Below, one piece after another: positions 1 to 64,000 of a stretch of DNA of 64,000 nt. Source of the stretch: Brachyspira suanatina (GTDB lineage: Bacteria > Spirochaetota > Brachyspiria > Brachyspirales > Brachyspiraceae); the NCBI RefSeq assembly GCF_001049755.1, contig NZ_CVLB01000001.1, positions 1,194,994-1,258,993 of the forward strand. Reading direction: 5' to 3'. The notes beneath the pieces were generated by a model. It ran no database searches and was not told where the DNA came from. It was given only the letters and a program-made list of their open reading frames with translations. Position 1 is the first letter of the stretch. Every line of letters starts with the position of its first letter. Both the position numbers and the translations under genes were made by a program.

Positions 1-462
1 AAAGATATAGTAGATATTTTACTTCAAAATGGTTCTGATTCTTTAGATAAAACTTTGGAAAGCTGCGATCTTAATCAAAGAACTTTCCTTAGTATGAGTA
101 TTCCATTAGTTACTGCAATAATACATTTAGATGATGATGCGTTTTTACAGAAGTTAATTGATAATGGTGCAGATGTAAATTGCAGAGCTTTTGATGACAA
201 TACTGCATTAATGGTGGCAGCTTCAGTTAATGATGCAGGTGCTGTAAAAGTGCTTCTCAAAAATAATGCTGATGTGAATCTGAAAAATAGATATGGTATA
301 ACTGCATTGATTAATGCTTGTATGAACGGAAATTTAGAAATAGCAAAAATGCTTTTAGATGCTGGTGCTAATAAAAGAATAAAAAGTAATGAGAAAAAAG
401 ATGCATTATACTATGCCAAAATAAAAGGAAAAAACAGAGAGTTAATAAGACTTCTTGAATAA
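1..462 (+). CDS. Ankyrin-repeat protein, 5' end cut by window
   Basis: The reading frame is open from base 1 and ends at TAA 460-462, so the gene begins before the window. What remains is a C-terminal piece of ankyrin repeats, with the alternating helix consensus visible in 'LIDNGADVN', 'TALMVAA' and 'MLLDAGANK'. It closely parallels the last 150 residues of the protein at 3743-4846, including the shared 'DILLQNGSDSLDK' segment, so the two are recent paralogues. A TTG at 55 could be mistaken for a start, but the paralogue alignment shows the protein continues upstream. Ankyrin repeats bind proteins; the partner is unknown. A Rho-independent terminator follows. Confidence 0.85.
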   Translation, partial: KDIVDILLQNGSDSLDKTLESCDLNQRTFLSMSIPLVTAIIHLDDDAFLQKLIDNGADVNCRAFDDNTALMVAASVNDAGAVKVLLKNNADVNLKNRYGITALINACMNGNLEIAKMLLDAGANKRIKSNEKKDALYYAKIKGKNRELIRLLE

Positions 463-481
463 TAGTTAGAATCTTAATTCT

Positions 482-516
482 AAAAAGTGTATGCATTATA
501 TGTATGCACTTTTTTA
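482..516 (+). terminator. Rho-independent terminator after ankyrin gene
   Basis: A hairpin with arms GTGTATGCAT and ATGTATGCAC (some G-U pairs) is followed by a T run. Almost the same hairpin recurs at 2299-2338, after the next ankyrin gene, suggesting gene and terminator were duplicated together. Confidence 0.75.
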
Positions 517-595
517 TTCTTGAAATATTACATAATTGAAATTTTGATAATTATAATTTATTATATAAAACAACAATACATACAGAGGGTTTACT

Positions 596-2290
596 ATGAA
601 AAATTTTATTTCTATAATTGCAAGCATTATTTTAATGATTGCTATAATTTCATGCGGAGGCGAAAACAAAGAAACAAATCAATCAGAACAAAATACTCAA
701 ACAAATGAACAAGTATATATCAATCCAACAACTACAAATAATAATAATACAGATATTGATATCAATGTTAATGAAAATAATGATATTAATAAAACTAAAT
801 ATACTAATGAATATATTCAAGGTACAGAGTTAGATCCTATGCCTACAGGATATAGCAAAATAGATGAAATACTTAATGAACATAAATATAAAGCACCAAT
901 ATATGAAATATCAAAATTATTAGCAGAGGAAGGACTAGAAGGAAAAATCACTGAATATACAAATTTTAGTGATAAATATATATATAAAGTAAATAAAGAT
1001 TCTACTCCTTTGTTTTTGGCGGTACAATTCGGATATAATGATTTGGCAAAAGAACTTATAAAAGAAGGTGCAGATGTTAATGCCAGAGCAAATGATATGG
1101 AAACAGAAGACGGTATTGATATGCTTTATTATGCTGTTGAAAATAATAATGTTGAAATGAGTAAAATCTTAATTGATGAAGGACTTGATGCAGGCAGAGA
1201 TTATGGTTTTGAATATACTTATTATTTAACAGATATTGCTATTGACAACAATAATCTTGATATGCTTAAAATACTTGTAGAAAGCGGAGATATTGATTTG
1301 GAATCAAGCTTAATTCCTGATGCCATAGAAGAAAATAATATAGAAATAGTTAAATATTTAATATCTATAGGACAAGATGTAAATGCTCAAATATTTGCAG
1401 ATGGACTTTGGATTAACTCTCCTATGAAAGTAGCAGCTGAAAATGGCAATATAGAAATAGCTAAACTTTTAATTGATGAAGGTGCCAATTTAAACTCAAG
1501 CGATGATTATATAGGTCCAGCTATTGATTATGGTAATTATGATATAGCTAAATTATTAATAGATAATGATGTTTTTAATCTTAATACTAATACAACTAAA
1601 GAACAAGCTATAACATTAGCAAAAGATCAAAAATATTATGAAATAGAAAAATTATTATCAAGCGAAGATTCAAACAATATAGCTGGATATGATGAATTAA
1701 TGAATGCTGTATCAAAAGGAGATATGAAAGCATTAGAAAAACTTATAAAAGATGATACCGATTTAAATAAACAATATGATAATATTACACCTCTTAATTT
1801 AGCTGCTGCTAGAAATGATAAAGAAATGGTGAAATTTTTATTAGAGAAAGGTGCTGATATAAATTTAGAAGATGGATATGGATATACTCCTTTAATAATA
1901 GCAATTAAGTATCGTAATATTGGTTTAGCTAAAAATATTATTGATTTAAAGCCTGATTTAAATGCTATATGTTCAGCAACAGGGGATACTCCTTTAACAT
2001 ATTTAGTAAATGCCAACAAGTACGGCGGTGTAGCAGATCTTTGTTATTATATGATAAAAAATGGTGCTGATATAAATAAAAAGAATAAGGAAGGAAATAC
2101 TCCATTAATGATTGCAGCTGCAAGTTATAATTATTCTATTGTGGGAGTTCTTGTAAATATGGGGGCTGATTATAATATTAAAAACAAAGAAGGAAAAACA
2201 GCCATTGATATTGCTTCAGCTAGAGATGATAGTTCAGCACTTCATCACATGACTAATCCAAGCGATTTAGAACATTATCTTAGTTATTAA
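596..2290 (+). CDS. Ankyrin-repeat lipoprotein
   Basis: A 564-residue protein that starts at ATG 596 behind an AGAGGG ribosome site. The first 20 residues are a lipoprotein signal peptide ending in the lipobox 'AIISC', with Cys20 as the lipidation site. An Asn/Thr-rich linker (about 25-70) leads into ankyrin repeats over most of the rest, for example 'TPLFLAVQFGYNDLAKELI', 'PMKVAAENGNIEIAKLLI' and 'TPLMIAAASYNYSIVGVLV'. It is therefore expected on the periplasmic side of a membrane as a protein-binding scaffold. It lies among other ankyrin genes, but separate terminators suggest independent transcription. The partner and function are unknown. Confidence 0.85.
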   Translation: MKNFISIIASIILMIAIISCGGENKETNQSEQNTQTNEQVYINPTTTNNNNTDIDINVNENNDINKTKYTNEYIQGTELDPMPTGYSKIDEILNEHKYKAPIYEISKLLAEEGLEGKITEYTNFSDKYIYKVNKDSTPLFLAVQFGYNDLAKELIKEGADVNARANDMETEDGIDMLYYAVENNNVEMSKILIDEGLDAGRDYGFEYTYYLTDIAIDNNNLDMLKILVESGDIDLESSLIPDAIEENNIEIVKYLISIGQDVNAQIFADGLWINSPMKVAAENGNIEIAKLLIDEGANLNSSDDYIGPAIDYGNYDIAKLLIDNDVFNLNTNTTKEQAITLAKDQKYYEIEKLLSSEDSNNIAGYDELMNAVSKGDMKALEKLIKDDTDLNKQYDNITPLNLAAARNDKEMVKFLLEKGADINLEDGYGYTPLIIAIKYRNIGLAKNIIDLKPDLNAICSATGDTPLTYLVNANKYGGVADLCYYMIKNGADINKKNKEGNTPLMIAAASYNYSIVGVLVNMGADYNIKNKEGKTAIDIASARDDSSALHHMTNPSDLEHYLSY

Positions 2291-2298
2291 TAAATAAT

Positions 2299-2338
2299 AA
2301 AAAAGTGTATGCATTATATATGTATGCACTTTTTTATT
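2299..2338 (+). terminator. Rho-independent terminator
   Basis: A hairpin of GTGTATGCATTATATATGTATGCAC type with flanking A and T runs directly after the ankyrin lipoprotein stop. It is nearly identical to the one at 482-516. Confidence 0.75.
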
Positions 2339-2460
2339 TTCTGTTTAAAAATTTTTAGTATATATAATTTATAAAATATAACTATTTTAACAATTTACAA
2401 TTATAAATTATAATCAATTTCTTAGTATTAATAAAAAATACCTATAAGGGGTTATGAAAA

Positions 2461-3711
2461 ATGTCTGAAAATAAGCTTATGAATTTGAGCAGTAAAAAAA
2501 GATTATATCATATATTAGTATTTACCATAATAATAATATCTTCTCTTCCTATAAGTATACAAATATTATTATATGATATTGATCATAATGCTGACAATTT
2601 CTATTCAACAATTATTATTAATAGTTTTTATTATCAAGTATTTTACTTTTTTTCTTATTCATTTTTATTTATTATAGATAGTAATTTAGAAAATATTAAT
2701 AAAAGAACAATACTAATAATATTTTTGTCATTTTTACTTTTATTTTTGCTTGGCATATTTACTTCAGCACCATTAAAAGATGAAATACCTGCTATGCTTG
2801 AATTTTTTAAATCTAATATAATGATTAATAAAAGTATATTATCTTCTATAATCTTTTTTATTATAATAGTTTTATCTGATAACAATTTTAATATAAAGAA
2901 TAATACATATAATAGTTTTACTAAATTAGGAGATATAATACTGTTTTCTGTAGCATCAGAAATTTTATTAGCAATAATATTATTCTTAATTATTAAATTG
3001 CTAGAATTAGTAGAATCGCTAGAATTTTTGGCATTTATGGTATTTTTATTTTTTGGTTTAATGTTATCTGTTTTTTCTGAAGAACATGGAAATACCTTAG
3101 CCTTAAAACTGATTTTGATTTTTATTGTATATTTATCTACTTTAATACCGTTTATATTTTTCTTTGTGCAAAAGAGATTTAAAACTGTTTTATCAATATA
3201 TATTTCTCGAGGATTATTATTTTTATATTCATTTTTAATATTTGTTTCATTTTTTGCCTTACTATATGAACCTATAAGACCTTTTGACAATACTAAGTCT
3301 TTTATAATTTATAATGTATTATTAATTTTATCTATTATTACTTTATACTTTATAAGAGCTGATTATAAAGCTGGAATCATAACAAAAGCAATGTATATAA
3401 TATTTCCAATAATAGCATTATTATTTAATATATTAGTATTAGGAGCAAGCATATACAGAGTAATTATTTCAGAAAATAAAATAAATGAAATTTCTATTAC
3501 AGTTCTTAATATAATAATAGCTGTTAATTTAGTATATATTATAATACAAAATATAAAGTCTATAATAAAGATATTAAAAAACAATATCAATATAAATGAT
3601 GTTATAATTGGGAATAATAAAATATACAGTTTTATTTATGTTTATGGTATTTACTCATTTATTTTTTCTTTTATAGCTCCTATGATAATGGTATTTTTAA
3701 AAGATAAATAA
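2461..3711 (+). CDS. Multi-spanning membrane protein of unknown function
   Basis: A 416-residue, very hydrophobic protein with roughly ten predicted membrane segments, beginning near residue 17 ('ILVFTIIIISSLPISIQILL') and ending at the C-terminus. ATG 2461 follows a 'taagggg' ribosome site. The later half, with paired helices separated by short polar loops ('YISRGLLFLYSFLIF', 'MYIIFPIIALLFNILVLG'), recalls DUF4153-type membrane proteins, but this is a weak resemblance. No catalytic motif was recognised. It sits 31 bases upstream of an ankyrin-repeat gene on the same strand, so the two may be cotranscribed. Confidence 0.7.
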   Translation: MSENKLMNLSSKKRLYHILVFTIIIISSLPISIQILLYDIDHNADNFYSTIIINSFYYQVFYFFSYSFLFIIDSNLENINKRTILIIFLSFLLLFLLGIFTSAPLKDEIPAMLEFFKSNIMINKSILSSIIFFIIIVLSDNNFNIKNNTYNSFTKLGDIILFSVASEILLAIILFLIIKLLELVESLEFLAFMVFLFFGLMLSVFSEEHGNTLALKLILIFIVYLSTLIPFIFFFVQKRFKTVLSIYISRGLLFLYSFLIFVSFFALLYEPIRPFDNTKSFIIYNVLLILSIITLYFIRADYKAGIITKAMYIIFPIIALLFNILVLGASIYRVIISENKINEISITVLNIIIAVNLVYIIIQNIKSIIKILKNNININDVIIGNNKIYSFIYVYGIYSFIFSFIAPMIMVFLKDK

Positions 3712-3742
3712 AAGTTTAATAATTTAAAGAGGTTTATGAATT

Positions 3743-4846
3743 ATGAAAAAGTTAATATTTATTTTATTTTTATTTAGTCTATACTTATACGCTCAAAATA
3801 ATGATAATAATAAAAGCAAAGTTTCTGAAAAATTAATAGATTATGTTAATGAAGGTAATGTTAAAGAAGCTGAAAATATTCTTAAGAAATATAATGATTA
3901 TGTAAACAATCGTAATTATGAGGGATTTACATTGTTATCGCTTGCAGTTATACGTAATAATATAGAAATGGCTGAGCTTCTTTTGAAATATAAAGCAGAT
4001 GTTAATGCTAATGTAGATCTTGGAGATAGCGTATTAATAGGTGCAGTTGATAATAAAAATATGGAAATGGTTAAACTACTTTTAAGTTATGGTGCTGATA
4101 TTGATTATCAGGGATTTAGAGGAAGGACAGCATTATTTTCTTCTTTAAACAAAGGCGGTGAGAATAAAGAAAATATTGAAATGGTAAAACTCTTAATAAA
4201 AAATAAAGCAGATGTTAATATAGCTTATGATGGAGATTATGGAAATGAAGAAACACCTTTAATGTATGCTGCTATGAAAGGCTATAAAGAAACGGTAAAA
4301 ATATTAATTGAAAATAAAGCTGATATAAAAAAAAGAAATATTTATAATGCAAATGCTTTGATTTATGCTTATATGTATGGACATGAGGATATAGCAGATA
4401 TTTTGCTTCAAAATGGTTCTGATTCTTTGGATAAAAGTTTGAAAGTTTGTAATCTTAATAAAGAAACTTTGCTTAGTTATGATGTTCCATTAATAACTGC
4501 TGCAGTGTATTCTACTAATGAAGTTTTTTTACAAAAGCTTATTGATAATGGTGCAAATGTAAATTATAAAAATTATGATGAAAAAACCGCATTGATAGAA
4601 GCAGCTTCTTATAATAATATCAATGCTGTGAAAGTGCTTATTAAAAATAATGCTGATCTTAATGTTCAAAATAAACAGGGCAAAACTGCATTAATGTGGG
4701 CTTGTCATAGCGGAAATTTAGAAATGACAAAAATGCTTTTAGATGCTGGTGCTGATAAAAGTATAAAAAGAGGTAATTATGATGCATTGTATTATGCTAG
4801 AGAATACGGAAAAAATGAAGAAATAATAAGGCTTCTTACACAATAA
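3743..4846 (+). CDS. Secreted ankyrin-repeat protein
   Basis: A 367-residue protein with a cleavable signal peptide ('KLIFILFLFSLYLYAQ', about residues 3-18) and no lipobox Cys, so probably periplasmic. From about residue 25 to the end it is a continuous array of about ten ankyrin repeats, for example 'TLLSLAVIRNNIEMAELLL' and 'TPLMYAAMKGYKETVKILI'. The start ATG 3743 follows an AAAGAGG site. It is a close paralogue of the truncated gene at 1-462. The binding partner is unknown. Confidence 0.87.
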   Translation: MKKLIFILFLFSLYLYAQNNDNNKSKVSEKLIDYVNEGNVKEAENILKKYNDYVNNRNYEGFTLLSLAVIRNNIEMAELLLKYKADVNANVDLGDSVLIGAVDNKNMEMVKLLLSYGADIDYQGFRGRTALFSSLNKGGENKENIEMVKLLIKNKADVNIAYDGDYGNEETPLMYAAMKGYKETVKILIENKADIKKRNIYNANALIYAYMYGHEDIADILLQNGSDSLDKSLKVCNLNKETLLSYDVPLITAAVYSTNEVFLQKLIDNGANVNYKNYDEKTALIEAASYNNINAVKVLIKNNADLNVQNKQGKTALMWACHSGNLEMTKMLLDAGADKSIKRGNYDALYYAREYGKNEEIIRLLTQ

Positions 4847-4860
4847 TAATATTCATTATT

Positions 4861-5649
4861 TTAATCTTTATATAAAAATTTACTCCAATCTACAAAATCA
4901 TAATTTTTATATACTCTTTTTATTTCATCTCTTACTTCCATTAAAGCAAAGCCTAATAAATTTTCTCCTTTCCAGCAAAAAGGATTTTCTATATTCTCAT
5001 CATCATATTTCATTTTTATTCCCCATACTTTATCATAGGGACTTGCTTCAACTAATACTTTGTTTTTTGTACTTAATAAAAAATTTCTTAAATCAGTGTT
5101 TTGTGAAAATTTATAATAATTGCCTGTAAATACTATTTTGTATTTCATTTTATCCCACAATTCATCATTGAAATTCTTAACTTTTCTTCCAAGTTCTTTT
5201 ATAGCTTTCGGCTGATTATTATTCAAAATTTCATTAGCAATATCTTTATCATCAAATAATAATGCCTTATTATACATCATATATTTTTCCATACAATTAA
5301 ATACCAAATCATTTTCTTTAAAATCTTTAATATACCATTGACTCAATGATGATTTAGTAACTTCTTTTTTATCATTAGTATGCCCGTAGAAAAATAAGAA
5401 GTCAATTTTCTTTCCGGAATTAAAATCTTTTCTAAGTTTTTCTAAAGAATATTTTTGTTCTTTATTATTTGAAAATATATCTTTATTTATCGAGTTATTA
5501 TCATAAAAGCCTTTAAATATTATAGGCTCTTCAAAAAGTTTTTTATATTCTTCTTTGTCATCATTTGAAAGTTTATTAAAATAATTTATAAATACTTTAT
5601 TATAATAACTGCTGTTTACAAACCATATAGGAGGCATTATATTTTGCAT
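4861..5649 (-). CDS. NADAR (YbiA-like) family protein
   Basis: A 262-residue protein. The NADAR/DUF1768 core lies in the second half: 'FFYGHT', 'LSQWY', 'NCMEKYMMYNKALLFDD' with the conserved Glu, 'LGRKVKNF' and 'LVEASPYDKVWGI'. Family members act on ADP-ribose or N-glycosidic substrates; some remove ADP-ribose from guanine in nucleic acid, others act in riboflavin metabolism. The first 70 residues are not part of the usual domain. It is the last gene of a minus-strand run that starts at CheX, 48 bases downstream of the CapA-like gene. Which activity applies cannot be told from the sequence. Confidence 0.82.
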   Translation of the reverse strand: MQNIMPPIWFVNSSYYNKVFINYFNKLSNDDKEEYKKLFEEPIIFKGFYDNNSINKDIFSNNKEQKYSLEKLRKDFNSGKKIDFLFFYGHTNDKKEVTKSSLSQWYIKDFKENDLVFNCMEKYMMYNKALLFDDKDIANEILNNNQPKAIKELGRKVKNFNDELWDKMKYKIVFTGNYYKFSQNTDLRNFLLSTKNKVLVEASPYDKVWGIKMKYDDENIENPFCWKGENLLGFALMEVRDEIKRVYKNYDFVDWSKFLYKD

Positions 5650-5697
5650 AATAATCCTTAAAAGTTTTATAGGAAATAAATAAAATATTTCTAAATA

Positions 5698-6867
5698 TTA
5701 ATTATGTGCTAAACTATTATTAGATACAATGCTGTTATTAGTTATGTTATCAGCAAACATAGTTTTTACACTCTCATTTGTAAGAGGCGAATAAAAATCA
5801 TGTATAAGTTCATAACCTTTTTTTATAGCATTAGTATCATAAGTGTTATATACATAATTGCTTGCTAGAGTAGGCATGTTAATGTTAGGATCTTCTTTTA
5901 TAGGTTTCATTATTACTTCAAAACCATTTTTCCTAAAGAAAGCATAATAAGTTGGTACATAAGAAAAATTAATCTCTTTGTTTTCATTTATCTCTAATGA
6001 TACAACTGTACCTATATCAAGATGAGGATATCTTCCTTTATGATTTGCAATGAAGTTTCCTAATGAATATATTATTATACCGCTATGATTAGTTCCTTCA
6101 TAAATTTCTACAGGTCTTGGTACATGAGGATGATGCCCTACTATTATGTCAACTCCATTTTCTATCAAAGCTCTCGCAGTTTCTTTTGTTTTTTCTTCAG
6201 GAGCAGTTGTATATTCTAATCCGAAATGAAGAGAGATTATTTTTATTTCATTGTTTGTGGCAAGTGCTAAATCAGATTTTACTTTTTCCACTAGATCTTC
6301 CTGTTTAGGAAAGAAATTCATAAAATAGAAATGATCATTTTTATTTGTTTTATGACTTAGTCCATTGTCAAGCATAGTATATGCAGATATAAAAAGCGGC
6401 ACGTTATTAATATTTGTTATGATAGGTGCTATGCTAGGGGAATTAGTTGAACCTCCTAAAGTTAATTTATCATTTCTATGAAGCTCTGCTACAGTTTCAG
6501 CTTCAGCTTGAGCTCCCTGATCATAAGCATGGTTATTGGCTATTGAAAAAGTATTGAAGTAATTAAAGAAATACTGTAAATAATCTAAAGAACCATTAAA
6601 TTCAGGATAAGGCATAGGAGGTTTATTGGTATTAACAACAAATTCTAAATTTGCAAATACAATATCACCTTGAAAATAATCTTTCAAATCTATTAAAACA
6701 TCATTGCTTTGAAATGCCTCTACAATAGTAGGATGCGTCATTATATCACCTGTGAATACTAATTTGATACTTTGAGGAGGTTGAGGCTTTTTTTCTTCTT
6801 CCTGCTTATTATCAGCACATGAATATAATAGTATTAAAGATAAAGCAACGATTATTTTTTTTATCAT
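5698..6867 (-). CDS. CapA/PgsA-like metallophosphatase lipoprotein
   Basis: A 389-residue protein with a lipoprotein signal ending at Cys17 ('LILLYSC') and a PGA_cap metallophosphatase-fold domain: 'LVFTGDIMTHP', 'FANLEFVV', 'SIANNHAYDQG', 'SLHFGLEY', 'IIVGHHPHVPRPVEIY' and 'IYSLGNFI'. Family founders take part in poly-gamma-glutamate capsule synthesis, but most homologues are of unknown role. No capB or capC neighbour is visible, so a capsule role is not supported here. It lies within the minus-strand run, 38 bases after the CorC-type gene. Confidence 0.85.
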   Translation of the reverse strand: MIKKIIVALSLILLYSCADNKQEEEKKPQPPQSIKLVFTGDIMTHPTIVEAFQSNDVLIDLKDYFQGDIVFANLEFVVNTNKPPMPYPEFNGSLDYLQYFFNYFNTFSIANNHAYDQGAQAEAETVAELHRNDKLTLGGSTNSPSIAPIITNINNVPLFISAYTMLDNGLSHKTNKNDHFYFMNFFPKQEDLVEKVKSDLALATNNEIKIISLHFGLEYTTAPEEKTKETARALIENGVDIIVGHHPHVPRPVEIYEGTNHSGIIIYSLGNFIANHKGRYPHLDIGTVVSLEINENKEINFSYVPTYYAFFRKNGFEVIMKPIKEDPNINMPTLASNYVYNTYDTNAIKKGYELIHDFYSPLTNESVKTMFADNITNNSIVSNNSLAHN

Positions 6868-6905
6868 AATTATTTTCCTAAGTAGTAATTATTTTTTATA
6901 TTATC

Positions 6906-8297
6906 TTATTCATTTAAAATTTCTAAATCATTTTTTTCCAAATCAGATGTATCTGGCATCATATCAGAATTATCACTTTCATTTGTTCTTGTATATTTTA
7001 AAGGAGTGAATTCCATCTCAACTATTCTTCTATCTTCAACTTTCATTATCCTTACTCTGTAGCCTTTAAGTATAAAACGCTCATTTGTTTCAGGTATATG
7101 ATCAAGCATATCGATTACATATCCCGCTATAGTCTGATATTCTTCATGCTCTAATTCTAATTTTAAAGTTTTATTAACATCTTCTATAGGAGCATTTCCA
7201 TTTATTATAATTCTTTTTCCTTTGAATCTTATTACATCAGCTTCTCTTTTATCACTTTCATCTTCTATGTCTCCCATTATTTCTTCTATTATATCTTCCA
7301 TAGTAACAAGTCCGGCAGTTCCGCCATATTCATCAATAGTAATTACCATTTGAAGTTTTTTCTTTTGCATATCATTAAATAAACTGCTTATAGTCTTAGT
7401 TTCAGGTACGAAGTATGGCAGCATTATATAATCAATGGCTTTCTTTTTGATTTTGTTCATTTTTCCGCCGCCTTTAACATACTCTTTAAATAAAGCCCTA
7501 GTATGAAAAATCCCTATTATATGATCAACAGTTTCCTCATAAACAGGAAATCTTGAAAGCCCTGATTCTACAGTAAGTTTTATAATTTCATTAACATCTG
7601 TTTCAGCTTCTATACATACCATATCAACACGAGGAGTCATTATTTCTTCTACAGTTTTATTTCTGAAATCTATTACACCTGTAAGAAGTTCATGAGTAGA
7701 TTCTTTAATTATACCTTCTTTATGTCCCAAATGTATTATTGTTGTTATATCGTCCATACTTGATAATGCACTTCTTTTTTCAGCATTCCTCAATTTTTTA
7801 GGCACAAAATAATTCATTATGAAAGTTGTTACTTTATCCATCAAAAATGTTATAGGCTTGAATATAAAATGACAAAACTTCATAAAATATAGAAGATAAG
7901 GCATTACTTTTTCAGCATTAACTCTCATAAGTACTTTAGGAAGTATCTCACCGAATATAATAATAAGTATTGTTATTGTAGCAGTTGATATTGTAACCAT
8001 CACATTTGTTGATACATGAGGCAGAATGTCAGCAAGCCTTACGGCAAATACTGTTATAATGGAACTTGCTGATATATTAACTATGTTATTCCCAACTAAT
8101 AGGGTAGGTATCATAGAACTTGATTTTTCCCAGTACTTTTTATCTTCTTCTTTTATTTTTTTCTCTCTTACTAAACGCATTAAGGTAACATCATCAATGG
8201 AAGTATATGCTGTTTCGCTTCCTGAAAATAATGCTGAGAGCATAATAAGAATAATGATTATAAATATTTCAAATAAATAAACCAGTAGTATTTCCAT
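6906..8297 (-). CDS. CNNM/CorC-type transporter (DUF21-CBS-CorC_HlyC)
   Basis: A 463-residue membrane protein. Residues 1-180 form a DUF21/CNNM membrane domain ('SALFSGSETAYTSI', 'LLVGNNIVNISAS', 'IIFGEILPKVL'). Two CBS motifs follow ('EIMTPRVDMVCIEA' and 'VITIDEYGGTAGLVTMEDI'), then a C-terminal CorC_HlyC domain. Relatives export Mg2+ or Co2+; the hemolysin name used for this family in spirochaetes refers to shorter proteins without DUF21. It is located 24 bases after the amidase gene within a minus-strand operon-like run. Confidence 0.88.
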   Translation of the reverse strand: MEILLVYLFEIFIIIILIMLSALFSGSETAYTSIDDVTLMRLVREKKIKEEDKKYWEKSSSMIPTLLVGNNIVNISASSIITVFAVRLADILPHVSTNVMVTISTATITILIIIFGEILPKVLMRVNAEKVMPYLLYFMKFCHFIFKPITFLMDKVTTFIMNYFVPKKLRNAEKRSALSSMDDITTIIHLGHKEGIIKESTHELLTGVIDFRNKTVEEIMTPRVDMVCIEAETDVNEIIKLTVESGLSRFPVYEETVDHIIGIFHTRALFKEYVKGGGKMNKIKKKAIDYIMLPYFVPETKTISSLFNDMQKKKLQMVITIDEYGGTAGLVTMEDIIEEIMGDIEDESDKREADVIRFKGKRIIINGNAPIEDVNKTLKLELEHEEYQTIAGYVIDMLDHIPETNERFILKGYRVRIMKVEDRRIVEMEFTPLKYTRTNESDNSDMMPDTSDLEKNDLEILNE

Positions 8298-8321
8298 AAA
8301 TAATATGCCTTATATCTTTTA

Positions 8322-8996
8322 TTAAATTCTTTTTCTTAATTCCTGCATAAAATTAGTACCTGGATCTCTTTTACCAGGATTTATATATTTAGTATTTAAT
8401 TCTTTATATAGAGAGTAATGAGGCAGAGTTTTATCTTTATATTCATAATGTGCTATTATGTATTTTATGCTTTTATATTTGCTTTTTATATAATTTATTA
8501 ATTTAACATTAGCTTCCAACTGTTCTTTTGTTAATTTATCAGCATATCCTATATTCTCTATACTTATAGACGTATAATTAAATCCTACAGTATGCCTTGC
8601 TATATATTCAATAGGAGTATTTGCATATATAGTGCCATCAAAATCAACTAAGAAATGAGTTCCTACATTTACTTCTCCACCTGCTTCTATATCAGGTCTG
8701 CCTATCAAAGTGTCGTTTTTAAATATATTTACAGCTATACTGAGATTAGGGGTTTCTGTAGAATGAACAACTATTATTTGAGGATTATCCAAATATATTA
8801 GTCTGCTTCCATAATGTGTTTGTGTATATTCAGATAATAATTGTAATCTAAGAGCATTAGGAGTGATTTTGTATTTATCGCTTATATCTGGCTTTAATAC
8901 TATATCATTAGTTTGTACAATATTGTTATTTACTGTATTAGTACATGATAATAATAAAGATATTATAATTGATATATAAATAATGTTTTTTATCAT
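8322..8996 (-). CDS. N-acetylmuramoyl-L-alanine amidase lipoprotein (Amidase_2)
   Basis: A 224-residue protein with a lipoprotein signal peptide ending at Cys18 ('SLLLSC'). The Amidase_2/PGRP fold is read from 'IIVVHSTETP' (first zinc His), 'GTHFLVDFDGTIY', 'RHTVGFNYTSISIEN', 'IIAHYEYKDKTLPHY' and the C-terminal 'KRDPGTNF', where Asp replaces the usual third ligand pattern. It is predicted to cleave the lactyl-alanine bond of peptidoglycan from a membrane-anchored periplasmic site. It starts 9 bases after the CheX-type gene and is probably cotranscribed with it. Confidence 0.84.
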   Translation of the reverse strand: MIKNIIYISIIISLLLSCTNTVNNNIVQTNDIVLKPDISDKYKITPNALRLQLLSEYTQTHYGSRLIYLDNPQIIVVHSTETPNLSIAVNIFKNDTLIGRPDIEAGGEVNVGTHFLVDFDGTIYANTPIEYIARHTVGFNYTSISIENIGYADKLTKEQLEANVKLINYIKSKYKSIKYIIAHYEYKDKTLPHYSLYKELNTKYINPGKRDPGTNFMQELRKRI

Positions 8997-9005
8997 TTAA
9001 TATTA

Positions 9006-9506
9006 TTATGCATCCATAGCAATATTAACACTGACAAATCCAAGTGATGATTGGAAAGGAATAATTATAGTTTGTAAATTTTTAGGAATTATTTGTATTT
9101 CTTTTCCAAAATAAAGTATAGGAGGAGTGATATCGCAGCTTATACCTTCTTCAGCTAATTTAGTAATTGCAAGACCGCTTATAGTGTTTCCCATTTCATT
9201 GATAACACTTCTCATCATATCTTCAAAATCATCTTCAGAATCATACTCTCCGCGTTTTTTATCTGTAAGATTTTCAGTAAGAAGCTGAGAGAAATTTTCA
9301 GGAAATTCATAAAGCACTTGTCCATTAACATCGCCGACAATTCCTATAGCAACACCATATCCAGAGAAAAGTTTACGGCCTTGTCCTTTAACTAAAGTAC
9401 CTTTTTCCATTGTAAGACCAGCCATCTCTTTGAATATTGATACTAAAGATACAATAAATGGATTGATGAATCTAACGTCCATAAATTTTATAGGTGTTGT
9501 AGCCAT
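9006..9506 (-). CDS. cheX: CheX-type CheY-phosphate phosphatase
   Basis: A 166-residue protein of the CheX/CheC/FliY family. The catalytic signature ExxN is present as E104-M-G-N107 within 'SVINEMGNTISG', and the beta-rich 'VAIGIVGDVNGQVLYEF' matches the family core. CheX dephosphorylates CheY-P and thereby resets flagellar rotation bias; spirochaetes rely on CheX rather than CheZ. ATG 9506 follows an AAAGGAA site. It heads a minus-strand run of five genes, none of the others an obvious chemotaxis gene. Confidence 0.83.
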   Translation of the reverse strand: MATTPIKFMDVRFINPFIVSLVSIFKEMAGLTMEKGTLVKGQGRKLFSGYGVAIGIVGDVNGQVLYEFPENFSQLLTENLTDKKRGEYDSEDDFEDMMRSVINEMGNTISGLAITKLAEEGISCDITPPILYFGKEIQIIPKNLQTIIIPFQSSLGFVSVNIAMDA

Positions 9507-9788
9507 GTTTATTTCCTTTTGAATTTTATTTTTATATTTTAATTATAACATAATTGAGTATTATTTCAATTAAAAAATAAATCTAATTAAAATTATAGTA
9601 CTAAAAGAGAAATTGTCAAATTTAAAACTAAAAAATTATATATATTTTACATAGTGTATATTAATTTTATAAATTAAGTACCGTAAATATTTATAGTGAA
9701 TAAATAAAAACTATTTATATATTTTTTAAATTTAACTTGCTATTTAACTTAAATAATATAGAATAATAGAATCAAATAGGGGTTTATT

Positions 9789-12700
9789 ATGTCATTTGTT
9801 CATTTACATGTACATACACAATATTCAATACTTGACGGAGCTGCCCGTATTAAGTCTTTATATTCTAAAAAGGATAAGACTAAAAGACTTATACCGGGAT
9901 TAATAGATAGAGCTAAAGAATTAGGCATGCCAGGCATAGCTATGACAGATCATGGCAATATGTTTGGTGCTATGGAATTTTTCTCTGAAGCAAAAGATAA
10001 AGGTATTATACCTATTATCGGATGTGAAGTATATGTTGCCCCTAAAACAAGATTCGATAAAAAGATAGAAAACTCTGAAGAAAAAAGTGCTATGCATTTA
10101 GTTCTTCTTGCTAAAGATAAAGAAGGCTATAATAATCTATGTAAATTAGTTACTTTCGGATATACTGAAGGTTTCTATTATAGACCTAGAGTAGATCATG
10201 AATTAATAGAAAAATATAATAAAGGTCTTATTTGTTTATCAGCATGTATGGGCGGAGAGATTCCTATTGCTATAAGAAAAAAAGATTATAAACAGGCTTC
10301 AAAATTAGCTGAATATTATAAATCTATTTTCGGAGAAGATTTTTATATAGAACTTCAGGATCATAATATACCTGAAGAGAAATCTTTAAATAGTGCATTA
10401 TATAAACTTGCTAATCATCATAATATAGAGTTAGTTGTTACAAATGATGTGCATTATGTATCAAAAGAAGATGCTAAAGCTCATGAAATACTTTTAGCAA
10501 TACAAACTAAAGCTACTTTGGATTCTCCAAGAAGATATAAATTCCCAAGCAATGAATTCCATCTAAAAACAGAAGAAGAGATGATGAAGTCATTTGCTAA
10601 ACTTCCTAAAGCATTTGAAAATACTGTGAAGATAGCAGAACAATGCAAAGATTTAAATATAATGACTAAGACTTATTATATGCCTAATTATGAGCTTCCT
10701 AATGGTGAGACAGAAACATCAGCATTAAGAAATATGTGTATAGATGGGCTTAATAAATATTATAATAATAATATTCCAAAAGAGGCTATGGATAGACTTG
10801 AAATGGAATTAGGTGTTATAGGAAAGATGGGATTTGAAGGATATTTCCTTGTAGTTCAGGATTTCATTAACTATGCAAGAAATCATGATGTTGCAGTAGG
10901 ACCTGGAAGGGGAAGTGCTGCTGGTTCAATAGTTGCATTTGCTACTGGAATTACAAAAGTTAATCCTCTTGATTATGATTTGCTTTTTGAAAGATTTTTA
11001 AATCCAGAAAGAAAAAGCATGCCCGATATTGACGTTGACTTCCAAGATGATAAGAGGGAAGTTATAATAGATTATGTAAAAGAAAAATATGGTAAAGATA
11101 ATGTTTCTCAAATAGCCACTTTCGGAGCTTTGGGAGGACGCTCTGTTATAAGAGATGTTTGCCGTGTTATGGGTATAGATTTAGCCACTGCTGACAGACT
11201 TGCTAAAAGCATACCTGATGATGTTAAAAGAGTTGTAGATATATATGAACATCCTGATTGTGCTGCTTTAGTTAAAGAAATAGAAGGCAACAGAGAATTA
11301 AAAAACATGTATGAAATATCTACAAGACTTGACGGTTTAGTAAGGAATGTAGGCTTACATGCTGCTGGTGTTATTATATCATCTCATCCTATAGCTGATT
11401 TAGCCCCAGTTTATCAGGATTCTAAAACAGGTACTAGAGCTTGTCAGTATGAAATGACTTATGTTGAAAGTGCTGGACTTATAAAAATGGACTTTTTGGG
11501 TATTAAGAACTTAAGACTCATAAAAGATGCTATAAAAGATATAAAAGATAGATATGGTATTGAAATAGATATAGATAAAATTCCTTTAGATGATGAAGCT
11601 GTTTATGAGATATTTAGAAAAGCTGATACAGGCGGGGTTTTCCAGTTTGAAAGTCCTGGTATGCGTCAAATGCTTATAAATATTCAGCCTACAGGTTTTG
11701 ATGACTTAGTATCAAGTGTAGCATTGTATCGTCCTGGTCCTTTAAACTCTGGAATGGATAAAGACTATGCAGACAGAAAAAATAAGAGAAAAGAAATAGT
11801 ATATAAGCACCCTGATTTAGAGCCTATACTTAAAGAAAGTCAGGGAGTATTAATATATCAAGAGCAGATTATGGCTATAAGCCGAGTTATAGGCGGATTT
11901 ACTGCTGCAGAAGCAGATGATTTAAGAAAGGCTATGGGTAAAAAAATCGTAGAGAAAATGAACTCTATGGAAGAGAAATTTATTAAAGGCGGACTTGAAA
12001 GAGGTTATGATAAAGAGTTATTAACTTATTTATTTGATACAATGAAAGGTTTCGCTGAATATGGATTCAACAAATCTCACTCTGTTTGCTATGCATTAAT
12101 AGCCTATCAAGAAGCTTATATTAAGGCCCATTATCCTATGGAATATTATGTGGCTTTACTCAATACTGTTATAGCTGATACTGATAAAATTTCTCTATAT
12201 CTTAATGAAATTAAACAGAAAAATATAGAGATAGTTACAGCAAGCGTATTTGAAAGTGATGCTTTATTCTCTCAAAAAGATGGTAAGATAGTTTATGCTT
12301 TACATGCCGTTAAAGGTGTAGGTCTTCATGCTGCTTTGGCTATTCAGGAAGAGAGAGAAAAAAACGGACAATTCAAGAATTTAGAAGATTTTGTAAAACG
12401 TGTTGATGTTCATTTAGTTAATAGAAAAGTTTATGAAACTCTCATAAAATGCGGTGCTTTTTCTGAATTCGGACATACTGAAAGTGCATTGCTTAGTTCA
12501 CTTGATGCAATACTTGCTCATGCTTCTAATTATCAAAAGGAAACTTTATCAGGTCAAACTATGTTATTTGATTCTATGTCTGAAGATGACAGCGGAAGTG
12601 CTTCTTTGGTGATAGAAAAACAAGTGGAATATGCTTCTAATATTTTAATGGAAAATGAGAAAGAAGTTTTAGGCTTTTCATTAAGATATCATCCTTTTGC

Positions 12701-13499
12701 TAGATACATTACTAAAATTGATTATAAATATTTCCACAATACTTTAGATATTGATAATCTTAAAGATAAAGATGAGTTTTTACTTCCTTGTGTTGTTATG
12801 GCAGTTATTGAAACAACTACAAAGAAAAATACTCCTATGATTACATTAAAAGTTATGGATATATTTACTGAATATGTATTTTATATCACAGCTAATAGTC
12901 AGATAGAGAAATATAAAGATATGCTTGAAGAACAAGCTGGAATATTAATAAAAGGACGCAGAGATAAAAATAGATTCTCTGAAAAAATATATAATAATAT
13001 TGTTGATATAAAATTATTAGATTCTTTCTTAAAAGATAAAAATCTTAAACTCAAAGAAGTAAAAAGAGATAATATAAAAAGAGAGAATAATTCAGAATCA
13101 ACACCTGAAAATAGACAGGTGCATGTAAATAAGAATGATGCTCCATTTAAAAATACTTCTAATAAAGAGAATGATATTAAAAGATCTGATAATGTTGTTT
13201 CTAATGCTCCATTTACAAGCAGACCTAATAACAGCATAGCAGTAAAACATAATAACAGCGGTAAGAAGCAATTAGCATTATATATGAATAAAAATATATT
13301 TGATGATATGGATTTATTATGTCTTCAAAATGCTATATCTTCAAATCCTGGAGATTATACAATATTCTTAAAATTGAAATCTGAAAGCGGTATGGAAATA
13401 TTTAAAATAGGTGAGGATTATAAAGTTGATCCTAATCCTAGATTCTTAAATGAAGCTAAAAGTGCATTGAGATCATTAATAGAAATTGAATATGCTTAA
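9789..13499 (+). CDS. dnaE: DNA polymerase III alpha subunit
   Basis: A 1236-residue DnaE-type replicative polymerase. The N-terminal PHP domain begins 'FVHLHVHTQYSILDGA'. The palm carries 'GPGRGSAAGS' and 'MPDIDVDFQDDKR' (about residues 410-420), which holds the catalytic aspartates, and the third acidic region includes 'DFLGIKNLRLI'. Helix-hairpin-helix and OB regions follow. Residues about 1090-1165 form an Asn/Lys/Ser-rich low-complexity linker that makes it longer than the 1160-residue E. coli enzyme. ATG 9789 has only a weak 'aggggt' ribosome site. It is monocistronic, ending at a strong terminator shared with convergent clpB. Confidence 0.97.
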   Translation: MSFVHLHVHTQYSILDGAARIKSLYSKKDKTKRLIPGLIDRAKELGMPGIAMTDHGNMFGAMEFFSEAKDKGIIPIIGCEVYVAPKTRFDKKIENSEEKSAMHLVLLAKDKEGYNNLCKLVTFGYTEGFYYRPRVDHELIEKYNKGLICLSACMGGEIPIAIRKKDYKQASKLAEYYKSIFGEDFYIELQDHNIPEEKSLNSALYKLANHHNIELVVTNDVHYVSKEDAKAHEILLAIQTKATLDSPRRYKFPSNEFHLKTEEEMMKSFAKLPKAFENTVKIAEQCKDLNIMTKTYYMPNYELPNGETETSALRNMCIDGLNKYYNNNIPKEAMDRLEMELGVIGKMGFEGYFLVVQDFINYARNHDVAVGPGRGSAAGSIVAFATGITKVNPLDYDLLFERFLNPERKSMPDIDVDFQDDKREVIIDYVKEKYGKDNVSQIATFGALGGRSVIRDVCRVMGIDLATADRLAKSIPDDVKRVVDIYEHPDCAALVKEIEGNRELKNMYEISTRLDGLVRNVGLHAAGVIISSHPIADLAPVYQDSKTGTRACQYEMTYVESAGLIKMDFLGIKNLRLIKDAIKDIKDRYGIEIDIDKIPLDDEAVYEIFRKADTGGVFQFESPGMRQMLINIQPTGFDDLVSSVALYRPGPLNSGMDKDYADRKNKRKEIVYKHPDLEPILKESQGVLIYQEQIMAISRVIGGFTAAEADDLRKAMGKKIVEKMNSMEEKFIKGGLERGYDKELLTYLFDTMKGFAEYGFNKSHSVCYALIAYQEAYIKAHYPMEYYVALLNTVIADTDKISLYLNEIKQKNIEIVTASVFESDALFSQKDGKIVYALHAVKGVGLHAALAIQEEREKNGQFKNLEDFVKRVDVHLVNRKVYETLIKCGAFSEFGHTESALLSSLDAILAHASNYQKETLSGQTMLFDSMSEDDSGSASLVIEKQVEYASNILMENEKEVLGFSLRYHPFARYITKIDYKYFHNTLDIDNLKDKDEFLLPCVVMAVIETTTKKNTPMITLKVMDIFTEYVFYITANSQIEKYKDMLEEQAGILIKGRRDKNRFSEKIYNNIVDIKLLDSFLKDKNLKLKEVKRDNIKRENNSESTPENRQVHVNKNDAPFKNTSNKENDIKRSDNVVSNAPFTSRPNNSIAVKHNNSGKKQLALYMNKNIFDDMDLLCLQNAISSNPGDYTIFLKLKSESGMEIFKIGEDYKVDPNPRFLNEAKSALRSLIEIEYA

Positions 13500-13521
13500 A
13501 ATAATTTAATTAATTTAAAAT

Positions 13522-13563
13522 AACAAAAGGCTTACTGATATAAACAGTAATCCTTTTGTTTTT
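13522..13563. terminator. Bidirectional terminator between dnaE and clpB
   Basis: Arms ACAAAAGGCTTACTG and CAGTAATCCTTTTGT pair with one mismatch and are flanked by A and T runs, so the hairpin can end transcription from both convergent genes. Confidence 0.85.
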
Positions 13564-13592
13564 ATGGAATTAATTATTGAGTTTATTAAATA

Positions 13593-16172
13593 TTATTTTT
13601 CAAAAGTTAAACCATCTCCTGATTTTTTTACCTTTATAGTATCTCCTTCTAAATATTTTCCTGCTAGCATTTCTTTAGCTAAAGGATTTTCTATAAAGTT
13701 TTGTATAGCTCTTTTCAATGGTCTTGCTCCAAACTGAGGATCATAACCGATATCAGCAATATAGTCTATAGCTTCATCGCTTACATCTAAAGTTATTCTT
13801 CTATCTTTAAGTCTGTTAGCAACTCTTGCTATTTGATTTCTTACTATCTCAGCAATGTATTTTTTGTCAAGTCTAGTAAATGTTATTATCTCATCTATTC
13901 TGTTTAAGAACTCTGGTCTAAATGACATCTTTAATAGTTCCTGAATCTTTTCTTTGATATCATTAGTATCATTAGCTTCAAGAATAAGATCAGAACCTAA
14001 ATTACTTGTCATTATGATAATAGCATTTTTGAAATCTACTATTCTTCCTTGTCCGTCAGTAAGTCTTCCGTCATCTAATACCTGAAGTAAAACATTAAAT
14101 ACATCAGGGTGAGCTTTTTCTATCTCATCGAATAGTATAACAGAATAAGGTCTTCTTCTAACTGCTTCTGTTAATTGTCCGCCTTCATCATAACCTACAT
14201 ATCCCGGAGGAGCTCCTATAAGTCTAGTAACAGAGAATTTCTCCATATACTCACTCATATCTATTCTTGTTAAAGCATGCTCATCACTAAATAAGAAATC
14301 AGCAAGTGTTTTAGCAAGTTCTGTTTTACCAACTCCTGTAGGCCCTATAAATAAGAAACTTCCAAGAGGTTTATTTTCATCAGAAAGTCCTGCTCTGTTT
14401 CTTCTAATAGCATCAGCAACTGAAGTTATAGCTTCATCTTGTCCTACAACTCTCTTATGTAATACTTCTTCAAGCTGTAAATATTTTTGTTTTTCACTAG
14501 CAAGCATTTTGCTTACAGGTATTCCAGTCCATACAGATATTACTCTGGCTATATCATCTTCAGAAATTTCCTCTCTTAAAAGTCTTTTCTTATCAGAGTT
14601 TTTAGCCTCTTCCATAGATTTAGTAGCTTCTTCTAATTTTTTCTGTAGTTCTGGTATTTTACCATATTTTATTTCAGCAGCTTTTGCTAAATTTCCTTCT
14701 CTTGTATATTGAGTTTCTTTTATATTTAAAGCTTCAAGTTCTTCTTTTAATTTTCTTGTTTCTTCAATTCTTCCTTTTTCATTATCCCATTGAAGTTTCA
14801 TAGCATTACGTTCTTCAGAAAGTTCAGATAATTCTTTTTCAAGCTTTTCTAATCTCTCTTTAGAAGCAGCATCATTTTCTTTTGAAAGAGCTTGTTTTTC
14901 TATATTAAGCTGTAAAATTTTTCTTTCAATTTTATCTAATTCAGTAGGCTGACTGTCTATTTCTATTTTTAATTGGCTTGCAGCTTCATCTACCAAGTCA
15001 ATAGCTTTATCAGGTAAAAATCTATTAGTTATGTATCTGTTAGATAAAACAGCAGCAGCAACTAATGCATCATCTTTTATTCTAACACCATGATGAACTT
15101 CGTATTTATCTTTTAAACCTCTAAGTATTGAAATAGTATCTTCAACACTAGGCTCTTTACAATAAACTTGCTGGAATCTTCTTTCAAGTGCTTTATCTTT
15201 TTCAATATATTTTCTGTACTCATCTAAAGTAGTTGCCCCTATTGCTCTTAATTCACCTCTAGCTAATGCAGGTTTTAATAGGTTAGAAGCATCCATTGCA
15301 CCTTCAGTAGCCCCAGCTCCTACAAGAGTATGAAGCTCATCTATAAATAATATTATGTTGCCTTCAGATTTTTCTATCTCTGTAATAACAGCTTTTAATC
15401 TCTCTTCAAACTCTCCTCTGAATTTAGCACCAGCTACTAATGCACCTAAATCCAAAGCTAATAATCTTTTATTTTTAAGTCCGTCAGGTACATCTTGAGA
15501 AACTATTCTTCTTGCAAGTCCTTCAACAATAGCAGTCTTACCAACACCAGGCTCACCTATAAGCACTGGATTATTTTTTGTTCTTCTTGATAATACCTGC
15601 ATAACACGTCTTATCTCTTCATCACGTCCTATAACAGGGTCGATTTTTTCTGCCTCTGCTAATGATGTTAAATCACGGCAATATTTATCAAGTGCCTGCA
15701 TTTTAGCTTCAGGGTCTTGGCTATTAACGCTTTGTCCTTTTCTTAAATCTTTTAATGCACTTAAAACTTCTTTCTTACTTATTCCGCTTTTTCTAAGCAT
15801 GTCGCCTGCTTTGTTATCAGCTTCAACAAGTGCTAAGAATATATGCTCTGTAGATACATATTGGTCTTTCAAAGCATTAGCTTCTTTTTCTGCTTTTGCC
15901 AAAACTTTACCGGCATTAGTAGATAGATGTAATTGTACATTTTCGCCTGTAACCTTTACATTTTCATCAACTAATCTTTGAGTTTTATCTATCAATGTAT
16001 TTATAGGAACACCTATTCTTTCTACTAAAGGCTGAATAAGTCCGTCCTCTTGTTTTAATAATGCTAAAAGTAAATGTTCGCTTTTTATTTCATTATGGTC
16101 TTCACCATTGGCTATATTAGCAGCTTCATTTACTGCCTCTTGGGCTTTTATTGTATATTTATTATAATCCAT
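13593..16172 (-). CDS. clpB: ClpB disaggregase
   Basis: An 859-residue AAA+ chaperone that resolubilises aggregated proteins with DnaK. It has an N-domain with two Clp_N repeats (residues 1-145), NBD1 with Walker A '[15 protein letters not shown]' near 203 and Walker B 'IILFIDELH', the coiled-coil M domain (about 410-530, Glu/Lys-rich) that separates ClpB from ClpA/C, and NBD2 with Walker A '[13 protein letters not shown]' near 607 and the '[17 protein letters not shown]' pore-loop region. Length and order are normal. The ribosome site is unusual (see 16186-16211). No CIRCE operator was seen upstream. Confidence 0.97.
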
Positions 16173-16185
16173 ATTCTAATTAATT

Positions 16186-16211
16186 GACGGCTTTAAACCG
16201 CCTAACTCCTT
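16186..16211 (-). promoter_or_regulatory. Hairpin between clpB Shine-Dalgarno and start codon
   Basis: A consensus AAGGAG lies at 16211-16206 on the minus strand but is 33 bases from ATG 16172, too far for direct use. Between them the bases 16202-16186 form a G+C-rich hairpin (arms GGCGG and CCGTC) in an otherwise A+T-rich leader. The hairpin could bring site and start closer or act as a temperature-sensitive element. Inference only. Confidence 0.4.
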
Positions 16212-16866
16212 TATAGATTAATTATTTAAATTTAATTAAATAATTTTATTTCAGCATTTAATTGCTGTACACTTCTATATATGCAAAAAATATGCCAATT
16301 AATAGGTTTGAAATGTTTTGTTTTAATACATCATTATTATATTTTACCAATTATTTTTGTGTTTAAATTTTTATGATTGTATAAATTTTATATACAGAAA
16401 ATTATATTATGTATAAAAATAATACTATAAATTTATATTGTGTATTAGTATAGCCTAAAACTGAGTATTTTAATATTAATTTATTTAAGAATTATTATAA
16501 TCATATTTTTATCATAAGTAATCAGATATATTTTATATATTTTTGTAAAATTTTAGCTTTTAAATTAAATTAATTAACATTTATTATAATATAAGTTATT
16601 ATTATTGATATTTTATTATATTAATATGTATTATACTATATCAAAAAAATACTATTTATGATATAATATTACGCGAATAATTTAATAAATTAATTCAATT
16701 ATATGGAAAGTAATATTGTTAAGAATTGTGAACTGCTTATTAATAATTTTTGTATCAATATAATATTTTAATAATGATGCAATATATTTTAGTAACTTTT
16801 TTACTAATTTTGATAATGACAGAAATATTTTTTTGAATATAAAATTAAAAATCATAGGAGTTTATT
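16212..16866. other. Divergent intergenic region clpB / AGCS symporter
   Basis: About 650 bases without a gene and extremely A+T-rich. It must hold the promoters of clpB (minus) and of the symporter (plus). A TATAAT at about 16661 is a plausible -10 for the plus strand, but no convincing -35 precedes it. No repeat, tRNA or conserved leader was recognised. Confidence 0.5.
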
Positions 16867-18267
16867 ATGGATACTGTATCATCTATAGTAGCGAAGGTTA
16901 ACAGTTTTTTATGGGATTATTTATTAATAATTTTACTATGCGGAAGTGGGATTTATTTCACTATAAGATTTAAATTCGTACAAATTTTTAAGTTTAAAGA
17001 CGGCTGGGATAGAACATTCGGAAGTATATCATTAATGGGTAAATCCGCAGGTAAAGAAGGTATGAGCTCTTTTCAGTCTTTGGCAACAGCAATTGCAGCA
17101 CAAGTTGGTACAGGTAATTTAGCAGGTGCTGCTACAGCTTTGATATCAGGAGGTCCTGGTGCTATATTTTGGATGTGGGTATCTGCCTTTTTAGGAATGG
17201 CTACTATATTTGTAGAGGCATCTTTGGGACAAAAATATAAAACTACAACAGAGGACGGTCATATTATAGGAGGTCCTGCTTATTATATTCAAGCTGCTTA
17301 TAAAGGCTGGTTTGGAAAAATATTATCTGTTTTATTTGCAATATTTATTATATTAGCTTTGGGCTTTATGGGAAATATGGTGCAGTCAAATTCTATAAGC
17401 GGTGCTTTTGTTAATGCATTCCCTCAAATTAAGCCTATATATGTTGGCGTAGTATGTGCTTTAATAGCTGCTTTTATATTTATAGGAGGACTTAAAAGAA
17501 TAGCTTCGTTTGCTGAAAAGATAGTTCCTATAATGGCTTTGTTCTATATAATAGGTTCTTTAATAATTATTTTAATGAATATTGAAAATTTAGGCTCTTC
17601 TATAGTTTTAATATTCACATCTGCATTTAATCCTCAGGCTGTTATAGGCGGAGGTTTAGGAATAGGTGTTCAGCAGGCTATGCGTTTCGGTGTGGCAAGA
17701 GGTTTATTTTCTAATGAAGCAGGTATGGGTTCTACTCCTCATGCTCATGCTTTAGCTAAAGTTAAACATCCATGCGAACAGGGCGTGGTTGCTATGATAG
17801 GTGTATTTTTCGATACTTTCATCGTTGTAACTTTAACAGCTTTAGTTATATTAACTTCAAATATATTGCAGACACAAATATATCCTTTAACATCTGCTGC
17901 TGATATACCAGAAATTTTAAAAGGTGTTGGTTTGCCTCAGGAAGCATTCAGATTGGGATTTGGTTATTTCGGTGTTATATTTGTTGCTATATGTTTATTC
18001 TTCTTTGCTTTTACTACAATAATAGGTTGGTATTTCTTTGGTGAGCAGAATATAAAATATTTATTTGGGGTTAAAGCTAAAAAGGTTTATGCTGTATTAG
18101 TTGTAGGTTTCGTGTTATTAGGTTCAGCATTAAAAGTTGATTTAGTATGGTCATTAGCAGATACTTTCAATGGACTTATGGTTATACCGAACCTTTTGGG
18201 ACTTTTAGCATTGGGCGGCGTTGTTTCTGTATTATTTAAAGAGTACAATGAACTAAATAAAAAATAA
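16867..18267 (+). CDS. Sodium:alanine symporter family (AGCS) protein
   Basis: A 466-residue inner-membrane transporter with about ten hydrophobic helices. AGCS family signatures are present: 'AIAAQVGTGNLAGAATALIS', 'GGPGAIFWMWVSAFLGMAT', 'GGPAYYIQ' and 'GLFSNEAGMGSTPHAHA'. Members import alanine or glycine with Na+. ATG 16867 follows 'ataggag'. It is monocistronic, with its own terminator just downstream. Confidence 0.92.
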   Translation: MDTVSSIVAKVNSFLWDYLLIILLCGSGIYFTIRFKFVQIFKFKDGWDRTFGSISLMGKSAGKEGMSSFQSLATAIAAQVGTGNLAGAATALISGGPGAIFWMWVSAFLGMATIFVEASLGQKYKTTTEDGHIIGGPAYYIQAAYKGWFGKILSVLFAIFIILALGFMGNMVQSNSISGAFVNAFPQIKPIYVGVVCALIAAFIFIGGLKRIASFAEKIVPIMALFYIIGSLIIILMNIENLGSSIVLIFTSAFNPQAVIGGGLGIGVQQAMRFGVARGLFSNEAGMGSTPHAHALAKVKHPCEQGVVAMIGVFFDTFIVVTLTALVILTSNILQTQIYPLTSAADIPEILKGVGLPQEAFRLGFGYFGVIFVAICLFFFAFTTIIGWYFFGEQNIKYLFGVKAKKVYAVLVVGFVLLGSALKVDLVWSLADTFNGLMVIPNLLGLLALGGVVSVLFKEYNELNKK

Positions 18268-18292
18268 TATTAAAATAATATAATATAAAAAA

Positions 18293-18332
18293 TAAAAGGG
18301 CTTATATAAAAAATATATAAGTCCTTTTTTAT
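18293..18332 (+). terminator. Rho-independent terminator after AGCS gene
   Basis: Stem GGGCTTATATA paired with TATATAAGTCC (one G-U), preceded by A's and followed by TTTTTT. It can also serve convergent msrB. Confidence 0.85.
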
Positions 18333-18346
18333 TTTGAAATTAATAA

Positions 18347-18709
18347 TTATTTTTTAGGCTTGAATATTAAAGAAATAGAATTGACGCAATGTCTTGTATT
18401 TTTTGCAGTGAGATGTTCCCCTATAAATACATGTCCTAAATGTCCTCCGCAATTATTGCATGTTATTTCTATTCTGTAACCATCTTCATCTAATGATCTT
18501 TTTACTGCACCTTCTATTTCATCGTCGAAACTAGGCCAGCCGCAATGTGATTTGAATTTATCCTCAGAGCGATATAATTCAGCACCGCATTGTTTACAGC
18601 AATAAATACCATCTTCAAAAAAATCATTGTACTCGCCTGTAAAAGGATATTCTGTACCTTTAAAAATTATTACATTTCTTTCTTCTTCAGTTAATTCTCT
18701 TTTTTCCAT
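18347..18709 (-). CDS. msrB: Peptide-methionine (R)-S-oxide reductase MsrB
   Basis: A 120-residue protein that reduces methionine-R-sulfoxide in oxidised proteins. Zinc is held by C38-x-x-C41 and C84-x-x-C87. The catalytic Cys is C108 in 'TRHCVNS', and 'HCGWPSF' forms the substrate pocket. It is complete as a single-domain MsrB with no MsrA fusion. ATG 18709 follows a GGAGTT site on the minus strand. Its upstream side abuts a mobile-like repeat starting 23 bases away, so its promoter may lie at or in that element. Confidence 0.96.
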
Positions 18710-18731
18710 AGTTAAACTCCTAGAATATTAG

Positions 18732-19125
18732 TATATACCTAACAACTATATTTTGTCAATTTTATTTTTTATATTGTTATTATTTTCGGGGACTAGCCCA
18801 CCAAATCTTCACTTCTTTTGGACGACGCCCGCCTCGCGAAGTGTGCCTACGGCAGGTGTGCCACAGGCGAATCCCGCCTACGGCGAGAAGCAGGCACAGC
18901 CCGCCTTCGGCAAAAGGCTATATTTTATATTAAATTTGATTAATTATATTACATGTAATACAATTTTAGTATGATTTAATACTAATTTTATCCTTGCACT
19001 TTCGCAAAGCGTGCCGACGAAGTCCACCTGCGGTGTCGGCAGCAACTTTAGCGAAGCCCACCTGTGGTGTGCGGCGGGAAAAAGTTGAATAAAAAAATGA
19101 CAAACTTAAAAATTTTCAGTATATA
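18732..19125 (+). repeat. MITE-like element, copy A
   Basis: A 394 bp non-coding block. Its left end reads TATATACCTAACAACTATA and its right end AAAAATTTTCAGTATATA; the two ends are imperfect inverted repeats of about 29 bp. The interior is strikingly G+C-rich for this genome, with many short palindromes (CGCCTACGGCG). Related copies lie at 33795-34094, 51148-51544 and 63642-63918. A reading frame at 18753-18974 falls inside and is not credible as a gene. Confidence 0.7.
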
Positions 19126-19242
19126 CAAAATACCATATTTATCAATTGGTTTTAATTATAAAATTATTACTTTGCTTGATATAAAAAAGATTAATATTTA
19201 TAATAATTACAATAATAAAAAATGAATAAAGGAGAAATATAT

Positions 19243-19941
19243 ATGGCTACACCTCATATAGCTGCCAATAAAGGCGATATTGCTGAAACTATACTTTTAC
19301 CGGGAGATCCTTTAAGAGCTAAATTTATAGCTGAGAATTTTTTAGAAAATGTTACTCAATACAATTCCATTAGAAATATGTTTGGATTCACAGGTACATA
19401 TAAAGGAAAGAAAGTTTCCGTTCAAGGTACTGGTATGGGAATGCCTTCCTGCAGTATTTATTCTTATGAGCTTATACATTTCTATGGCTGTAAGAATTTA
19501 ATTCGTATAGGTACTGCCGGTGCTTTAGTGGATAAACTTCATATTGGTGATTTGGTTATAGGAATGGGAGCTTGCACAGACTCTAATTATGCTGCACAAT
19601 ATGAGCTTCCTGGTACTTATGCACCTATAGCTAGTTACGAATTACTAAGAAAAGCTGTTAATAAAGCTGATGAAATGAAAATAAATTATCATGTAGGTAA
19701 TATAGTTTCATCTGATGTATTTTATGGTGCTAATAATGCTACTCCTAAATGGGCAAAAATGGGGGTATTGGCCGTTGAAATGGAGGCTGCTGCCTTATAT
19801 ATGAATGCTGCTTATGCTGGTGTGAATGCACTTTGTATGGTAACTATTTCTGATTCTTTAGTTACAGGAGAGGCTACAACTGCAGAACAAAGAGAAAAAA
19901 CTTTTACTAATATGATGGAAGTTGCTTTGTCTTTAGCTTAA
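19243..19941 (+). CDS. deoD: Purine-nucleoside phosphorylase DeoD
   Basis: A 232-residue hexameric-type phosphorylase that splits purine nucleosides with phosphate for salvage. Motifs: '[14 protein letters not shown]', '[13 protein letters not shown]', 'RIGTAGAL', '[10 protein letters not shown]' and 'SDSLVTGE'. An upstream in-frame ATG at 19222 exists, but AAAGGAG at 19228-19234 with 8-base spacing points to ATG 19243, and '[12 protein letters not shown]' matches the family N-terminus. It has its own terminator. Confidence 0.95.
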
Positions 19942-19951
19942 AATATTATTC

Positions 19952-19999
19952 AATAATAAGCATTTATAAATTTATTTTTATGAATGCTTATTATTTTTT
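19952..19999 (+). terminator. Rho-independent terminator after deoD
   Basis: Arms AATAATAAGCATT and AATGCTTATTATT form a perfect stem followed by TTTTTT. It insulates deoD from the aroF leader promoter that starts 9 bases later. Confidence 0.85.
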
Positions 20000-20007
20000 A
20001 TAATTTC

Positions 20008-20035
20008 TTGACTTTTTTTATAATTTGTATATAAT
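20008..20035 (+). promoter_or_regulatory. Promoter for aroF leader transcript
   Basis: A -35 TTGACT (20008-20013) and a -10 TATAAT (20030-20035) are separated by 16 bases. The expected start of transcription (about 20041-20043) falls at most a few bases before the leader ATG at 20044. Confidence 0.75.
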
Positions 20036-20043
20036 TAATTACT

Positions 20044-20115
20044 ATGAAAGGTATTATTATTTCAAATAATTTCAAAAGCATCTACGCTTATTACTTTTTC
20101 TATTATGGCGTTTAA
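20044..20115 (+). CDS. Aromatic-codon leader peptide of DAHP synthase
   Basis: A 23-codon ORF, too short for usual gene callers, reading ATG to TAA. Eight of its 23 residues are Phe or Tyr, and codons 14-21 read Y-A-Y-Y-F-F-Y-Y. It lies in the leader of a DAHP synthase gene whose end products include Phe and Tyr. This is the classic layout of an attenuator peptide such as the pheA or trp leaders. No Shine-Dalgarno precedes it, and the promoter places it almost at the 5' end of the RNA, so translation would be leaderless. Assignment is by composition and position; the peptide is not known to me from any spirochaete. Confidence 0.7.
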   Translation: MKGIIISNNFKSIYAYYFFYYGV

Positions 20116-20239
20116 GGCGCCAGTATATCTATTTTTCTAATTTAAACACACACACATATATTATTAATTTTTATAACTATAAGATAATTTGGCAGATTAT
20201 CATTTATAGGTTTAAAACAAAAATTATTATCTATTTTTT
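20106..20239 (+). promoter_or_regulatory. Candidate transcription attenuator, mutually exclusive helices
   Basis: Segment 1 TGGCG (20106-20110) pairs with CGCCA (20118-20122) across the leader stop codon. Segment 2, 20119-20130, can instead pair with 20182-20193 (10 of 12 pairs). Segment 3, 20183-20188, can instead pair with ATTATC at 20196-20201, or AGATAAT (20182-20188) with ATTATCT at 20226-20232, which precedes a T6 run. A ribosome held at the Tyr/Phe codons would cover segment 1. The helices are short and A+T-rich, so the exact terminator is uncertain. Confidence 0.5.
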
Positions 20240-20278
20240 ATGCATAAATTTTAAAATTATTTTAAGGAGAATTATATT

Positions 20279-21322
20279 ATGATAGTCGTAATGAAACCAA
20301 ATGCAAAAGAAGAACATGTAAACAGTATTATAGAAAGACTTAAAAATGCAGGTCTTGGTATAAATAAAAGTGTCGGAGTAGATTATACTGTAATAGGAAT
20401 GGTAGGAGATACTTCAAAGATAGACAGAGAGTTAATAGCTTCTTTGCCGGGTGTATCTAAAGTATTGAAAGTTCAGGAGCCATTCAAAAGAGCAAACAGA
20501 GCATTTAAAAAAGAAGATACCGTAGTAGATGTAAGTGGTGTTAAAATAGGCGAAGGTAAGCCTGTTATAATAGCAGGGCCTTGTTCAGTTGAGAGTGAGG
20601 ATCAGGTTATAAACATTGCTAAAAGCGTAAAAGCTGCAGGAGCTTCAATACTTAGAGGAGGAGCTTTCAAGCCTAGAACTTCACCTTATGCTTTTCAAGG
20701 TTTAGCACTTGACGGACTTAAAATATTAAAACTTGCAAAAGAAGAAGTTGGAATACCTATAGTAAGTGAGATTGTTTCTATAAGACATTTAGAGGATTTT
20801 GAAAATACTGTGGATATGATTCAAATAGGTGCAAGAAACATGCAGAACTTCGAGCTTTTAAAAGAAGTAGGAAAATTAAAAAAGCCCATACTTTTAAAAA
20901 GAGGTTTATCAAGCACCATAGAAGAATGGCTTATGAGTGCGGAATACATACTTAATCAAGGTAATGAGAATGTTGTATTGTGTGAAAGAGGTGTAAGAAC
21001 TTTTGAAACTTATACTAGAAATACTTTCGATGTTTCAGCAATTCCTGCAATAAAGCGTTTAAGTCATTTGCCTGTAATAGGAGATCCTTCGCATGCAAGC
21101 GGTAAATCTTGGATGGCACTTCCTCTCACTTTGGCCGCTATTTCTGCAGGTGCTGATGGTATGATTATAGAAGTTCATAATGATCCAGAACATGCTTTAT
21201 GTGATGGGGCACAGTCTATAAAGCCTGATGTATTTGCTGATATTATGGAATCTGTTAATATGATTTCTGATACTGTTGCAAAAATAAAAGAGAAACATGG
21301 AGGTAAAATTTATACCAAATAA
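20279..21322 (+). CDS. aroF: 3-deoxy-7-phosphoheptulonate (DAHP) synthase, type I-beta
   Basis: A 347-residue enzyme that condenses PEP with erythrose-4-phosphate, the first step of the shikimate pathway. Residues 1-75 form the ferredoxin-like regulatory domain that gives Tyr/Phe feedback in Thermotoga-type enzymes. The catalytic barrel carries 'IIAGPCSVES', 'RGGAFKPRTSPYAFQG', 'LLKRGLSSTIEEW' and 'VIGDPSHASGK', with metal ligands Cys, His, Glu and Asp. ATG 20279 follows AAGGAG at good spacing. The 235-base leader with an aromatic peptide suggests a second layer of control. Confidence 0.95.
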   Translation: MIVVMKPNAKEEHVNSIIERLKNAGLGINKSVGVDYTVIGMVGDTSKIDRELIASLPGVSKVLKVQEPFKRANRAFKKEDTVVDVSGVKIGEGKPVIIAGPCSVESEDQVINIAKSVKAAGASILRGGAFKPRTSPYAFQGLALDGLKILKLAKEEVGIPIVSEIVSIRHLEDFENTVDMIQIGARNMQNFELLKEVGKLKKPILLKRGLSSTIEEWLMSAEYILNQGNENVVLCERGVRTFETYTRNTFDVSAIPAIKRLSHLPVIGDPSHASGKSWMALPLTLAAISAGADGMIIEVHNDPEHALCDGAQSIKPDVFADIMESVNMISDTVAKIKEKHGGKIYTK

Positions 21323-21345
21323 TTAATTTTGATTTGTAATATTAT

Positions 21346-21379
21346 AATAGTCTGCTTATAAAAATTATGAGCAGACTAT
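21346..21379 (+). terminator. Rho-independent terminator after aroF
   Basis: Arms ATAGTCTGCT and AGCAGACTAT enclose a 13-base loop; the tail ATTTTATATT is only moderately T-rich. Confidence 0.7.
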
Positions 21380-21493
21380 ATTTTATATTATATTTAATAT
21401 TTAATTATTTATTTTTAAATAAACTAATTTGATTTTTACATTTATATATTATATAATTTATGATATATCTATATTGAAATTTGAGGAATTAAC

Positions 21494-22774
21494 ATGTTAA
21501 TTACAATATTAGCGTTATTTATATTATTGCAAAGTAATGTATTTGGATATATAGATCCAGGTACAGGAAGTTTACTTTTCTCAGCACTTTTTGGGATAAT
21601 AGGAACGCTTTTCTTTTTATCAAAGGCTCTTTTGATAAAATTAAAAACTATGTCTTTTTCTAAAAATAAATCTATAGATACAGAAGCATCTAAAAAAGCA
21701 AGAATAATCATTTATGGAGAAGATAAAAGATATTGTAATGTATTTAAGCCTATTATAGAAGAATTAATAAAATTAGAAATACCAGTAATATATTACAGTT
21801 CAAGTGAAGATGATCCAATATTTGAAATAAAAAATGATTTGCTTCATACAGAATTTATTGGAATAGGTAATAAAGCTTATGCCAAATTAAATTTTATAGA
21901 AGCAGATATTTGTTTAATGACAACTCCTAATTTAGATGTTTTTCAATTAAAACGTTCTAAAGGCGTAAAGAAGTATGTGCATATATTTCATGCTCCAAAT
22001 GAAGCTGCTATGTATTGTTTATATTCTTTAGACTTTTTTGATGCTGCATTATTAAGCGGAGAAAATCAAATAGCTGATATAAGAGAACTAGAAGAAACTA
22101 GAGGAACCAAAGTAAAAGAATTAGAAATTATAGGAAGTCCTTATTTAGATGAACTTAATAAAAAGAAAGAAGAAGCTTTAGAGTCTATTACTAAAGTAGA
22201 AAATAAAAAAACTGTTTTAATAGCTCCTTCTTGGGGTATGAATGGACTTCTTACAAGATTTGGAGAAAAAGTAATAGATCCTATTTTAGAAAACGGATAT
22301 TATGTGATTATACGCCCTCATCCTCAATCTAGTATAGTAGAAAAAGATATGCTTGAAAGATTGAAAAATAAATATAAGGATAACTCTAATATAGAATGGG
22401 ATTTTAATGGGGATAATATTTATTCATTATCAAGGGCTGATGTTATGATATCTGATTTTTCAGGAGTAATATTAGATTATGCTTTTCTTTTTGAAAAACC
22501 TACTATAATACCTAGTTTTACTTTTGATAAAAGAGGTTATGATGCTGTTGAATTAAAAGAAGAAACTTGGACATTAAAAACTTTACCTAAAATAACAGTT
22601 TCTTTAGATGAGAATAATTTTGCAAATATTTCAAATATAGTAAATGATACTATTAATAATACTTCATTAAAAGATAATATTATAAAAGCTAAAGATGAAG
22701 CTTATAAATGCAGGGGGGAAGCTGCTAAAAATGGAGCTTTGGCTTTAAGAAAAATGCTTACAGAATTAAATTAA
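21494..22774 (+). CDS. CDP-glycerol glycerophosphotransferase (TagB/TagF-like)
   Basis: A 426-residue protein with an N-terminal membrane segment (about 1-45) and a GT-B-like glycerophosphotransferase domain: 'IFHAPNEAAMYCLYS', 'IAPSWGMNGLL', 'YYVIIRPHPQS' and 'MISDFSGVILDYAFLFEKP'. Relatives transfer a CDP-activated polyol phosphate onto wall teichoic acid or other glycans at the inner face of the membrane. It opens an operon with a CTP:phosphocholine-type cytidylyltransferase/kinase fusion and EutH, so the donor may be a CDP-linked amino alcohol or polyol; the true acceptor is unknown. A G6 run occurs near its end (about 22713). Confidence 0.82.
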   Translation: MLITILALFILLQSNVFGYIDPGTGSLLFSALFGIIGTLFFLSKALLIKLKTMSFSKNKSIDTEASKKARIIIYGEDKRYCNVFKPIIEELIKLEIPVIYYSSSEDDPIFEIKNDLLHTEFIGIGNKAYAKLNFIEADICLMTTPNLDVFQLKRSKGVKKYVHIFHAPNEAAMYCLYSLDFFDAALLSGENQIADIRELEETRGTKVKELEIIGSPYLDELNKKKEEALESITKVENKKTVLIAPSWGMNGLLTRFGEKVIDPILENGYYVIIRPHPQSSIVEKDMLERLKNKYKDNSNIEWDFNGDNIYSLSRADVMISDFSGVILDYAFLFEKPTIIPSFTFDKRGYDAVELKEETWTLKTLPKITVSLDENNFANISNIVNDTINNTSLKDNIIKAKDEAYKCRGEAAKNGALALRKMLTELN

Positions 22775-22812
22775 TAATTTTAATATCATAATAAATAAGG
22801 AGTGTTATTTTT

Positions 22813-24270
22813 ATGAAAGCAATAATACTTGCAGCTGGTAGAGGCACAAGACTTTTACCTATGACTTTAGTAAAGCCTAAACCATTATTAGAGATACATG
22901 GAAAAACTATATTAGAAAACGCTATTGATATACTTAGAGAAGGCGGTGTAGATGATATCACTGTTGTTACAGGATATAAACATGAATTGTTTGATCCTTT
23001 ACAAAAAAAGCTTGGGTTTAAAAAGGTAGTATCTACAGATTTTGCTTCTAAAAACAGCAGTGCTTCATTAAAATTGGTAAAAGATGAAATTACTAATGGT
23101 ACTATAATAATGAATGGTGATTTATATATTAAAAAATCTTTTTTTGAATATATAAAGCCTAATGAATGCCAATTTTTATCACAAGAAATTAATAATGTTA
23201 TGGTATGGGAATATGTTGTTGATGAAGAAAAAAAACTTATTAAAATTATTAAAGATGCTACTAGCGGAAGATATGGTGAGACAGGAATAGCTTATTTTGC
23301 AGGTAAGTATGTTGATACTATAAAAGAAGAACTTGATAATTGTACAGATGATGAATATTGGGAATATGCTGTTTTCAGAGCATTAAGTAGAATAGATTTT
23401 TATATTAGTGAGGCAGAAGACATTGTAACAGAAGTTGATTCTTTCAAAGATGCAATCATGACTAATACATTGACTTTTGAAGATATTGCTAAACAATGTT
23501 CTGATAATGGAGAAGCTATTAGATTAAAAGGATTAACTAATTACAATTACAAAATAACTTTTAATGGTGATAAGAAAGTAATAAGAATTCCTGGTCTAGG
23601 TACAGAAAAGTTTATTGACAGACCAGCAGAAAAACATATTATGTCATTAGTTTCTGAAGATATTGCTCCTAAAAGTATGTTCTTTGATTATGACATTAAA
23701 ATAACTAATTATTTAGATGGATATAAAGATTTAGAGTTTGACGAGATAGATGAAAAGTTTTTATCTCTTTTTATGAAAAGATTAGAACAGCTGCATCAAA
23801 TTAAACTAAAAGATAATCCAGGATTTGTTCCTTTATTAATTTATAATAAAATAAAAAAATATGAAGAATTAGTGCCTATTAGTTTAGTAACTGAAAAAGA
23901 AAGAGAGTTTATACATAACTCAGCTAAAGAATTAGATAAAGATGAAAAAGTATTATGTCATTTAGATTTATTATTTGGAAATATTTTATATAATGGAGAA
24001 GATGTAAAAATAATAGATTTTGAATATTCTGGTTTCACTTCTAATTATTTAGATATAGCCAGTTTTGTATGCGAATCAGATATTGATGATGAAAGACGAT
24101 TAAAATTATTAAAATCATATAATGGTTTGGAAGATTCTAGAGTTAGAAAGGCTCAAATTATACATAATTATATATGGTCATTATGGGGTATTATGAACAA
24201 ATCTTATGAGTATATGAGATACCATATATCTGGTCTTCATAAAAATTTATCCTATTTTAATTTAAATTGA
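22813..24270 (+). CDS. LicC-LicA fusion: cytidylyltransferase plus choline/ethanolamine kinase
   Basis: A 485-residue two-domain enzyme. Residues 1-235 are a LicC-type nucleotidyltransferase ('ILAAGRGTRLLPMTLVKPKP', 'IIMNGDLYI'). Residues about 240-485 are a choline/ethanolamine kinase fold with the catalytic loop 'CHLDLLFGNI' near 382 and metal-binding 'IIDFEY' near 400. One polypeptide could therefore phosphorylate an amino alcohol and activate it as the CDP derivative. ATG 22813 follows AAGGAG. It lies 38 bases after the phosphotransferase gene and 22 bases before eutH, which suggests that ethanolamine or choline is the substrate. Confidence 0.85.
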   Translation: MKAIILAAGRGTRLLPMTLVKPKPLLEIHGKTILENAIDILREGGVDDITVVTGYKHELFDPLQKKLGFKKVVSTDFASKNSSASLKLVKDEITNGTIIMNGDLYIKKSFFEYIKPNECQFLSQEINNVMVWEYVVDEEKKLIKIIKDATSGRYGETGIAYFAGKYVDTIKEELDNCTDDEYWEYAVFRALSRIDFYISEAEDIVTEVDSFKDAIMTNTLTFEDIAKQCSDNGEAIRLKGLTNYNYKITFNGDKKVIRIPGLGTEKFIDRPAEKHIMSLVSEDIAPKSMFFDYDIKITNYLDGYKDLEFDEIDEKFLSLFMKRLEQLHQIKLKDNPGFVPLLIYNKIKKYEELVPISLVTEKEREFIHNSAKELDKDEKVLCHLDLLFGNILYNGEDVKIIDFEYSGFTSNYLDIASFVCESDIDDERRLKLLKSYNGLEDSRVRKAQIIHNYIWSLWGIMNKSYEYMRYHISGLHKNLSYFNLN

Positions 24271-24292
24271 TATATGTTTATAGGCTATAATC

Positions 24293-25417
24293 ATGAGTAT
24301 AAATGAAATAATATTATATATAATGATTGTATTTATGGTTCTAGGAGCCATAGATAAAGTCATAGGCAATAAATTTGGTCTTGGAGAACAGTTTGAAGCT
24401 GGTTTTAATGCTATGGGGGCTTTAGCTTTATCTATGATAGGTATTATATGTCTTGCTCCAGTAATAGCAGCATTATTAAAACCGATTATCATTCCAATAT
24501 ACACTGCTTTAGGGGCAGACCCTTCAATGTTTGCAACAACAATACTTGCTAATGATATGGGGGGGGCTCCTTTAGCATTAGAATTTGCTAATGATATAAA
24601 TGCAGGAAAATTTTCAGCTTTTATAGTCGGTGCTATGATGGGGCCTACTATAGTTTTCAGTATACCAGTTGCTATTGGTATTATTAATAAAGAAGATCAT
24701 AAGTATTTAGCTTTGGGTATAGCTTCAGGTATGATTACTATACCAATAGGGGCTTTTTGCGGAGGGCTTGCAGCTGGATATGGAGTTATATTTTTAATAA
24801 AAAATCTTATACCAATAATTATAGTATCAATACTTCTTACTTTAGGTTTAATATTTATAAGAGATGTTTTGATAAAGATATTTGATTTATTTTCTAAATT
24901 TTTAGTTATATTAATTACTATAGGTTTAGTTTTTGCTGTAATAGAGGCATTAACAGGAATTCAAATTATAAAATTTACTATTAGCAATCAAACAATTACA
25001 ATGTCGTCTATATCTGATGCTGTTACTACAGTTGCTAGTATAGCTTTTGTTTTGGCAGGAGCTTTTCCTCTTGTATTTGTACTTACTAAAGTGGCTTCAA
25101 AACCTTTGGAAGCTGTAGGAAAAAAATTAGGTATGAATGATGTTGGAGCTGCTGGTTTGGTTGCAACTCTTGCTAATAATATACCTATGTTTAATATAAT
25201 GAAAGATATGAATAATCAAGGAAAGATTATAAATTGTGCCTTTGCTGTTAGTGCGGCATTTACATTTGGAGATCATTTGGGATTTACTGCTGGTTATGCA
25301 GGAGGAGAATATAGAAATATGATATTTCCTATGATAGTGGCTAAATTGGTTGGAGGTGTAACTGCTATAATAGTTGCTTATTTTGTATCTAAGATAGTGC
25401 TTAAAAATACTAATTGA
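24293..25417 (+). CDS. eutH: Ethanolamine permease EutH
   Basis: A 374-residue membrane protein with about ten helices and EutH signatures: 'MVLGAIDKVIGNKFGLGEQF', 'GADPSMFATTILANDMGG' and 'NNIPMFNIMKDMN'. No eut catabolic or microcompartment genes are nearby. Instead it follows a LicC-LicA fusion, implying uptake for envelope decoration rather than for growth. Codons 89-92 contain a run of eight G's (24559-24566), conspicuous in this A+T-rich genome and a possible slippage site. Its stop is 39 bases before the repeat-bearing leader ORF. Confidence 0.9.
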   Translation: MSINEIILYIMIVFMVLGAIDKVIGNKFGLGEQFEAGFNAMGALALSMIGIICLAPVIAALLKPIIIPIYTALGADPSMFATTILANDMGGAPLALEFANDINAGKFSAFIVGAMMGPTIVFSIPVAIGIINKEDHKYLALGIASGMITIPIGAFCGGLAAGYGVIFLIKNLIPIIIVSILLTLGLIFIRDVLIKIFDLFSKFLVILITIGLVFAVIEALTGIQIIKFTISNQTITMSSISDAVTTVASIAFVLAGAFPLVFVLTKVASKPLEAVGKKLGMNDVGAAGLVATLANNIPMFNIMKDMNNQGKIINCAFAVSAAFTFGDHLGFTAGYAGGEYRNMIFPMIVAKLVGGVTAIIVAYFVSKIVLKNTN

Positions 25418-25456
25418 TTTATTTTTTAATATGAAATATAATTAAAGAGGAAACAT

Positions 25457-25609
25457 ATGATAAACAGTCAACAGTCAACAGTCAACAGTCAACAGTCAAC
25501 AGTCAACAGTCAACAGTCAACAGTCAACAGTCAACAGTCAACAGTCAACAGTCAACAGTCAACAGTCAACAGTCAACAGTCAACAGTCAACAGTCAACAG
25601 TCAACATAG
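25457..25609 (+). CDS. Repeat-coded leader ORF upstream of YidC-sulfatase gene
   Basis: ATG 25457 has a strong ribosome site (AAAGAGG, 6-base spacing) and is followed after one further codon by 20 copies of AACAGTC. Because the unit is 7 bases, three copies encode the heptapeptide NSQQSTV, and changing the copy number changes the downstream frame. With 20 copies the frame stops at TAG 25607-25609 (50 codons). With 21 copies it would stop at the TAG now at 25612-25614. With 19 or 22 it would run 33 further codons to TGA 25701-25703, overlapping the next start codon. I infer a frame-dependent switch rather than a functional peptide. Confidence 0.6.
   Translation: MINSQQSTVNSQQSTVNSQQSTVNSQQSTVNSQQSTVNSQQSTVNSQQST
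25463..25606 (+). repeat. Heptanucleotide tandem repeat (AACAGTC)20
   Basis: Twenty exact copies of AACAGTC occupy 25463-25602, plus a partial AACA. There is no interruption, as expected for a tract that still mutates by slipped-strand mispairing. It lies inside a short ORF that starts 6 bases upstream. Confidence 0.97.
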
Positions 25610-25644
25610 TATAGACTTTATTTTTTTATATAAATCATTTTTTA

Positions 25645-25702
25645 TAAAAAGCATCATAAGCTCGAAGAAATTTATTTCTTGGGGGTATTATGATGTTTTT
25701 TG
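25645..25702 (+). promoter_or_regulatory. Hairpin hiding the YidC-sulfatase start and ribosome site
   Basis: GCATCATAA (25651-25659) pairs with TTATGATGT (25688-25696), which contains both possible ATGs (25690, 25693). Outward A-T pairs extend the stem to 25645/25702. Inside, CTC (25661-25663) pairs with part of the GGGGG ribosome site, and AAGAAAT/ATTTCTT (25665-25671, 25674-25680) closes the top. The A run before and T run after also make it look like an intrinsic terminator, so it may block translation, transcription or both. Confidence 0.65.
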
Positions 25703-28686
25703 ATATACTTTACAATATTACAATATACCCAATAGAATTCATTATAGAAATATTATTTTATCTATTTAATTCTGTCTTTAAATCAGGATATGGAGTAAGT
25801 TTATTTTTTATCAGTTTATGTATAAATTTTTTATCATTGCCATTATATAATATAGCAGAATCTTGGCAGGCTAAAGAAAGAGCAATTCAAGATAAAATGA
25901 AGCCAATGATAGATAATATTAAAGCCGTATATAAAGGAGATCAAAGGTATCTTTTAATAAGAGCTTGCCAAAGAATAAATGGTTATAAAACTATATATGC
26001 TTTTAGAGGTACTTTAGGTCTTTTAATACAAATACCATTTTTTATAGCAGCATATAATTTTATACATAGTATATCTGGATTAAATGGTCAGAGTTTTTTA
26101 TTTATAAAAGACTTATCTAAACCAGATAATTTAATTCATATTGGTAATATTAGTATAAATTTACTTCCATTTGTAATGACTTTATTTAGCTTGCTTGCCG
26201 GATTTGTTTATGCTAGGAAATTAAGATTTAAAGAAAGTTTGCCTCTCTATATAGTATCATTAATATTTTTAGTATTATTATATACTTCACCATCAGGACT
26301 TTTATTTTATTGGACTATTAATTGTTTATTTTCTTTAATAAAGAATATTGTAATAGAGTTTAAACTATATGAAGTATTTGTTAAAAATAAATATAAGTTA
26401 TTAAAAGCATATAACATATTGTTTATTATCGTTACAGTAGTATTTATGTTGTTAATTTCTTTATCAAATGTAGAAAGAAAAGGGTATTTATCAGATTTTG
26501 AATTTATAAATAATAGAAATGGATATTTTTATGCTGCTAGAGTAAGATATTATAGTAAAATTTTTATTACTAGTGATATATTTTCTTTTGTTGGCAATAA
26601 AGATAAATTAGATGATAATGTAATTAGTATAGAGTATGAGGGTAGTAGTACAATAGTATCTACTTTAATTTTAAAAGATAAAATTGAAAATATAAAAGAT
26701 GATATTATTATATACTATAGACTTTCTCCTAGAAGTTATTCAATTAATATATATTTGTTTTTGTTGTTTATAACTATCATATTGAATATATCAAATATAT
26801 ATAAATTTATATTTAATAAAAGTCATTTAATAGAATCTTTTGAAAAAAACAGATATAAATTAATGATAACTTCTTGTTTAACAATCACTATATTATCCGG
26901 GCTTTTTATATTGTCATCTCTTATATCTAACTCTCCTCAAGAATTTTCATATCCTTTTTATTTGATTATAAACAATTTATCTATAGGTATTGGATTATTT
27001 TTCTTTTACCCTATGTTTATATATTCATTATTTTCAGAAAAAATTAAAAATTACTTAACTTTACTGTCTTTGTTTTTTGTTATATTTGTATTAATAAATA
27101 CATTTGTAATGACAGGTAATTATATTAATATAAATAATGAATTTTTATTTGATAATGCTGATTTATTAAAATTTTCTTTTAAAGAATTATTATTGAATTT
27201 TTCATTGACTATTATATTTAGTTTAATATTAATTTTTATTTTAAGAGTTAATAAAAGTATATTTTTTATCAATATAAATTATATTGTATTAGCTGTTTTA
27301 GTAATTATTTCATTACTAGATATATATAATATATATAACTCACATGTTAAACTTAATGATATTAAGAAAAAATCAAATCAATTATCAAGTTATAAAATAT
27401 TTAATTTATCTAAAACAGAAAATAATATAATAGTTTTATTCATTGATAAAGCTGTAAATTCTTATTGGTTAGAAGCATTTGAGAGATTTCCAGAATATAA
27501 AGAAAAATTAGATGGTTTTACAATATATCCAAATACTGTTTCTTTTAGTCAATCTACTATAACAACGGCTTCTCTATATGGAGGTTATGATTATTTACCT
27601 TTCGAATTAAGTACAAATGGCAGTAATCTTTTAAAAGATAAACATAATGAGGCTATATTAACTGTACCGTTATTATTAGAAGAATATGGGTATAAGTCTA
27701 CTTTATTGGAACCTACATACGCCAATTTTTCAAATATTCTAGATTTGAGCATATTTGAAAATTACACTAATATTTCAGCTTATTCATCAGATTCTATTCA
27801 AAATTATAGTTTGAATATTTATTTTGGAGGAACAAACATTAATTTTGAACAGACTTTAGAAATGGATCAAAAAAATAAATCTATAAGATTTTCATTATTT
27901 AGAATGATGCCTATAAATTTAAGATATGATTTTTATGATAATGCTGGTTGGTTTTTAGCTAGTTCTTCTTTTTTAAGATTTAATTCTAGTATAAGATATT
28001 ATTCTGTTTTAGATTCTATAACTAACTTTATGAATATTACTGAGGATGGTAATTATTATAATATGATATATAATTTAGCTACACATGAACCTTATTACTT
28101 TGCTTCTGATTTTTTACCGCATACAAGTTTAGAAGATGTAGATAGTAAGGATTTAAATATATATAGAGATGATATTAGTACAAGATTTTTTTATGTTAAT
28201 GTTGCTGCCATTAATTCTTTAATAAAAATCATTAAATATTTAAAAGATAATGATGTTTATGATAATACTAAGATAATAGTAATTTCGGACCATGGAAGCG
28301 GGGTTTATAATAATAATTTTAATTCAAATAATTTATCTTTTGTCACTACTATAAATCCATTGTTAATGTTTAAAGATTTTAATAGTAAAGGAAATATAAA
28401 AATTGATACTAATTTTATGACTATAGCTGATATGCCGTATTTAGCAACTAAACATATTGATAATCCTATAAATCCATTTAATAATAAAATAATAACAAAT
28501 GATTATAAAAATAATGGAGTTAATATAATAACTGTTGATTCTTGGCAGGTTGATAGACAGTTAAGTAATTCATATAATTTTAATTATTATTATTATGTTA
28601 GAGATAATATATTTGATGTTAATAATTGGAAGAAATTTCAAATTGATTGGAAAACTAAAGAATCAAAAGAAGTAGAATTAAATTAA
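25690..28686 (+). CDS. YidC/Oxa1-domain and sulfatase-domain fusion protein
   Basis: A 998-residue membrane protein. Residues about 1-225 resemble a YidC/Oxa1 insertase core: 'LFFISLCINFLSLPLYNIAE', 'QDKMKPMIDNIKAVY', 'LLIQIPFFIAAYNFI' and 'SPSGLLFYWTINCLFSLIKN'. Residues about 235-560 add several membrane helices. Residues about 575-930 form an alkaline-phosphatase/sulfatase domain like LtaS or phosphoethanolamine transferases: 'IIVLFIDKAV', 'LATHEPYYF' near 797 and 'VISDHGSG' near 864. It ends an operon with EutH and LicC-LicA, so an extracytoplasmic phospho-alcohol transfer role is likely. A dedicated YidC for general insertion is unlikely. The start could be ATG 25690 or 25693; both lie in a hairpin. 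Confidence 0.78.
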   Translation: MMFFDILYNITIYPIEFIIEILFYLFNSVFKSGYGVSLFFISLCINFLSLPLYNIAESWQAKERAIQDKMKPMIDNIKAVYKGDQRYLLIRACQRINGYKTIYAFRGTLGLLIQIPFFIAAYNFIHSISGLNGQSFLFIKDLSKPDNLIHIGNISINLLPFVMTLFSLLAGFVYARKLRFKESLPLYIVSLIFLVLLYTSPSGLLFYWTINCLFSLIKNIVIEFKLYEVFVKNKYKLLKAYNILFIIVTVVFMLLISLSNVERKGYLSDFEFINNRNGYFYAARVRYYSKIFITSDIFSFVGNKDKLDDNVISIEYEGSSTIVSTLILKDKIENIKDDIIIYYRLSPRSYSINIYLFLLFITIILNISNIYKFIFNKSHLIESFEKNRYKLMITSCLTITILSGLFILSSLISNSPQEFSYPFYLIINNLSIGIGLFFFYPMFIYSLFSEKIKNYLTLLSLFFVIFVLINTFVMTGNYININNEFLFDNADLLKFSFKELLLNFSLTIIFSLILIFILRVNKSIFFININYIVLAVLVIISLLDIYNIYNSHVKLNDIKKKSNQLSSYKIFNLSKTENNIIVLFIDKAVNSYWLEAFERFPEYKEKLDGFTIYPNTVSFSQSTITTASLYGGYDYLPFELSTNGSNLLKDKHNEAILTVPLLLEEYGYKSTLLEPTYANFSNILDLSIFENYTNISAYSSDSIQNYSLNIYFGGTNINFEQTLEMDQKNKSIRFSLFRMMPINLRYDFYDNAGWFLASSSFLRFNSSIRYYSVLDSITNFMNITEDGNYYNMIYNLATHEPYYFASDFLPHTSLEDVDSKDLNIYRDDISTRFFYVNVAAINSLIKIIKYLKDNDVYDNTKIIVISDHGSGVYNNNFNSNNLSFVTTINPLLMFKDFNSKGNIKIDTNFMTIADMPYLATKHIDNPINPFNNKIITNDYKNNGVNIITVDSWQVDRQLSNSYNFNYYYYVRDNIFDVNNWKKFQIDWKTKESKEVELN

Positions 28687-28687
28687 A

Positions 28688-28714
28688 TAAAGTAACTTTT
28701 AAAATAACCGATAA
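28688..28714 (+). promoter_or_regulatory. Sigma-28 (FliA)-like promoter
   Basis: TAAAGTAA (28688-28695), 11 bases, then ACCGATAA (28707-28714) closely matches the flagellar sigma-28 consensus TAAAGTTT-N11-GCCGATAA. It lies directly after the upstream stop codon and 43 bases before the SpoIID-family gene. Confidence 0.6.
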
Positions 28715-28757
28715 TTTTGACGAGTAAATTTATATATCGCAAGGAGGCGTAAAAATT

Positions 28758-29909
28758 ATGGGAGTCAAAAAGTATTTCTTTTTATTGCTAGTTTTATTAG
28801 CTATGAATAGTATATATGCATTTGCAAATCAAAATATTATAAGAGTACAGTTAACAGATGTAAAAGCACCATATACTATTAATATCAAAGGTCCTTATAA
28901 GGCATACAATTATAAATATGAAAGTGAAATTATATCTGCTCTTACTAATGAAACTGTAAAGGTAGTTGAAAACAGATTAGGTTTAAAAGTTAATGAAGTT
29001 GGAGTTTATAAAGAAGGTATAGTATTTGAAACTCAGGACGGATTTACTTTAAATGGTGTTGAATATTATGGTTCATTAATGTTTATTCCATACAATGATA
29101 CAATGATCGTTGTTAATGAACTTAATATTGAAGATTATGTTAAAGGAGTACTTCCTCATGAAATGTCTCCTGATTGGCCTATGGAAGCTTTAAAAGCTCA
29201 GGCAGTAGCAGCTAGAACTTATGCTATGTATCATATATTAAAAAATGCTAATAAACTTCCTTTTGATGTTGATAATACTACAAAATATCAAGTTTATAAT
29301 GGTAAAGAAAAAATGAATTGGTCTGTTGAGCAGGCAGTTGATAGAACTAGATATGAGATTGCTGTTTATAAAGGAAAAGTTATAGCTACATATTTCAGTG
29401 CTTTATGCGGCGGACATACTGACAGTGCTGAAAATGTATTTGGTGTTGCTGTTCCTTATTTAGAAGGAGTTTCTTGCCCTTATTGTAATGCTCAGATTAA
29501 GCCTTGGACTAATGCTTTAAGCTATAATGAACTTAATAATGATTTAGCTAATTATTCTGTACATGCTACTGAAAAATCTTCTATAGGTATTAGCACAGAT
29601 CCTAAATCAGGTAAAGCTACTAATATAAAAATAGATGACAGCGATATTCGTTCTAGAGATTTCAGAACTACTCTTTCTCCTAGATTAGTACCTTCACTTA
29701 ACTTTACTATTAAAAAAGTTGATAATGGTATCATAATCACTGGAAAAGGAAGTGGACATGGTGTAGGTATGTGTCAGTGGGGTGCTTATGGTATGGCACA
29801 GGTTAAAAAAGATTATAAAGAGATATTAAAATTCTATTATAATGGAGTTGATATTGTAGATTATAATAGAGTTAATAAAGAGTTTGAACCTGATGTTTGG
29901 GGAAAGTGA
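28758..29909 (+). CDS. SpoIID/LytB-family peptidoglycan hydrolase
   Basis: A 383-residue secreted protein with a signal peptide (about 1-23, 'LLAMNSIYAFA'). The SpoIID domain is read from 'LNIEDYVKGVLPHEMSPDWP', 'EALKAQAVAARTYA', 'YFSALCGGHTDSAENVFG' and 'GKGSGHGVGMCQWGAYGMA'. SpoIID is a lytic transglycosylase acting on denuded glycan; in non-sporulating bacteria it shapes or opens the cell wall. The strong AAGGAGG site fixes ATG 28758. An upstream sigma-28-like promoter suggests coupling to flagellar gene expression, perhaps for passage of periplasmic flagellar structures. A terminator follows. Confidence 0.88.
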   Translation: MGVKKYFFLLLVLLAMNSIYAFANQNIIRVQLTDVKAPYTINIKGPYKAYNYKYESEIISALTNETVKVVENRLGLKVNEVGVYKEGIVFETQDGFTLNGVEYYGSLMFIPYNDTMIVVNELNIEDYVKGVLPHEMSPDWPMEALKAQAVAARTYAMYHILKNANKLPFDVDNTTKYQVYNGKEKMNWSVEQAVDRTRYEIAVYKGKVIATYFSALCGGHTDSAENVFGVAVPYLEGVSCPYCNAQIKPWTNALSYNELNNDLANYSVHATEKSSIGISTDPKSGKATNIKIDDSDIRSRDFRTTLSPRLVPSLNFTIKKVDNGIIITGKGSGHGVGMCQWGAYGMAQVKKDYKEILKFYYNGVDIVDYNRVNKEFEPDVWGK

Positions 29910-29933
29910 TTAATAAATAATTAAGTAAAAAAC

Positions 29934-29969
29934 AAAGGCTTATATTGATGTTCAATATAGGCCTTTTTT
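29934..29969. terminator. Bidirectional terminator
   Basis: Arms AAAGGCTTATATTGA and TCAATATAGGCCTTT pair with one G-U; the T run follows. Shared by the SpoIID gene and the convergent aldehyde dehydrogenase. Confidence 0.85.
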
Positions 29970-29985
29970 ATTATTAAAATAATAT

Positions 29986-31355
29986 TTATTTCTTTGTAAG
30001 ATTGTATAAAAAATTTAATGATTTTATATTTTTTTCATAAGGAGGATATCTAGTATCTATTTCAAAACGATAACCTTTATTTAGAATAGTTGTTTCTTTT
30101 GAAAAGCATTTAAAACTATCATAACCATGATACTGTCCTATACCGCTGTTTCCAATTCCTCCAAAAGGTGCATGAGGATTAAGTATCTGACTTATAGTAT
30201 CATTAACGGCACAGCATCCGTAACTCATTCTTTCTATGAAGTAATAATTAAAAGCAATATCCTCTGAAAATAGATACATAGCAAGGGCTTTGAACAAACT
30301 TTGTTTATTATATCTCTTGCTTCTTCTTTTGTTTTGTAATATAGTATTGGGAAAACACTTCCGAATATTTCATCTTTCATTATATTAGTTTCTAAATCTC
30401 TAGGTTCTACTATAGTAATAGAAATAGATAAATTATTATCATCATATTCACCGCCGTAAATTATTTTTCCGTCATTCAAATATGATTTTATTCTTCTATA
30501 GTGATTTTCATTTATGATTCTATGCAGTTTTCTTTCTTTATTGAATAATTCTATTTCTTTACTGAATGCGATTAGAAATTTTTCTTTTAAATCTTCTCTT
30601 AGTAATATATAATCCGGAGATATACAAGTTTGACCGGAGTTTAAAAATTTACCCCATATTATTCTTTTTACAGCTTTATTAAAATTATTTCCTTTTATAT
30701 CATCTATTATTACAGGTGATTTTCCTCCAAGCTCTAAAGTTACAGAAGTTAGAAATTCCGATGCATTTGCCATAATGATTTTTCCAACTCTTGGAGAGCC
30801 TGTGAAGAAAATTTTATCATACTCTATTTTTGTTGTACTTTCCGGAGGCACAGTTTTATCTATAACTGCAATATACTCTTCATCAAATGTATTTTTTATA
30901 GAATCGTAAATTACATCATAAACGCAAGGAGTTAATTGAGAAGGTGCTATTATAGCTGTATTTCCAGCACCTATTGCTCCTACAAGCGGAAGAAAAGTTA
31001 ATTGAACAGGATAATTCCAAGGAGATATTATCAATGATACCCCAAATGGCTTATTTATAACCATTGTCTTAGCATCCATTGTTATCATGTTCTTTTTTAC
31101 TTTTTTATGATGCATCCATCTTCTTAAATTTTTTATGAATAGATTAATTTCTTCTATAACCATATAAAATTCTGAAGCTATAGCCTCAAACTCGCATTTT
31201 TGCATGTCTTTGTATAATGCATCTATAAAATCTTTTTCATATTTTATTAACATTGATTTTAATTTTTTTAATTGTTCTATTCTGAAATTATATGATAAAG
31301 TTTTTGATGTTTGAAATAATTTTTTTTGCTTATCTCTTAATTCTATTAAATCCAT
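29986..31355 (-). pseudogene. Aldehyde dehydrogenase, broken by a frameshift
   Basis: Residues 1-355 are read from ATG 31355: 'IISPWNYPVQLTFLPLVGAI', 'FFTGSPRVGK', 'LELGGKSPVI' with the catalytic Glu, and 'NSGQTCISPDY' with the catalytic Cys. At 30285-30287 the frame is lost; the remaining C-terminus ('ERMSYGCCAVNDTI', 'PFGGIGNSGIG') continues in another frame to TAA at 29986. The join needs one extra C (AAGCCCTTGCT where 'KPLA' requires 12 bases). The rest is intact and of normal class-3 length (about 456 residues), so the loss is recent or a base-calling error. Both catalytic residues precede the break. Confidence 0.85.
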
Positions 31356-31515
31356 TTTATATATTTCTCCATAATTTGTTTATAGTTAATATACAAAAAT
31401 ATTGATAAATTCCTATTATTTTTTATGATTAATATATTGAATTGATTTGCAAAAAATTGTAAAAATAATAAAATAAAAATTTATATATAAAAAATTATAT
31501 TTGGGTTTTGTGTAA

Positions 31516-33765
31516 ATGAAAAATAAAGCTTTTAAAAGATTCATATTATTTATTATTTGTTTTGCTATTATTGTTGCTGTAATTGCCTCTATGCTTACTG
31601 CTCAGGATATTTCTTTAAAGAAAAAAATCACTTCAAAGAACAAAATCAATTATGGTACTGCATTAGAATTATATAATAGAGAAAAATATTTAGAAGCATA
31701 TAATCAATTTACTAATATAATGAATAGAGATGAAGATGCAATCATTAAAGATTATATTATATATTATGGTGCTAAAAGTGCTTTGAGTACCAATATGTAT
31801 GATGAAGCTATAGATTTGTATTCATTATTAATGAAAGAATATACAAATTCGCCGCTATATCCTTATGCTGAACAGTATAAAGCATTAGCAGAGTTTTATA
31901 GAGATGATTATCCTGTGAGCAACTTTTTTAATAGCAGGAAACAAAAATGGATTAAAGAATTTGTAGGTATAAGAGCTTTAAGAAATACTGATGATACTAA
32001 TAAAGCTAAGATGATAGCTTATGAACTTATAACTAAATTATCAAATAGTGAAGCTATTATTTATTATAATGATAATTATGAAGATGAAATATCTTTATTC
32101 GATAACGAATTAAAATATAAAGCCGCTTCAGTACTTTATGATGCAGGATTTAGGAAATCTGCATTAAAACATTTTGAATATTTATACTCTAATAATTATA
32201 ATAAGGGAAATTCAACTTATTATATGGCTAGAATAAATGAAGCAGAAGGAAATAGGGGAGAAGCAGCTAAATTGTATGATGAATATTTATCTAATGCCAA
32301 TAATAAAACATACAGAAAAATGGGTCTTTACTATTCCGCAGGTAATTATTCTAAATTAACAAATAATGCTAAATCAATGGAATTGTATAATACATTTTTG
32401 AGAGAGTACCCAAGAGATGATTATGTGCCTAGAATATATAATAATTTTGTTAATACTAGTTTGAATAAAAATAATTTGGTTCAGGCAAAAGTTTATTTAA
32501 CTAATGTTATGAATAAATTTCCAAAGAGCTGGCAGACTGAATTAGCGTTAAAATCATATTTAAGAAAGGCGTTTAAATTAAAAAATAAAACTGAAACTTA
32601 TTTTGCTACTTCAGCATTGGAGAAAAGATATACTACATTCAGACATGATTTTCCATTGTCTTGGAGTATGTGGAGTGCGGAAGAATTTGGAGATACTGAA
32701 AAAAGAGATGAATATTTAATGAAAACACTTCTTACAAGTAAAAATCATTATTTTGTAAAAGGTGCTTTGACTTTAGCTAATGATGATATGATTAAAAATG
32801 TTGAAATAAGCAATACTTATTATTTTGATGAAGCTAAAAAATATTACACTGATTCAAATTATACTAAGTCTATGGAAATGCTTGATAAGATTCAGTTCTT
32901 AAATTATATTGCTACAGGAAAAGAAGATGATTTGATGAAATCAGCTAGAGATATGGCTAAAAATATTCTTATGCAAAATGATTTTGTAAAAGAGCTATAT
33001 TCAAATAAAAGTGATTATAATTTATTTAATGAATTATCATTACAAACTACTAACGAAGTTGATAGATCAATATTATTATACTGTTACGGCGATTATGATA
33101 ATGCATACACAGAATATGATAAAATATTTAAGAAAGCTGAAAAAGTAAATTATCCATTATTTTATTTTGCTGAAAAGATTTTTAAAGATTCAGGAAATAC
33201 TAAAAGGCTTATGCAGATATCTGTTAATATAGGAAAGTATTTTGACTATCCTTATACTTATAATACAGATTTGCTTCCGGATGAGTTTAGAAAAATGGTT
33301 TATCCTAGATATTTTGATGAGTATGTTCTTCCAGAGGCAAAGCATTATAAAATAGATCCGTTATTTGTATATGCTATAATGCGTGAGGAAAGTACATTTG
33401 ATCCGAAGGCTAAATCTTGGGTTGGAGCTATGGGACTTATGCAGTTAATGCCTGCAACAGCAGCAGAGCAAAATAGAAATCCTAGATACAGATACGATCC
33501 TTTAGATTTAACCGATCCTAAACAAAACATTAATATAGGTATCGGACATTTAAGCTGGTTATTTAAAAATGAAAATGCAAGCAACTATATAATAGTGGCT
33601 GCAAGTTACAATGCAGGTTCAGGACGCGGAAAAAGATGGAAGTCCGAATATGGTACTAATAATATGTATCGTACAGGAAGATTCATCGATATTGAAGAAA
33701 CTGAATATTATGTAGAGAAAGTTATTAATAGTTATGAACATTACAGTAAATATTATCAAGATTAA
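31516..33765 (+). CDS. Soluble-type lytic transglycosylase with helical repeats
   Basis: A 749-residue protein with an N-terminal membrane/signal segment (residues 9-29) and a long superhelix of TPR-like repeats ('ALELYNREKYLEAYNQFTNI', 'YDEAIDLYSLLMKEY') similar in layout to Slt70. The C-terminal SLT domain has 'AIMREESTFDPKAKSWVGAM' with catalytic Glu near 622, 'GLMQLMPATA' and 'AASYNAGSG'. It cleaves the glycan strand with 1,6-anhydro product. It lacks a strong ribosome site. A close paralogue lies directly downstream at 34181. Confidence 0.92.
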   Translation: MKNKAFKRFILFIICFAIIVAVIASMLTAQDISLKKKITSKNKINYGTALELYNREKYLEAYNQFTNIMNRDEDAIIKDYIIYYGAKSALSTNMYDEAIDLYSLLMKEYTNSPLYPYAEQYKALAEFYRDDYPVSNFFNSRKQKWIKEFVGIRALRNTDDTNKAKMIAYELITKLSNSEAIIYYNDNYEDEISLFDNELKYKAASVLYDAGFRKSALKHFEYLYSNNYNKGNSTYYMARINEAEGNRGEAAKLYDEYLSNANNKTYRKMGLYYSAGNYSKLTNNAKSMELYNTFLREYPRDDYVPRIYNNFVNTSLNKNNLVQAKVYLTNVMNKFPKSWQTELALKSYLRKAFKLKNKTETYFATSALEKRYTTFRHDFPLSWSMWSAEEFGDTEKRDEYLMKTLLTSKNHYFVKGALTLANDDMIKNVEISNTYYFDEAKKYYTDSNYTKSMEMLDKIQFLNYIATGKEDDLMKSARDMAKNILMQNDFVKELYSNKSDYNLFNELSLQTTNEVDRSILLYCYGDYDNAYTEYDKIFKKAEKVNYPLFYFAEKIFKDSGNTKRLMQISVNIGKYFDYPYTYNTDLLPDEFRKMVYPRYFDEYVLPEAKHYKIDPLFVYAIMREESTFDPKAKSWVGAMGLMQLMPATAAEQNRNPRYRYDPLDLTDPKQNINIGIGHLSWLFKNENASNYIIVAASYNAGSGRGKRWKSEYGTNNMYRTGRFIDIEETEYYVEKVINSYEHYSKYYQD

Positions 33766-33794
33766 TATGTAATTATTTTATAGACATATTTGAA

Positions 33795-34094
33795 ATATAC
33801 TGAAAATTTTTAAGTTTGTCAATCAATACACTTTATGTAGAATTATCAACTTTTTTGTCGCACACGCTCTGCGGACTTCGTCAAAGTTGCTGCCATAGGC
33901 ACGCTTCGCGAAAACGCAATTGCTATAACTTTATATTAAAAAATACTTATTAAATATAGGATATAACCTAAATTTAAAGTAAAAATGCAGTCTTTTTGGT
34001 TCTTTTATACCAATAAAAGAACTGGGGGGTGTGAGGGCTAGTCCCCACTAATAATAAAATAATTTTTGATAAAATATGTTTGTTTAGGTATATA
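33795..34094 (-). repeat. MITE-like element, copy B
   Basis: A 300 bp element inverted relative to copy A: left end ATATACTGAAAATTTTTAAG, right end TTTGTTTAGGTATATA. The interior contains an AAAGAAC/GTTCTTT hairpin and G+C-rich palindromic parts that match copies C and D. It lies between the two transglycosylase paralogues, so it inserted after or during their duplication. Confidence 0.7.
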
Positions 34095-34180
34095 ATCGAA
34101 ATGTAAAATTTATTTGCAAAAAATCAAAAAAGTAATACAATAATAGTTACTATATAAAAACTATTTCAGGCTTATTTTAA

Positions 34181-36439
34181 ATGAAGAATACTATCTTAAA
34201 AATTTTTAATAAAAGAGTTTTACTTTTTACATTTTGTTTTGAAATCATTGTTATTGTAATGACATCTATATTAGGTGCTCAAGATATATCATTACAAAAG
34301 AATATTATATCAAAAAATAAAATCAATTATGGTACAGCATTAGAACTTCATAATAGAGAAAAATATTTAGAGGCTTATAATCAATTTACAAATATTATGA
34401 ATACAGAAGATGATATGATTATAAGAGATTATGTTATATATTACGGTGCTAAAAGTGCTTTGCTTACTAATATGTACAATGAGGCAATAGATTTATATGC
34501 TTTACTAATGAAAGAATATCCTCGTTCATCATTGTACCCTTATGCAGAGCAGTATAAAGCATTAGCAGAGTTTTACAGAGATGATTATCCTATAAGCGAT
34601 TTTTTTAATGGAAAGACTCAAAAATGGATCAAAGAGTTTGTAGGAATAAGAGCTTTAAGAAATACTGATGATACTAATAAGGCTAGAATGATAGCTTATG
34701 AACTTTTAAATAGATTCGGATTAAGTGAAGCTGCTATATATTATAATAATAATTTCTCTGAAGATATTTCATCTTTTCCAAATAATTTAAAATTTAAAAC
34801 AGCAGCTATACTTTATGAAGCAGGATATAGAAAGGCATCTTTGAAACATTTTCAAGATTTATATGATAATAATTCGCATAAGGCAAGTTCTACATATTAT
34901 ATGGCTAGAATTAAACAGAAGTCCGGAAATAGAAAAGATGCTGCAGCTTTATTCGATGAATATTTATCAAACGCCAATAATAAATCACATAGAAGATTAG
35001 GGCTTTACTATTCAGCAGATAATTATACTAAATTAAAAAATTATAATAAGGCAGCAGATCTCTATAATACTTTTTTGAAAGAATATCCTAGAGATGATTA
35101 TGTACCTAGAATATATAATAGTTTTGTTACTTTGAGTTTGAATAGAAATAATTTAGTTCAAGCAAAAACTTATCTTACAAATACAATGAAGAGATTCCCT
35201 AAAAGCTGGCAGACAGAACTTGCTTTAAAATCATATTTAAGAAAGGCATTTAAATTAAACAATAAAACAGAAACTTATTTTGCTACCAAAGCTTTAGAGG
35301 CAAGATATCCTAGTTTCAGACATGATTTTGCATTATCTTGGAATATGTGGACGGCTGAAGAGTTTGGAGATATTGAAAAAAGAGATGAATATTTAATGAA
35401 AACACTTCTTACAAGTAAAAGCCATTATTTCGTAAAAGGTGCTTTGAGTCTTGCTAATAATGAAATGATAGCTAATGTTCAGCTTAGCAATACTTATTAT
35501 TTGAATGAAGCTAAAAGATATTATGCAGATTCTAATTTTACTAAATCTATGCAAATGCTTAATAAGATACAATTTTTAAATTATATTGCTACAGGCAAAG
35601 AAGATAATATCACAAGAGATGCTAGGGCATTAGCTAAAAATATTCTTATGAGAAATAAATTTGTAAAAGATTCATACGCTAATAGGAGCGAGAATGATTT
35701 ATTTAATGAATTATCACTTCAGACTAGAAGGGAAGTTAATAAAGCAATAATATTATACTATTACGGCGATTATGATAATGCATATACAGAGTTCGATAAA
35801 GTATTTAAAAAGACTCAGGTAACATATCCTTTATTTTATTTTGCTGAGAAAATATTTAAAGATTCAGGAAATACAAAAAGACTTATACAAGTATCCGCAA
35901 ATATAGGTAAATATTTTGGATATCCTTATAATGATAATGTTGATTTGCTTCCAGATGAGTTTAGAAAGAGAGTGTATCCTAGATATTTTGATGAGTATGT
36001 TGTACCTGAAGCTAAATACTATAAAATAGAGCCCGCCTTTGTATATGCTATAATGAGAGAAGAAAGCCTATTTGATCCTAAAGCCCAGTCTTGGGTTGGG
36101 GCTATGGGGCTTATGCAGTTAATGCCTACAACAGCAGCAGCTGAAAATAAAAAGTCTAGATATAGATACAATCCTTTAGATTTAACAGATCCTAAGCAGA
36201 ATATTAATTTAGGTGTTTCTCATTTAGGTTGGTTATTCAGCAGTCAAAAGGCAAGTAATTATATATTAGTAGCAGCAAGTTATAATGCAGGTTCAGGTCG
36301 CGGAAGAAGATGGAAAGCAGAGTACGGCACTAATAATATGTATCGTACAGGAAGATTCATTGATATCGAAGAAACTGAATACTATGTAGAGAGAGTTATA
36401 AAAAGCTATGAATATTACAGCAAATATTATAAGGATTGA
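34181..36439 (+). CDS. Lytic transglycosylase, paralogue of the upstream gene
   Basis: 752 residues with the same architecture as 31516-33765: membrane/signal segment, TPR-like superhelix and C-terminal SLT domain ('AIMREESLFDPKAQSWVGAM', 'GLMQLMPTTA', 'AASYNAGSG'). The two align along their whole length with scattered substitutions, marking a tandem duplication that is not recent. Both catalytic Glu residues are kept, so both are probably active. The enzymes may differ in expression or septal versus lateral wall use; nothing in the sequence decides this. Confidence 0.92.
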   Translation: MKNTILKIFNKRVLLFTFCFEIIVIVMTSILGAQDISLQKNIISKNKINYGTALELHNREKYLEAYNQFTNIMNTEDDMIIRDYVIYYGAKSALLTNMYNEAIDLYALLMKEYPRSSLYPYAEQYKALAEFYRDDYPISDFFNGKTQKWIKEFVGIRALRNTDDTNKARMIAYELLNRFGLSEAAIYYNNNFSEDISSFPNNLKFKTAAILYEAGYRKASLKHFQDLYDNNSHKASSTYYMARIKQKSGNRKDAAALFDEYLSNANNKSHRRLGLYYSADNYTKLKNYNKAADLYNTFLKEYPRDDYVPRIYNSFVTLSLNRNNLVQAKTYLTNTMKRFPKSWQTELALKSYLRKAFKLNNKTETYFATKALEARYPSFRHDFALSWNMWTAEEFGDIEKRDEYLMKTLLTSKSHYFVKGALSLANNEMIANVQLSNTYYLNEAKRYYADSNFTKSMQMLNKIQFLNYIATGKEDNITRDARALAKNILMRNKFVKDSYANRSENDLFNELSLQTRREVNKAIILYYYGDYDNAYTEFDKVFKKTQVTYPLFYFAEKIFKDSGNTKRLIQVSANIGKYFGYPYNDNVDLLPDEFRKRVYPRYFDEYVVPEAKYYKIEPAFVYAIMREESLFDPKAQSWVGAMGLMQLMPTTAAAENKKSRYRYNPLDLTDPKQNINLGVSHLGWLFSSQKASNYILVAASYNAGSGRGRRWKAEYGTNNMYRTGRFIDIEETEYYVERVIKSYEYYSKYYKD

Positions 36440-36498
36440 TAATATAATACTTTATAACTTTATAGATATTCATTTTAATTTATTTTGAATTTTGATTG

Positions 36499-36535
36499 TA
36501 AAAAAATTACAGGGCATTAGCAATTTAATACCCTG
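36499..36535 (-). terminator. Rho-independent terminator for the PepSY-like gene
   Basis: On the minus strand, CAGGGTATTA pairs with TAATGCCCTG (one G-U), followed by TAATTTTTTT. Confidence 0.8.
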
Positions 36536-36560
36536 CATTGTATATGGGATGGAAAGTAAA

Positions 36561-36989
36561 TCAATCGTCGAATTTTTGTCCTATCAGCTGACCGTCAGAA
36601 GATATATAAAGCTCCATCATATTATTAAGCTTTATTTCATAAGTACCCCATTTCTTTTCAGCACTTATTATAACGGTTTGCGGATATGTGTTTCTTATAG
36701 TGTTTGCAACATTGGCAGGAAAAGCATTATATGGTATTCCAATATACTCTGCATCTATTTCCTTCCAATCGCCATTTCCTAAGAAGTCTATTTTTATGCC
36801 GTTGGAAAGCTCTACCTCATATTTACCGTCATCCATTTCAACATACCATATTTGTGCATCAGGAAATATTTGAGCTATAAATTGTCTAGCTCTTTCAGGT
36901 AATTGTTCAGGAGAAACTATCCAATCATCGGCGAATAGACTGCTGGAAGAGATTATGATAATTGTTAATATTACTTTTAGTATTTTCAT
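36561..36989 (-). CDS. Periplasmic PepSY-like (DUF2874) protein
   Basis: A 142-residue protein with a signal peptide (about 1-20, 'TIIIISSSSLFA') and two repeats of the PepSY-like fold: 'ARQFIAQIFPDAQIWYVEMD' with 'YEVELSNGIKIDFLGNGDW', and 'ANTIRNTYPQTVIISAEKK' with 'YEIKLNNMMELYISSDG'. Such small periplasmic proteins are of unknown function. The ribosome site is an exceptional iteration of GGA (AGGAGGAGGAGG) a few bases before ATG 36989, predicting high expression. It has its own terminator. Confidence 0.82.
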   Translation of the reverse strand: MKILKVILTIIIISSSSLFADDWIVSPEQLPERARQFIAQIFPDAQIWYVEMDDGKYEVELSNGIKIDFLGNGDWKEIDAEYIGIPYNAFPANVANTIRNTYPQTVIISAEKKWGTYEIKLNNMMELYISSDGQLIGQKFDD

Positions 36990-37211
36990 AAATAACCTCC
37001 TCCTCCTTTTATATTATTAGTATATCATATTTATTATTATGTGTCAATATTTTTTACAAATATTTTACTTCTTGTTTACAAGGTATTTATTTTTTATAAT
37101 TATTGCTTACATATTATCGTACATATTTGCTGTAAATTTAAAAAAACAGTTCTAATATGAAAATATTAAAACTGTTTTTACATAAAATATATATTTTTAT
37201 AAAATTTATTG

Positions 37212-39776
37212 TTAATTATCTTGTTTTTTGAAATATAAAACTATATTGAGAATAGAAATCACTATAAATATTATCCAGCAAATTATTGTACTGTATAAAT
37301 ATTTCATTGTAGGTGTGAACTCGAATACGATATTGTTATCACCAGCATCAACATAAACACCTCTGAATAATAGATTAGCATTTAATAATTCTTTCTTCTC
37401 CCCATTTACAGTTACAGACCAATCCGTATTATAACGTTCTTTAGACACAAGAACACCAGCTTCAGGAGTTTTTACATTAATTACTATTTTATTATCACTT
37501 TCTTCAAGTAATTCAGCAGTATATATTGAATTTCCATTATTCAAAGTGATATTATTATTTGAATTATTAAGTAAAACAACCTCATTAGCTAAATTGAAAT
37601 TAGGCATGCTAATTCTGCCAAGTCCATCATTGAAATCTACTGCATTATAAGCATTATTAACAAATTCATATTTATTTCTATACCCTTTAAGTTCATATAA
37701 TACAGCAGCAGAGAATTGATCCTGATATTCAGTTATCTTTGTCAAATCATTAGAAAGTACTGACTGATCCAAATATGTAGGACTTAAAATATATCTTACT
37801 CCAAGTAAATCCATAAGTCTAGGCTGATAACCTACATAATCATTTATTCTGAATGCTGAAAATACATCAGTAATATCTTTTGATAATCGGCTTGCAGCAG
37901 GAGGCTCAGTTAAAGGTATTTTGTAATAAGGCATTGTATGAGTAGTATATCTGTATAGATAAGGAATCAATATAGGCATTGTTGTTTCATTGCCTTTTTC
38001 ATTCAATATATGATCAACTATAGGAGTAGATTTATACATTTGATCATAATTAGATTTTACTACAAACATGTTTCCGCTTTGAGCTAAATCCAAGAATAAT
38101 ACAGCTATAAACATATAAGGCAAATATTTATAGAATAATTTATCTTTATTAGCTATTACAACATATAAAAATACTATAATACTTCCTATTATAAGAAAAC
38201 CTATATGTCCTAAATCATACACAGAGAATAATATAAATCCTATTAAAGGTACTATTACAAGGAATTTATCTTTTATGGTTATTTCTTTTAATGAAATGGC
38301 ATTATTAATTAAAAGAAGTACAGAAGAAGATATTAAAGTTAATCTTATAAATGACATAAATATATTTTTTGATATTAATGCAGCATTAGCTTCCTTCCAA
38401 TCAGTTACAAAACTATTATATATCATTCCATTTGTTAATATTGTTATTAATGCAAGTACGGCAGAAGCTATTGTTATTGCATACATAATTTTTTGAGCTA
38501 TATTTATATATTTATAATCATCTTCTAAATATTTTAATAGCTTATCCTCTTTTTTTGCTTCTAATGCTTTAAATATATAATCGCATGCAAATGATGAAAG
38601 TATTGCAAATGGAATAGGTATAATTTCTATAAATTTATTAGGATTTCTCGCATCTCTGAATATTGGTATTTGAAATAAAGCTCCATATATAACAGGAAAA
38701 TATCTTCCAAAACTTGCTATTAAAAAGAATAAGGCTGTACCAATCCAGAAATATTTTTCACTGTATTTTTTTCTGCTTATAAATATGGCAAATATTATAA
38801 AAATAAAAGTGATATAACCAATATTAGCAGAAGTTAAAGAGAAGTTTGAAGTTTTAGGCTCTCCAGGCATATTAGCTATTCTTCCCCAATAAGGGTGAGT
38901 TTGACTTCCTGAATAGTATCCGAAGAATCCAGGTATAAAGAATCCCAATACTTCTTCAGGCGGATATGACCATCTTGTAGCCCATTCCCATAATTGATTC
39001 TTATCTGTAACTCCGGCTGCTCCCATATCCTGAGTATTTCTTGTTATCATTATTATTTGTATAGACATCAAAAAAGAAAATACTGCTACTAATGCAAATT
39101 TTACACATAAAATAATTATTTTTTTAATATCTGTTTTTATAAAGTCAATTATTTTCTTATCATTTTTTTTATTGTAAAGTAAGTATAAGAAATAACATGA
39201 TAAAAATAAAGCGAAGTACATTGCAACGTCCAAAGCTCCGCCTAAAAATGCTATTCCTAAAAAAGCACCTGTAAGAAGGAAATGAATCCATTTTTCACTA
39301 TTCATAGCTTTTGAAAGGAAATACAATACAAATGGAAAATAACAGTAAGTTTCAAATTTACCTAAATGACCTGGAAGTATTAATGTTATCATAGCATTTG
39401 AAAACATCAAAGCAACTGCACCAAACATAGATGCTTTTATAGATAATTTCTTTTCTCTTAAAAATAAAAATAATCCATATCCCATAATAGTTATATGAAA
39501 CATTATACTTACTTGAGGGTATATATTATTAGGTAATAATGCTATTAATAAAGATTTTGGGTGAATAGGTACTGTTGAAGATGTGGCTATAGTAAAGTAA
39601 GCATTATTCCAGAAGTATAAATTTCCGCTGAATATTGCATCTTTAATATTTTTAATATCCCATAATATAACATCGCCCATTTGAAGATAGGAAAATGTTA
39701 AGTTGCTGTAGAAAAATAGTATAGAAAGAATTGCAAATATAATAGGATATATAATTTCTTTTTTTAATGATTTCAT
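37212..39776 (-). CDS. YfhO-like polytopic membrane protein
   Basis: An 854-residue protein with about twelve membrane segments over residues 10-600, and a soluble C-terminal part (about 620-825) before a last helix. The N-terminal loop 'LQMGDVILWDIKNIKDAIFS' and 'LYFWNNAYF', the early helices and the C-terminal beta domain with 'VLVSKERYNTDWSVTVNGEK' follow the YfhO layout. YfhO-family proteins are GT-C-like and linked to glycosylation of lipid-linked polymers. It is monocistronic, and no sugar pathway gene is adjacent. Confidence 0.75.
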   Translation of the reverse strand: MKSLKKEIIYPIIFAILSILFFYSNLTFSYLQMGDVILWDIKNIKDAIFSGNLYFWNNAYFTIATSSTVPIHPKSLLIALLPNNIYPQVSIMFHITIMGYGLFLFLREKKLSIKASMFGAVALMFSNAMITLILPGHLGKFETYCYFPFVLYFLSKAMNSEKWIHFLLTGAFLGIAFLGGALDVAMYFALFLSCYFLYLLYNKKNDKKIIDFIKTDIKKIIILCVKFALVAVFSFLMSIQIIMITRNTQDMGAAGVTDKNQLWEWATRWSYPPEEVLGFFIPGFFGYYSGSQTHPYWGRIANMPGEPKTSNFSLTSANIGYITFIFIIFAIFISRKKYSEKYFWIGTALFFLIASFGRYFPVIYGALFQIPIFRDARNPNKFIEIIPIPFAILSSFACDYIFKALEAKKEDKLLKYLEDDYKYINIAQKIMYAITIASAVLALITILTNGMIYNSFVTDWKEANAALISKNIFMSFIRLTLISSSVLLLINNAISLKEITIKDKFLVIVPLIGFILFSVYDLGHIGFLIIGSIIVFLYVVIANKDKLFYKYLPYMFIAVLFLDLAQSGNMFVVKSNYDQMYKSTPIVDHILNEKGNETTMPILIPYLYRYTTHTMPYYKIPLTEPPAASRLSKDITDVFSAFRINDYVGYQPRLMDLLGVRYILSPTYLDQSVLSNDLTKITEYQDQFSAAVLYELKGYRNKYEFVNNAYNAVDFNDGLGRISMPNFNLANEVVLLNNSNNNITLNNGNSIYTAELLEESDNKIVINVKTPEAGVLVSKERYNTDWSVTVNGEKKELLNANLLFRGVYVDAGDNNIVFEFTPTMKYLYSTIICWIIFIVISILNIVLYFKKQDN

Positions 39777-40290
39777 TATTTGTTTTCCTTAAATTAAAGT
39801 AAGTTATATGTATGTTTTTATGATAAATAAAAAATTAGATATTAAATAATATATAAAAGATACTGTATTGTCAAGGAGTTTTGTTTTAAAATATTTTATG
39901 TATAATTTATGTTAAAGAAAAAAGTATTAATTTAAAACGTATACATTGAAATACATTTTATTAATGATTTTAATATAATATTTAGTCCGAAATATATACA
40001 ATATTTTTATATAATTTTTAATTATAAGTTTGTAACTATTTTTTATTATAGACGTATGATTATTATTAATATAACTATGAAAAGAATATTTTTTATGATA
40101 TATAATATTTTATATATTAAATAAATTATAAAAAACAATCATTTTTATATATAAAATAACTATTTTATATATAAATAATCCAATTTTTATATAAATATTA
40201 CTAGATACAGTATTGTAAAAAAAAATATATGTACTATAATATATGAAATATTTTTTTATTTTATTGATGATTTTTAAGGAGACTTTTATT
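39777..40290. other. Divergent intergenic region
   Basis: About 510 bases of A+T-rich sequence that must carry promoters for the YfhO-like gene (minus) and the aminotransferase (plus). Reading frames in it are poor and open only through low complexity. No RNA gene or repeat family was recognised. Confidence 0.5.
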
Positions 40291-41436
40291 ATGAGAGATA
40301 AAACATTTTTGATGATACCAGGTCCTACTCCAGTACCTGAATCAGCATTAATAGAAATGGCAAAACATCCTATGGCACATAGAAGCAAAGAATTTTCAAA
40401 TATCTTAAAAGAAGTTTATGAAGATTTAAAATATGTGTTCCAAACTAAAAATGATGTATATTTATTCACAGCAAGCGGAACAGGTGCTATGTGTGCTGCT
40501 TTAGAAAACCTTATTAATGAGGGCGATAAAGTATTATGCTTATCTATTGGTAATTTTGGGGCAAGATGGGCAAAAATCGCTGCAAGCAGAGGAGCTGTAG
40601 TTACAAAAGTAGAAGTTGAAGCTGGAAAAGTTATAACTCCTGAAATGCTTGAAGAAGCTTTGAATAAAGATAAAGACATAAAGATTGTAACTCTTACTCA
40701 TAGTGAAACTTCAACAGGTGCTGCTAATGATGTAAAGACATTATGTTCTATTATAAAAAAACATGGTGCTGTATCAGTTGTAGACGGTATAACAAGTTTA
40801 TGTGCTATGGAGTTTAAAACTGATGAATGGAATATTGATGTTGCAATATCTGGTTCTCAAAAAGGATTTATGATTGCTCCTGGACTTTCATTTTTAACTG
40901 CAAGCGAAGATGCTTTCAAAATGCATGAAAAATGTAAATATCCTAGTTTTTATTTTAACTGGACTGAACATAAAAAGTCTTTAGCTAAAGATACTACTCC
41001 TTTTACTCCAGCAGTAAGCCTTATAACTTCTTTACATACATCTTTAAAAATGATAAAAGAAGAAGGTATTGAAAATGTTAATAAAAGACATAAAAAACTT
41101 TCTCTTGCTTTAAGGGCTGCTGTAAGAACTATAGGATTAAAATTACTTGTAGAAGATGATAATAATGCAAGCCATGCTATCACTTCAATACTTCCTCCTG
41201 AAGGAATAAGCGTACCTGATATAAGAAAAACTTTGAAAGAAGATTATGATATAATAGTTGCAAATGGTCAGGGTAATTTAGAAAATAAAATCTTTAGAAT
41301 CGGAAGCCTTGGATTTGTATGCGAAAGAGATTTAATAATGGCTATGGGAGCATTAGAGGCTAGCCTTTTAAAATTAGGATACAAATTTGAATTAGGCAGT
41401 GGAGTTAAAAAGTTAATTGAAGAATTAAATAAATAA
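40291..41436 (+). CDS. Class V aminotransferase (serine/alanine-glyoxylate type)
   Basis: A 381-residue PLP enzyme of the SgaA/PucG group: 'MIPGPTPVPESAL', 'HRSKEF', 'FTASGTGAMCAALEN', 'THSETSTGA', 'VVDGITSL' and the Schiff-base Lys in 'ISGSQKGFM'. An in-frame ATG at 40243 would add 16 residues, but AAGGAG at 40276-40281 points to ATG 40291. It precedes serA and serB, and no serC-like gene is visible, so it may supply the phosphohydroxypyruvate transaminase step. That role is inferred from context; the strict family role is serine-pyruvate or alanine-glyoxylate transamination. Confidence 0.88.
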   Translation: MRDKTFLMIPGPTPVPESALIEMAKHPMAHRSKEFSNILKEVYEDLKYVFQTKNDVYLFTASGTGAMCAALENLINEGDKVLCLSIGNFGARWAKIAASRGAVVTKVEVEAGKVITPEMLEEALNKDKDIKIVTLTHSETSTGAANDVKTLCSIIKKHGAVSVVDGITSLCAMEFKTDEWNIDVAISGSQKGFMIAPGLSFLTASEDAFKMHEKCKYPSFYFNWTEHKKSLAKDTTPFTPAVSLITSLHTSLKMIKEEGIENVNKRHKKLSLALRAAVRTIGLKLLVEDDNNASHAITSILPPEGISVPDIRKTLKEDYDIIVANGQGNLENKIFRIGSLGFVCERDLIMAMGALEASLLKLGYKFELGSGVKKLIEELNK

Positions 41437-41461
41437 TAGTAAATAGTTTTGATTATTTTAT

Positions 41462-41510
41462 ATATTCTAATATAATGCTTTTTTCATTATATTAGAATAT
41501 TTTATTTTTA
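41462..41510 (+). terminator. Rho-independent terminator after aminotransferase
   Basis: A perfect 16-bp inverted repeat (ATATTCTAATATAATG and its complement) with a T-rich loop and tail. Confidence 0.85.
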
Positions 41511-41524
41511 TTAGTAATAGTTAT

Positions 41525-41815
41525 AAAGCGAGAAAAGTTTATCAAATAATTTATTATTGATGAGTTTGTATACTTTTTTGAGCATAGCAACAAAAGAAGC
41601 GAGAAAAATCTGCCCAGATAATTCGCCTAAGGTGGAGGAGCTTATAGTCTTTTTCTAGTATAGTAATAAAAAAGCGAAAAAAAGCCACCTCTATAATTCA
41701 TTATCGAGGATCTTATAGGTTTTTTCGAGCATAGCAACAATAAGCGAGCCGAAGACAGTAAATAAATTTATTTATTTGCTTATTGTAGGCGGAGGCGAGC
41801 ATAACAATAAAGGAG
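41525..41815 (+). repeat. Array of four imperfect ~70-base units in the serA leader
   Basis: Each unit opens with AGCGA followed by an A-rich stretch and closes with a form of GAGCATAGCAACAA (variants CTAGTATAGTAATAA and GCGAGCATAACAATAA). The first three can fold so that the A run pairs with a matching T run near the end (for example GCGAGAAAAG with CTTTTTTGAGC). The last unit merges into the serA ribosome site AAGGAG. It matches no riboswitch class I recognise. Confidence 0.55.
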
Positions 41816-41824
41816 AAAATTATA

Positions 41825-43429
41825 ATGAAGGTTTTAATAACTGATAAGGTAAATGAATGCGTTAAGGATATAATAGCTGATGTTTCTGAAGCTGTATTTC
41901 TTCCTACTATGAGTGAAGATGAATTAGTTAAAGTTATTGGAGAATATGATGCTTTGATGGTTAGAAGCCAAACTAAAGTAACAAAAAGAATCATAGAAGC
42001 TGGAAAGAATTTAAAAATCATAGGACGTGCGGGAGTAGGAGTGGACAATATAGATGTTGAAGCTGCTACAGAAAAAGGTATAATAGTAGTAAACTCTCCT
42101 GATGGAAATACTATTGCAGCATCAGAACATACTATAGCTTTAATGCTTGCAGTATCAAGAAATATAGTACCTGCTGCAGTATCTACTAAAGATGCTAAAT
42201 GGAACAGAGATAAATTCACTGGTAATGAGCTTTTAGGAAAAACTTTGGGTGTTATGGGATTTGGAAGAATAGGAAGAAAGGTTGTTCATATTGCTTTAGC
42301 TATTGGTATGAAAGTTATTGTATATGATCCATTTGCTACAGAAGAAATAGTTCAGAAAGCTGGAGCTGTTTATGAAACTTCTTTAGATGAATTCTTACCT
42401 AAACTTGATTATTTATCACTTCATATACCAAAAACTCCTGAAACAAATAATATAATAAATAAAGATAATTTATGCAAGATGAAAAATACTGCAATAATTA
42501 TTAACTGTTCAAGAGGCGGACTTGTTAATGAAGAAGATTTAAAAAATGCTTTAGAAAATGGTACTATAGCAGCAGCAGCAGTAGATGTATTTGTAAATGA
42601 ACCTAAAATAGAAACTTGTCCTTTAGTTGAATATAAAAAGGATAATTTGATACTTACTCCTCACCTTGGAGCTAGTACAAAAGAAGCACAGATTAATGTT
42701 GCTTTGGATGTTGCTAGACAGATAAAACAGGTACTATCTGGAGGATATACTGAATCAGCAGTAAATATACCTTCTCTTAATCCTGAAAAATTAGAGCCTG
42801 TAAAAGATTACATGAAAATTTCAGAGAATGCAGGCGAAATGATAATGCAGACAGCAAATGGAAAAATAAAATCTCTTGAAATAACAGCTCAGGGAGATTT
42901 AATTAATTTAGATATTCAGCCGCTTGAGGTTGCTATATTAAAAGGTGCATTGTCTTATATGTTCCAAGATGTTAACTATGTTAATGCTCCTTATCTTGCT
43001 AAACAAAGAGGCATTGAAGTAAAAACTATTAAGTCTGAAGCTCCTTCAACTTTCACAAGCATACTTAAAGTAAAATTGACAACTGATAAAGAAACAACAA
43101 GCGTATCAGTATCATTGATAGCTAAAAATATTGCTAGAATAGTGAAGTTTAATGATTATGATGTTATAATCAAACCTCAGCCTCATATATTGATAGTACC
43201 TCATATAAACCAGCCTGCTATGATAGCTAAAGTTGCAACAGTTCTTTCAGCTGATGGAATCAATATTGGTTCAATGAGTGTATCTGAAAATATTAAAGGA
43301 AGCAGTACATCTATAATGGCAATAAACGTTGATAGAGTTATTGGAAATGATGTGATAACAAAAATTTCTAATATAGAAGGCGTTCAAGATCCTAAATATG
43401 TAAGACTTACAGCAGAATATACTTTATAA
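41825..43429 (+). CDS. serA: D-3-phosphoglycerate dehydrogenase
   Basis: A 534-residue long-form SerA that oxidises 3-phosphoglycerate, the first step of serine synthesis. The substrate and NAD domains show 'GRAGVGVDNIDVEAATEKGI', 'LGVMGFGRIGRKV', 'NCSRGGLVNEEDL' (catalytic Arg) and 'LTPHLGAST' (catalytic His). An intervening domain and a C-terminal ACT domain ('PAMIAKVATVLSADGINIGS') provide serine feedback. ATG 41825 follows AAGGAG. serB begins 17 bases downstream, so the two are cotranscribed. Confidence 0.96.
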   Translation: MKVLITDKVNECVKDIIADVSEAVFLPTMSEDELVKVIGEYDALMVRSQTKVTKRIIEAGKNLKIIGRAGVGVDNIDVEAATEKGIIVVNSPDGNTIAASEHTIALMLAVSRNIVPAAVSTKDAKWNRDKFTGNELLGKTLGVMGFGRIGRKVVHIALAIGMKVIVYDPFATEEIVQKAGAVYETSLDEFLPKLDYLSLHIPKTPETNNIINKDNLCKMKNTAIIINCSRGGLVNEEDLKNALENGTIAAAAVDVFVNEPKIETCPLVEYKKDNLILTPHLGASTKEAQINVALDVARQIKQVLSGGYTESAVNIPSLNPEKLEPVKDYMKISENAGEMIMQTANGKIKSLEITAQGDLINLDIQPLEVAILKGALSYMFQDVNYVNAPYLAKQRGIEVKTIKSEAPSTFTSILKVKLTTDKETTSVSVSLIAKNIARIVKFNDYDVIIKPQPHILIVPHINQPAMIAKVATVLSADGINIGSMSVSENIKGSSTSIMAINVDRVIGNDVITKISNIEGVQDPKYVRLTAEYTL

Positions 43430-43446
43430 TTTAAGGACAAATAAAA

Positions 43447-44070
43447 ATGAAATTAGCAGTTTTTGATTTTGATTCTACTTTAATGGACGGCGAGACTTTG
43501 GATATTATCGCAAAGGAAACTAATTTTGCTAAAGAGATTTCTGAAATTACAGCAAGAGGAATGAGAGGAGAATTAGATTTCTTTGAGAGTTTGCAAAGTA
43601 GGGTAGCTTTACTTAAAGGCATCAAATTAGAAACTATTAATGAAATTTGCAATTCGCTTCCTGTAATGAACGGAGCAAAAGAAATCATAGAAGAGCTGCA
43701 TAAGAGAGATTATAAATGCGTATGCTTTTCAGGCGGATTTAAAAATGCTACTATTCCATTTGCTAAGAAATTAAATTTGGATGCAGAGTTTTCAAATATA
43801 TTTCATGTTAAAGATGATGTACTTACAGGAAAAGTTGGCGGTGAAATGATGTTTTCTGACAGCAAGGGAAATATGCTTTTAACATTGCAGAGGCTTTTGA
43901 ATATTTCTTATAATGATACTTTAGTTGTTGGAGATGGAGCTAATGATTTGAGTATGTTTAAATATGCTAAAAATAAAGCTGCTTTTTGTGCTAAAGAGAT
44001 TCTAAAAAAAGAAGCAAATATTGTAATAGATAAAAAAGATTTAACTCTTATATTAGATAGTTTATATTAG
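43447..44070 (+). CDS. serB: Phosphoserine phosphatase (HAD family)
   Basis: A 207-residue HAD-superfamily phosphatase for the last step of serine synthesis. Motif I is 'FDFDSTLMDGETLD' (DxDST), motif II is in 'CFSGGFKNA', motif III Lys is in 'DSKGNML', and motif IV is 'VVGDGANDLSM'. The N-terminal ACT extension of some SerB proteins is absent. It is directly behind serA, then a perfect terminator. Confidence 0.94.
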   Translation: MKLAVFDFDSTLMDGETLDIIAKETNFAKEISEITARGMRGELDFFESLQSRVALLKGIKLETINEICNSLPVMNGAKEIIEELHKRDYKCVCFSGGFKNATIPFAKKLNLDAEFSNIFHVKDDVLTGKVGGEMMFSDSKGNMLLTLQRLLNISYNDTLVVGDGANDLSMFKYAKNKAAFCAKEILKKEANIVIDKKDLTLILDSLY

Positions 44071-44097
44071 TAAAATTAGTAAAATATTAAATTCTAT

Positions 44098-44140
44098 AAA
44101 AGAGAGACTTAAATTTTTTTTAAGTCTCTCTTTTATTTTA
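44098..44140 (+). terminator. Rho-independent terminator after serB
   Basis: AAAAGAGAGACTTAAA and its exact complement TTTAAGTCTCTCTTTT enclose a T loop and are followed by ATTTTATTC. Confidence 0.88.
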
Positions 44141-44310
44141 TTCTTAATATATTATTAAAATTTTAATTTTTTTATCAATGAAAATTTTTTATTATTAAAT
44201 TATAATTTTTTATATATTGTGTATTTTTATGGGAACTTTTATATAAAATACTCGTCTAATATATCAAGAAAAAACAAAATATTTTATACTATTATTAAGG
44301 AGATTAAAAC

Positions 44311-44811
44311 ATGAAAACTAAAATATTATTATCACTTTTTATAATTAGTCTAATATCATCAATTGCTTTTGCACAGCCCCCTGTAGCAGATCCAGCTAAA
44401 GAACCTAGATACAGATATGAAGCTACTCCAAGAGATAGAGAGCCAGTTCCTCCAACTCCTAGACATAGAGCTGGTGCAAGAGGTGATATATACAGAATGT
44501 GCAGAAATGCTGGAATATATTTGACAGATCAGCAAATCGATGAAATGAGCAAAATATTTTATGAGTATGAATTAAAAATCAATGATTTAGAATATCAAAA
44601 AAGAAATATTGATTATAAATTCAAATTAGAAAGAGAAAAAATTGATATTGACTTAAATCTTATAAAAGATTTAATCAATCAAAAGAAAGATTTAGAAAAA
44701 GAAATAGATTATCTTAGAATTGAAAAAGATGTTACTGTTTTGGATGTTCTTACAGATGAACAATTAGCACAATTAAACAGCTACAGAATGAGATACTATT
44801 ATTACAGGTAA
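44311..44811 (+). CDS. Spy/CpxP-like periplasmic protein (LTXXQ)
   Basis: A 166-residue protein with a signal peptide ('SLISSIAFA', about 1-21), then a Pro/Arg-rich segment. A helical domain follows, flanked by two LTxxQ-like motifs ('LTDQQIDEM' near 71 and 'LTDEQLAQL' near 147) with a long charged helix between. This is the arrangement of Spy/CpxP periplasmic chaperones and metal-stress proteins. It is preceded by AAGGAG, is monocistronic, and has terminators on both sides. Confidence 0.78.
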   Translation: MKTKILLSLFIISLISSIAFAQPPVADPAKEPRYRYEATPRDREPVPPTPRHRAGARGDIYRMCRNAGIYLTDQQIDEMSKIFYEYELKINDLEYQKRNIDYKFKLEREKIDIDLNLIKDLINQKKDLEKEIDYLRIEKDVTVLDVLTDEQLAQLNSYRMRYYYYR

Positions 44812-44865
44812 TAAAAATAGAAAACTGATTTATAAAATATATATACGAGGTTTATTGAAAAATTG

Positions 44866-44896
44866 GGGCAGTATTTTATACTGCCTCTTTTTTATT
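44866..44896 (+). terminator. Rho-independent terminator
   Basis: GGCAGTAT-TTT-ATACTGCC stem and loop followed by TCTTTTTTATTTTT. Confidence 0.85.
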
Positions 44897-44948
44897 TTTG
44901 ATATATAATATAATATAATATAATAAAAAATATTATTGGGATTTTATT

Positions 44949-45419
44949 ATGATAAAAGAGTTTAAAAAATTTATTATGAAAGGAAGCATATTGGATATGG
45001 CCGTAGGCTTAGTCATTGGAGCAGCATTTACAAAGATAGTTAATTCTTTTGTAGATGATATATTAATGCCGCCAATAGGTATGATATTAAGCGGTATAGA
45101 TTTTTCCAATATATTTATAGTGATAAAAAAAGGTGCTGATACTTTAGGTACTTATAATTCTATAGAAGCCGCTAGAAATGCTGGTGCTGTTGTAATAGGT
45201 GTAGGTATGTTTATTAATACAATAATAAGTTTTATAATAACTGCTTTATCTTTATTTATAATTATAAAATTATTCAATAAAATACAAGAAAAATCTACAA
45301 AAAAAGAAAAAGATGATAAAGAATTAAAAGAAAAAGTTTGTCCTTATTGCTATTCTAGTATAAACATTAATGCTGTAAAATGTCCGCATTGTACATCTGA
45401 TTTAGTTGTTAAAGAATGA
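44949..45419 (+). CDS. mscL: MscL mechanosensitive channel with C-terminal zinc ribbon
   Basis: A 156-residue protein. Residues 1-112 form a normal MscL: '[20 protein letters not shown]' and the first transmembrane helix with '[13 protein letters not shown]', then TM2 '[19 protein letters not shown]'. After a Lys/Glu-rich linker, residues 131-148 form a zinc ribbon, C131-P-Y-C134 and C145-P-H-C148. MscL opens under membrane tension to release solutes in hypo-osmotic shock. The cytoplasmic end normally forms a helical bundle; here it is replaced or extended by a putative metal-binding knob. Confidence 0.92.
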
Positions 45420-45630
45420 TTTACTATATTTTTATATTTATGATATTTTTATTTACATATATCGTTTATTATAGTGATATTTTATACTTTTTTAATATTA
45501 TATATAGTAATATAGTATGTTTTTAATATATTGTTATATATAGTATAATTAAAAAAAATGTACTATCTATTTACATATTAGTTTTTTTGTATTATATTAT
45601 ATAGTATATACTACTAATTAGGAGAAACTA

Positions 45631-46836
45631 ATGGAAAAAAAGTTTAAACTCGGTCTAGTTCCAAGACTTATTATTGGAATTTTACTCGGTATATTATTTG
45701 GGCAGCATTTTATACCAGAAGTAATATCCAGAATTATCGTTACAGCTTCGGGAATATTCAGCTCCTACCTAAAATTTGTAATACCTTTGATGATTGTTTC
45801 TTATGTATCTATGGGTATAGCAGACTTAAAAGAAGGCTCTGGTTTCTTATTACTTGTAACTTGTGCTTTAGCTTATGGATCTACTTTAATAGCAGGTTCA
45901 GCATCATTTTTAGTGGCATTCAATTTATTTCCTAGCTTTATGAGTGCTGATGATATTCAAAAAATTGCAGCAGCAGCAGGAAATTCAGTTAGTCCTTATT
46001 TATCAATAACCGTTACACCGCTTTTGGATACATTGGCAGCAGTTTTATTTGCTTTCATTATAGGACTTGGAATATCTTCTATGAGAGGTAAAGAAATAGG
46101 AGATTATTTATATAATGTTTTCAAAGAGTTATCAACTATAATAGATAAAGTTTTACGCGTATCTATTATTCCTCTTTTGCCTCTTTACATTTGTGGTACT
46201 TTTGTTGATATGACTAGATCAGGAAAAACTTTTGTAATATTAGGAATATTGTGGAAAGTATTCATAGTAGTAATTATAATGCATTTACTTTATTTATTAA
46301 TAGCATTCTTAGTATCTGGCTCAATAGGAAAGAAAAATCCTTTTATGCTTATGAGAAACCAAATAGCAGGATATGCTACAGCTTTAGGTACACAGTCATC
46401 AGCTGCTACTATACCTGTTAATTTACAGTGTGCTGAAAAAGACGGTATATCTGAGCAGATAAGAAATTTCGTAGTACCTCTTTGTGCTAATATTCATATG
46501 GCTGGTTCTATGATAACAATTACAGCCTGTGCTACAGCGGTATGTTTAATGAATCAGATACCTATAACTTATGGTACAGTACTTCCATTCATTGCTATGC
46601 TTGGTATCGCTATGATAGCTTCTCCAGGTGCTCCTGGCGGTTCAATAATGACAGCTTTACCATTCCTTTATATGGTTGGGCTTGGCGGTCCTGATAGCCC
46701 TTTAAGTGCAATAATGGTTGCTTTATACATAACTCAAGACTCATTCGGTACAGCTTGTAATGTATCTGGTGATAATGCTTTGGGTGTTATAGTTGATACA
46801 ATTTATAAGAAAAAAGTTGTAAAAACAGACGCATAA
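45631..46836 (+). CDS. Dicarboxylate/amino acid:cation symporter (DAACS)
   Basis: A 401-residue transporter with the glutamate-transporter fold: 'KFVIPLMIVSYVSMGIADLK', the serine-rich re-entrant loop 'ATALGTQSSAATIPVNLQCA' and 'GAPGGSIMTALPFLYMVGLG', the second re-entrant loop region, with 'VSGDNALGVIVD' near the end. Substrates are glutamate, serine/threonine or dicarboxylates with Na+ or H+; the exact substrate is not set. ATG 45631 follows AGGAG. Confidence 0.9.
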   Translation: MEKKFKLGLVPRLIIGILLGILFGQHFIPEVISRIIVTASGIFSSYLKFVIPLMIVSYVSMGIADLKEGSGFLLLVTCALAYGSTLIAGSASFLVAFNLFPSFMSADDIQKIAAAAGNSVSPYLSITVTPLLDTLAAVLFAFIIGLGISSMRGKEIGDYLYNVFKELSTIIDKVLRVSIIPLLPLYICGTFVDMTRSGKTFVILGILWKVFIVVIIMHLLYLLIAFLVSGSIGKKNPFMLMRNQIAGYATALGTQSSAATIPVNLQCAEKDGISEQIRNFVVPLCANIHMAGSMITITACATAVCLMNQIPITYGTVLPFIAMLGIAMIASPGAPGGSIMTALPFLYMVGLGGPDSPLSAIMVALYITQDSFGTACNVSGDNALGVIVDTIYKKKVVKTDA

Positions 46837-46850
46837 GTTTGCCATATATT

Positions 46851-46892
46851 AAAAAAGCCGCTTATTAATTAATTTTAATAAGCGGTTTTTTA
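46851..46892. terminator. Bidirectional terminator
   Basis: CCGCTTATTA and TAATAAGCGG arms with A and T flanks, between the DAACS gene and the convergent methyltransferase. Confidence 0.85.
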
Positions 46893-46911
46893 TTAAAAAA
46901 TATTGATTATA

Positions 46912-47601
46912 TTATTTTAATATTACAATTATAAAGCCATCTTTTCTACAATCATCCATATCATGATACTCTACTACATTATAATTTAAATATTTGCATA
47001 GTTCAAGAATATCCTCTGTTATCCAAACAGAATGATGCATATCATCAAATTGTTTTTCAGATTTTATACTGCCATTATGTCTTCCTATAAGTTCATTTAA
47101 TGTTGTTCTTTCCCTATCTTTATCAAATGTTCTTTCTTTATGCGGTATTATCATAAAAATATATCCGCCTTTTTTTGTAACTCTATACCATTCTTCTAAT
47201 GCTTTAATTGGATCAAAAAAATGTTCTAGTACATGGCTAGTAAATACAAAATCAACTGTATTATCTTTAAATGGTAAATTATCACCGTCAGCTATAATGT
47301 CTATATCTTGAATAAAACTATTATGTTTTGTTTGTTCTAAATAATAAGGATTATTTATATTAGATGATATATTAACTCTATCTATTTTTATGGCATCTAT
47401 ACCATAATCAGCATATGCAGCACCGCCAATTTCTATACCTTTCAATCCTGTTAAATATTTGTTTACAATTTCACTATTAGCAGTTTTTTTTATATATTTA
47501 TAATTATTTATAATATGTTTTTTCATATTTATTTTGAATTTATTTCTTAATGATCTTATTGGTATAAACCATGCTAATTTATCTATTATGTTTTTAGGCA
47601 T
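46912..47601 (-). CDS. SAM-dependent methyltransferase-like protein, copy 1
   Basis: A 229-residue class I methyltransferase-like protein: 'LKGIEIGGAAYADYGIDAI' (motif I), 'DIIADGDNLPFKDNTVDFV', 'SHVLEHFFDPIKALEEWYRV' and 'KKGGYIFMIIPHKERTFD'. The N-terminal 'IIDKLAWFIPIRSLRNKFK' has no counterpart in ordinary methyltransferases. It is a paralogue of 48055-48795 at about two-thirds identity through the core. The start ATG 47601 lies in a hairpin with its ribosome site, and a GAGT tract lies 56 bases upstream. The target is unknown; a cell-surface glycan is suggested only by the repeat-controlled expression. Confidence 0.75.
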   Translation of the reverse strand: MPKNIIDKLAWFIPIRSLRNKFKINMKKHIINNYKYIKKTANSEIVNKYLTGLKGIEIGGAAYADYGIDAIKIDRVNISSNINNPYYLEQTKHNSFIQDIDIIADGDNLPFKDNTVDFVFTSHVLEHFFDPIKALEEWYRVTKKGGYIFMIIPHKERTFDKDRERTTLNELIGRHNGSIKSEKQFDDMHHSVWITEDILELCKYLNYNVVEYHDMDDCRKDGFIIVILK

Positions 47602-47627
47602 TATGAGTACCTCCTAATAAACATAAT
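47585..47627 (-). promoter_or_regulatory. Start-codon hairpin of methyltransferase copy 1
   Basis: On the minus strand ATTATGTTT (47627-47619) pairs perfectly with AAACATAAT (47593-47585), and TTAGG (47617-47613) with CCTAA (47598-47594). The loop holds the rest of the AGGAGG site and ATG 47601. In copy 2 one inner T-A pair is C-G instead, a compensatory change that supports a real fold. Confidence 0.65.
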
Positions 47628-47656
47628 ATTTTTATAAATATAAAATTGTATTTTAT

Positions 47657-47720
47657 AGTGAGTGAGTGAGTGAGTGAGTGAGTGAGTGAGTGAGTGAGTG
47701 AGTGAGTGAGTGAGTGAGTG
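47657..47720 (-). repeat. Tetranucleotide tandem repeat (GAGT/ACTC), 15-16 units
   Basis: Fifteen full GAGT units at 47660-47719 with partial units on both sides. It is upstream of methyltransferase copy 1. Just before the tract on the minus strand the sequence reads AAGGAAGTATAC, the damaged counterpart of the AAGGAGG and ATG present at copy 2. Confidence 0.97.
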
Positions 47721-48054
47721 TATACTTCCTTAAATTTTAATATGTTGCATTATACTATTATTAATTATAATATCAAGTAAATTATAATTCTAAATATATC
47801 ATTATATATATTTTAGTTATACAACAGTTTTTATTTTTTTATTAAACTTTTTTGTAGAATTATGACTATATTCTTTACAAAATTAATATTTAGAATTTTT
47901 TGCTATTATAATAATAAAATATAATTTATTATTATAAAATTTGAGAAAGTATAAAAAAATAATATAATTCAAATATATATTTATAATCTATTATATATAA
48001 TGTAATATAACAATTGATACTATTATATATTAATTGTTATATTACAATGAAATA
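47721..48054. other. Intergenic region with a duplicated fragment
   Basis: About 330 bases without a gene. Bases 47725-47830 repeat, with small changes, 48931-49040, including sequence that at the second place is the 3' end of the 278-residue gene (48987-49823). The copy here is a dead remnant left by duplication of the methyltransferase cassette. The rest is A+T-rich and featureless. Confidence 0.65.
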
Positions 48055-48795
48055 TTATTTTTGTATTACTATAGTAAAACCATTTCCTACAGCATCATCA
48101 ATATCCTGATATTCTACTACATTGTAATTTAAATATTTACATAATTCTAATAAATCTTCTGTTATCCATACAGAATAGTGAAACAATATATTGTTATTGG
48201 TTAACTTTATTTTACCATTATGTCTATCTATTAATTCATCTAGTGTAGTTCTTTTTCTATCCCTATCAGGAGTTCTCTCTTTGTGAGGAACTAACATCAA
48301 AATATATCCACCTTTTTTTGTAACTCTATACCATTCCTTTAATGCTTTAATAGGATCAAAAAAATGTTCTAATACATGACTACTTAATATAAAATCTACT
48401 GTATTATCTTTAAATGGTAAATCATCTCCACTAGCTATTATATCTGTTTTTTGTATAATTCCACTGTATTTTATTTGTTCTGCTGCATTTTCATATACAA
48501 GATTATTTTCATCTTCTATATTTACATGTATCACATCAATTCCAAAATCAGCATGAGCTGATCCTCCTATTTCTATGCCTTTTAATCCAGATAAATATTT
48601 TGTAACTATATTACTGTGTCTAGTTTTAGTATTTGAGATATGATTATATAATTCAGGAAATGTTTCTATTAATTCTTTTTTTGGCATATTTATTAAAGAA
48701 TCTATTACTGCCTTATTAATATCATTTTTAAATTGTTCTCTTTTTGCTTTATTTGGAATCCACCAAGCTAGTTTATCTATTATGTTTCTAGGCAT
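48055..48795 (-). CDS. SAM-dependent methyltransferase-like protein, copy 2
   Basis: A 246-residue paralogue of copy 1, with 'LKGIEIGGSAHADFGIDVI', 'DIIASGDDLPFKDNTVDFI', 'SHVLEHFFDPIKALKEWYRV' and 'KKGGYILMLVPHKERTPD'. It has 17 extra residues between the 'IIDKLAWWIP' start and motif I. Conserved motif positions suggest an active enzyme. The start ATG 48795 has its own AGGAGG, but both lie in a hairpin (48779-48821), and a repeat-coded leader ORF runs toward it. The substrate is unknown. Confidence 0.75.
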   Translation of the reverse strand: MPRNIIDKLAWWIPNKAKREQFKNDINKAVIDSLINMPKKELIETFPELYNHISNTKTRHSNIVTKYLSGLKGIEIGGSAHADFGIDVIHVNIEDENNLVYENAAEQIKYSGIIQKTDIIASGDDLPFKDNTVDFILSSHVLEHFFDPIKALKEWYRVTKKGGYILMLVPHKERTPDRDRKRTTLDELIDRHNGKIKLTNNNILFHYSVWITEDLLELCKYLNYNVVEYQDIDDAVGNGFTIVIQK

Positions 48796-48821
48796 TATAA
48801 ATACCTCCTAGTAAACATAAT
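48779..48821 (-). promoter_or_regulatory. Start-codon hairpin of methyltransferase copy 2
   Basis: ATTATGTTT (48821-48813) pairs with AAACATAAT (48787-48779) and CTAGG (48811-48807) with CCTAG (48792-48788), separated by a single bulged A. The 14-base loop holds the rest of the ribosome site and the ATG. Fourteen of fourteen possible pairs are Watson-Crick. Confidence 0.68.
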
Positions 48822-48839
48822 TTTTTTAATAAAGTTAAA

Positions 48840-48923
48840 TTATATGTGAGTGAGTGAGTGAGTGAGTGAGTGAGTGAGTGAGTGAGTGAGTGAGTGAGTG
48901 AGTGAGTGAGTGAGTGAGTTCAT
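48840..48923 (-). CDS. Repeat-coded leader ORF upstream of methyltransferase copy 2
   Basis: ATG 48923-48921 follows AAGGAGG with 7-base spacing and leads after one codon into the TCAC/GAGT tract, coding for S-L-T-H repeats. With the present 18 units it stops at TAA 48842-48840 (27 codons). With 19 it would stop at the TAA now at 48837-48835. With 17 or 20 it would pass through the 5' arm of the start hairpin and end at TAG 48790-48788, eight bases past the first base of the methyltransferase ATG. I infer a switch, not a functional peptide. Confidence 0.6.
   Translation of the reverse strand: MNSLTHSLTHSLTHSLTHSLTHSLTHI
48846..48919 (-). repeat. Tetranucleotide tandem repeat (GAGT/ACTC)18
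   Basis: Eighteen uninterrupted GAGT units at 48848-48919 plus a partial GT. It begins four bases after the ATG of a leader ORF on the minus strand. Confidence 0.97.
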
Positions 48924-48986
48924 ATATATACCTCCTTAAATTTTAATATGTTGCATTATACTATTATTAATTATAATATCAAGTAA

Positions 48987-49823
48987 TTATAATTCTAAAT
49001 CTATTACTATATCTATTTCAGTTATAGAACAATTTAATTTTTTTGCTATTTCTTCTTTACTAAAACCTTGTTTATATAGCTTAATTATATCTTCATTTTT
49101 ATCAGAATCTTTTATTGTATTATCTAAGGGATCATTAACATATGCTATAGTTTTATCTTCTATAGGTTTATCATATATAGCCATATTGTTTTTTATTGTT
49201 CTGTCTAATTTACTTCTCAATTTTTCTATAACTTCTCTTCTTGCTTCATCATCTATTGCTTTAGCGGCAGTATCTATATTATTTTTTTTAGGTTTAGGTT
49301 TGATTTCTTTTTTCTCTTCTTTTTCTATTTTTTCTGTCTTTTCTGTTTTAGAGTTTATTTTTGTATTATTGTCATCTACTCTTATATCTAATTTTTTATT
49401 TTTATCTTCATTGTTCATTACTACATTTTTATTAGAATTGTTAGATTCTATATTTTTAGGTTCTTGTACTGAAACATCAATTTTTTTTTCTTCTTGTTTA
49501 TTTATATTTTCTTCACTTTTTATTTCTTCTTTTACAACTACAGCTGGATCGTTGATATTATTATTGTCTTTTTTATCATTTTGAAAGCTATTTAATTCTT
49601 TTATCAATCTAGTAGCTCTTACTATAGAATCTTCTAATATTGATATTCTTGATAAAGCTATATTATTAAATTCTTTTACCAATGCTTCTATTTCTTCTCT
49701 GGCTTTAGACATGGTTTCTTTTTCTAATCTTTCTCTAGCTTTAGAAACTATATAAATATAAAACAGCGGTAGGGTAACTGCCAATATAACTACATTAATG
49801 ATTACAGATATTAAAATTTGCAT
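48987..49823 (-). CDS. Membrane-anchored coiled-coil protein of unknown function
   Basis: A 278-residue protein. One N-terminal transmembrane helix (about 3-27, 'IIINVV'-type) is followed by a coiled coil (about 30-80), then a long Lys/Glu/Asn-rich disordered section (80-230). The C-terminal segment 'IIKLYKQGFSKEEIAKKLN' reads like a helix-turn-helix. No family was recognised. It ends 20 bases downstream of the next gene (49843-50208), whose start lies upstream on the same strand, so the two probably form an operon. The last bases of this gene were copied into the intergenic region at 47780-47830. Confidence 0.65.
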   Translation of the reverse strand: MQILISVIINVVILAVTLPLFYIYIVSKARERLEKETMSKAREEIEALVKEFNNIALSRISILEDSIVRATRLIKELNSFQNDKKDNNNINDPAVVVKEEIKSEENINKQEEKKIDVSVQEPKNIESNNSNKNVVMNNEDKNKKLDIRVDDNNTKINSKTEKTEKIEKEEKKEIKPKPKKNNIDTAAKAIDDEARREVIEKLRSKLDRTIKNNMAIYDKPIEDKTIAYVNDPLDNTIKDSDKNEDIIKLYKQGFSKEEIAKKLNCSITEIDIVIDLEL

Positions 49824-49842
49824 AATTAGATATTACTTTATT

Positions 49843-50208
49843 TTATCCCAAAAAATCTATTTTAGAACCTTTAGTTTGTTCTGTTGCTGAAACCTCTTCT
49901 ATTTCTATAATATTATTTACTTCATCGTTATCACTATTATCAGTCATTCTTTTTTTATTCTTTTTTCTATATGACATATATCCTTGATCTTTGGGTCTTT
50001 GCTCGTCTTTTTTTTCTTTAACCCTAGTTTCATCAGATATGTTTTCAGACTTTACAACAGTTGAGTCTTTTATATATGAGTCTCTGTGTATATCTCTATC
50101 TTCTGACTGCATAGCTATAGTTTTTGCAGCCATTCTGGTATGCTCCATACGTCCTATATGCGATTGCTGCATATATAATTGTTGCAAGTCTAAAGGTGCT
50201 ATAGGCAT
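49843..50208 (-). CDS. Conserved spirochaetal hypothetical protein
   Basis: A 121-residue, highly charged protein starting 'MPIAPLDLQQLYMQQSHIGR'. This beginning resembles short proteins of other spirochaetes that start with a PIDLQ-type motif; I know no function for them. It has no signal peptide or membrane helix and is predicted largely disordered after residue 40. It is 20 bases upstream of the coiled-coil gene on the same strand. Confidence 0.6.
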   Translation of the reverse strand: MPIAPLDLQQLYMQQSHIGRMEHTRMAAKTIAMQSEDRDIHRDSYIKDSTVVKSENISDETRVKEKKDEQRPKDQGYMSYRKKNKKRMTDNSDNDEVNNIIEIEEVSATEQTKGSKIDFLG

Positions 50209-50354
50209 TTTAAATCTCCATATATTATGCCTTAAATTTTATATCCTATATATTTAATATATACTTTTTTACTATTATTGCAAGCAAAAAAATAAATATA
50301 TACATTATTATATAACAATATTAACCAATATTCATAAAATATCATTAAGAATAT

Positions 50355-51065
50355 TTATTTGTAAATAGAATAAGCATAACCTATAATAGCAGATGCCGCA
50401 GATACATTTAATGAATCAAAATCGTTTACCGCATTTATAATAATACTTCCGTCTGAATTTTTTTTCAAAATATCTCTGACTCCGCTATGTTCATTTCCTA
50501 ATATAATTGCAGTAGGAGAATTGAATTTAAAATCTTCTAATGAAGTTTCTCCTTTCTCGCTTGCATAATATATCCAAAATCCTTTATCCTTCATTAAATC
50601 TATAACTCTATTTAAGTTAGTTTCTATAGATATTGGTAAATGATATGCAGCCCCTTCTGATATTTCATAAACTTTTTCATTGATCGGTGCTGAATTATCT
50701 TTCGGCATTATAATTCCTGCCACATCAAAAAAGTAAGCATTTCTTATTATAGCTCCTAAATTATGAACATCAGTTATAGAATCTAATATAAATATTAAGG
50801 GTTTTTCTCTTTTTTCAAATGCTTTTTCTATAAAACTGTCTATACCTATTTCAATATTTTCTTTTATATCAGCAGCTATTGAATAAATTTTGCCTACAAT
50901 TTTTTCCATTTCATTTTTATCAACATTTTTGATTGGCACTTTCTTTTTTTCAGCCAATTTTATAATGTCTTTTTCTCTTTTTGAAACTGGAAATTTTATA
51001 TATAAAGTTTGAACTAAATCTTTTGAAATAGCTTCAACTATTGTGTTTTTGCTTGTTATGAACAT
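50355..51065 (-). CDS. SpoU/TrmH-family rRNA or tRNA 2'-O-methyltransferase
   Basis: A 236-residue SPOUT enzyme with an N-terminal substrate-binding part (1-75) and the knotted catalytic domain: motif 1 'DVHNLGAIIRNAYFF', motif 2 'AIILGNEHSGVRDIL', motif 3 'DSLNVSAASAIIGYAYS'. The size and order resemble RlmB, which methylates G2251 of 23S rRNA, but TrmH or other targets are not excluded. Confidence 0.88.
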   Translation of the reverse strand: MFITSKNTIVEAISKDLVQTLYIKFPVSKREKDIIKLAEKKKVPIKNVDKNEMEKIVGKIYSIAADIKENIEIGIDSFIEKAFEKREKPLIFILDSITDVHNLGAIIRNAYFFDVAGIIMPKDNSAPINEKVYEISEGAAYHLPISIETNLNRVIDLMKDKGFWIYYASEKGETSLEDFKFNSPTAIILGNEHSGVRDILKKNSDGSIIINAVNDFDSLNVSAASAIIGYAYSIYK

Positions 51066-51147
51066 TACTTACTTTCCTAAATTTTTATTTTAATTATATA
51101 TTAAAAATAAATTTTTTAAATATTTGTATAAGGAATACAAAATTATA

Positions 51148-51544
51148 AATACACCTAAACAATTTTAAATTGTCAAAATTTAGATTTTTAATTTTATTGT
51201 TTGTGGTGGCTTTGCCCTGCGAAGCACACAGTCGTGCCGCTCTGCGTGCTTACGCAAAGCCCCCAGTTCTTTTACCGAGTAGGTACCTTTTGGTATTGGT
51301 TAAGGCACAGCCGGTCTCGCTGTGCGTGCCTTAGGCAGGCGAGAAGCAAAAAGGCTACATTTTAGCTTTAATTTAAGAAATTATCTTATATGTAAGACAA
51401 AATTAGTATGATTTAGTACTAATTCTATCCTTGCACTTTCGCCGCAGGTGTACTTCGTATGGTTCTTTGACACTGTCCGCCTGTGGCGTGCGGCGGGAAA
51501 AAGAACAATAAAAAAATTTATAAACTTAAAAATTTTCGTATATA
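51148..51544 (+). repeat. MITE-like element, copy C
   Basis: A 397 bp element in the same orientation as copy A: left end AATACACCTAAACAATTT, right end TAAAAATTTTCGTATATA. It shares with copy A a block around TAGTATGATTTAGTACTAAT and GTGCGGCGGGAAAAAG, and with copy D GGCTTTGCCC and CCAGTTCTTTTA. It lies between the SpoU-type gene and the acyl-CoA synthetase. A 61-codon frame inside is not credible. Confidence 0.7.
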
Positions 51545-51551
51545 TTATGAA

Positions 51552-53429
51552 TTATTTTACTTTATCATATAAAGCATCTATTTTATCTTTATATGCTTCC
51601 ATAACATTTGCTCTTTTTATTTTCAAAGATTGAGTTAAAAGACCATTTTCTATTGTAAACTCTTCATCTGTTATTATCATTTTTGCTATAGCTTCATAAG
51701 GTCTGAATCCATTTCTATAATTAATTAAATTATCTAATTCTTCTCTAATTAATTTATAAACATCTTTTGAAGATGCAAGAGTTTTTTCATCATAAGAAAT
51801 TTTGTGTTTATCAAAATGTTCTTTTATGTTTTCTTTATTTATTACTATAATTGCACCTGTGGAAGCCTTATCCTGTCCTACAAGCATAATTTGAGAAATA
51901 TAAGGAGATTCCAATGCTTTATTTTCTATAGGCTGAGGTTCTACATTTTCTCCTGTAAGAAGTACTATAGTTTCTTTAGCTCTTCCTGTTAAAACTATTT
52001 CTCCCTGCTGAGTATATGTTCCTAAATCTCCAGAATTAAAGAATCCGTCAACTTTTGCCTGTTTAGTTAATTCAGGGTCTTTATAATATTCTTTGAAAAT
52101 ATTCGGACCTTTTATATAGCATACTCCCATAACTCCATCTTCACAAATATTTCCGTCTTTATCTCTTACTTCTATTTTTACCTCTGGAATTGGAGCACCG
52201 CAAGTACCTCTATAATTTTTGAAAGGTGATCTCAATGTAACAACCGGAGAAGTTTCTGTTATACCCCATCCTACAACCAAATTTATTCCTACAGCCTCAA
52301 TAAAGTCTTCTATATACATAGGTAAAGCTCCGCCTCCTGATATAGTAAGACGCATTTTACCTCCTGTTAATTCTTTTATTTTGCTGTATACCATTTTTGT
52401 AGCCATTTTATGATAAATAGGGTCAAACATACCTATACTATATTCTGACTTCTTATCGTTTTTATGTTCATCGCCTAATAAATAAACTAAATCATTTTGA
52501 AATCTCACACTTCTTATATATTTTATAGATCTTTTTATTAAAAATTTTGCAAGATTTCTAGCGAATGTACTTTTCCTATCTATATTTTTCATTACAGTAT
52601 TATATATATTAACCCATATTGCAGGTACGGAAATAAATATATCAGGTCTTTCTTCTGTGAAATCATTTTTTAAATATCTTTTATTTGTGATAGCTGTAAA
52701 ACAACCTGTTATAGCTGTTACATAGGATATTGTTCTTTCATATATATGCCAAATAGGAAGTATAGTAAGAAGTTTTTCTCCCGGCTGCAATTTTATTATA
52801 TCTGGAAGAACTCTTACATTATGAAGTATGTTTCCATGTGTAAGTATAACTCCTTTTGGTTTTCCTGTAGTTCCTGAAGTGTATATTATAGTTGCTGTAC
52901 TTTCATTGGTTAATTTTGATGCTTTTTTTATAGTAAACTCTTCATCACCATTTAAACTTTCTTCTCCAAGTTCTAAAAACTTTTCAAAAGAATAAATATT
53001 ATTATCAGGATCATGTTTAGAACTATCAAGAAAAACTATCAATGATAAATCTTTATGATGTTTTTCTATCTTTTTAAAAACATATTCATTTTCTACTAGT
53101 ACTGCTTGAGCTTCACTATGTTCTATTATATAATTTAATTCATCGGATGTAGAGTCTATACCTCTTGGAACATCAGCAGAGCCTAATGCTAAAAGAGCCA
53201 TATCGGATATAAACCATTCTATTCTATTTTCTGAAAATATTGCAACATGCTTTTTTGATAATCCTTTAACATCGAATGCTTTAGCGATAGCATTTACTTT
53301 ATCATAAAGTTTTTTATATGTAATTGTAACTTTTTCTTCTTTATTATTTCTATATCTATAGGCTGGGCTTTGAGGCATTTTCTGAACTGTTTCAAAAAAA
53401 GCACTAGGTATAGATGTGTAATTTTTCAT
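51552..53429 (-). CDS. Long-chain acyl-CoA synthetase (AMP-binding)
   Basis: A 625-residue adenylate-forming enzyme that activates fatty acids with ATP and CoA. The AMP-binding P-loop is 'TIIYTSGTTGKPKGVILTHG' near 187. 'LVVGWGITETSPVV' and 'DGFFNSGDLGTYTQQGEIVL' follow, then the hinge 'TGRAKETIVLLTGENVEPQP'. The length matches FadD15-type bacterial enzymes. The 3' end abuts MITE-like copy C (8 bases away), so no separate terminator is visible. Confidence 0.92.
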   Translation of the reverse strand: MKNYTSIPSAFFETVQKMPQSPAYRYRNNKEEKVTITYKKLYDKVNAIAKAFDVKGLSKKHVAIFSENRIEWFISDMALLALGSADVPRGIDSTSDELNYIIEHSEAQAVLVENEYVFKKIEKHHKDLSLIVFLDSSKHDPDNNIYSFEKFLELGEESLNGDEEFTIKKASKLTNESTATIIYTSGTTGKPKGVILTHGNILHNVRVLPDIIKLQPGEKLLTILPIWHIYERTISYVTAITGCFTAITNKRYLKNDFTEERPDIFISVPAIWVNIYNTVMKNIDRKSTFARNLAKFLIKRSIKYIRSVRFQNDLVYLLGDEHKNDKKSEYSIGMFDPIYHKMATKMVYSKIKELTGGKMRLTISGGGALPMYIEDFIEAVGINLVVGWGITETSPVVTLRSPFKNYRGTCGAPIPEVKIEVRDKDGNICEDGVMGVCYIKGPNIFKEYYKDPELTKQAKVDGFFNSGDLGTYTQQGEIVLTGRAKETIVLLTGENVEPQPIENKALESPYISQIMLVGQDKASTGAIIVINKENIKEHFDKHKISYDEKTLASSKDVYKLIREELDNLINYRNGFRPYEAIAKMIITDEEFTIENGLLTQSLKIKRANVMEAYKDKIDALYDKVK

Positions 53430-53509
53430 AATATCTCCGTAATAAATTCTAACTATTTAACTATAAAATGATACATAGTCAATTATAACTATAATACATA
53501 TTAGAAATA

Positions 53510-54634
53510 TTACAAGTGATTTACTATATATTTTATTACATTTTCACTATATGATGATACTGTAAAAGTATATAATATTGATTTTGATGAGTTTATGATA
53601 CTGTTTTTTATATTTTTATCTCTATATGCTAATGACATAGTATTTACTATTTCTTCTATATTTTCCATATTGCAGCTGATAGATAAATCTTTAACTATTT
53701 CATATACTCCGGATTTATCGGATATTATAGATATGCATGATGCGTATAATGCTTCTATTACAGTAAGACCGAATGGTTCATTTATAGCAGGCATTACTAA
53801 AGCATAACTTTTATTTAATAGTTCTTTTTTTTCTTCATCACTTACAAAACCTTTGAATATAATATTATTATTCATATTTAATTTTTCTGTGAGTTTTTTT
53901 AAATTATTTTTATGTCTGCCTTTTCCAGCTATTATAAATTTTAATTCTTTATCTTCTATCTTTTCAATAAATGATTTAAAAGCAATAATGGTATTTTCTA
54001 AATTTTTAGGCTTTTCAATTCTTCCCACATATACAAAATGCTTTCCTTCATTAATAGGTATAATATTTTCTGTATCAGTTATGCATGGGTATATCACTTC
54101 AGCTTCTCTGTCATAAACTCTTTTTACTGCTTCTTTAGTTCTTATACTATTTGACATTATATAATCTATTTTACTTACACCGAGTCTATCTAAGTACATT
54201 GTATATCTTGCAATTATATCCCAAGTCTTTTGAAGTTTTTTATAGCTTTTATCATCATGCCCGTAAAGCCTTACACTAGGTTCATGGCAATACCAAAAGC
54301 TTTTAGGAAGTTTAATATTGTTTTTTTGTGCATATTTTGAAGCAAGCCCAAAGAATATAGTTGCTGGAAAATTATGTATTAAAACGGCATCATAATTTAT
54401 TAATTCATTTGCTAGAAATTTGGAAGTTTTATTAAATATAAAAGGATTTAATTTTATATCAGTTTTTATTTGTTTTATATAATTTGGTATATTATCTCTT
54501 AATCTATAAGTATAAATAGTTATTTCTATATTTAAAGTATGACAGTATTTTGAGAATGCAAGTATTACATTTTCAGCACCGCCGTTATATCCAAAAGTAG
54601 GATGAAGTATAGCTAATTTTTTTATATTATTCAT
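53510..54634 (-). CDS. Glycosyltransferase, family 4 type (GT-B)
   Basis: A 374-residue GT-B enzyme. The acceptor half starts 'LAILHPTFGYNGGAENVILA'. The donor half has 'HFVYVGRIEKPKNLENTIIA', 'KFIIAGKGRHKNNLKKLTEK', 'NNIIFKGFVSDEEKKELLNK' and the nucleotide-sugar motif 'EPFGLTVIEAL'. It probably adds a hexose to a lipid-linked glycan. It stands alone, with no other sugar gene adjacent. Confidence 0.88.
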   Translation of the reverse strand: MNNIKKLAILHPTFGYNGGAENVILAFSKYCHTLNIEITIYTYRLRDNIPNYIKQIKTDIKLNPFIFNKTSKFLANELINYDAVLIHNFPATIFFGLASKYAQKNNIKLPKSFWYCHEPSVRLYGHDDKSYKKLQKTWDIIARYTMYLDRLGVSKIDYIMSNSIRTKEAVKRVYDREAEVIYPCITDTENIIPINEGKHFVYVGRIEKPKNLENTIIAFKSFIEKIEDKELKFIIAGKGRHKNNLKKLTEKLNMNNNIIFKGFVSDEEKKELLNKSYALVMPAINEPFGLTVIEALYASCISIISDKSGVYEIVKDLSISCNMENIEEIVNTMSLAYRDKNIKNSIINSSKSILYTFTVSSYSENVIKYIVNHL

Positions 54635-54854
54635 TTTATCAATAATAATTTATTTTTTATAATCTTACAATATTATAAACATAAAAATATTAATTTTATA
54701 AAAATATATGAATTTATAAATTTATTTTATTTTCATATTTCTTATTTGTTCAAGTAGGTATAAAATTATTCTGTAAAAATGTTATTTTTGCATTTTTAAT
54801 TAATACCGATAATGTAGTAAATATTATTACATTTATAAAATAGTTGGGGTTTTT

Positions 54855-55658
54855 ATGATAATAACAAATAATATTAATGCCATTAGAGCAAATAGATATT
54901 TAAAAGTTAATTCTACTGAACATAAGAAAAAATTTCCTAGTTTATTTGCAAGCGAGAAAGGTCCTTTAGTACAAGGAAGATATATGCTTCGTGCAGAAAA
55001 AAATACTCAAGACGGAATATCATTTATACAAACAGCCGATGGATATCTAGGAGAAACAATAGATATATTGCAGCGTATTAGAGAATTAGCAGTAAAATCT
55101 GCAAATGGAATATATAACAATTCTGACAGATCATATATTCAGGCAGAGGTATCAAGTTTAATAGATGAAATAGATAGGGTAGCAAGTCAGGCACAATTCA
55201 ATACTTTAAATATATTGACAGGAAGATTTTCAAATACAGTTAATGCTTCTGCAAGTATGTGGATTCATATAGGGCCAAGCAGAGATCAGAGAAAAAGAAT
55301 TTATGTCGCTACAATGACAGCAAGTTCTTTAAAATTAAAAAATGAATTTAATAGTTATATTTCTGTATCTTCTGCAAGTAAAGCAAATAGAACTATAGGA
55401 ATGATAGATAATGCTATTGAATATGTTATTAAACAAAGAGCCGATTTAGGGGCTTATAAAAATAGATTTAATACATATATTCAAGGGCTTATGAACTCTT
55501 ATGAAAATACTATTGCTTATGGTAGTAAAAAAATGGATAGAGATGTAGCTGAGGCTTCTATTTATGAGGCTATAAGTTCAATAAAATCTCAATCTGCTTT
55601 GGCTATGCTTGTACATTCTAATAATTTGCCTAAGGATGCTTTAAACCTATTAAGATAG
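54855..55658 (+). CDS. Divergent FlaB-type flagellin-like protein
   Basis: A 267-residue flagellin homologue with the N-terminal 'MIITNNINAIRANRYL', 'NTQDGISFIQTADGYLGETI', 'ELAVKSANG', 'IDRVASQAQFNTLNILTG' and the C-terminal D0 region ('GAYKNRFNTYIQ', 'QSALAMLVHSNNLPKDALNL'). The usual flagellin motif SSGxRINxAxDDAxG is missing; residues about 22-46 are replaced by 'FPSLFASEKGPLVQGRYM'. It is shorter than the roughly 285-residue spirochaetal FlaB core proteins. It may be a minor filament or cap-like component. Upstream, ACCGATAA (54805-54812) resembles a sigma-28 -10 but lacks a good -35. Confidence 0.85.
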   Translation: MIITNNINAIRANRYLKVNSTEHKKKFPSLFASEKGPLVQGRYMLRAEKNTQDGISFIQTADGYLGETIDILQRIRELAVKSANGIYNNSDRSYIQAEVSSLIDEIDRVASQAQFNTLNILTGRFSNTVNASASMWIHIGPSRDQRKRIYVATMTASSLKLKNEFNSYISVSSASKANRTIGMIDNAIEYVIKQRADLGAYKNRFNTYIQGLMNSYENTIAYGSKKMDRDVAEASIYEAISSIKSQSALAMLVHSNNLPKDALNLLR

Positions 55659-55666
55659 TTAGTAAT

Positions 55667-55695
55667 TTGATTTAATTTTACAATTATGGTATAAT
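55667..55695 (+). promoter_or_regulatory. Promoter for chemoreceptor 1
   Basis: TTGATT (55667-55672), 17 bases, then TATAAT (55690-55695) with an extended -10 TG two bases before. It is 32 bases ahead of ATG 55727. Confidence 0.75.
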
Positions 55696-55726
55696 GTAGT
55701 TCAAATTTTATAATAAGGGTTAAAAA

Positions 55727-57961
55727 ATGAAACTTAATAGTTTGACATTTAAAATACCGCTTATTATGGGACTTTCTATTACATTATCAATATTTGTAAT
55801 AACAGTTATAATGTTTTTAATATCATTAAAGTCTGTTGATATAGCGGCTCAAAATGGATTTGAAACTACTGCTGCTGCCTATGAGGGTACAGCCAATCTA
55901 TGGATAGAACATCAAAAATCAATAATTGAAAGTTTTGCTACTAATGAAAGTATAGTCAATTATTTGTTATCTGCTGATGAGTATAATACTCAGATGGCAA
56001 GCAATACTTTAATAGGATTTAAAAATTATAGAAATGCCTCATTGCATTTTACTATTTTGAATAGAGAAGGTAAAGTTCTTCTTGATTCAGAAAATGGATC
56101 TTTGATCAACTATAATAATGGTTATGATTCAGATTTTTCTTTGTATAAAAATCAAACTGAAAAAATGGGAATTGTTAAATCTTCAATAACAGGCGATATC
56201 GTTTACAAAATGTATGCTGATATTAAAGATAATAATGGAAATGTTATAGGAGTTTTATCATCTCATATAGATTGGTCAGATTTTATAAAGCATTGTATTT
56301 CATTTGCTAAAATAGGAAATACAGGTAATATAATGATAGTTGATGAGGATAAGAATATCATTGCTCATAAAGATGAAAATAAAATTTTAAACAGTTTAAA
56401 AGATTTTAAAGCTCTTGATGATATGACTGTATTAAAAAAATCTATTAAGCATTATAGAGATAATGATAATAAACTTTATATGATGTATTTCAGTCCTATA
56501 ATATATCCTCATTGGTATATAGTTGCCACTATAGCTGAAAGCGAACTTTATAATCCTGTAAATAATATGTTAAGACATCCTATATATATAGCAGCTATTT
56601 TGATTTTTTTATCTATTATTATGATTTGGATATTTTCAAAATATATAACATCTCCTATTAAAGAGATTGTTAAAGAGGCAGACAATATTGCAAATGGAGA
56701 TTTAACTACTGTAATATCTAAAAAACATTTGAATAGAAAAGATGAAATAGGAGATATTTTAAATAGCTTTAATAAGATGAAAAAAGTTATAAAAGATATT
56801 ATTAAAGTTGTAAATTCAAATATTTCTCAAACAAAAAGAACAGCTTATAGTTTATATTATTCAAATAAAGATTTATCAGAGCGAACTATATCTCAAGCCT
56901 CCGATATAAATGCTACAACATCATTTATGAAAAACATTTCTATTTCCATAGATGAATCAACTAATGATATGAAATCTATGAGTGACGGCATGATAGATGC
57001 CAGAAATGAAATAAATAATGCAGGTTCTATAATATTTGATACAGCTAAAAATACAGAACTTGTTTTTGAATCCAGTAAAAAGATAGGCTATATAATAAAG
57101 ATTATTGAAGATATTGCATTTCAAACTAATATATTGGCTTTGAATGCTTCGGTAGAGGCAGCAAGAGCAGGAGAACAGGGAAGAGGATTTGCTGTTGTTG
57201 CTTCTGAAGTTAGAAATTTGGCATTGAATACATCAGAGTCAGCTAAGAATATTACTTCTTTAATAGAAGATAGTAATGATAAAATTAAAAAAGCAACTGA
57301 TTCTGCTAATATGTCACAAAAATTATTCGTTGAAATAGAGAAAAAAATAGAAAACACTACCAATATAATGAAAGATGTAGTTGTAAAGATTAATAAACAG
57401 CAGGAAGATGTTTCTAAAATTAATAATTCTATGCTTAGTATAGATGCTAAGACTAAAGATAATGCCGATTTGGTAGAACTTATGAAACATTCTTCTTCAG
57501 AATTGGAAAAGCAAACTAATAACTTTTTTAGTGCTATAAGCTTTTTTAAAACAGGTGTTTATCATTTGGATTGGTCTGAAAATTATAATACTAATAATGA
57601 ATATATAGATGAACAGCATAAAAAATTATTAAATTTTATTAATGATATATATTCGGCTATATATGAAGAAGATTCTGAAAGAGTAAAAAATGTATTTAAT
57701 ATGACATTGGATTATACTAAATATCATTTTTCGGATGAAGAGAAACTACAAAATGAAAATGCTGATAGATATAAAAAAATAAAGGAACATTTTGAACAGC
57801 ATAGAAGTTTTGAAAATTTAGTGGCTAGAAAAATAGATGAACTTAATACTTCAAATGAATGGAAAAATACAGCTTTGGATATGGCAAATATATTAAGTAA
57901 GTGGCTTATTCAGCATATTGGAGTTTGGGATAAAGAATTTGTAAAAATGGTTGGAATATAG
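55727..57961 (+). CDS. Methyl-accepting chemotaxis protein with hemerythrin domain 1
   Basis: A 744-residue chemoreceptor. A first TM helix (about 10-33), then a periplasmic Cache-like sensor (35-285), a second TM (289-308), HAMP (309-362), the signalling coiled coil with tip '[17 protein letters not shown]' near 470, and a C-terminal bacteriohemerythrin (about 607-744). The diiron ligands are visible as His in 'YIDEQHKKL', '[10 protein letters not shown]', 'HFEQH' and 'IQHIGVWD'. It probably couples oxygen or redox binding at iron to CheA. The fusion places the oxygen sensor in the cytoplasm beside the signalling domain. Confidence 0.93.
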
Positions 57962-58183
57962 TAATAAAATTTTATATTATATACGATATTATTAATAAAA
58001 ATATTTTGTAATATAAAAAACTTTTATTATCTTTTAATTATATAATTAATTAAAGGAAATGGAATATTATATACTTATTAATAATTAATACTTATAAGAA
58101 AAATGTTTTATGTTGAAATTATTTTTATAAGTGTTATTATTTTATTTGTACATTAAAATTAATAATCTACTTCGGGAGAAAGT

Positions 58184-60448
58184 ATGAAAATATATAGTTT
58201 AAGATTCAAAATACCTGTGTTGTTTGTAACAGCTATAGTTTTATCTATATTACTTAGTGTTGGTGTTGCATTGTTTTTTAGTACAAAAGCTATAGATGAT
58301 GCTGTTGAGAGCGGATTTGAATCCACATCAGTTTCTTATAAAAATTTGATCAATCTTTGGCTGGAAGATAATCATTCCTCTATGGCTAATTTTGTTACTT
58401 CTCAGGCATTAATAAATTTTTTACTTAATACTCAAGATGAAACTTTAAGAGTTAGCGCTGAAGAAGCTTTAAAATATTTTAAGACTTCTAAAAGATCTTT
58501 TATTAATTTTATTTTATTGGATTTAAATGGAAATGCTATAATAGATTCTGAAAATGGAATTCTTAATAATGTAACTATGGATAGAAATGATGATGGTTGG
58601 AAAAAGTTTGTTGCTGGAGGATATAATTCCGGAGGTGAGGCTAGCGTAAGTAAATCAGTTGCCACAGGAAATCCTACATATAGAGTATGGGCTGGAATAA
58701 AAGATAATACAGGAAAAGTTATAGGAGTATTATCTGGAAACGTAGATTGGGGAGATTTAATTAATGGATATATTCTAAATGTGAAAATAGGAGAAACTGG
58801 AAGAATATCTATAATAGACGACAATAAAAAAATATTGGCTCATAATGATAGTACTAAAATTTTAACTACTGCAGGAAATAATATTCCTTATGATGAAGTT
58901 TTTAAAAATAAAAATGGTATAATGCATTATAAGGATAGTGCTGATAATCAAAAATATTTAATGTCATATTATAATGTAGATAATACAGATTGGTATATTA
59001 TAATAACTATGTTGGAAAAAGAGTTATATTCTTCATTAGGACGAACTATCATATTCTCAATATTATTTGGAATAGCTATAATAGTTACTGTAACAATTAT
59101 AATTGTAGGATTCACAAGAAGATTAACATCTCCTCTTAAAGAGGCTTTGAGATTAGCAAATTTAATATCTAAGGGTGATTTAACTTTTGAAGTAAATAAT
59201 AAATATTTCGGAAGAAGAGATGAGATAGGAGAATTAATAAAAAGTTTTGATAATATGAAAACATCTATAAGAGATATTATAGATGTAGCCAATTCAAACG
59301 TTGCTTTAACTAAAAGAACAGCTTATTCCTTATCATATTCAAATAAAGATTTAGCTACAAGAACTTTGAATCAGGCATCGGATTTGGAAAAGACAGCTGA
59401 AGCTACAGAAGAAATTTCAAGTACTATAAAGAAAACTGCTGAAAATGCTGCTATTATTAATGATATGATGATAGATGCAAGAAATGCTGTAGAAGAAGCT
59501 GGAAGTATTATTTCTGAAACAGCTCAAAATACTAGTCAAGCATTTGAATACAGCCAAAAGATTAGCGGATTAGTAAAGTTTATTGAAGATATAGCATTCC
59601 AAACTAATATATTAGCTTTAAATGCTTCAGTAGAGGCAGCAAGAGCAGGAGAGCAGGGCAGAGGATTTGCTGTTGTAGCTTCAGAGGTTAGAAACTTGGC
59701 TCAGACTACTCAAAGCTCTGTTAATAATATTACTTCATTTATTACAGAAAGTAATGAGAAGGTAAAAAAGGCAACAGATTCTGCTAATATGTCAAGAACT
59801 TTATTTGAAGATATAGAAAGCAAAATTGAAGAAACTACAAGAGTTATTGCTGATATGGCTAATACTACTAAAGAACAATTAATAGGTATAGACAGTATAA
59901 ATAATGCTATGTCAAATATGGATGCTCAAACTCAAGGCAATAGTTCATTAGTTTCATCTATGCATGAATCATCTAAAGAACTTGAAGAACAAATGGAAGA
60001 ATTATCTAATGCTATGGCTTTCTTTAAAGTAGGAGCTAAGAAATTAGAGTGGCTTGATCAGTATTATACTCATAATAAAACTATAGATGGTCAGCATGTT
60101 CAAATTATAGAATATGCTAATAAAGTTCATTCAGCTTTATATAATGGTGTAAAAGAAGATGTTGATGAAGCATTTAAAGGTGCTATTAACTATACTAAAT
60201 ACCATTTTGCTGAAGAACAAAAAATACAAGTTGCTAATAAAGATAAATATCATAAGATTAAAGAACATTTTGAAGAACATAGAAAATTTGAAAAAGCTAT
60301 TGATGATCAGTATAAAGCATTTAAATCAAGCAGCGATTGGCGTCAGATAGCTACAGATTTTTCAGAACTTTTAGCTAAACTCTTAATAGAACATATAGGG
60401 GTATGGGATAAAGAGTTTGTAAGAATTTCTGGCATACAAGATTCTTAA
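58184..60448 (+). CDS. Methyl-accepting chemotaxis protein with hemerythrin domain 2
   Basis: A 754-residue paralogue of the preceding receptor with the same order: TM, Cache-like sensor (about 35-285), TM, HAMP, signalling tip '[17 protein letters not shown]' and hemerythrin with 'TIDGQHVQI', '[10 protein letters not shown]', 'HFEEHRKF' and '[11 protein letters not shown]'. The sensor regions differ more than the signalling parts, so the two probably share hemerythrin input but differ in external ligand. The 222-base gap between the genes suggests separate promoters. Confidence 0.93.
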
Positions 60449-60451
60449 ATA

Positions 60452-61009
60452 TTATTTCCAATTAGAACCGAATGGAGAGCTTTCTATAAGTCTATTGTAG
60501 AAAAGCTCTCTTATTTTATTTAAAAACTTTTTTGTTTCATAGCTTGAATAATCAGCATAAGTCCATTCTAATTCTGTATAACCTTTTTTCTTTTTGTATA
60601 TAAGAGTTAAATCTGCAAATACTCCGTCTTTTAAATATATTCTATGTGTAAAGTTTTTATTTGTAACTAGAATGAAATTTTCTAATGTTAGTATGGCAGG
60701 GTCTATATTAATTTTTCTATTATTATTTTCATCTGAATATTCTTTTTCTATACTGTCAGTTATTTTTTTAACATCGCTTATATAATCTCTTTCTATCATA
60801 TTCTTAAAAACTATAAACCTTTTATTTAAAGATTCTCCCATCTCTTCTTTGTAATATGCAGAATGTGAAAATAAATATTCGTCACTGATAATTTCAATTT
60901 CACCAAAATTGTCTATAAGTTTTTTTAATACAGAATTATAAATATTTATATCATTATACATTAAGGCAGCAACAAGAACTGCTTTAGATTGTTTCAGAAC
61001 TTTACTCAT
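60452..61009 (-). CDS. DUF4416 family protein
   Basis: A 185-residue protein with DUF4416 features: 'KLIDNFGEIEIISDEYLFSH', 'YYKEEMGESLNKRFIVF', 'KINIDPAILTLENFILVT' and 'HRIYLKDGVFADLTLIY'. The function of this family is unknown. It converges with the chemoreceptor gene, with stop codons only 3 bases apart. Its 3' coding sequence contains a hairpin that can act as a terminator for the opposite strand. Confidence 0.87.
   Translation of the reverse strand: MSKVLKQSKAVLVAALMYNDINIYNSVLKKLIDNFGEIEIISDEYLFSHSAYYKEEMGESLNKRFIVFKNMIERDYISDVKKITDSIEKEYSDENNNRKINIDPAILTLENFILVTNKNFTHRIYLKDGVFADLTLIYKKKKGYTELEWTYADYSSYETKKFLNKIRELFYNRLIESSPFGSNWK
60475..60520 (+). terminator. Terminator for chemoreceptor 2 inside the convergent gene
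   Basis: GAGAGCTTTCTA (60475-60486) pairs with TAGAAAAGCTCTC (60498-60510) with one bulged A, followed by TTATTTTATTT. It lies within the coding sequence of the DUF4416 gene. Confidence 0.55.
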
Positions 61010-61399
61010 AATGCTATATATTATATTATATTTTTAAATAAGCAATATATTATATTTTTTATATTGACAAAAAAAGTTTACTATGTTAATTTATATAAAC
61101 TATGAATCATTATTTATTAATACAATCTACAATATTTTAAATTATTTCAAGAATACTCTGTAATTTTTCTTTTATTTATTATATATCTATATTCCACATA
61201 TTATAATTTTTTGTTAAGATATAAAAATCTCTAAAACACTAACATTATTTTATTTTAACAAAACTTCTGATAATATATAATATGAGGTGCTTTTGTAGTT
61301 TATAATTTTTGATTATGAATAAAAATAATTTGTATTATTTATAATATGTAAAGTCATAGCGCTTGTGCTTTATCTATTCGATAATTTTTAAAAGTGAAT
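61010..61399. other. A+T-rich intergenic region
   Basis: Close to 390 bases between the start of DUF4416 and the argD terminator. TTGACA at about 61064 with a weak TAATTT 17 bases later is a possible plus-strand promoter, but no gene follows it. No RNA gene was recognised; a small unannotated RNA cannot be excluded. Confidence 0.4.
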
Positions 61400-61452
61400 A
61401 CAAATAAAATAAACCTGCTTGATAATGTAAAAAACATCATTATAAAGCAGGT
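61400..61452 (-). terminator. Rho-independent terminator after argD
   Basis: On the minus strand ACCTGCTT (61452-61445) pairs with AAGCAGGT (61420-61413), with further ATAATG/CATTAT pairing inside and a TTATTTTATTT tail. Confidence 0.8.
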
Positions 61453-61461
61453 CTATTATCT

Positions 61462-62694
61462 CTATCCTAAACACTCGCAAAGTATTGAAATGGCTTTTTC
61501 TAATTCTTTGTCTGTTATTGTGAGAGGTGGAAGAAGTCTTATTTTGTTTTTAGCAGTTAATGGAATAGCTCCTTTTGATATGCATTTTTCTACTATTTCT
61601 CTTGCATTTAATCCTTCTTTCAAACCTATTCCAAGCATTAAGCCTATTCCGTCTACGCTTACAACATTATCAAGTTTTGTTAATTTACTTTTTATATATT
61701 TAGATTTCTTTTCAACTTCTTTTAATAAGTTTTTATCTATTATATTTAATACTTCCAAAGCACCGGCAGCAACAACGGGATTAGCTCCGAATGTAGAAGC
61801 ATGATCTCCCGGAACAAATACATCAGAACATTTTTTACTCATAAGCATTGCACCTATAGGAAGTCCTCCTCCTAAACCTTTAGCCAATGTAGTGATATCA
61901 GGCTTTATACCAAAATGCTCAGAGCATAAGAATTTTCCTGTTCTTCCTGCACCTGTCTGTACTTCATCGACTATAAAAAGTATATCATTTTCTTCGCAGT
62001 ATTTTTGTACTTTTTGCACATATTCTTTATCAAGAGGTATAACTCCACCTTCTCCTTGTATAAGCTCCATCATCATAGCACAGGCATTATCTTTTAATTT
62101 TTCTACAGTGTCTTCATAATTGTTTGCCTCTGCAAATTCGAAACCTTCCAAAAATGGGAAAAAGTAATTATGAAAAATATCTTGTCCTGTAGCTGAAATT
62201 GTAGCCATAGTTCTGCCATGAAAAGAATTTTTTAAAGTTACTATTTTGTTTCTTTTATAATTTTTATCATTATTAGCATATTTATTGAAAGAGTATTTTC
62301 TAGCACATTTAATAGCAGCTTCATTTGCTTCAGCACCAGAGTTGCAGAAAAATACTTTATCATATTTTGTAATAGTGCATAGTTTTTTTGCTAAATCTAT
62401 ATAAGGTTTTGTATAGTATAGGTTTGATGTATGCTGAAGAGTTTTTAATTGATTAGCTACGGCATTTATATAATTTTTATTTCCATAACCAATGCTATTA
62501 ACTCCTATACCGCTTCCTAAATCAATATACTCTTTTCCTTCTATATCTTTTAATTTACAATCTTTTCCAGATTCCAAAACTATATCAAATCTAGCATAAG
62601 TATTGGCAACATATTTTTTATTATTATTAATATATTCTTTTTTTAATTTTGATTTTTCATTATCTTGATTATTATTTGTTTTCTTACAAGGCAT
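61462..62694 (-). CDS. argD: Acetylornithine aminotransferase
   Basis: A 410-residue class III PLP aminotransferase of arginine synthesis: 'LKDIEGKEYIDLGSGIGVNS', 'FFCNSGAEANEAAIKCARKY', 'NSFHGRTMATISATGQ', 'FIVDEVQTGAGRTG' and the Schiff-base Lys in 'TTLAKGLGGGLPIGA'. A TTG in frame at 62709 would add five residues; GGGAG with 7-base spacing supports ATG 62694. It is downstream of argB (34 bases), so the two form an operon. The related ornithine or GABA aminotransferases are less likely given argB. Confidence 0.93.
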   Translation of the reverse strand: MPCKKTNNNQDNEKSKLKKEYINNNKKYVANTYARFDIVLESGKDCKLKDIEGKEYIDLGSGIGVNSIGYGNKNYINAVANQLKTLQHTSNLYYTKPYIDLAKKLCTITKYDKVFFCNSGAEANEAAIKCARKYSFNKYANNDKNYKRNKIVTLKNSFHGRTMATISATGQDIFHNYFFPFLEGFEFAEANNYEDTVEKLKDNACAMMMELIQGEGGVIPLDKEYVQKVQKYCEENDILFIVDEVQTGAGRTGKFLCSEHFGIKPDITTLAKGLGGGLPIGAMLMSKKCSDVFVPGDHASTFGANPVVAAGALEVLNIIDKNLLKEVEKKSKYIKSKLTKLDNVVSVDGIGLMLGIGLKEGLNAREIVEKCISKGAIPLTAKNKIRLLPPLTITDKELEKAISILCECLG

Positions 62695-62728
62695 TTTTTT
62701 TACTCCCAATTACAATTTTTTAAGATTA

Positions 62729-63595
62729 TCAATCTTTATGAAACATAGTTCCTATACCTTCATCGGTGAACATTTCTATTAATAATGAATGGCATAATCT
62801 TCCATCTATTATAAATACTTTTGATACACCATTATCAACTGCATCTATACAATGCTTAACTTTAGGTATCATTCCTCCTGATATAGTACCGTCTTTTATA
62901 AGATTTTCTATATCTTTAATATTAATTTGACTTATTAAAGTGTTTTCATCATCTTTATCTTTTAAAAGTCCTGGCGTATCAGTCATATATATTAAAGTTT
63001 CAGCTTTTAAGCTCTCTGCTATTTTTGCAGCGGCAGTATCAGCATTAATATTATAAACATTTCCTTCATCATCGCATCCTACAGTTGCAACTATTGGAAT
63101 ATATTTATTTGATATAATTGTATTAAGCAAATCTGTATCAACATCATCAACATCGCCTACAAATCCCAAATCATCATCACCTTTGTATTTGCTTACTTTA
63201 AACATCTTTCCGTCAATACCGCATATACCAAGACATTTACCTCCGCAGTTTTCTAAAGATGCTACCAACTCTTTATTAACTTTACCAGCAAGAACCATTT
63301 TTACTATTTCAGCAGTTTCGCTGTCAGTGTATCTTAAACCATTTATAAATTTTGATTCTTTTCCTATTTTATTAAGCATAGCAGTAATATCTTTTCCTCC
63401 GCCATGCACAACAATAACATTTATTCCCACAGTAGAAAGCAAAGCAACATCGCTCATAACTTTCTTTTTTAATTCAGGATTTTCCATAGCACTTCCGCCG
63501 TATTTTATTACAACGGTTTTTCCTGTGTATTTCTGTATATAAGGCAATGCCTGATTAAGTATAAATGCTTTATCTCTATTTGAAATATTATCCAT
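62729..63595 (-). CDS. argB: Acetylglutamate kinase
   Basis: A 288-residue enzyme that phosphorylates N-acetylglutamate, the second step of arginine synthesis. It shows 'TVVIKYGGSAMENPELKK', the glycine-rich 'VIVVHGGGKDITAML', 'GLRYTDSETAEIVKMVLAGK', 'NINADTAAAKIAESLKA' and 'GGMIPKVKHCIDAV'. ATG 63595 follows AAGGAA. It leads an argB-argD pair on the minus strand; no other arg gene is inside the window. Confidence 0.96.
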   Translation of the reverse strand: MDNISNRDKAFILNQALPYIQKYTGKTVVIKYGGSAMENPELKKKVMSDVALLSTVGINVIVVHGGGKDITAMLNKIGKESKFINGLRYTDSETAEIVKMVLAGKVNKELVASLENCGGKCLGICGIDGKMFKVSKYKGDDDLGFVGDVDDVDTDLLNTIISNKYIPIVATVGCDDEGNVYNINADTAAAKIAESLKAETLIYMTDTPGLLKDKDDENTLISQINIKDIENLIKDGTISGGMIPKVKHCIDAVDNGVSKVFIIDGRLCHSLLIEMFTDEGIGTMFHKD

Positions 63596-63641
63596 TTTTA
63601 TTTCCTTAATTATTTAATTAAATTATTTTTATAAATTTTAA

Positions 63642-63918
63642 TATATACCTAAACAATTATATTTTGTAAATTTTAATATTTTTGTAGATGTATTATCAAC
63701 TTTTTTACCGCACAAAAAAGTTGCAAAAAACGCAAGTGCTATAACCTTATATTATTACAATATATATTAAATGTGTGATAATACTTAAAATTGGGGATAA
63801 AAATGCAGTTTTTTTGGTTCTTTTATACTAATAAAAGAACTGGGGTGCGGGGCAAAGCCCTGCAAGTATTTTTAATTAAAAAATTAATTTTGACAAACTC
63901 TAAAATTTTCAGTATATA
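63642..63918 (+). repeat. MITE-like element, copy D
   Basis: A 277 bp element with left end TATATACCTAAACAATTAT and right end AAAATTTTCAGTATATA. The interior (AAAATGCAGTTTTTTTGG, then a TTCTTTTATACTAATAAAAGAA hairpin of which each arm is under 10 bases) reads in the same direction as copy B, although B's ends are the other way round. The interior is therefore flipped relative to the ends compared with copies A-C. Confidence 0.65.
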
Positions 63919-64000
63919 CTACATTTAAAATATATTTAACTTATATTTATTAATATTTTATAATATTAATGAATGCTTATACGTTATTAAATAACTATAA

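What the first reader, a model, noticed from the sequence alone, without database searches (positions are those of the whole stretch)
25457..25703. Heptamer-repeat leader ORF that would switch the YidC-sulfatase gene by reading frame
A strong ribosome site and ATG sit 6 bases before 20 copies of AACAGTC. Because the unit is 7 bases, copy number sets the frame: at 20 copies the leader stops at 25607-25609, at 21 at the TAG now at 25612. At 19 or 22 it is open for 33 more codons and ends at 25701-25703, overlapping the next gene's ATG (25690/25693). That ATG and its GGGGG site are buried in a hairpin (25645-25702) that starts after both early stops, so only the third phase would send ribosomes through it. 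The present tract length is an off phase. This differs from classic contingency genes, where the repeat lies in the gene itself.
Basis: partly seen in the sequence, partly recalled or inferred. Interest (0 to 1): 0.93.

Follow-up and report, generated by a model that had tools for sequence, protein, structure and literature searches.

The report
Reading-frame switch in a leader peptide
In front of a gene that likely modifies the cell surface of the gut spirochaete Brachyspira sits a short leader reading frame made of about 20 copies of a 7-base repeat, and gain or loss of copies is predicted to switch the gene on or off by letting ribosomes run through, or stop before, a predicted RNA hairpin that hides the gene's start.

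Summary
In detail: ribosome site, ATG 25457, 20.6 AACAGTC copies, two early stops, a third frame open to TGA 25701, and a predicted hairpin (25645-25702, -22.2 kcal/mol, z -5.1) over the gene's start. The window's genome matches Brachyspira suanatina AN4859/03. The design recurs in the genus: of 42 homologous gene starts examined, 17 (11 genomes) carry such an array, units of 7 or 5 bases. In 17 of 17 the gene's own frame is closed and another runs open to a stop on the gene's start; shuffled spacers predict 2.7 (9.3 with the last 45 bases kept). Of six array-free leaders examined, five are in the coupled frame and one stops 13 bases short. The hairpin is kept, with some compensatory change, in 19 aligned sequences. 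Three leader peptides from other sources match known loci at other copy numbers, one in another frame. The switch is well supported by comparison, untested by experiment. The principle is known from Streptococcus gallolyticus pil1, where a leader repeat gates a terminator; here it most likely gates the start site, by translational coupling. Similar leader arrays precede some methyltransferase, transporter and surface-protein genes.

The parts
25414..25442 (+). promoter-like site (TTGATT, 17, TATAAT) just before the leader
   Evidence: 6 such sites found against 4.0 (sd 2.0) expected, so a candidate only
25447..25451 (+). GAGGA ribosome-binding site of the leader
   Evidence: read from the sequence
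25457..25609 (+). leader reading frame in the present phase, 50 aa, ends at TAG 25607
25463..25606 (+). heptamer array AACAGTC, 20.57 perfect copies
25612..25614 (+). TAG that ends the leader in the second closed phase; it closes the gene's own frame
25645..25702 (+). predicted hairpin that pairs the gene's ribosome site (in part) and start codon
   Evidence: relatives:
25681..25685 (+). GGGGG ribosome-binding site of the downstream gene, inside the hairpin
25690..28686 (+). gene for a 998 aa membrane protein: YidC/Oxa1-like domain plus alkaline-phosphatase-superfamily domain (start at 25690 or 25693)
25701..25703 (+). TGA that ends the leader in the open phase, inside the gene's first codons
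24293..25417 (+). EutH-like transporter
   Evidence: (PF04346, E 2e-135)
22813..24270 (+). nucleotidyltransferase fused to choline/ethanolamine-kinase-like domain
   Evidence: PF00483, PF01633
21494..22774 (+). CDP-glycerol glycerophosphotransferase-like protein
   Evidence: PF04464
48846..48919 (-). second leader array in the window: AGGAGG, ATG, 18.5 ACTC copies, one frame open to +5 of a methyltransferase gene (48055-48795, -), now in a closed phase
   Evidence: chance of the open frame 0.20
47657..47720 (-). third array, 16 ACTC copies before a similar methyltransferase gene (46912-47601, -); no leader ATG seen
   Evidence: chance of the open frames 0.20

Best explanation
This is most likely a phase-variable translational switch: a leader reading frame that begins at ATG 25457 contains 20.6 copies of a 7-base repeat, and its frame after the repeat would decide whether ribosomes stop before, or run through, a predicted RNA hairpin that covers the ribosome site and start codon of the next gene. 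Shown from sequence: leader, array, stops, and their conservation in the genus; the hairpin is a computed fold with comparative support. Inferred: slipped-strand changes in copy number alter the frame. In two of three phases here (20 and 21 copies) the leader ends 30-35 bases before the hairpin, the start stays paired and the gene is off. In the third (19 or 22 copies) the ribosome opens the hairpin, ends 8-11 bases inside the gene, and the gene is translated by coupling or re-initiation. The gene would modify a surface molecule with a small phosphate-linked group, using precursors made by the EutH, kinase and nucleotidyltransferase genes upstream. The sequenced copy is in an off phase.
For: Frames: in 17 of 17 array loci the gene frame is closed between array and gene, and another frame reaches a stop at +1 or +11 of the start; dinucleotide-shuffled spacers give 2.72 expected of 17, or 9.34 if the last 45 bases are held fixed. 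Start: a leader ATG is present in 14 of 14 loci not cut by a contig end. Unit lengths are 7 or 5, not multiples of 3. Array-free leaders: of six examined, five end at +1 or +11 and one at -13. Hairpin: z -5.06 in the window; 11 of 12 relatives folded give the same hairpin. On 19 aligned sequences, the window included, 96.3% of cells pair (1 of 500 shuffles as high) and the covariation score is 0.238 (0 of 500); sliding the arms gives 0.013-0.109. Phases are mixed, as a switch predicts: of 13 loci with a readable phase 8 reach the start and 5 do not. Variation: P0026 and P0005 match G024a and G021c50 with fewer repeats, and P0034 matches G025c59 in its other open frame. Computed chance that the start codon is unpaired: 0.00 with a ribosome at either early stop, 0.18-0.23 with one in the 5' arm.
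Against: No expression, ribosome or population data exist here. The loci are related: single-linkage clustering of spacers at 75% identity gives only 4 groups, and with the hairpin kept fixed chance gives the frame pattern in 9.34 of 17 loci. Two covariation measures do not stand out: 116 of 500 shuffles reach the two pairs changed on both sides, and 441 of 500 the number of pair types. Of the 23 sequences printed, G001, G003c196 and G007a were left out of the hairpin alignment as diverged (G007c as a duplicate) and were not folded; G007e does not fold the hairpin and two others do so with z near -1.6. The six array-free leaders were picked because they resembled the others, and the ATGs of G000p3 and G007e were chosen by eye. 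Within-species variation is inferred from peptides, not DNA; of seven such peptides compared, three (P0001, P0002, P0004) matched no held locus. The other 19 of 42 homologues showed no array and were not tested for a leader.
Confidence: 0.72

Rival explanations
1. Same leader-frame switch, but the hairpin is a transcription terminator, as in S. gallolyticus pil1: in off phases transcription stops in the first codons of the gene, and a ribosome in the open frame prevents it.
For: Six T follow the start-codon arm of the stem at 25696-25701. The pil1 precedent works this way. A clear terminator follows a leader array at another Brachyspira locus, L014.
Against: Consensus scans found no terminator in the window region or in two relatives, while the same scan found the one in L014. 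The lower stem is AT-rich. The T run also encodes two Phe codons. The paired bases are the ribosome site and start codon, and the open-frame stops lie on the start codon.
Confidence: 0.15
2. Classic contingency gene: the array lies inside the gene's own 5' end and frameshifts the protein.
For: Two other heptamer loci look like this by their open frames: a restriction-modification-like gene in L112 and a glycosyltransferase-like frame at a contig end in L113 (both named by eye).
Against: The gene's own frame is closed between array and gene in 17 of 17 loci.
Confidence: 0.02
3. The array acts by its length, not its frame, for example by changing promoter spacing, mRNA stability or protein binding.
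For: Length-acting repeat tracts upstream of genes are known in other bacteria (recalled).
Against: A leader ATG precedes the array in 14 of 14 loci where it can be seen, and length action would not explain the open and closed frames or the coupled frames of array-free leaders.
Confidence: 0.05
4. The leader and hairpin work as a fixed coupling device and the array is a tolerated slippage-prone insertion with no selected switching.
For: Leaders without arrays exist, five of six examined in the coupled frame.
Against: Arrays with different units (AACAGTC, AACAGCA, AACAATC, GCAAACC, TTCTCAC, TCTCA) recur at the same place, and arrays are rare in a 400 kb sample of the genome.
Confidence: 0.06

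Closest known systems
Streptococcus gallolyticus pil1/pil3 phase variation by leader-peptide repeats (PMC3894217; abstract and passages seen)
   Same: Short tandem repeats inside a small leader ORF with its own ribosome site; unit not a multiple of 3; frame decides whether the leader stops well before a stem-loop or runs into it. There, isolates whose leader stops at least 28 nt before the terminator showed the heterogeneous, mostly low profile; here the early stops lie 30 and 35 nt before the hairpin.
   Different: In pil1 the stem-loop is a transcription terminator before the gene. Here it overlaps the gene's ribosome site and start codon, no terminator is detected, and the open-frame leader ends on the start codon. 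Spirochaete, different repeat and gene.
lic1 phosphorylcholine locus of Haemophilus influenzae (PMC2992063; abstract and passages seen)
   Same: Repeat-driven phase variation in a gene set with a choline kinase, a permease and a nucleotidyltransferase.
   Different: The CAAT repeats lie in licA itself. Here the repeat is in a separate leader before a different gene; the permease is EutH-like, and the five proteins scanned gave no LicD match.
Translational coupling with a start-site hairpin opened by an upstream ORF (textbook knowledge, recalled)
   Same: Overlapping stop and start, and a hairpin over the start site.
   Different: The coupling would be gated by repeat copy number.

Membership tests
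pil1-type leader-peptide phase variation with transcription attenuation | Repeat array wholly inside a small leader ORF with ribosome site and ATG | tested here: met
pil1-type leader-peptide phase variation with transcription attenuation | Frame decides whether the leader ends before or in/after a stem-loop | tested here: met
pil1-type leader-peptide phase variation with transcription attenuation | The stem-loop is an intrinsic transcription terminator | tested here: not met
   none found by consensus scan (met at L014); six T after the stem leave some doubt
pil1-type leader-peptide phase variation with transcription attenuation | Copy number varies and expression follows it | not testable with these tools
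   Copy-number differences only through peptides of other sources; expression not measured
Translational coupling | Upstream ORF ends at or overlaps the downstream start | tested here: met
   open-frame stops at +1 or +11 in 17 of 17 array loci; in the window's present phase it does not
Translational coupling | Downstream start is sequestered in RNA structure | tested here: met
   prediction only:
Translational coupling | Downstream translation depends on upstream translation | not testable with these tools
   needs a reporter assay
Classic repeat contingency gene | Array in frame with the gene's coding sequence | tested here: not met
   gene frame closed in 17 of 17 loci
Promoter-spacing repeat switch | Array within or upstream of the promoter | tested here: inconclusive
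   array follows an ATG and a promoter-like site, but such sites are at chance level
lic1 phosphorylcholine locus | Choline kinase, nucleotidyltransferase, permease and LicD transferase | tested here: not met
   kinase and nucleotidyltransferase domains present; EutH instead of a LicB match; no LicD match among the five proteins; four of these five and two others were scanned against NCBIfam

The most novel reading that the evidence does not exclude
Brachyspira uses frame-gated leader ORFs as a general contingency system: a slippable repeat of 4, 5 or 7 bases in a tiny leader sets the frame, and interchangeable read-out elements (a hairpin over the start, a terminator, or a bare stop-start overlap) couple that frame to genes for surface decoration, methyltransferases, transporters and variable surface proteins.
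Probability: 0.5. Interest if true: 0.85.

Novelty: new variant of a known kind. Interest (0 to 1): 0.74.

Why it matters
It would be a translational form of leader-peptide phase variation, in spirochaetes, where the listings and passages I saw reported no repeat-driven switching in Brachyspira. It gives a direct sequence rule (copy number modulo 3) for predicting which cells express a gene that likely modifies the surface, and it may extend to some variable surface protein genes. Surveys that look only for repeats inside genes or promoters would miss it, and short-read contigs that end in these arrays hide it.

Tried and rejected
Classic in-gene contingency was rejected because the gene frame is closed in 17 of 17 array loci. 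A terminator at the hairpin was looked for and not found, but kept as a rival. Rfam gave no match in the window. A search with the tail of the longest B. hyodysenteriae leader found one protein, P0003, so it gave no copy-number series in that species. Many leader-peptide hits are cyanobacterial and were set aside as sharing only the repeat; I recall that such heptamers are common there. Of 30 variable-surface-protein loci fetched, out of a longer, cut-off list, 28 hold no array and 2 do: L145's lies before a gene that is not the surface-protein gene, and L168's shows no leader start. So the link to surface proteins rests on L064 and, with an uncertain gene start, L109, both found through the heptamer. 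The heptamer search had matches in 17 of 26 genomes but its listing was cut off, so not every array was examined. The shuffle test says nothing for L064 (0.755) and L014 (1.0), because it scored only frames other than the gene's. The structure model is weak (mean pLDDT 67.5, 13 sequences) and is used only for the superfamily call.
Full report
WHAT IS THERE. The window lies in a genome of 3,258,009 bases. That is the total assembly size printed for Brachyspira suanatina AN4859/03 (PMC4603578, passages seen), an intestinal spirochaete of pigs and mallards; the paper's assembly used Ion Torrent and Illumina MiSeq reads, so array lengths may be off. The hairpin 25645-25702 has -22.2 kcal/mol, z -5.06 and 0 of 200 shuffles as stable. 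Computed probability of being unpaired: 0.31 for 25682-25686 (ribosome site) and 0.00 for the ATGATG at 25690-25695; the latter stays 0.00 with a ribosome at either early stop and rises to 0.18-0.23 with one inside the 5' arm.

GENE AND NEIGHBOURS. The downstream protein has a YidC/Oxa1 domain at residues 34-222 (PF02096, 6e-22) and a sulfatase match below Pfam's cut-off (20.3 against 25 bits). A weak AlphaFold model (mean pLDDT 67.5) matches proteins of the alkaline phosphatase superfamily best: phosphoethanolamine transferases, lipoteichoic acid synthases and sulfatases. This is a superfamily resemblance only. Upstream on the same strand lie an EutH-like transporter, a nucleotidyltransferase fused to a choline/ethanolamine-kinase-like domain, and a CDP-glycerol glycerophosphotransferase-like protein. 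I infer a pathway that adds a phosphate-linked head group to a surface molecule; the substrate is unknown.

RELATIVES. A search of 26 genus genomes gave matches in all, but in 11 of them only weak ones (best E about 1e-11 or weaker than 1e-13), chiefly to the YidC-like part; 15 have strong homologues. I examined 42 gene starts from these 15; hits without their start were left out. Seventeen starts, in 11 genomes, have a perfect array within 450 bases upstream: AACAGTC (or its rotations), AACAGCA, AACAATC (32 copies), GCAAACC, TTCTCAC, and the 5-base TCTCA. In 17 of 17 the gene frame is closed and another frame is open to a stop at +1 or +11. In 11 both other frames reach the start; in 6 (this window, G001, G003c196, G012, G021c50, G023a) one does. 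Dinucleotide-shuffled spacers give 2.72 of 17 expected, or 9.34 when the last 45 bases are kept. The loci are related: spacers fall into 4 single-linkage groups at 75%. The leader start is visible in 14 loci and an ATG is there in each; three are cut by contig ends. Phase can be read in 13 (one has N in the array): 8 reach the start, 5 do not. The two Treponema relatives (L019, L020) show no array in the 500 bases upstream.

NATURAL CONTROLS. I examined six homologues with a leader but no array of three copies or more: G004a ends at +1; G009a, G009b, G000p3 and G007e end at +11; G007a ends 13 bases before the start. G009 has the chromosome size printed for B. intermedia PWS/A. For G004a, G009a and G009b the leader start is the homologous one; for G000p3 and G007e I chose it by eye. 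The other 19 array-free homologues were not tested for leaders. So in five of six cases where the repeat is absent, the leader sits in the coupled frame.

HAIRPIN. On 19 distinct sequences (window included, 4 of 23 left out) RNAalifold predicts one stem of 10 pairs. 96.3% of cells pair (1 of 500 shuffles as high); the covariation score 0.238 is reached by 0 of 500 shuffles, and slid controls give 0.013-0.109. Against this, only two pairs change on both sides (10 cells), 116 of 500 shuffles reach two such pairs, and 441 of 500 reach the number of pair types. Of 12 relatives folded singly 11 give the stem, two of them with z near -1.6, and G007e does not.

COPY-NUMBER DIFFERENCES. A search with one leader peptide returned 63 proteins. 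P0003 is annotated in B. hyodysenteriae ATCC 27164 and equals the leader of G007b. Of seven peptides compared with held loci, P0026 is the G024a leader with 14 residues fewer (6 copies), P0005 the G021c50 leader with 7 fewer (3 copies) and one substitution, and P0034 ends in the exact tail that G025c59 has in its other open frame; P0001, P0002 and P0004 matched none. By length P0034 would have two copies fewer. These are peptides from other sources, not DNA from one clone. Many other hits are cyanobacterial and share only the repeat.

OTHER LEADER ARRAYS. I looked at 17 further arrays and tested 12 of these plus L145 by shuffling. In 8 of 13 a non-gene frame reaches the next gene's start: both ACTC arrays of this window, their relative in G022, L106, L107, L109 (gene start uncertain), L111 and L145. 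In 4 the longest frame stops 12-25 bases short: L063, L108 and L110 before an MFS-type gene, and L064 before a Serpulina variable-surface-protein gene, there in the gene's own frame. In L014 the longest frame ends inside the 5' arm of a strong terminator before an FkbM-type methyltransferase gene, the pil1 design. The chance of such frames is 0.001-0.014 for L063, L106-L110 and L145, but 0.20-0.27 for the short spacers of the window's ACTC arrays, G022 and L111, so those prove little alone; the test is uninformative for L064 (0.755) and L014 (1.0). L106 and L107 have no ATG, only GTG or TTG, near the array. Of the other five arrays, L112 and L113 look like in-gene arrays, L009 fits neither type, L114 is cut by a contig end, and L017 begins at a contig end but has a frame that overlaps its gene.

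COMPARISON. In S. gallolyticus pil1, GCAGA repeats in a leader peptide set its length, and long leaders prevent a premature terminator (PMC3894217; abstract and passages seen). The leader-frame principle is therefore known. What differs is the gated element: the start site, with stop-start overlap and no detected terminator. Six T after the stem leave attenuation possible. [quoted passage not shown] My searches for Brachyspira with phase variation, tandem repeat or simple sequence repeat, and for phase variation with leader peptide, upstream ORF or translational coupling (listings, plus single passages of PMC5415613 and PMC4267127), showed no report of this arrangement; most subscription papers are not held.

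VERDICT. A real, conserved arrangement whose sequence logic fits a frame-gated translational switch. Shown: anatomy, frames, conservation, a predicted and covarying hairpin, copy-number differences between sources (as peptides). Inferred: slippage within a clone, ribosome opening of the hairpin, off/on expression, and the biochemical role. On rechecking I corrected the number of loci with two open frames from 12 to 11 and lowered confidence by 0.01.

Noticed in passing
window 48846-48919 and 47657-47720 (- strand): Two more arrays (ACTC, 18.5 and 16 copies) before similar methyltransferase genes; the first has AGGAGG and ATG and is in a closed phase, the second shows no leader ATG.
   Followed up: partly
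L014:10392-10560 (uncultured Brachyspira MAG): ACAGC array leader followed by a strong intrinsic terminator before an FkbM-type methyltransferase gene: looks like the pil1 attenuator design.
   Followed up: partly
L064:1484-2931: Heptamer leader before a Serpulina_VSP (variable surface protein) gene, with one frame open for about 185 bases up to the gene's ribosome site; 28 of 30 other such loci fetched hold no array.
   Followed up: partly
L112:2075-4501 and L009:3038-6149: In one species the heptamer array lies in frame inside a gene that by eye looks like a restriction-modification enzyme; in the window's genome the related array (6.9 copies) is separated from the gene.
   Followed up: no
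L011, L013, L100, L113, L114: Five draft contigs end inside these heptamer arrays, so some assemblies break at them and hide the leaders.
   Followed up: no
   Followed up: no
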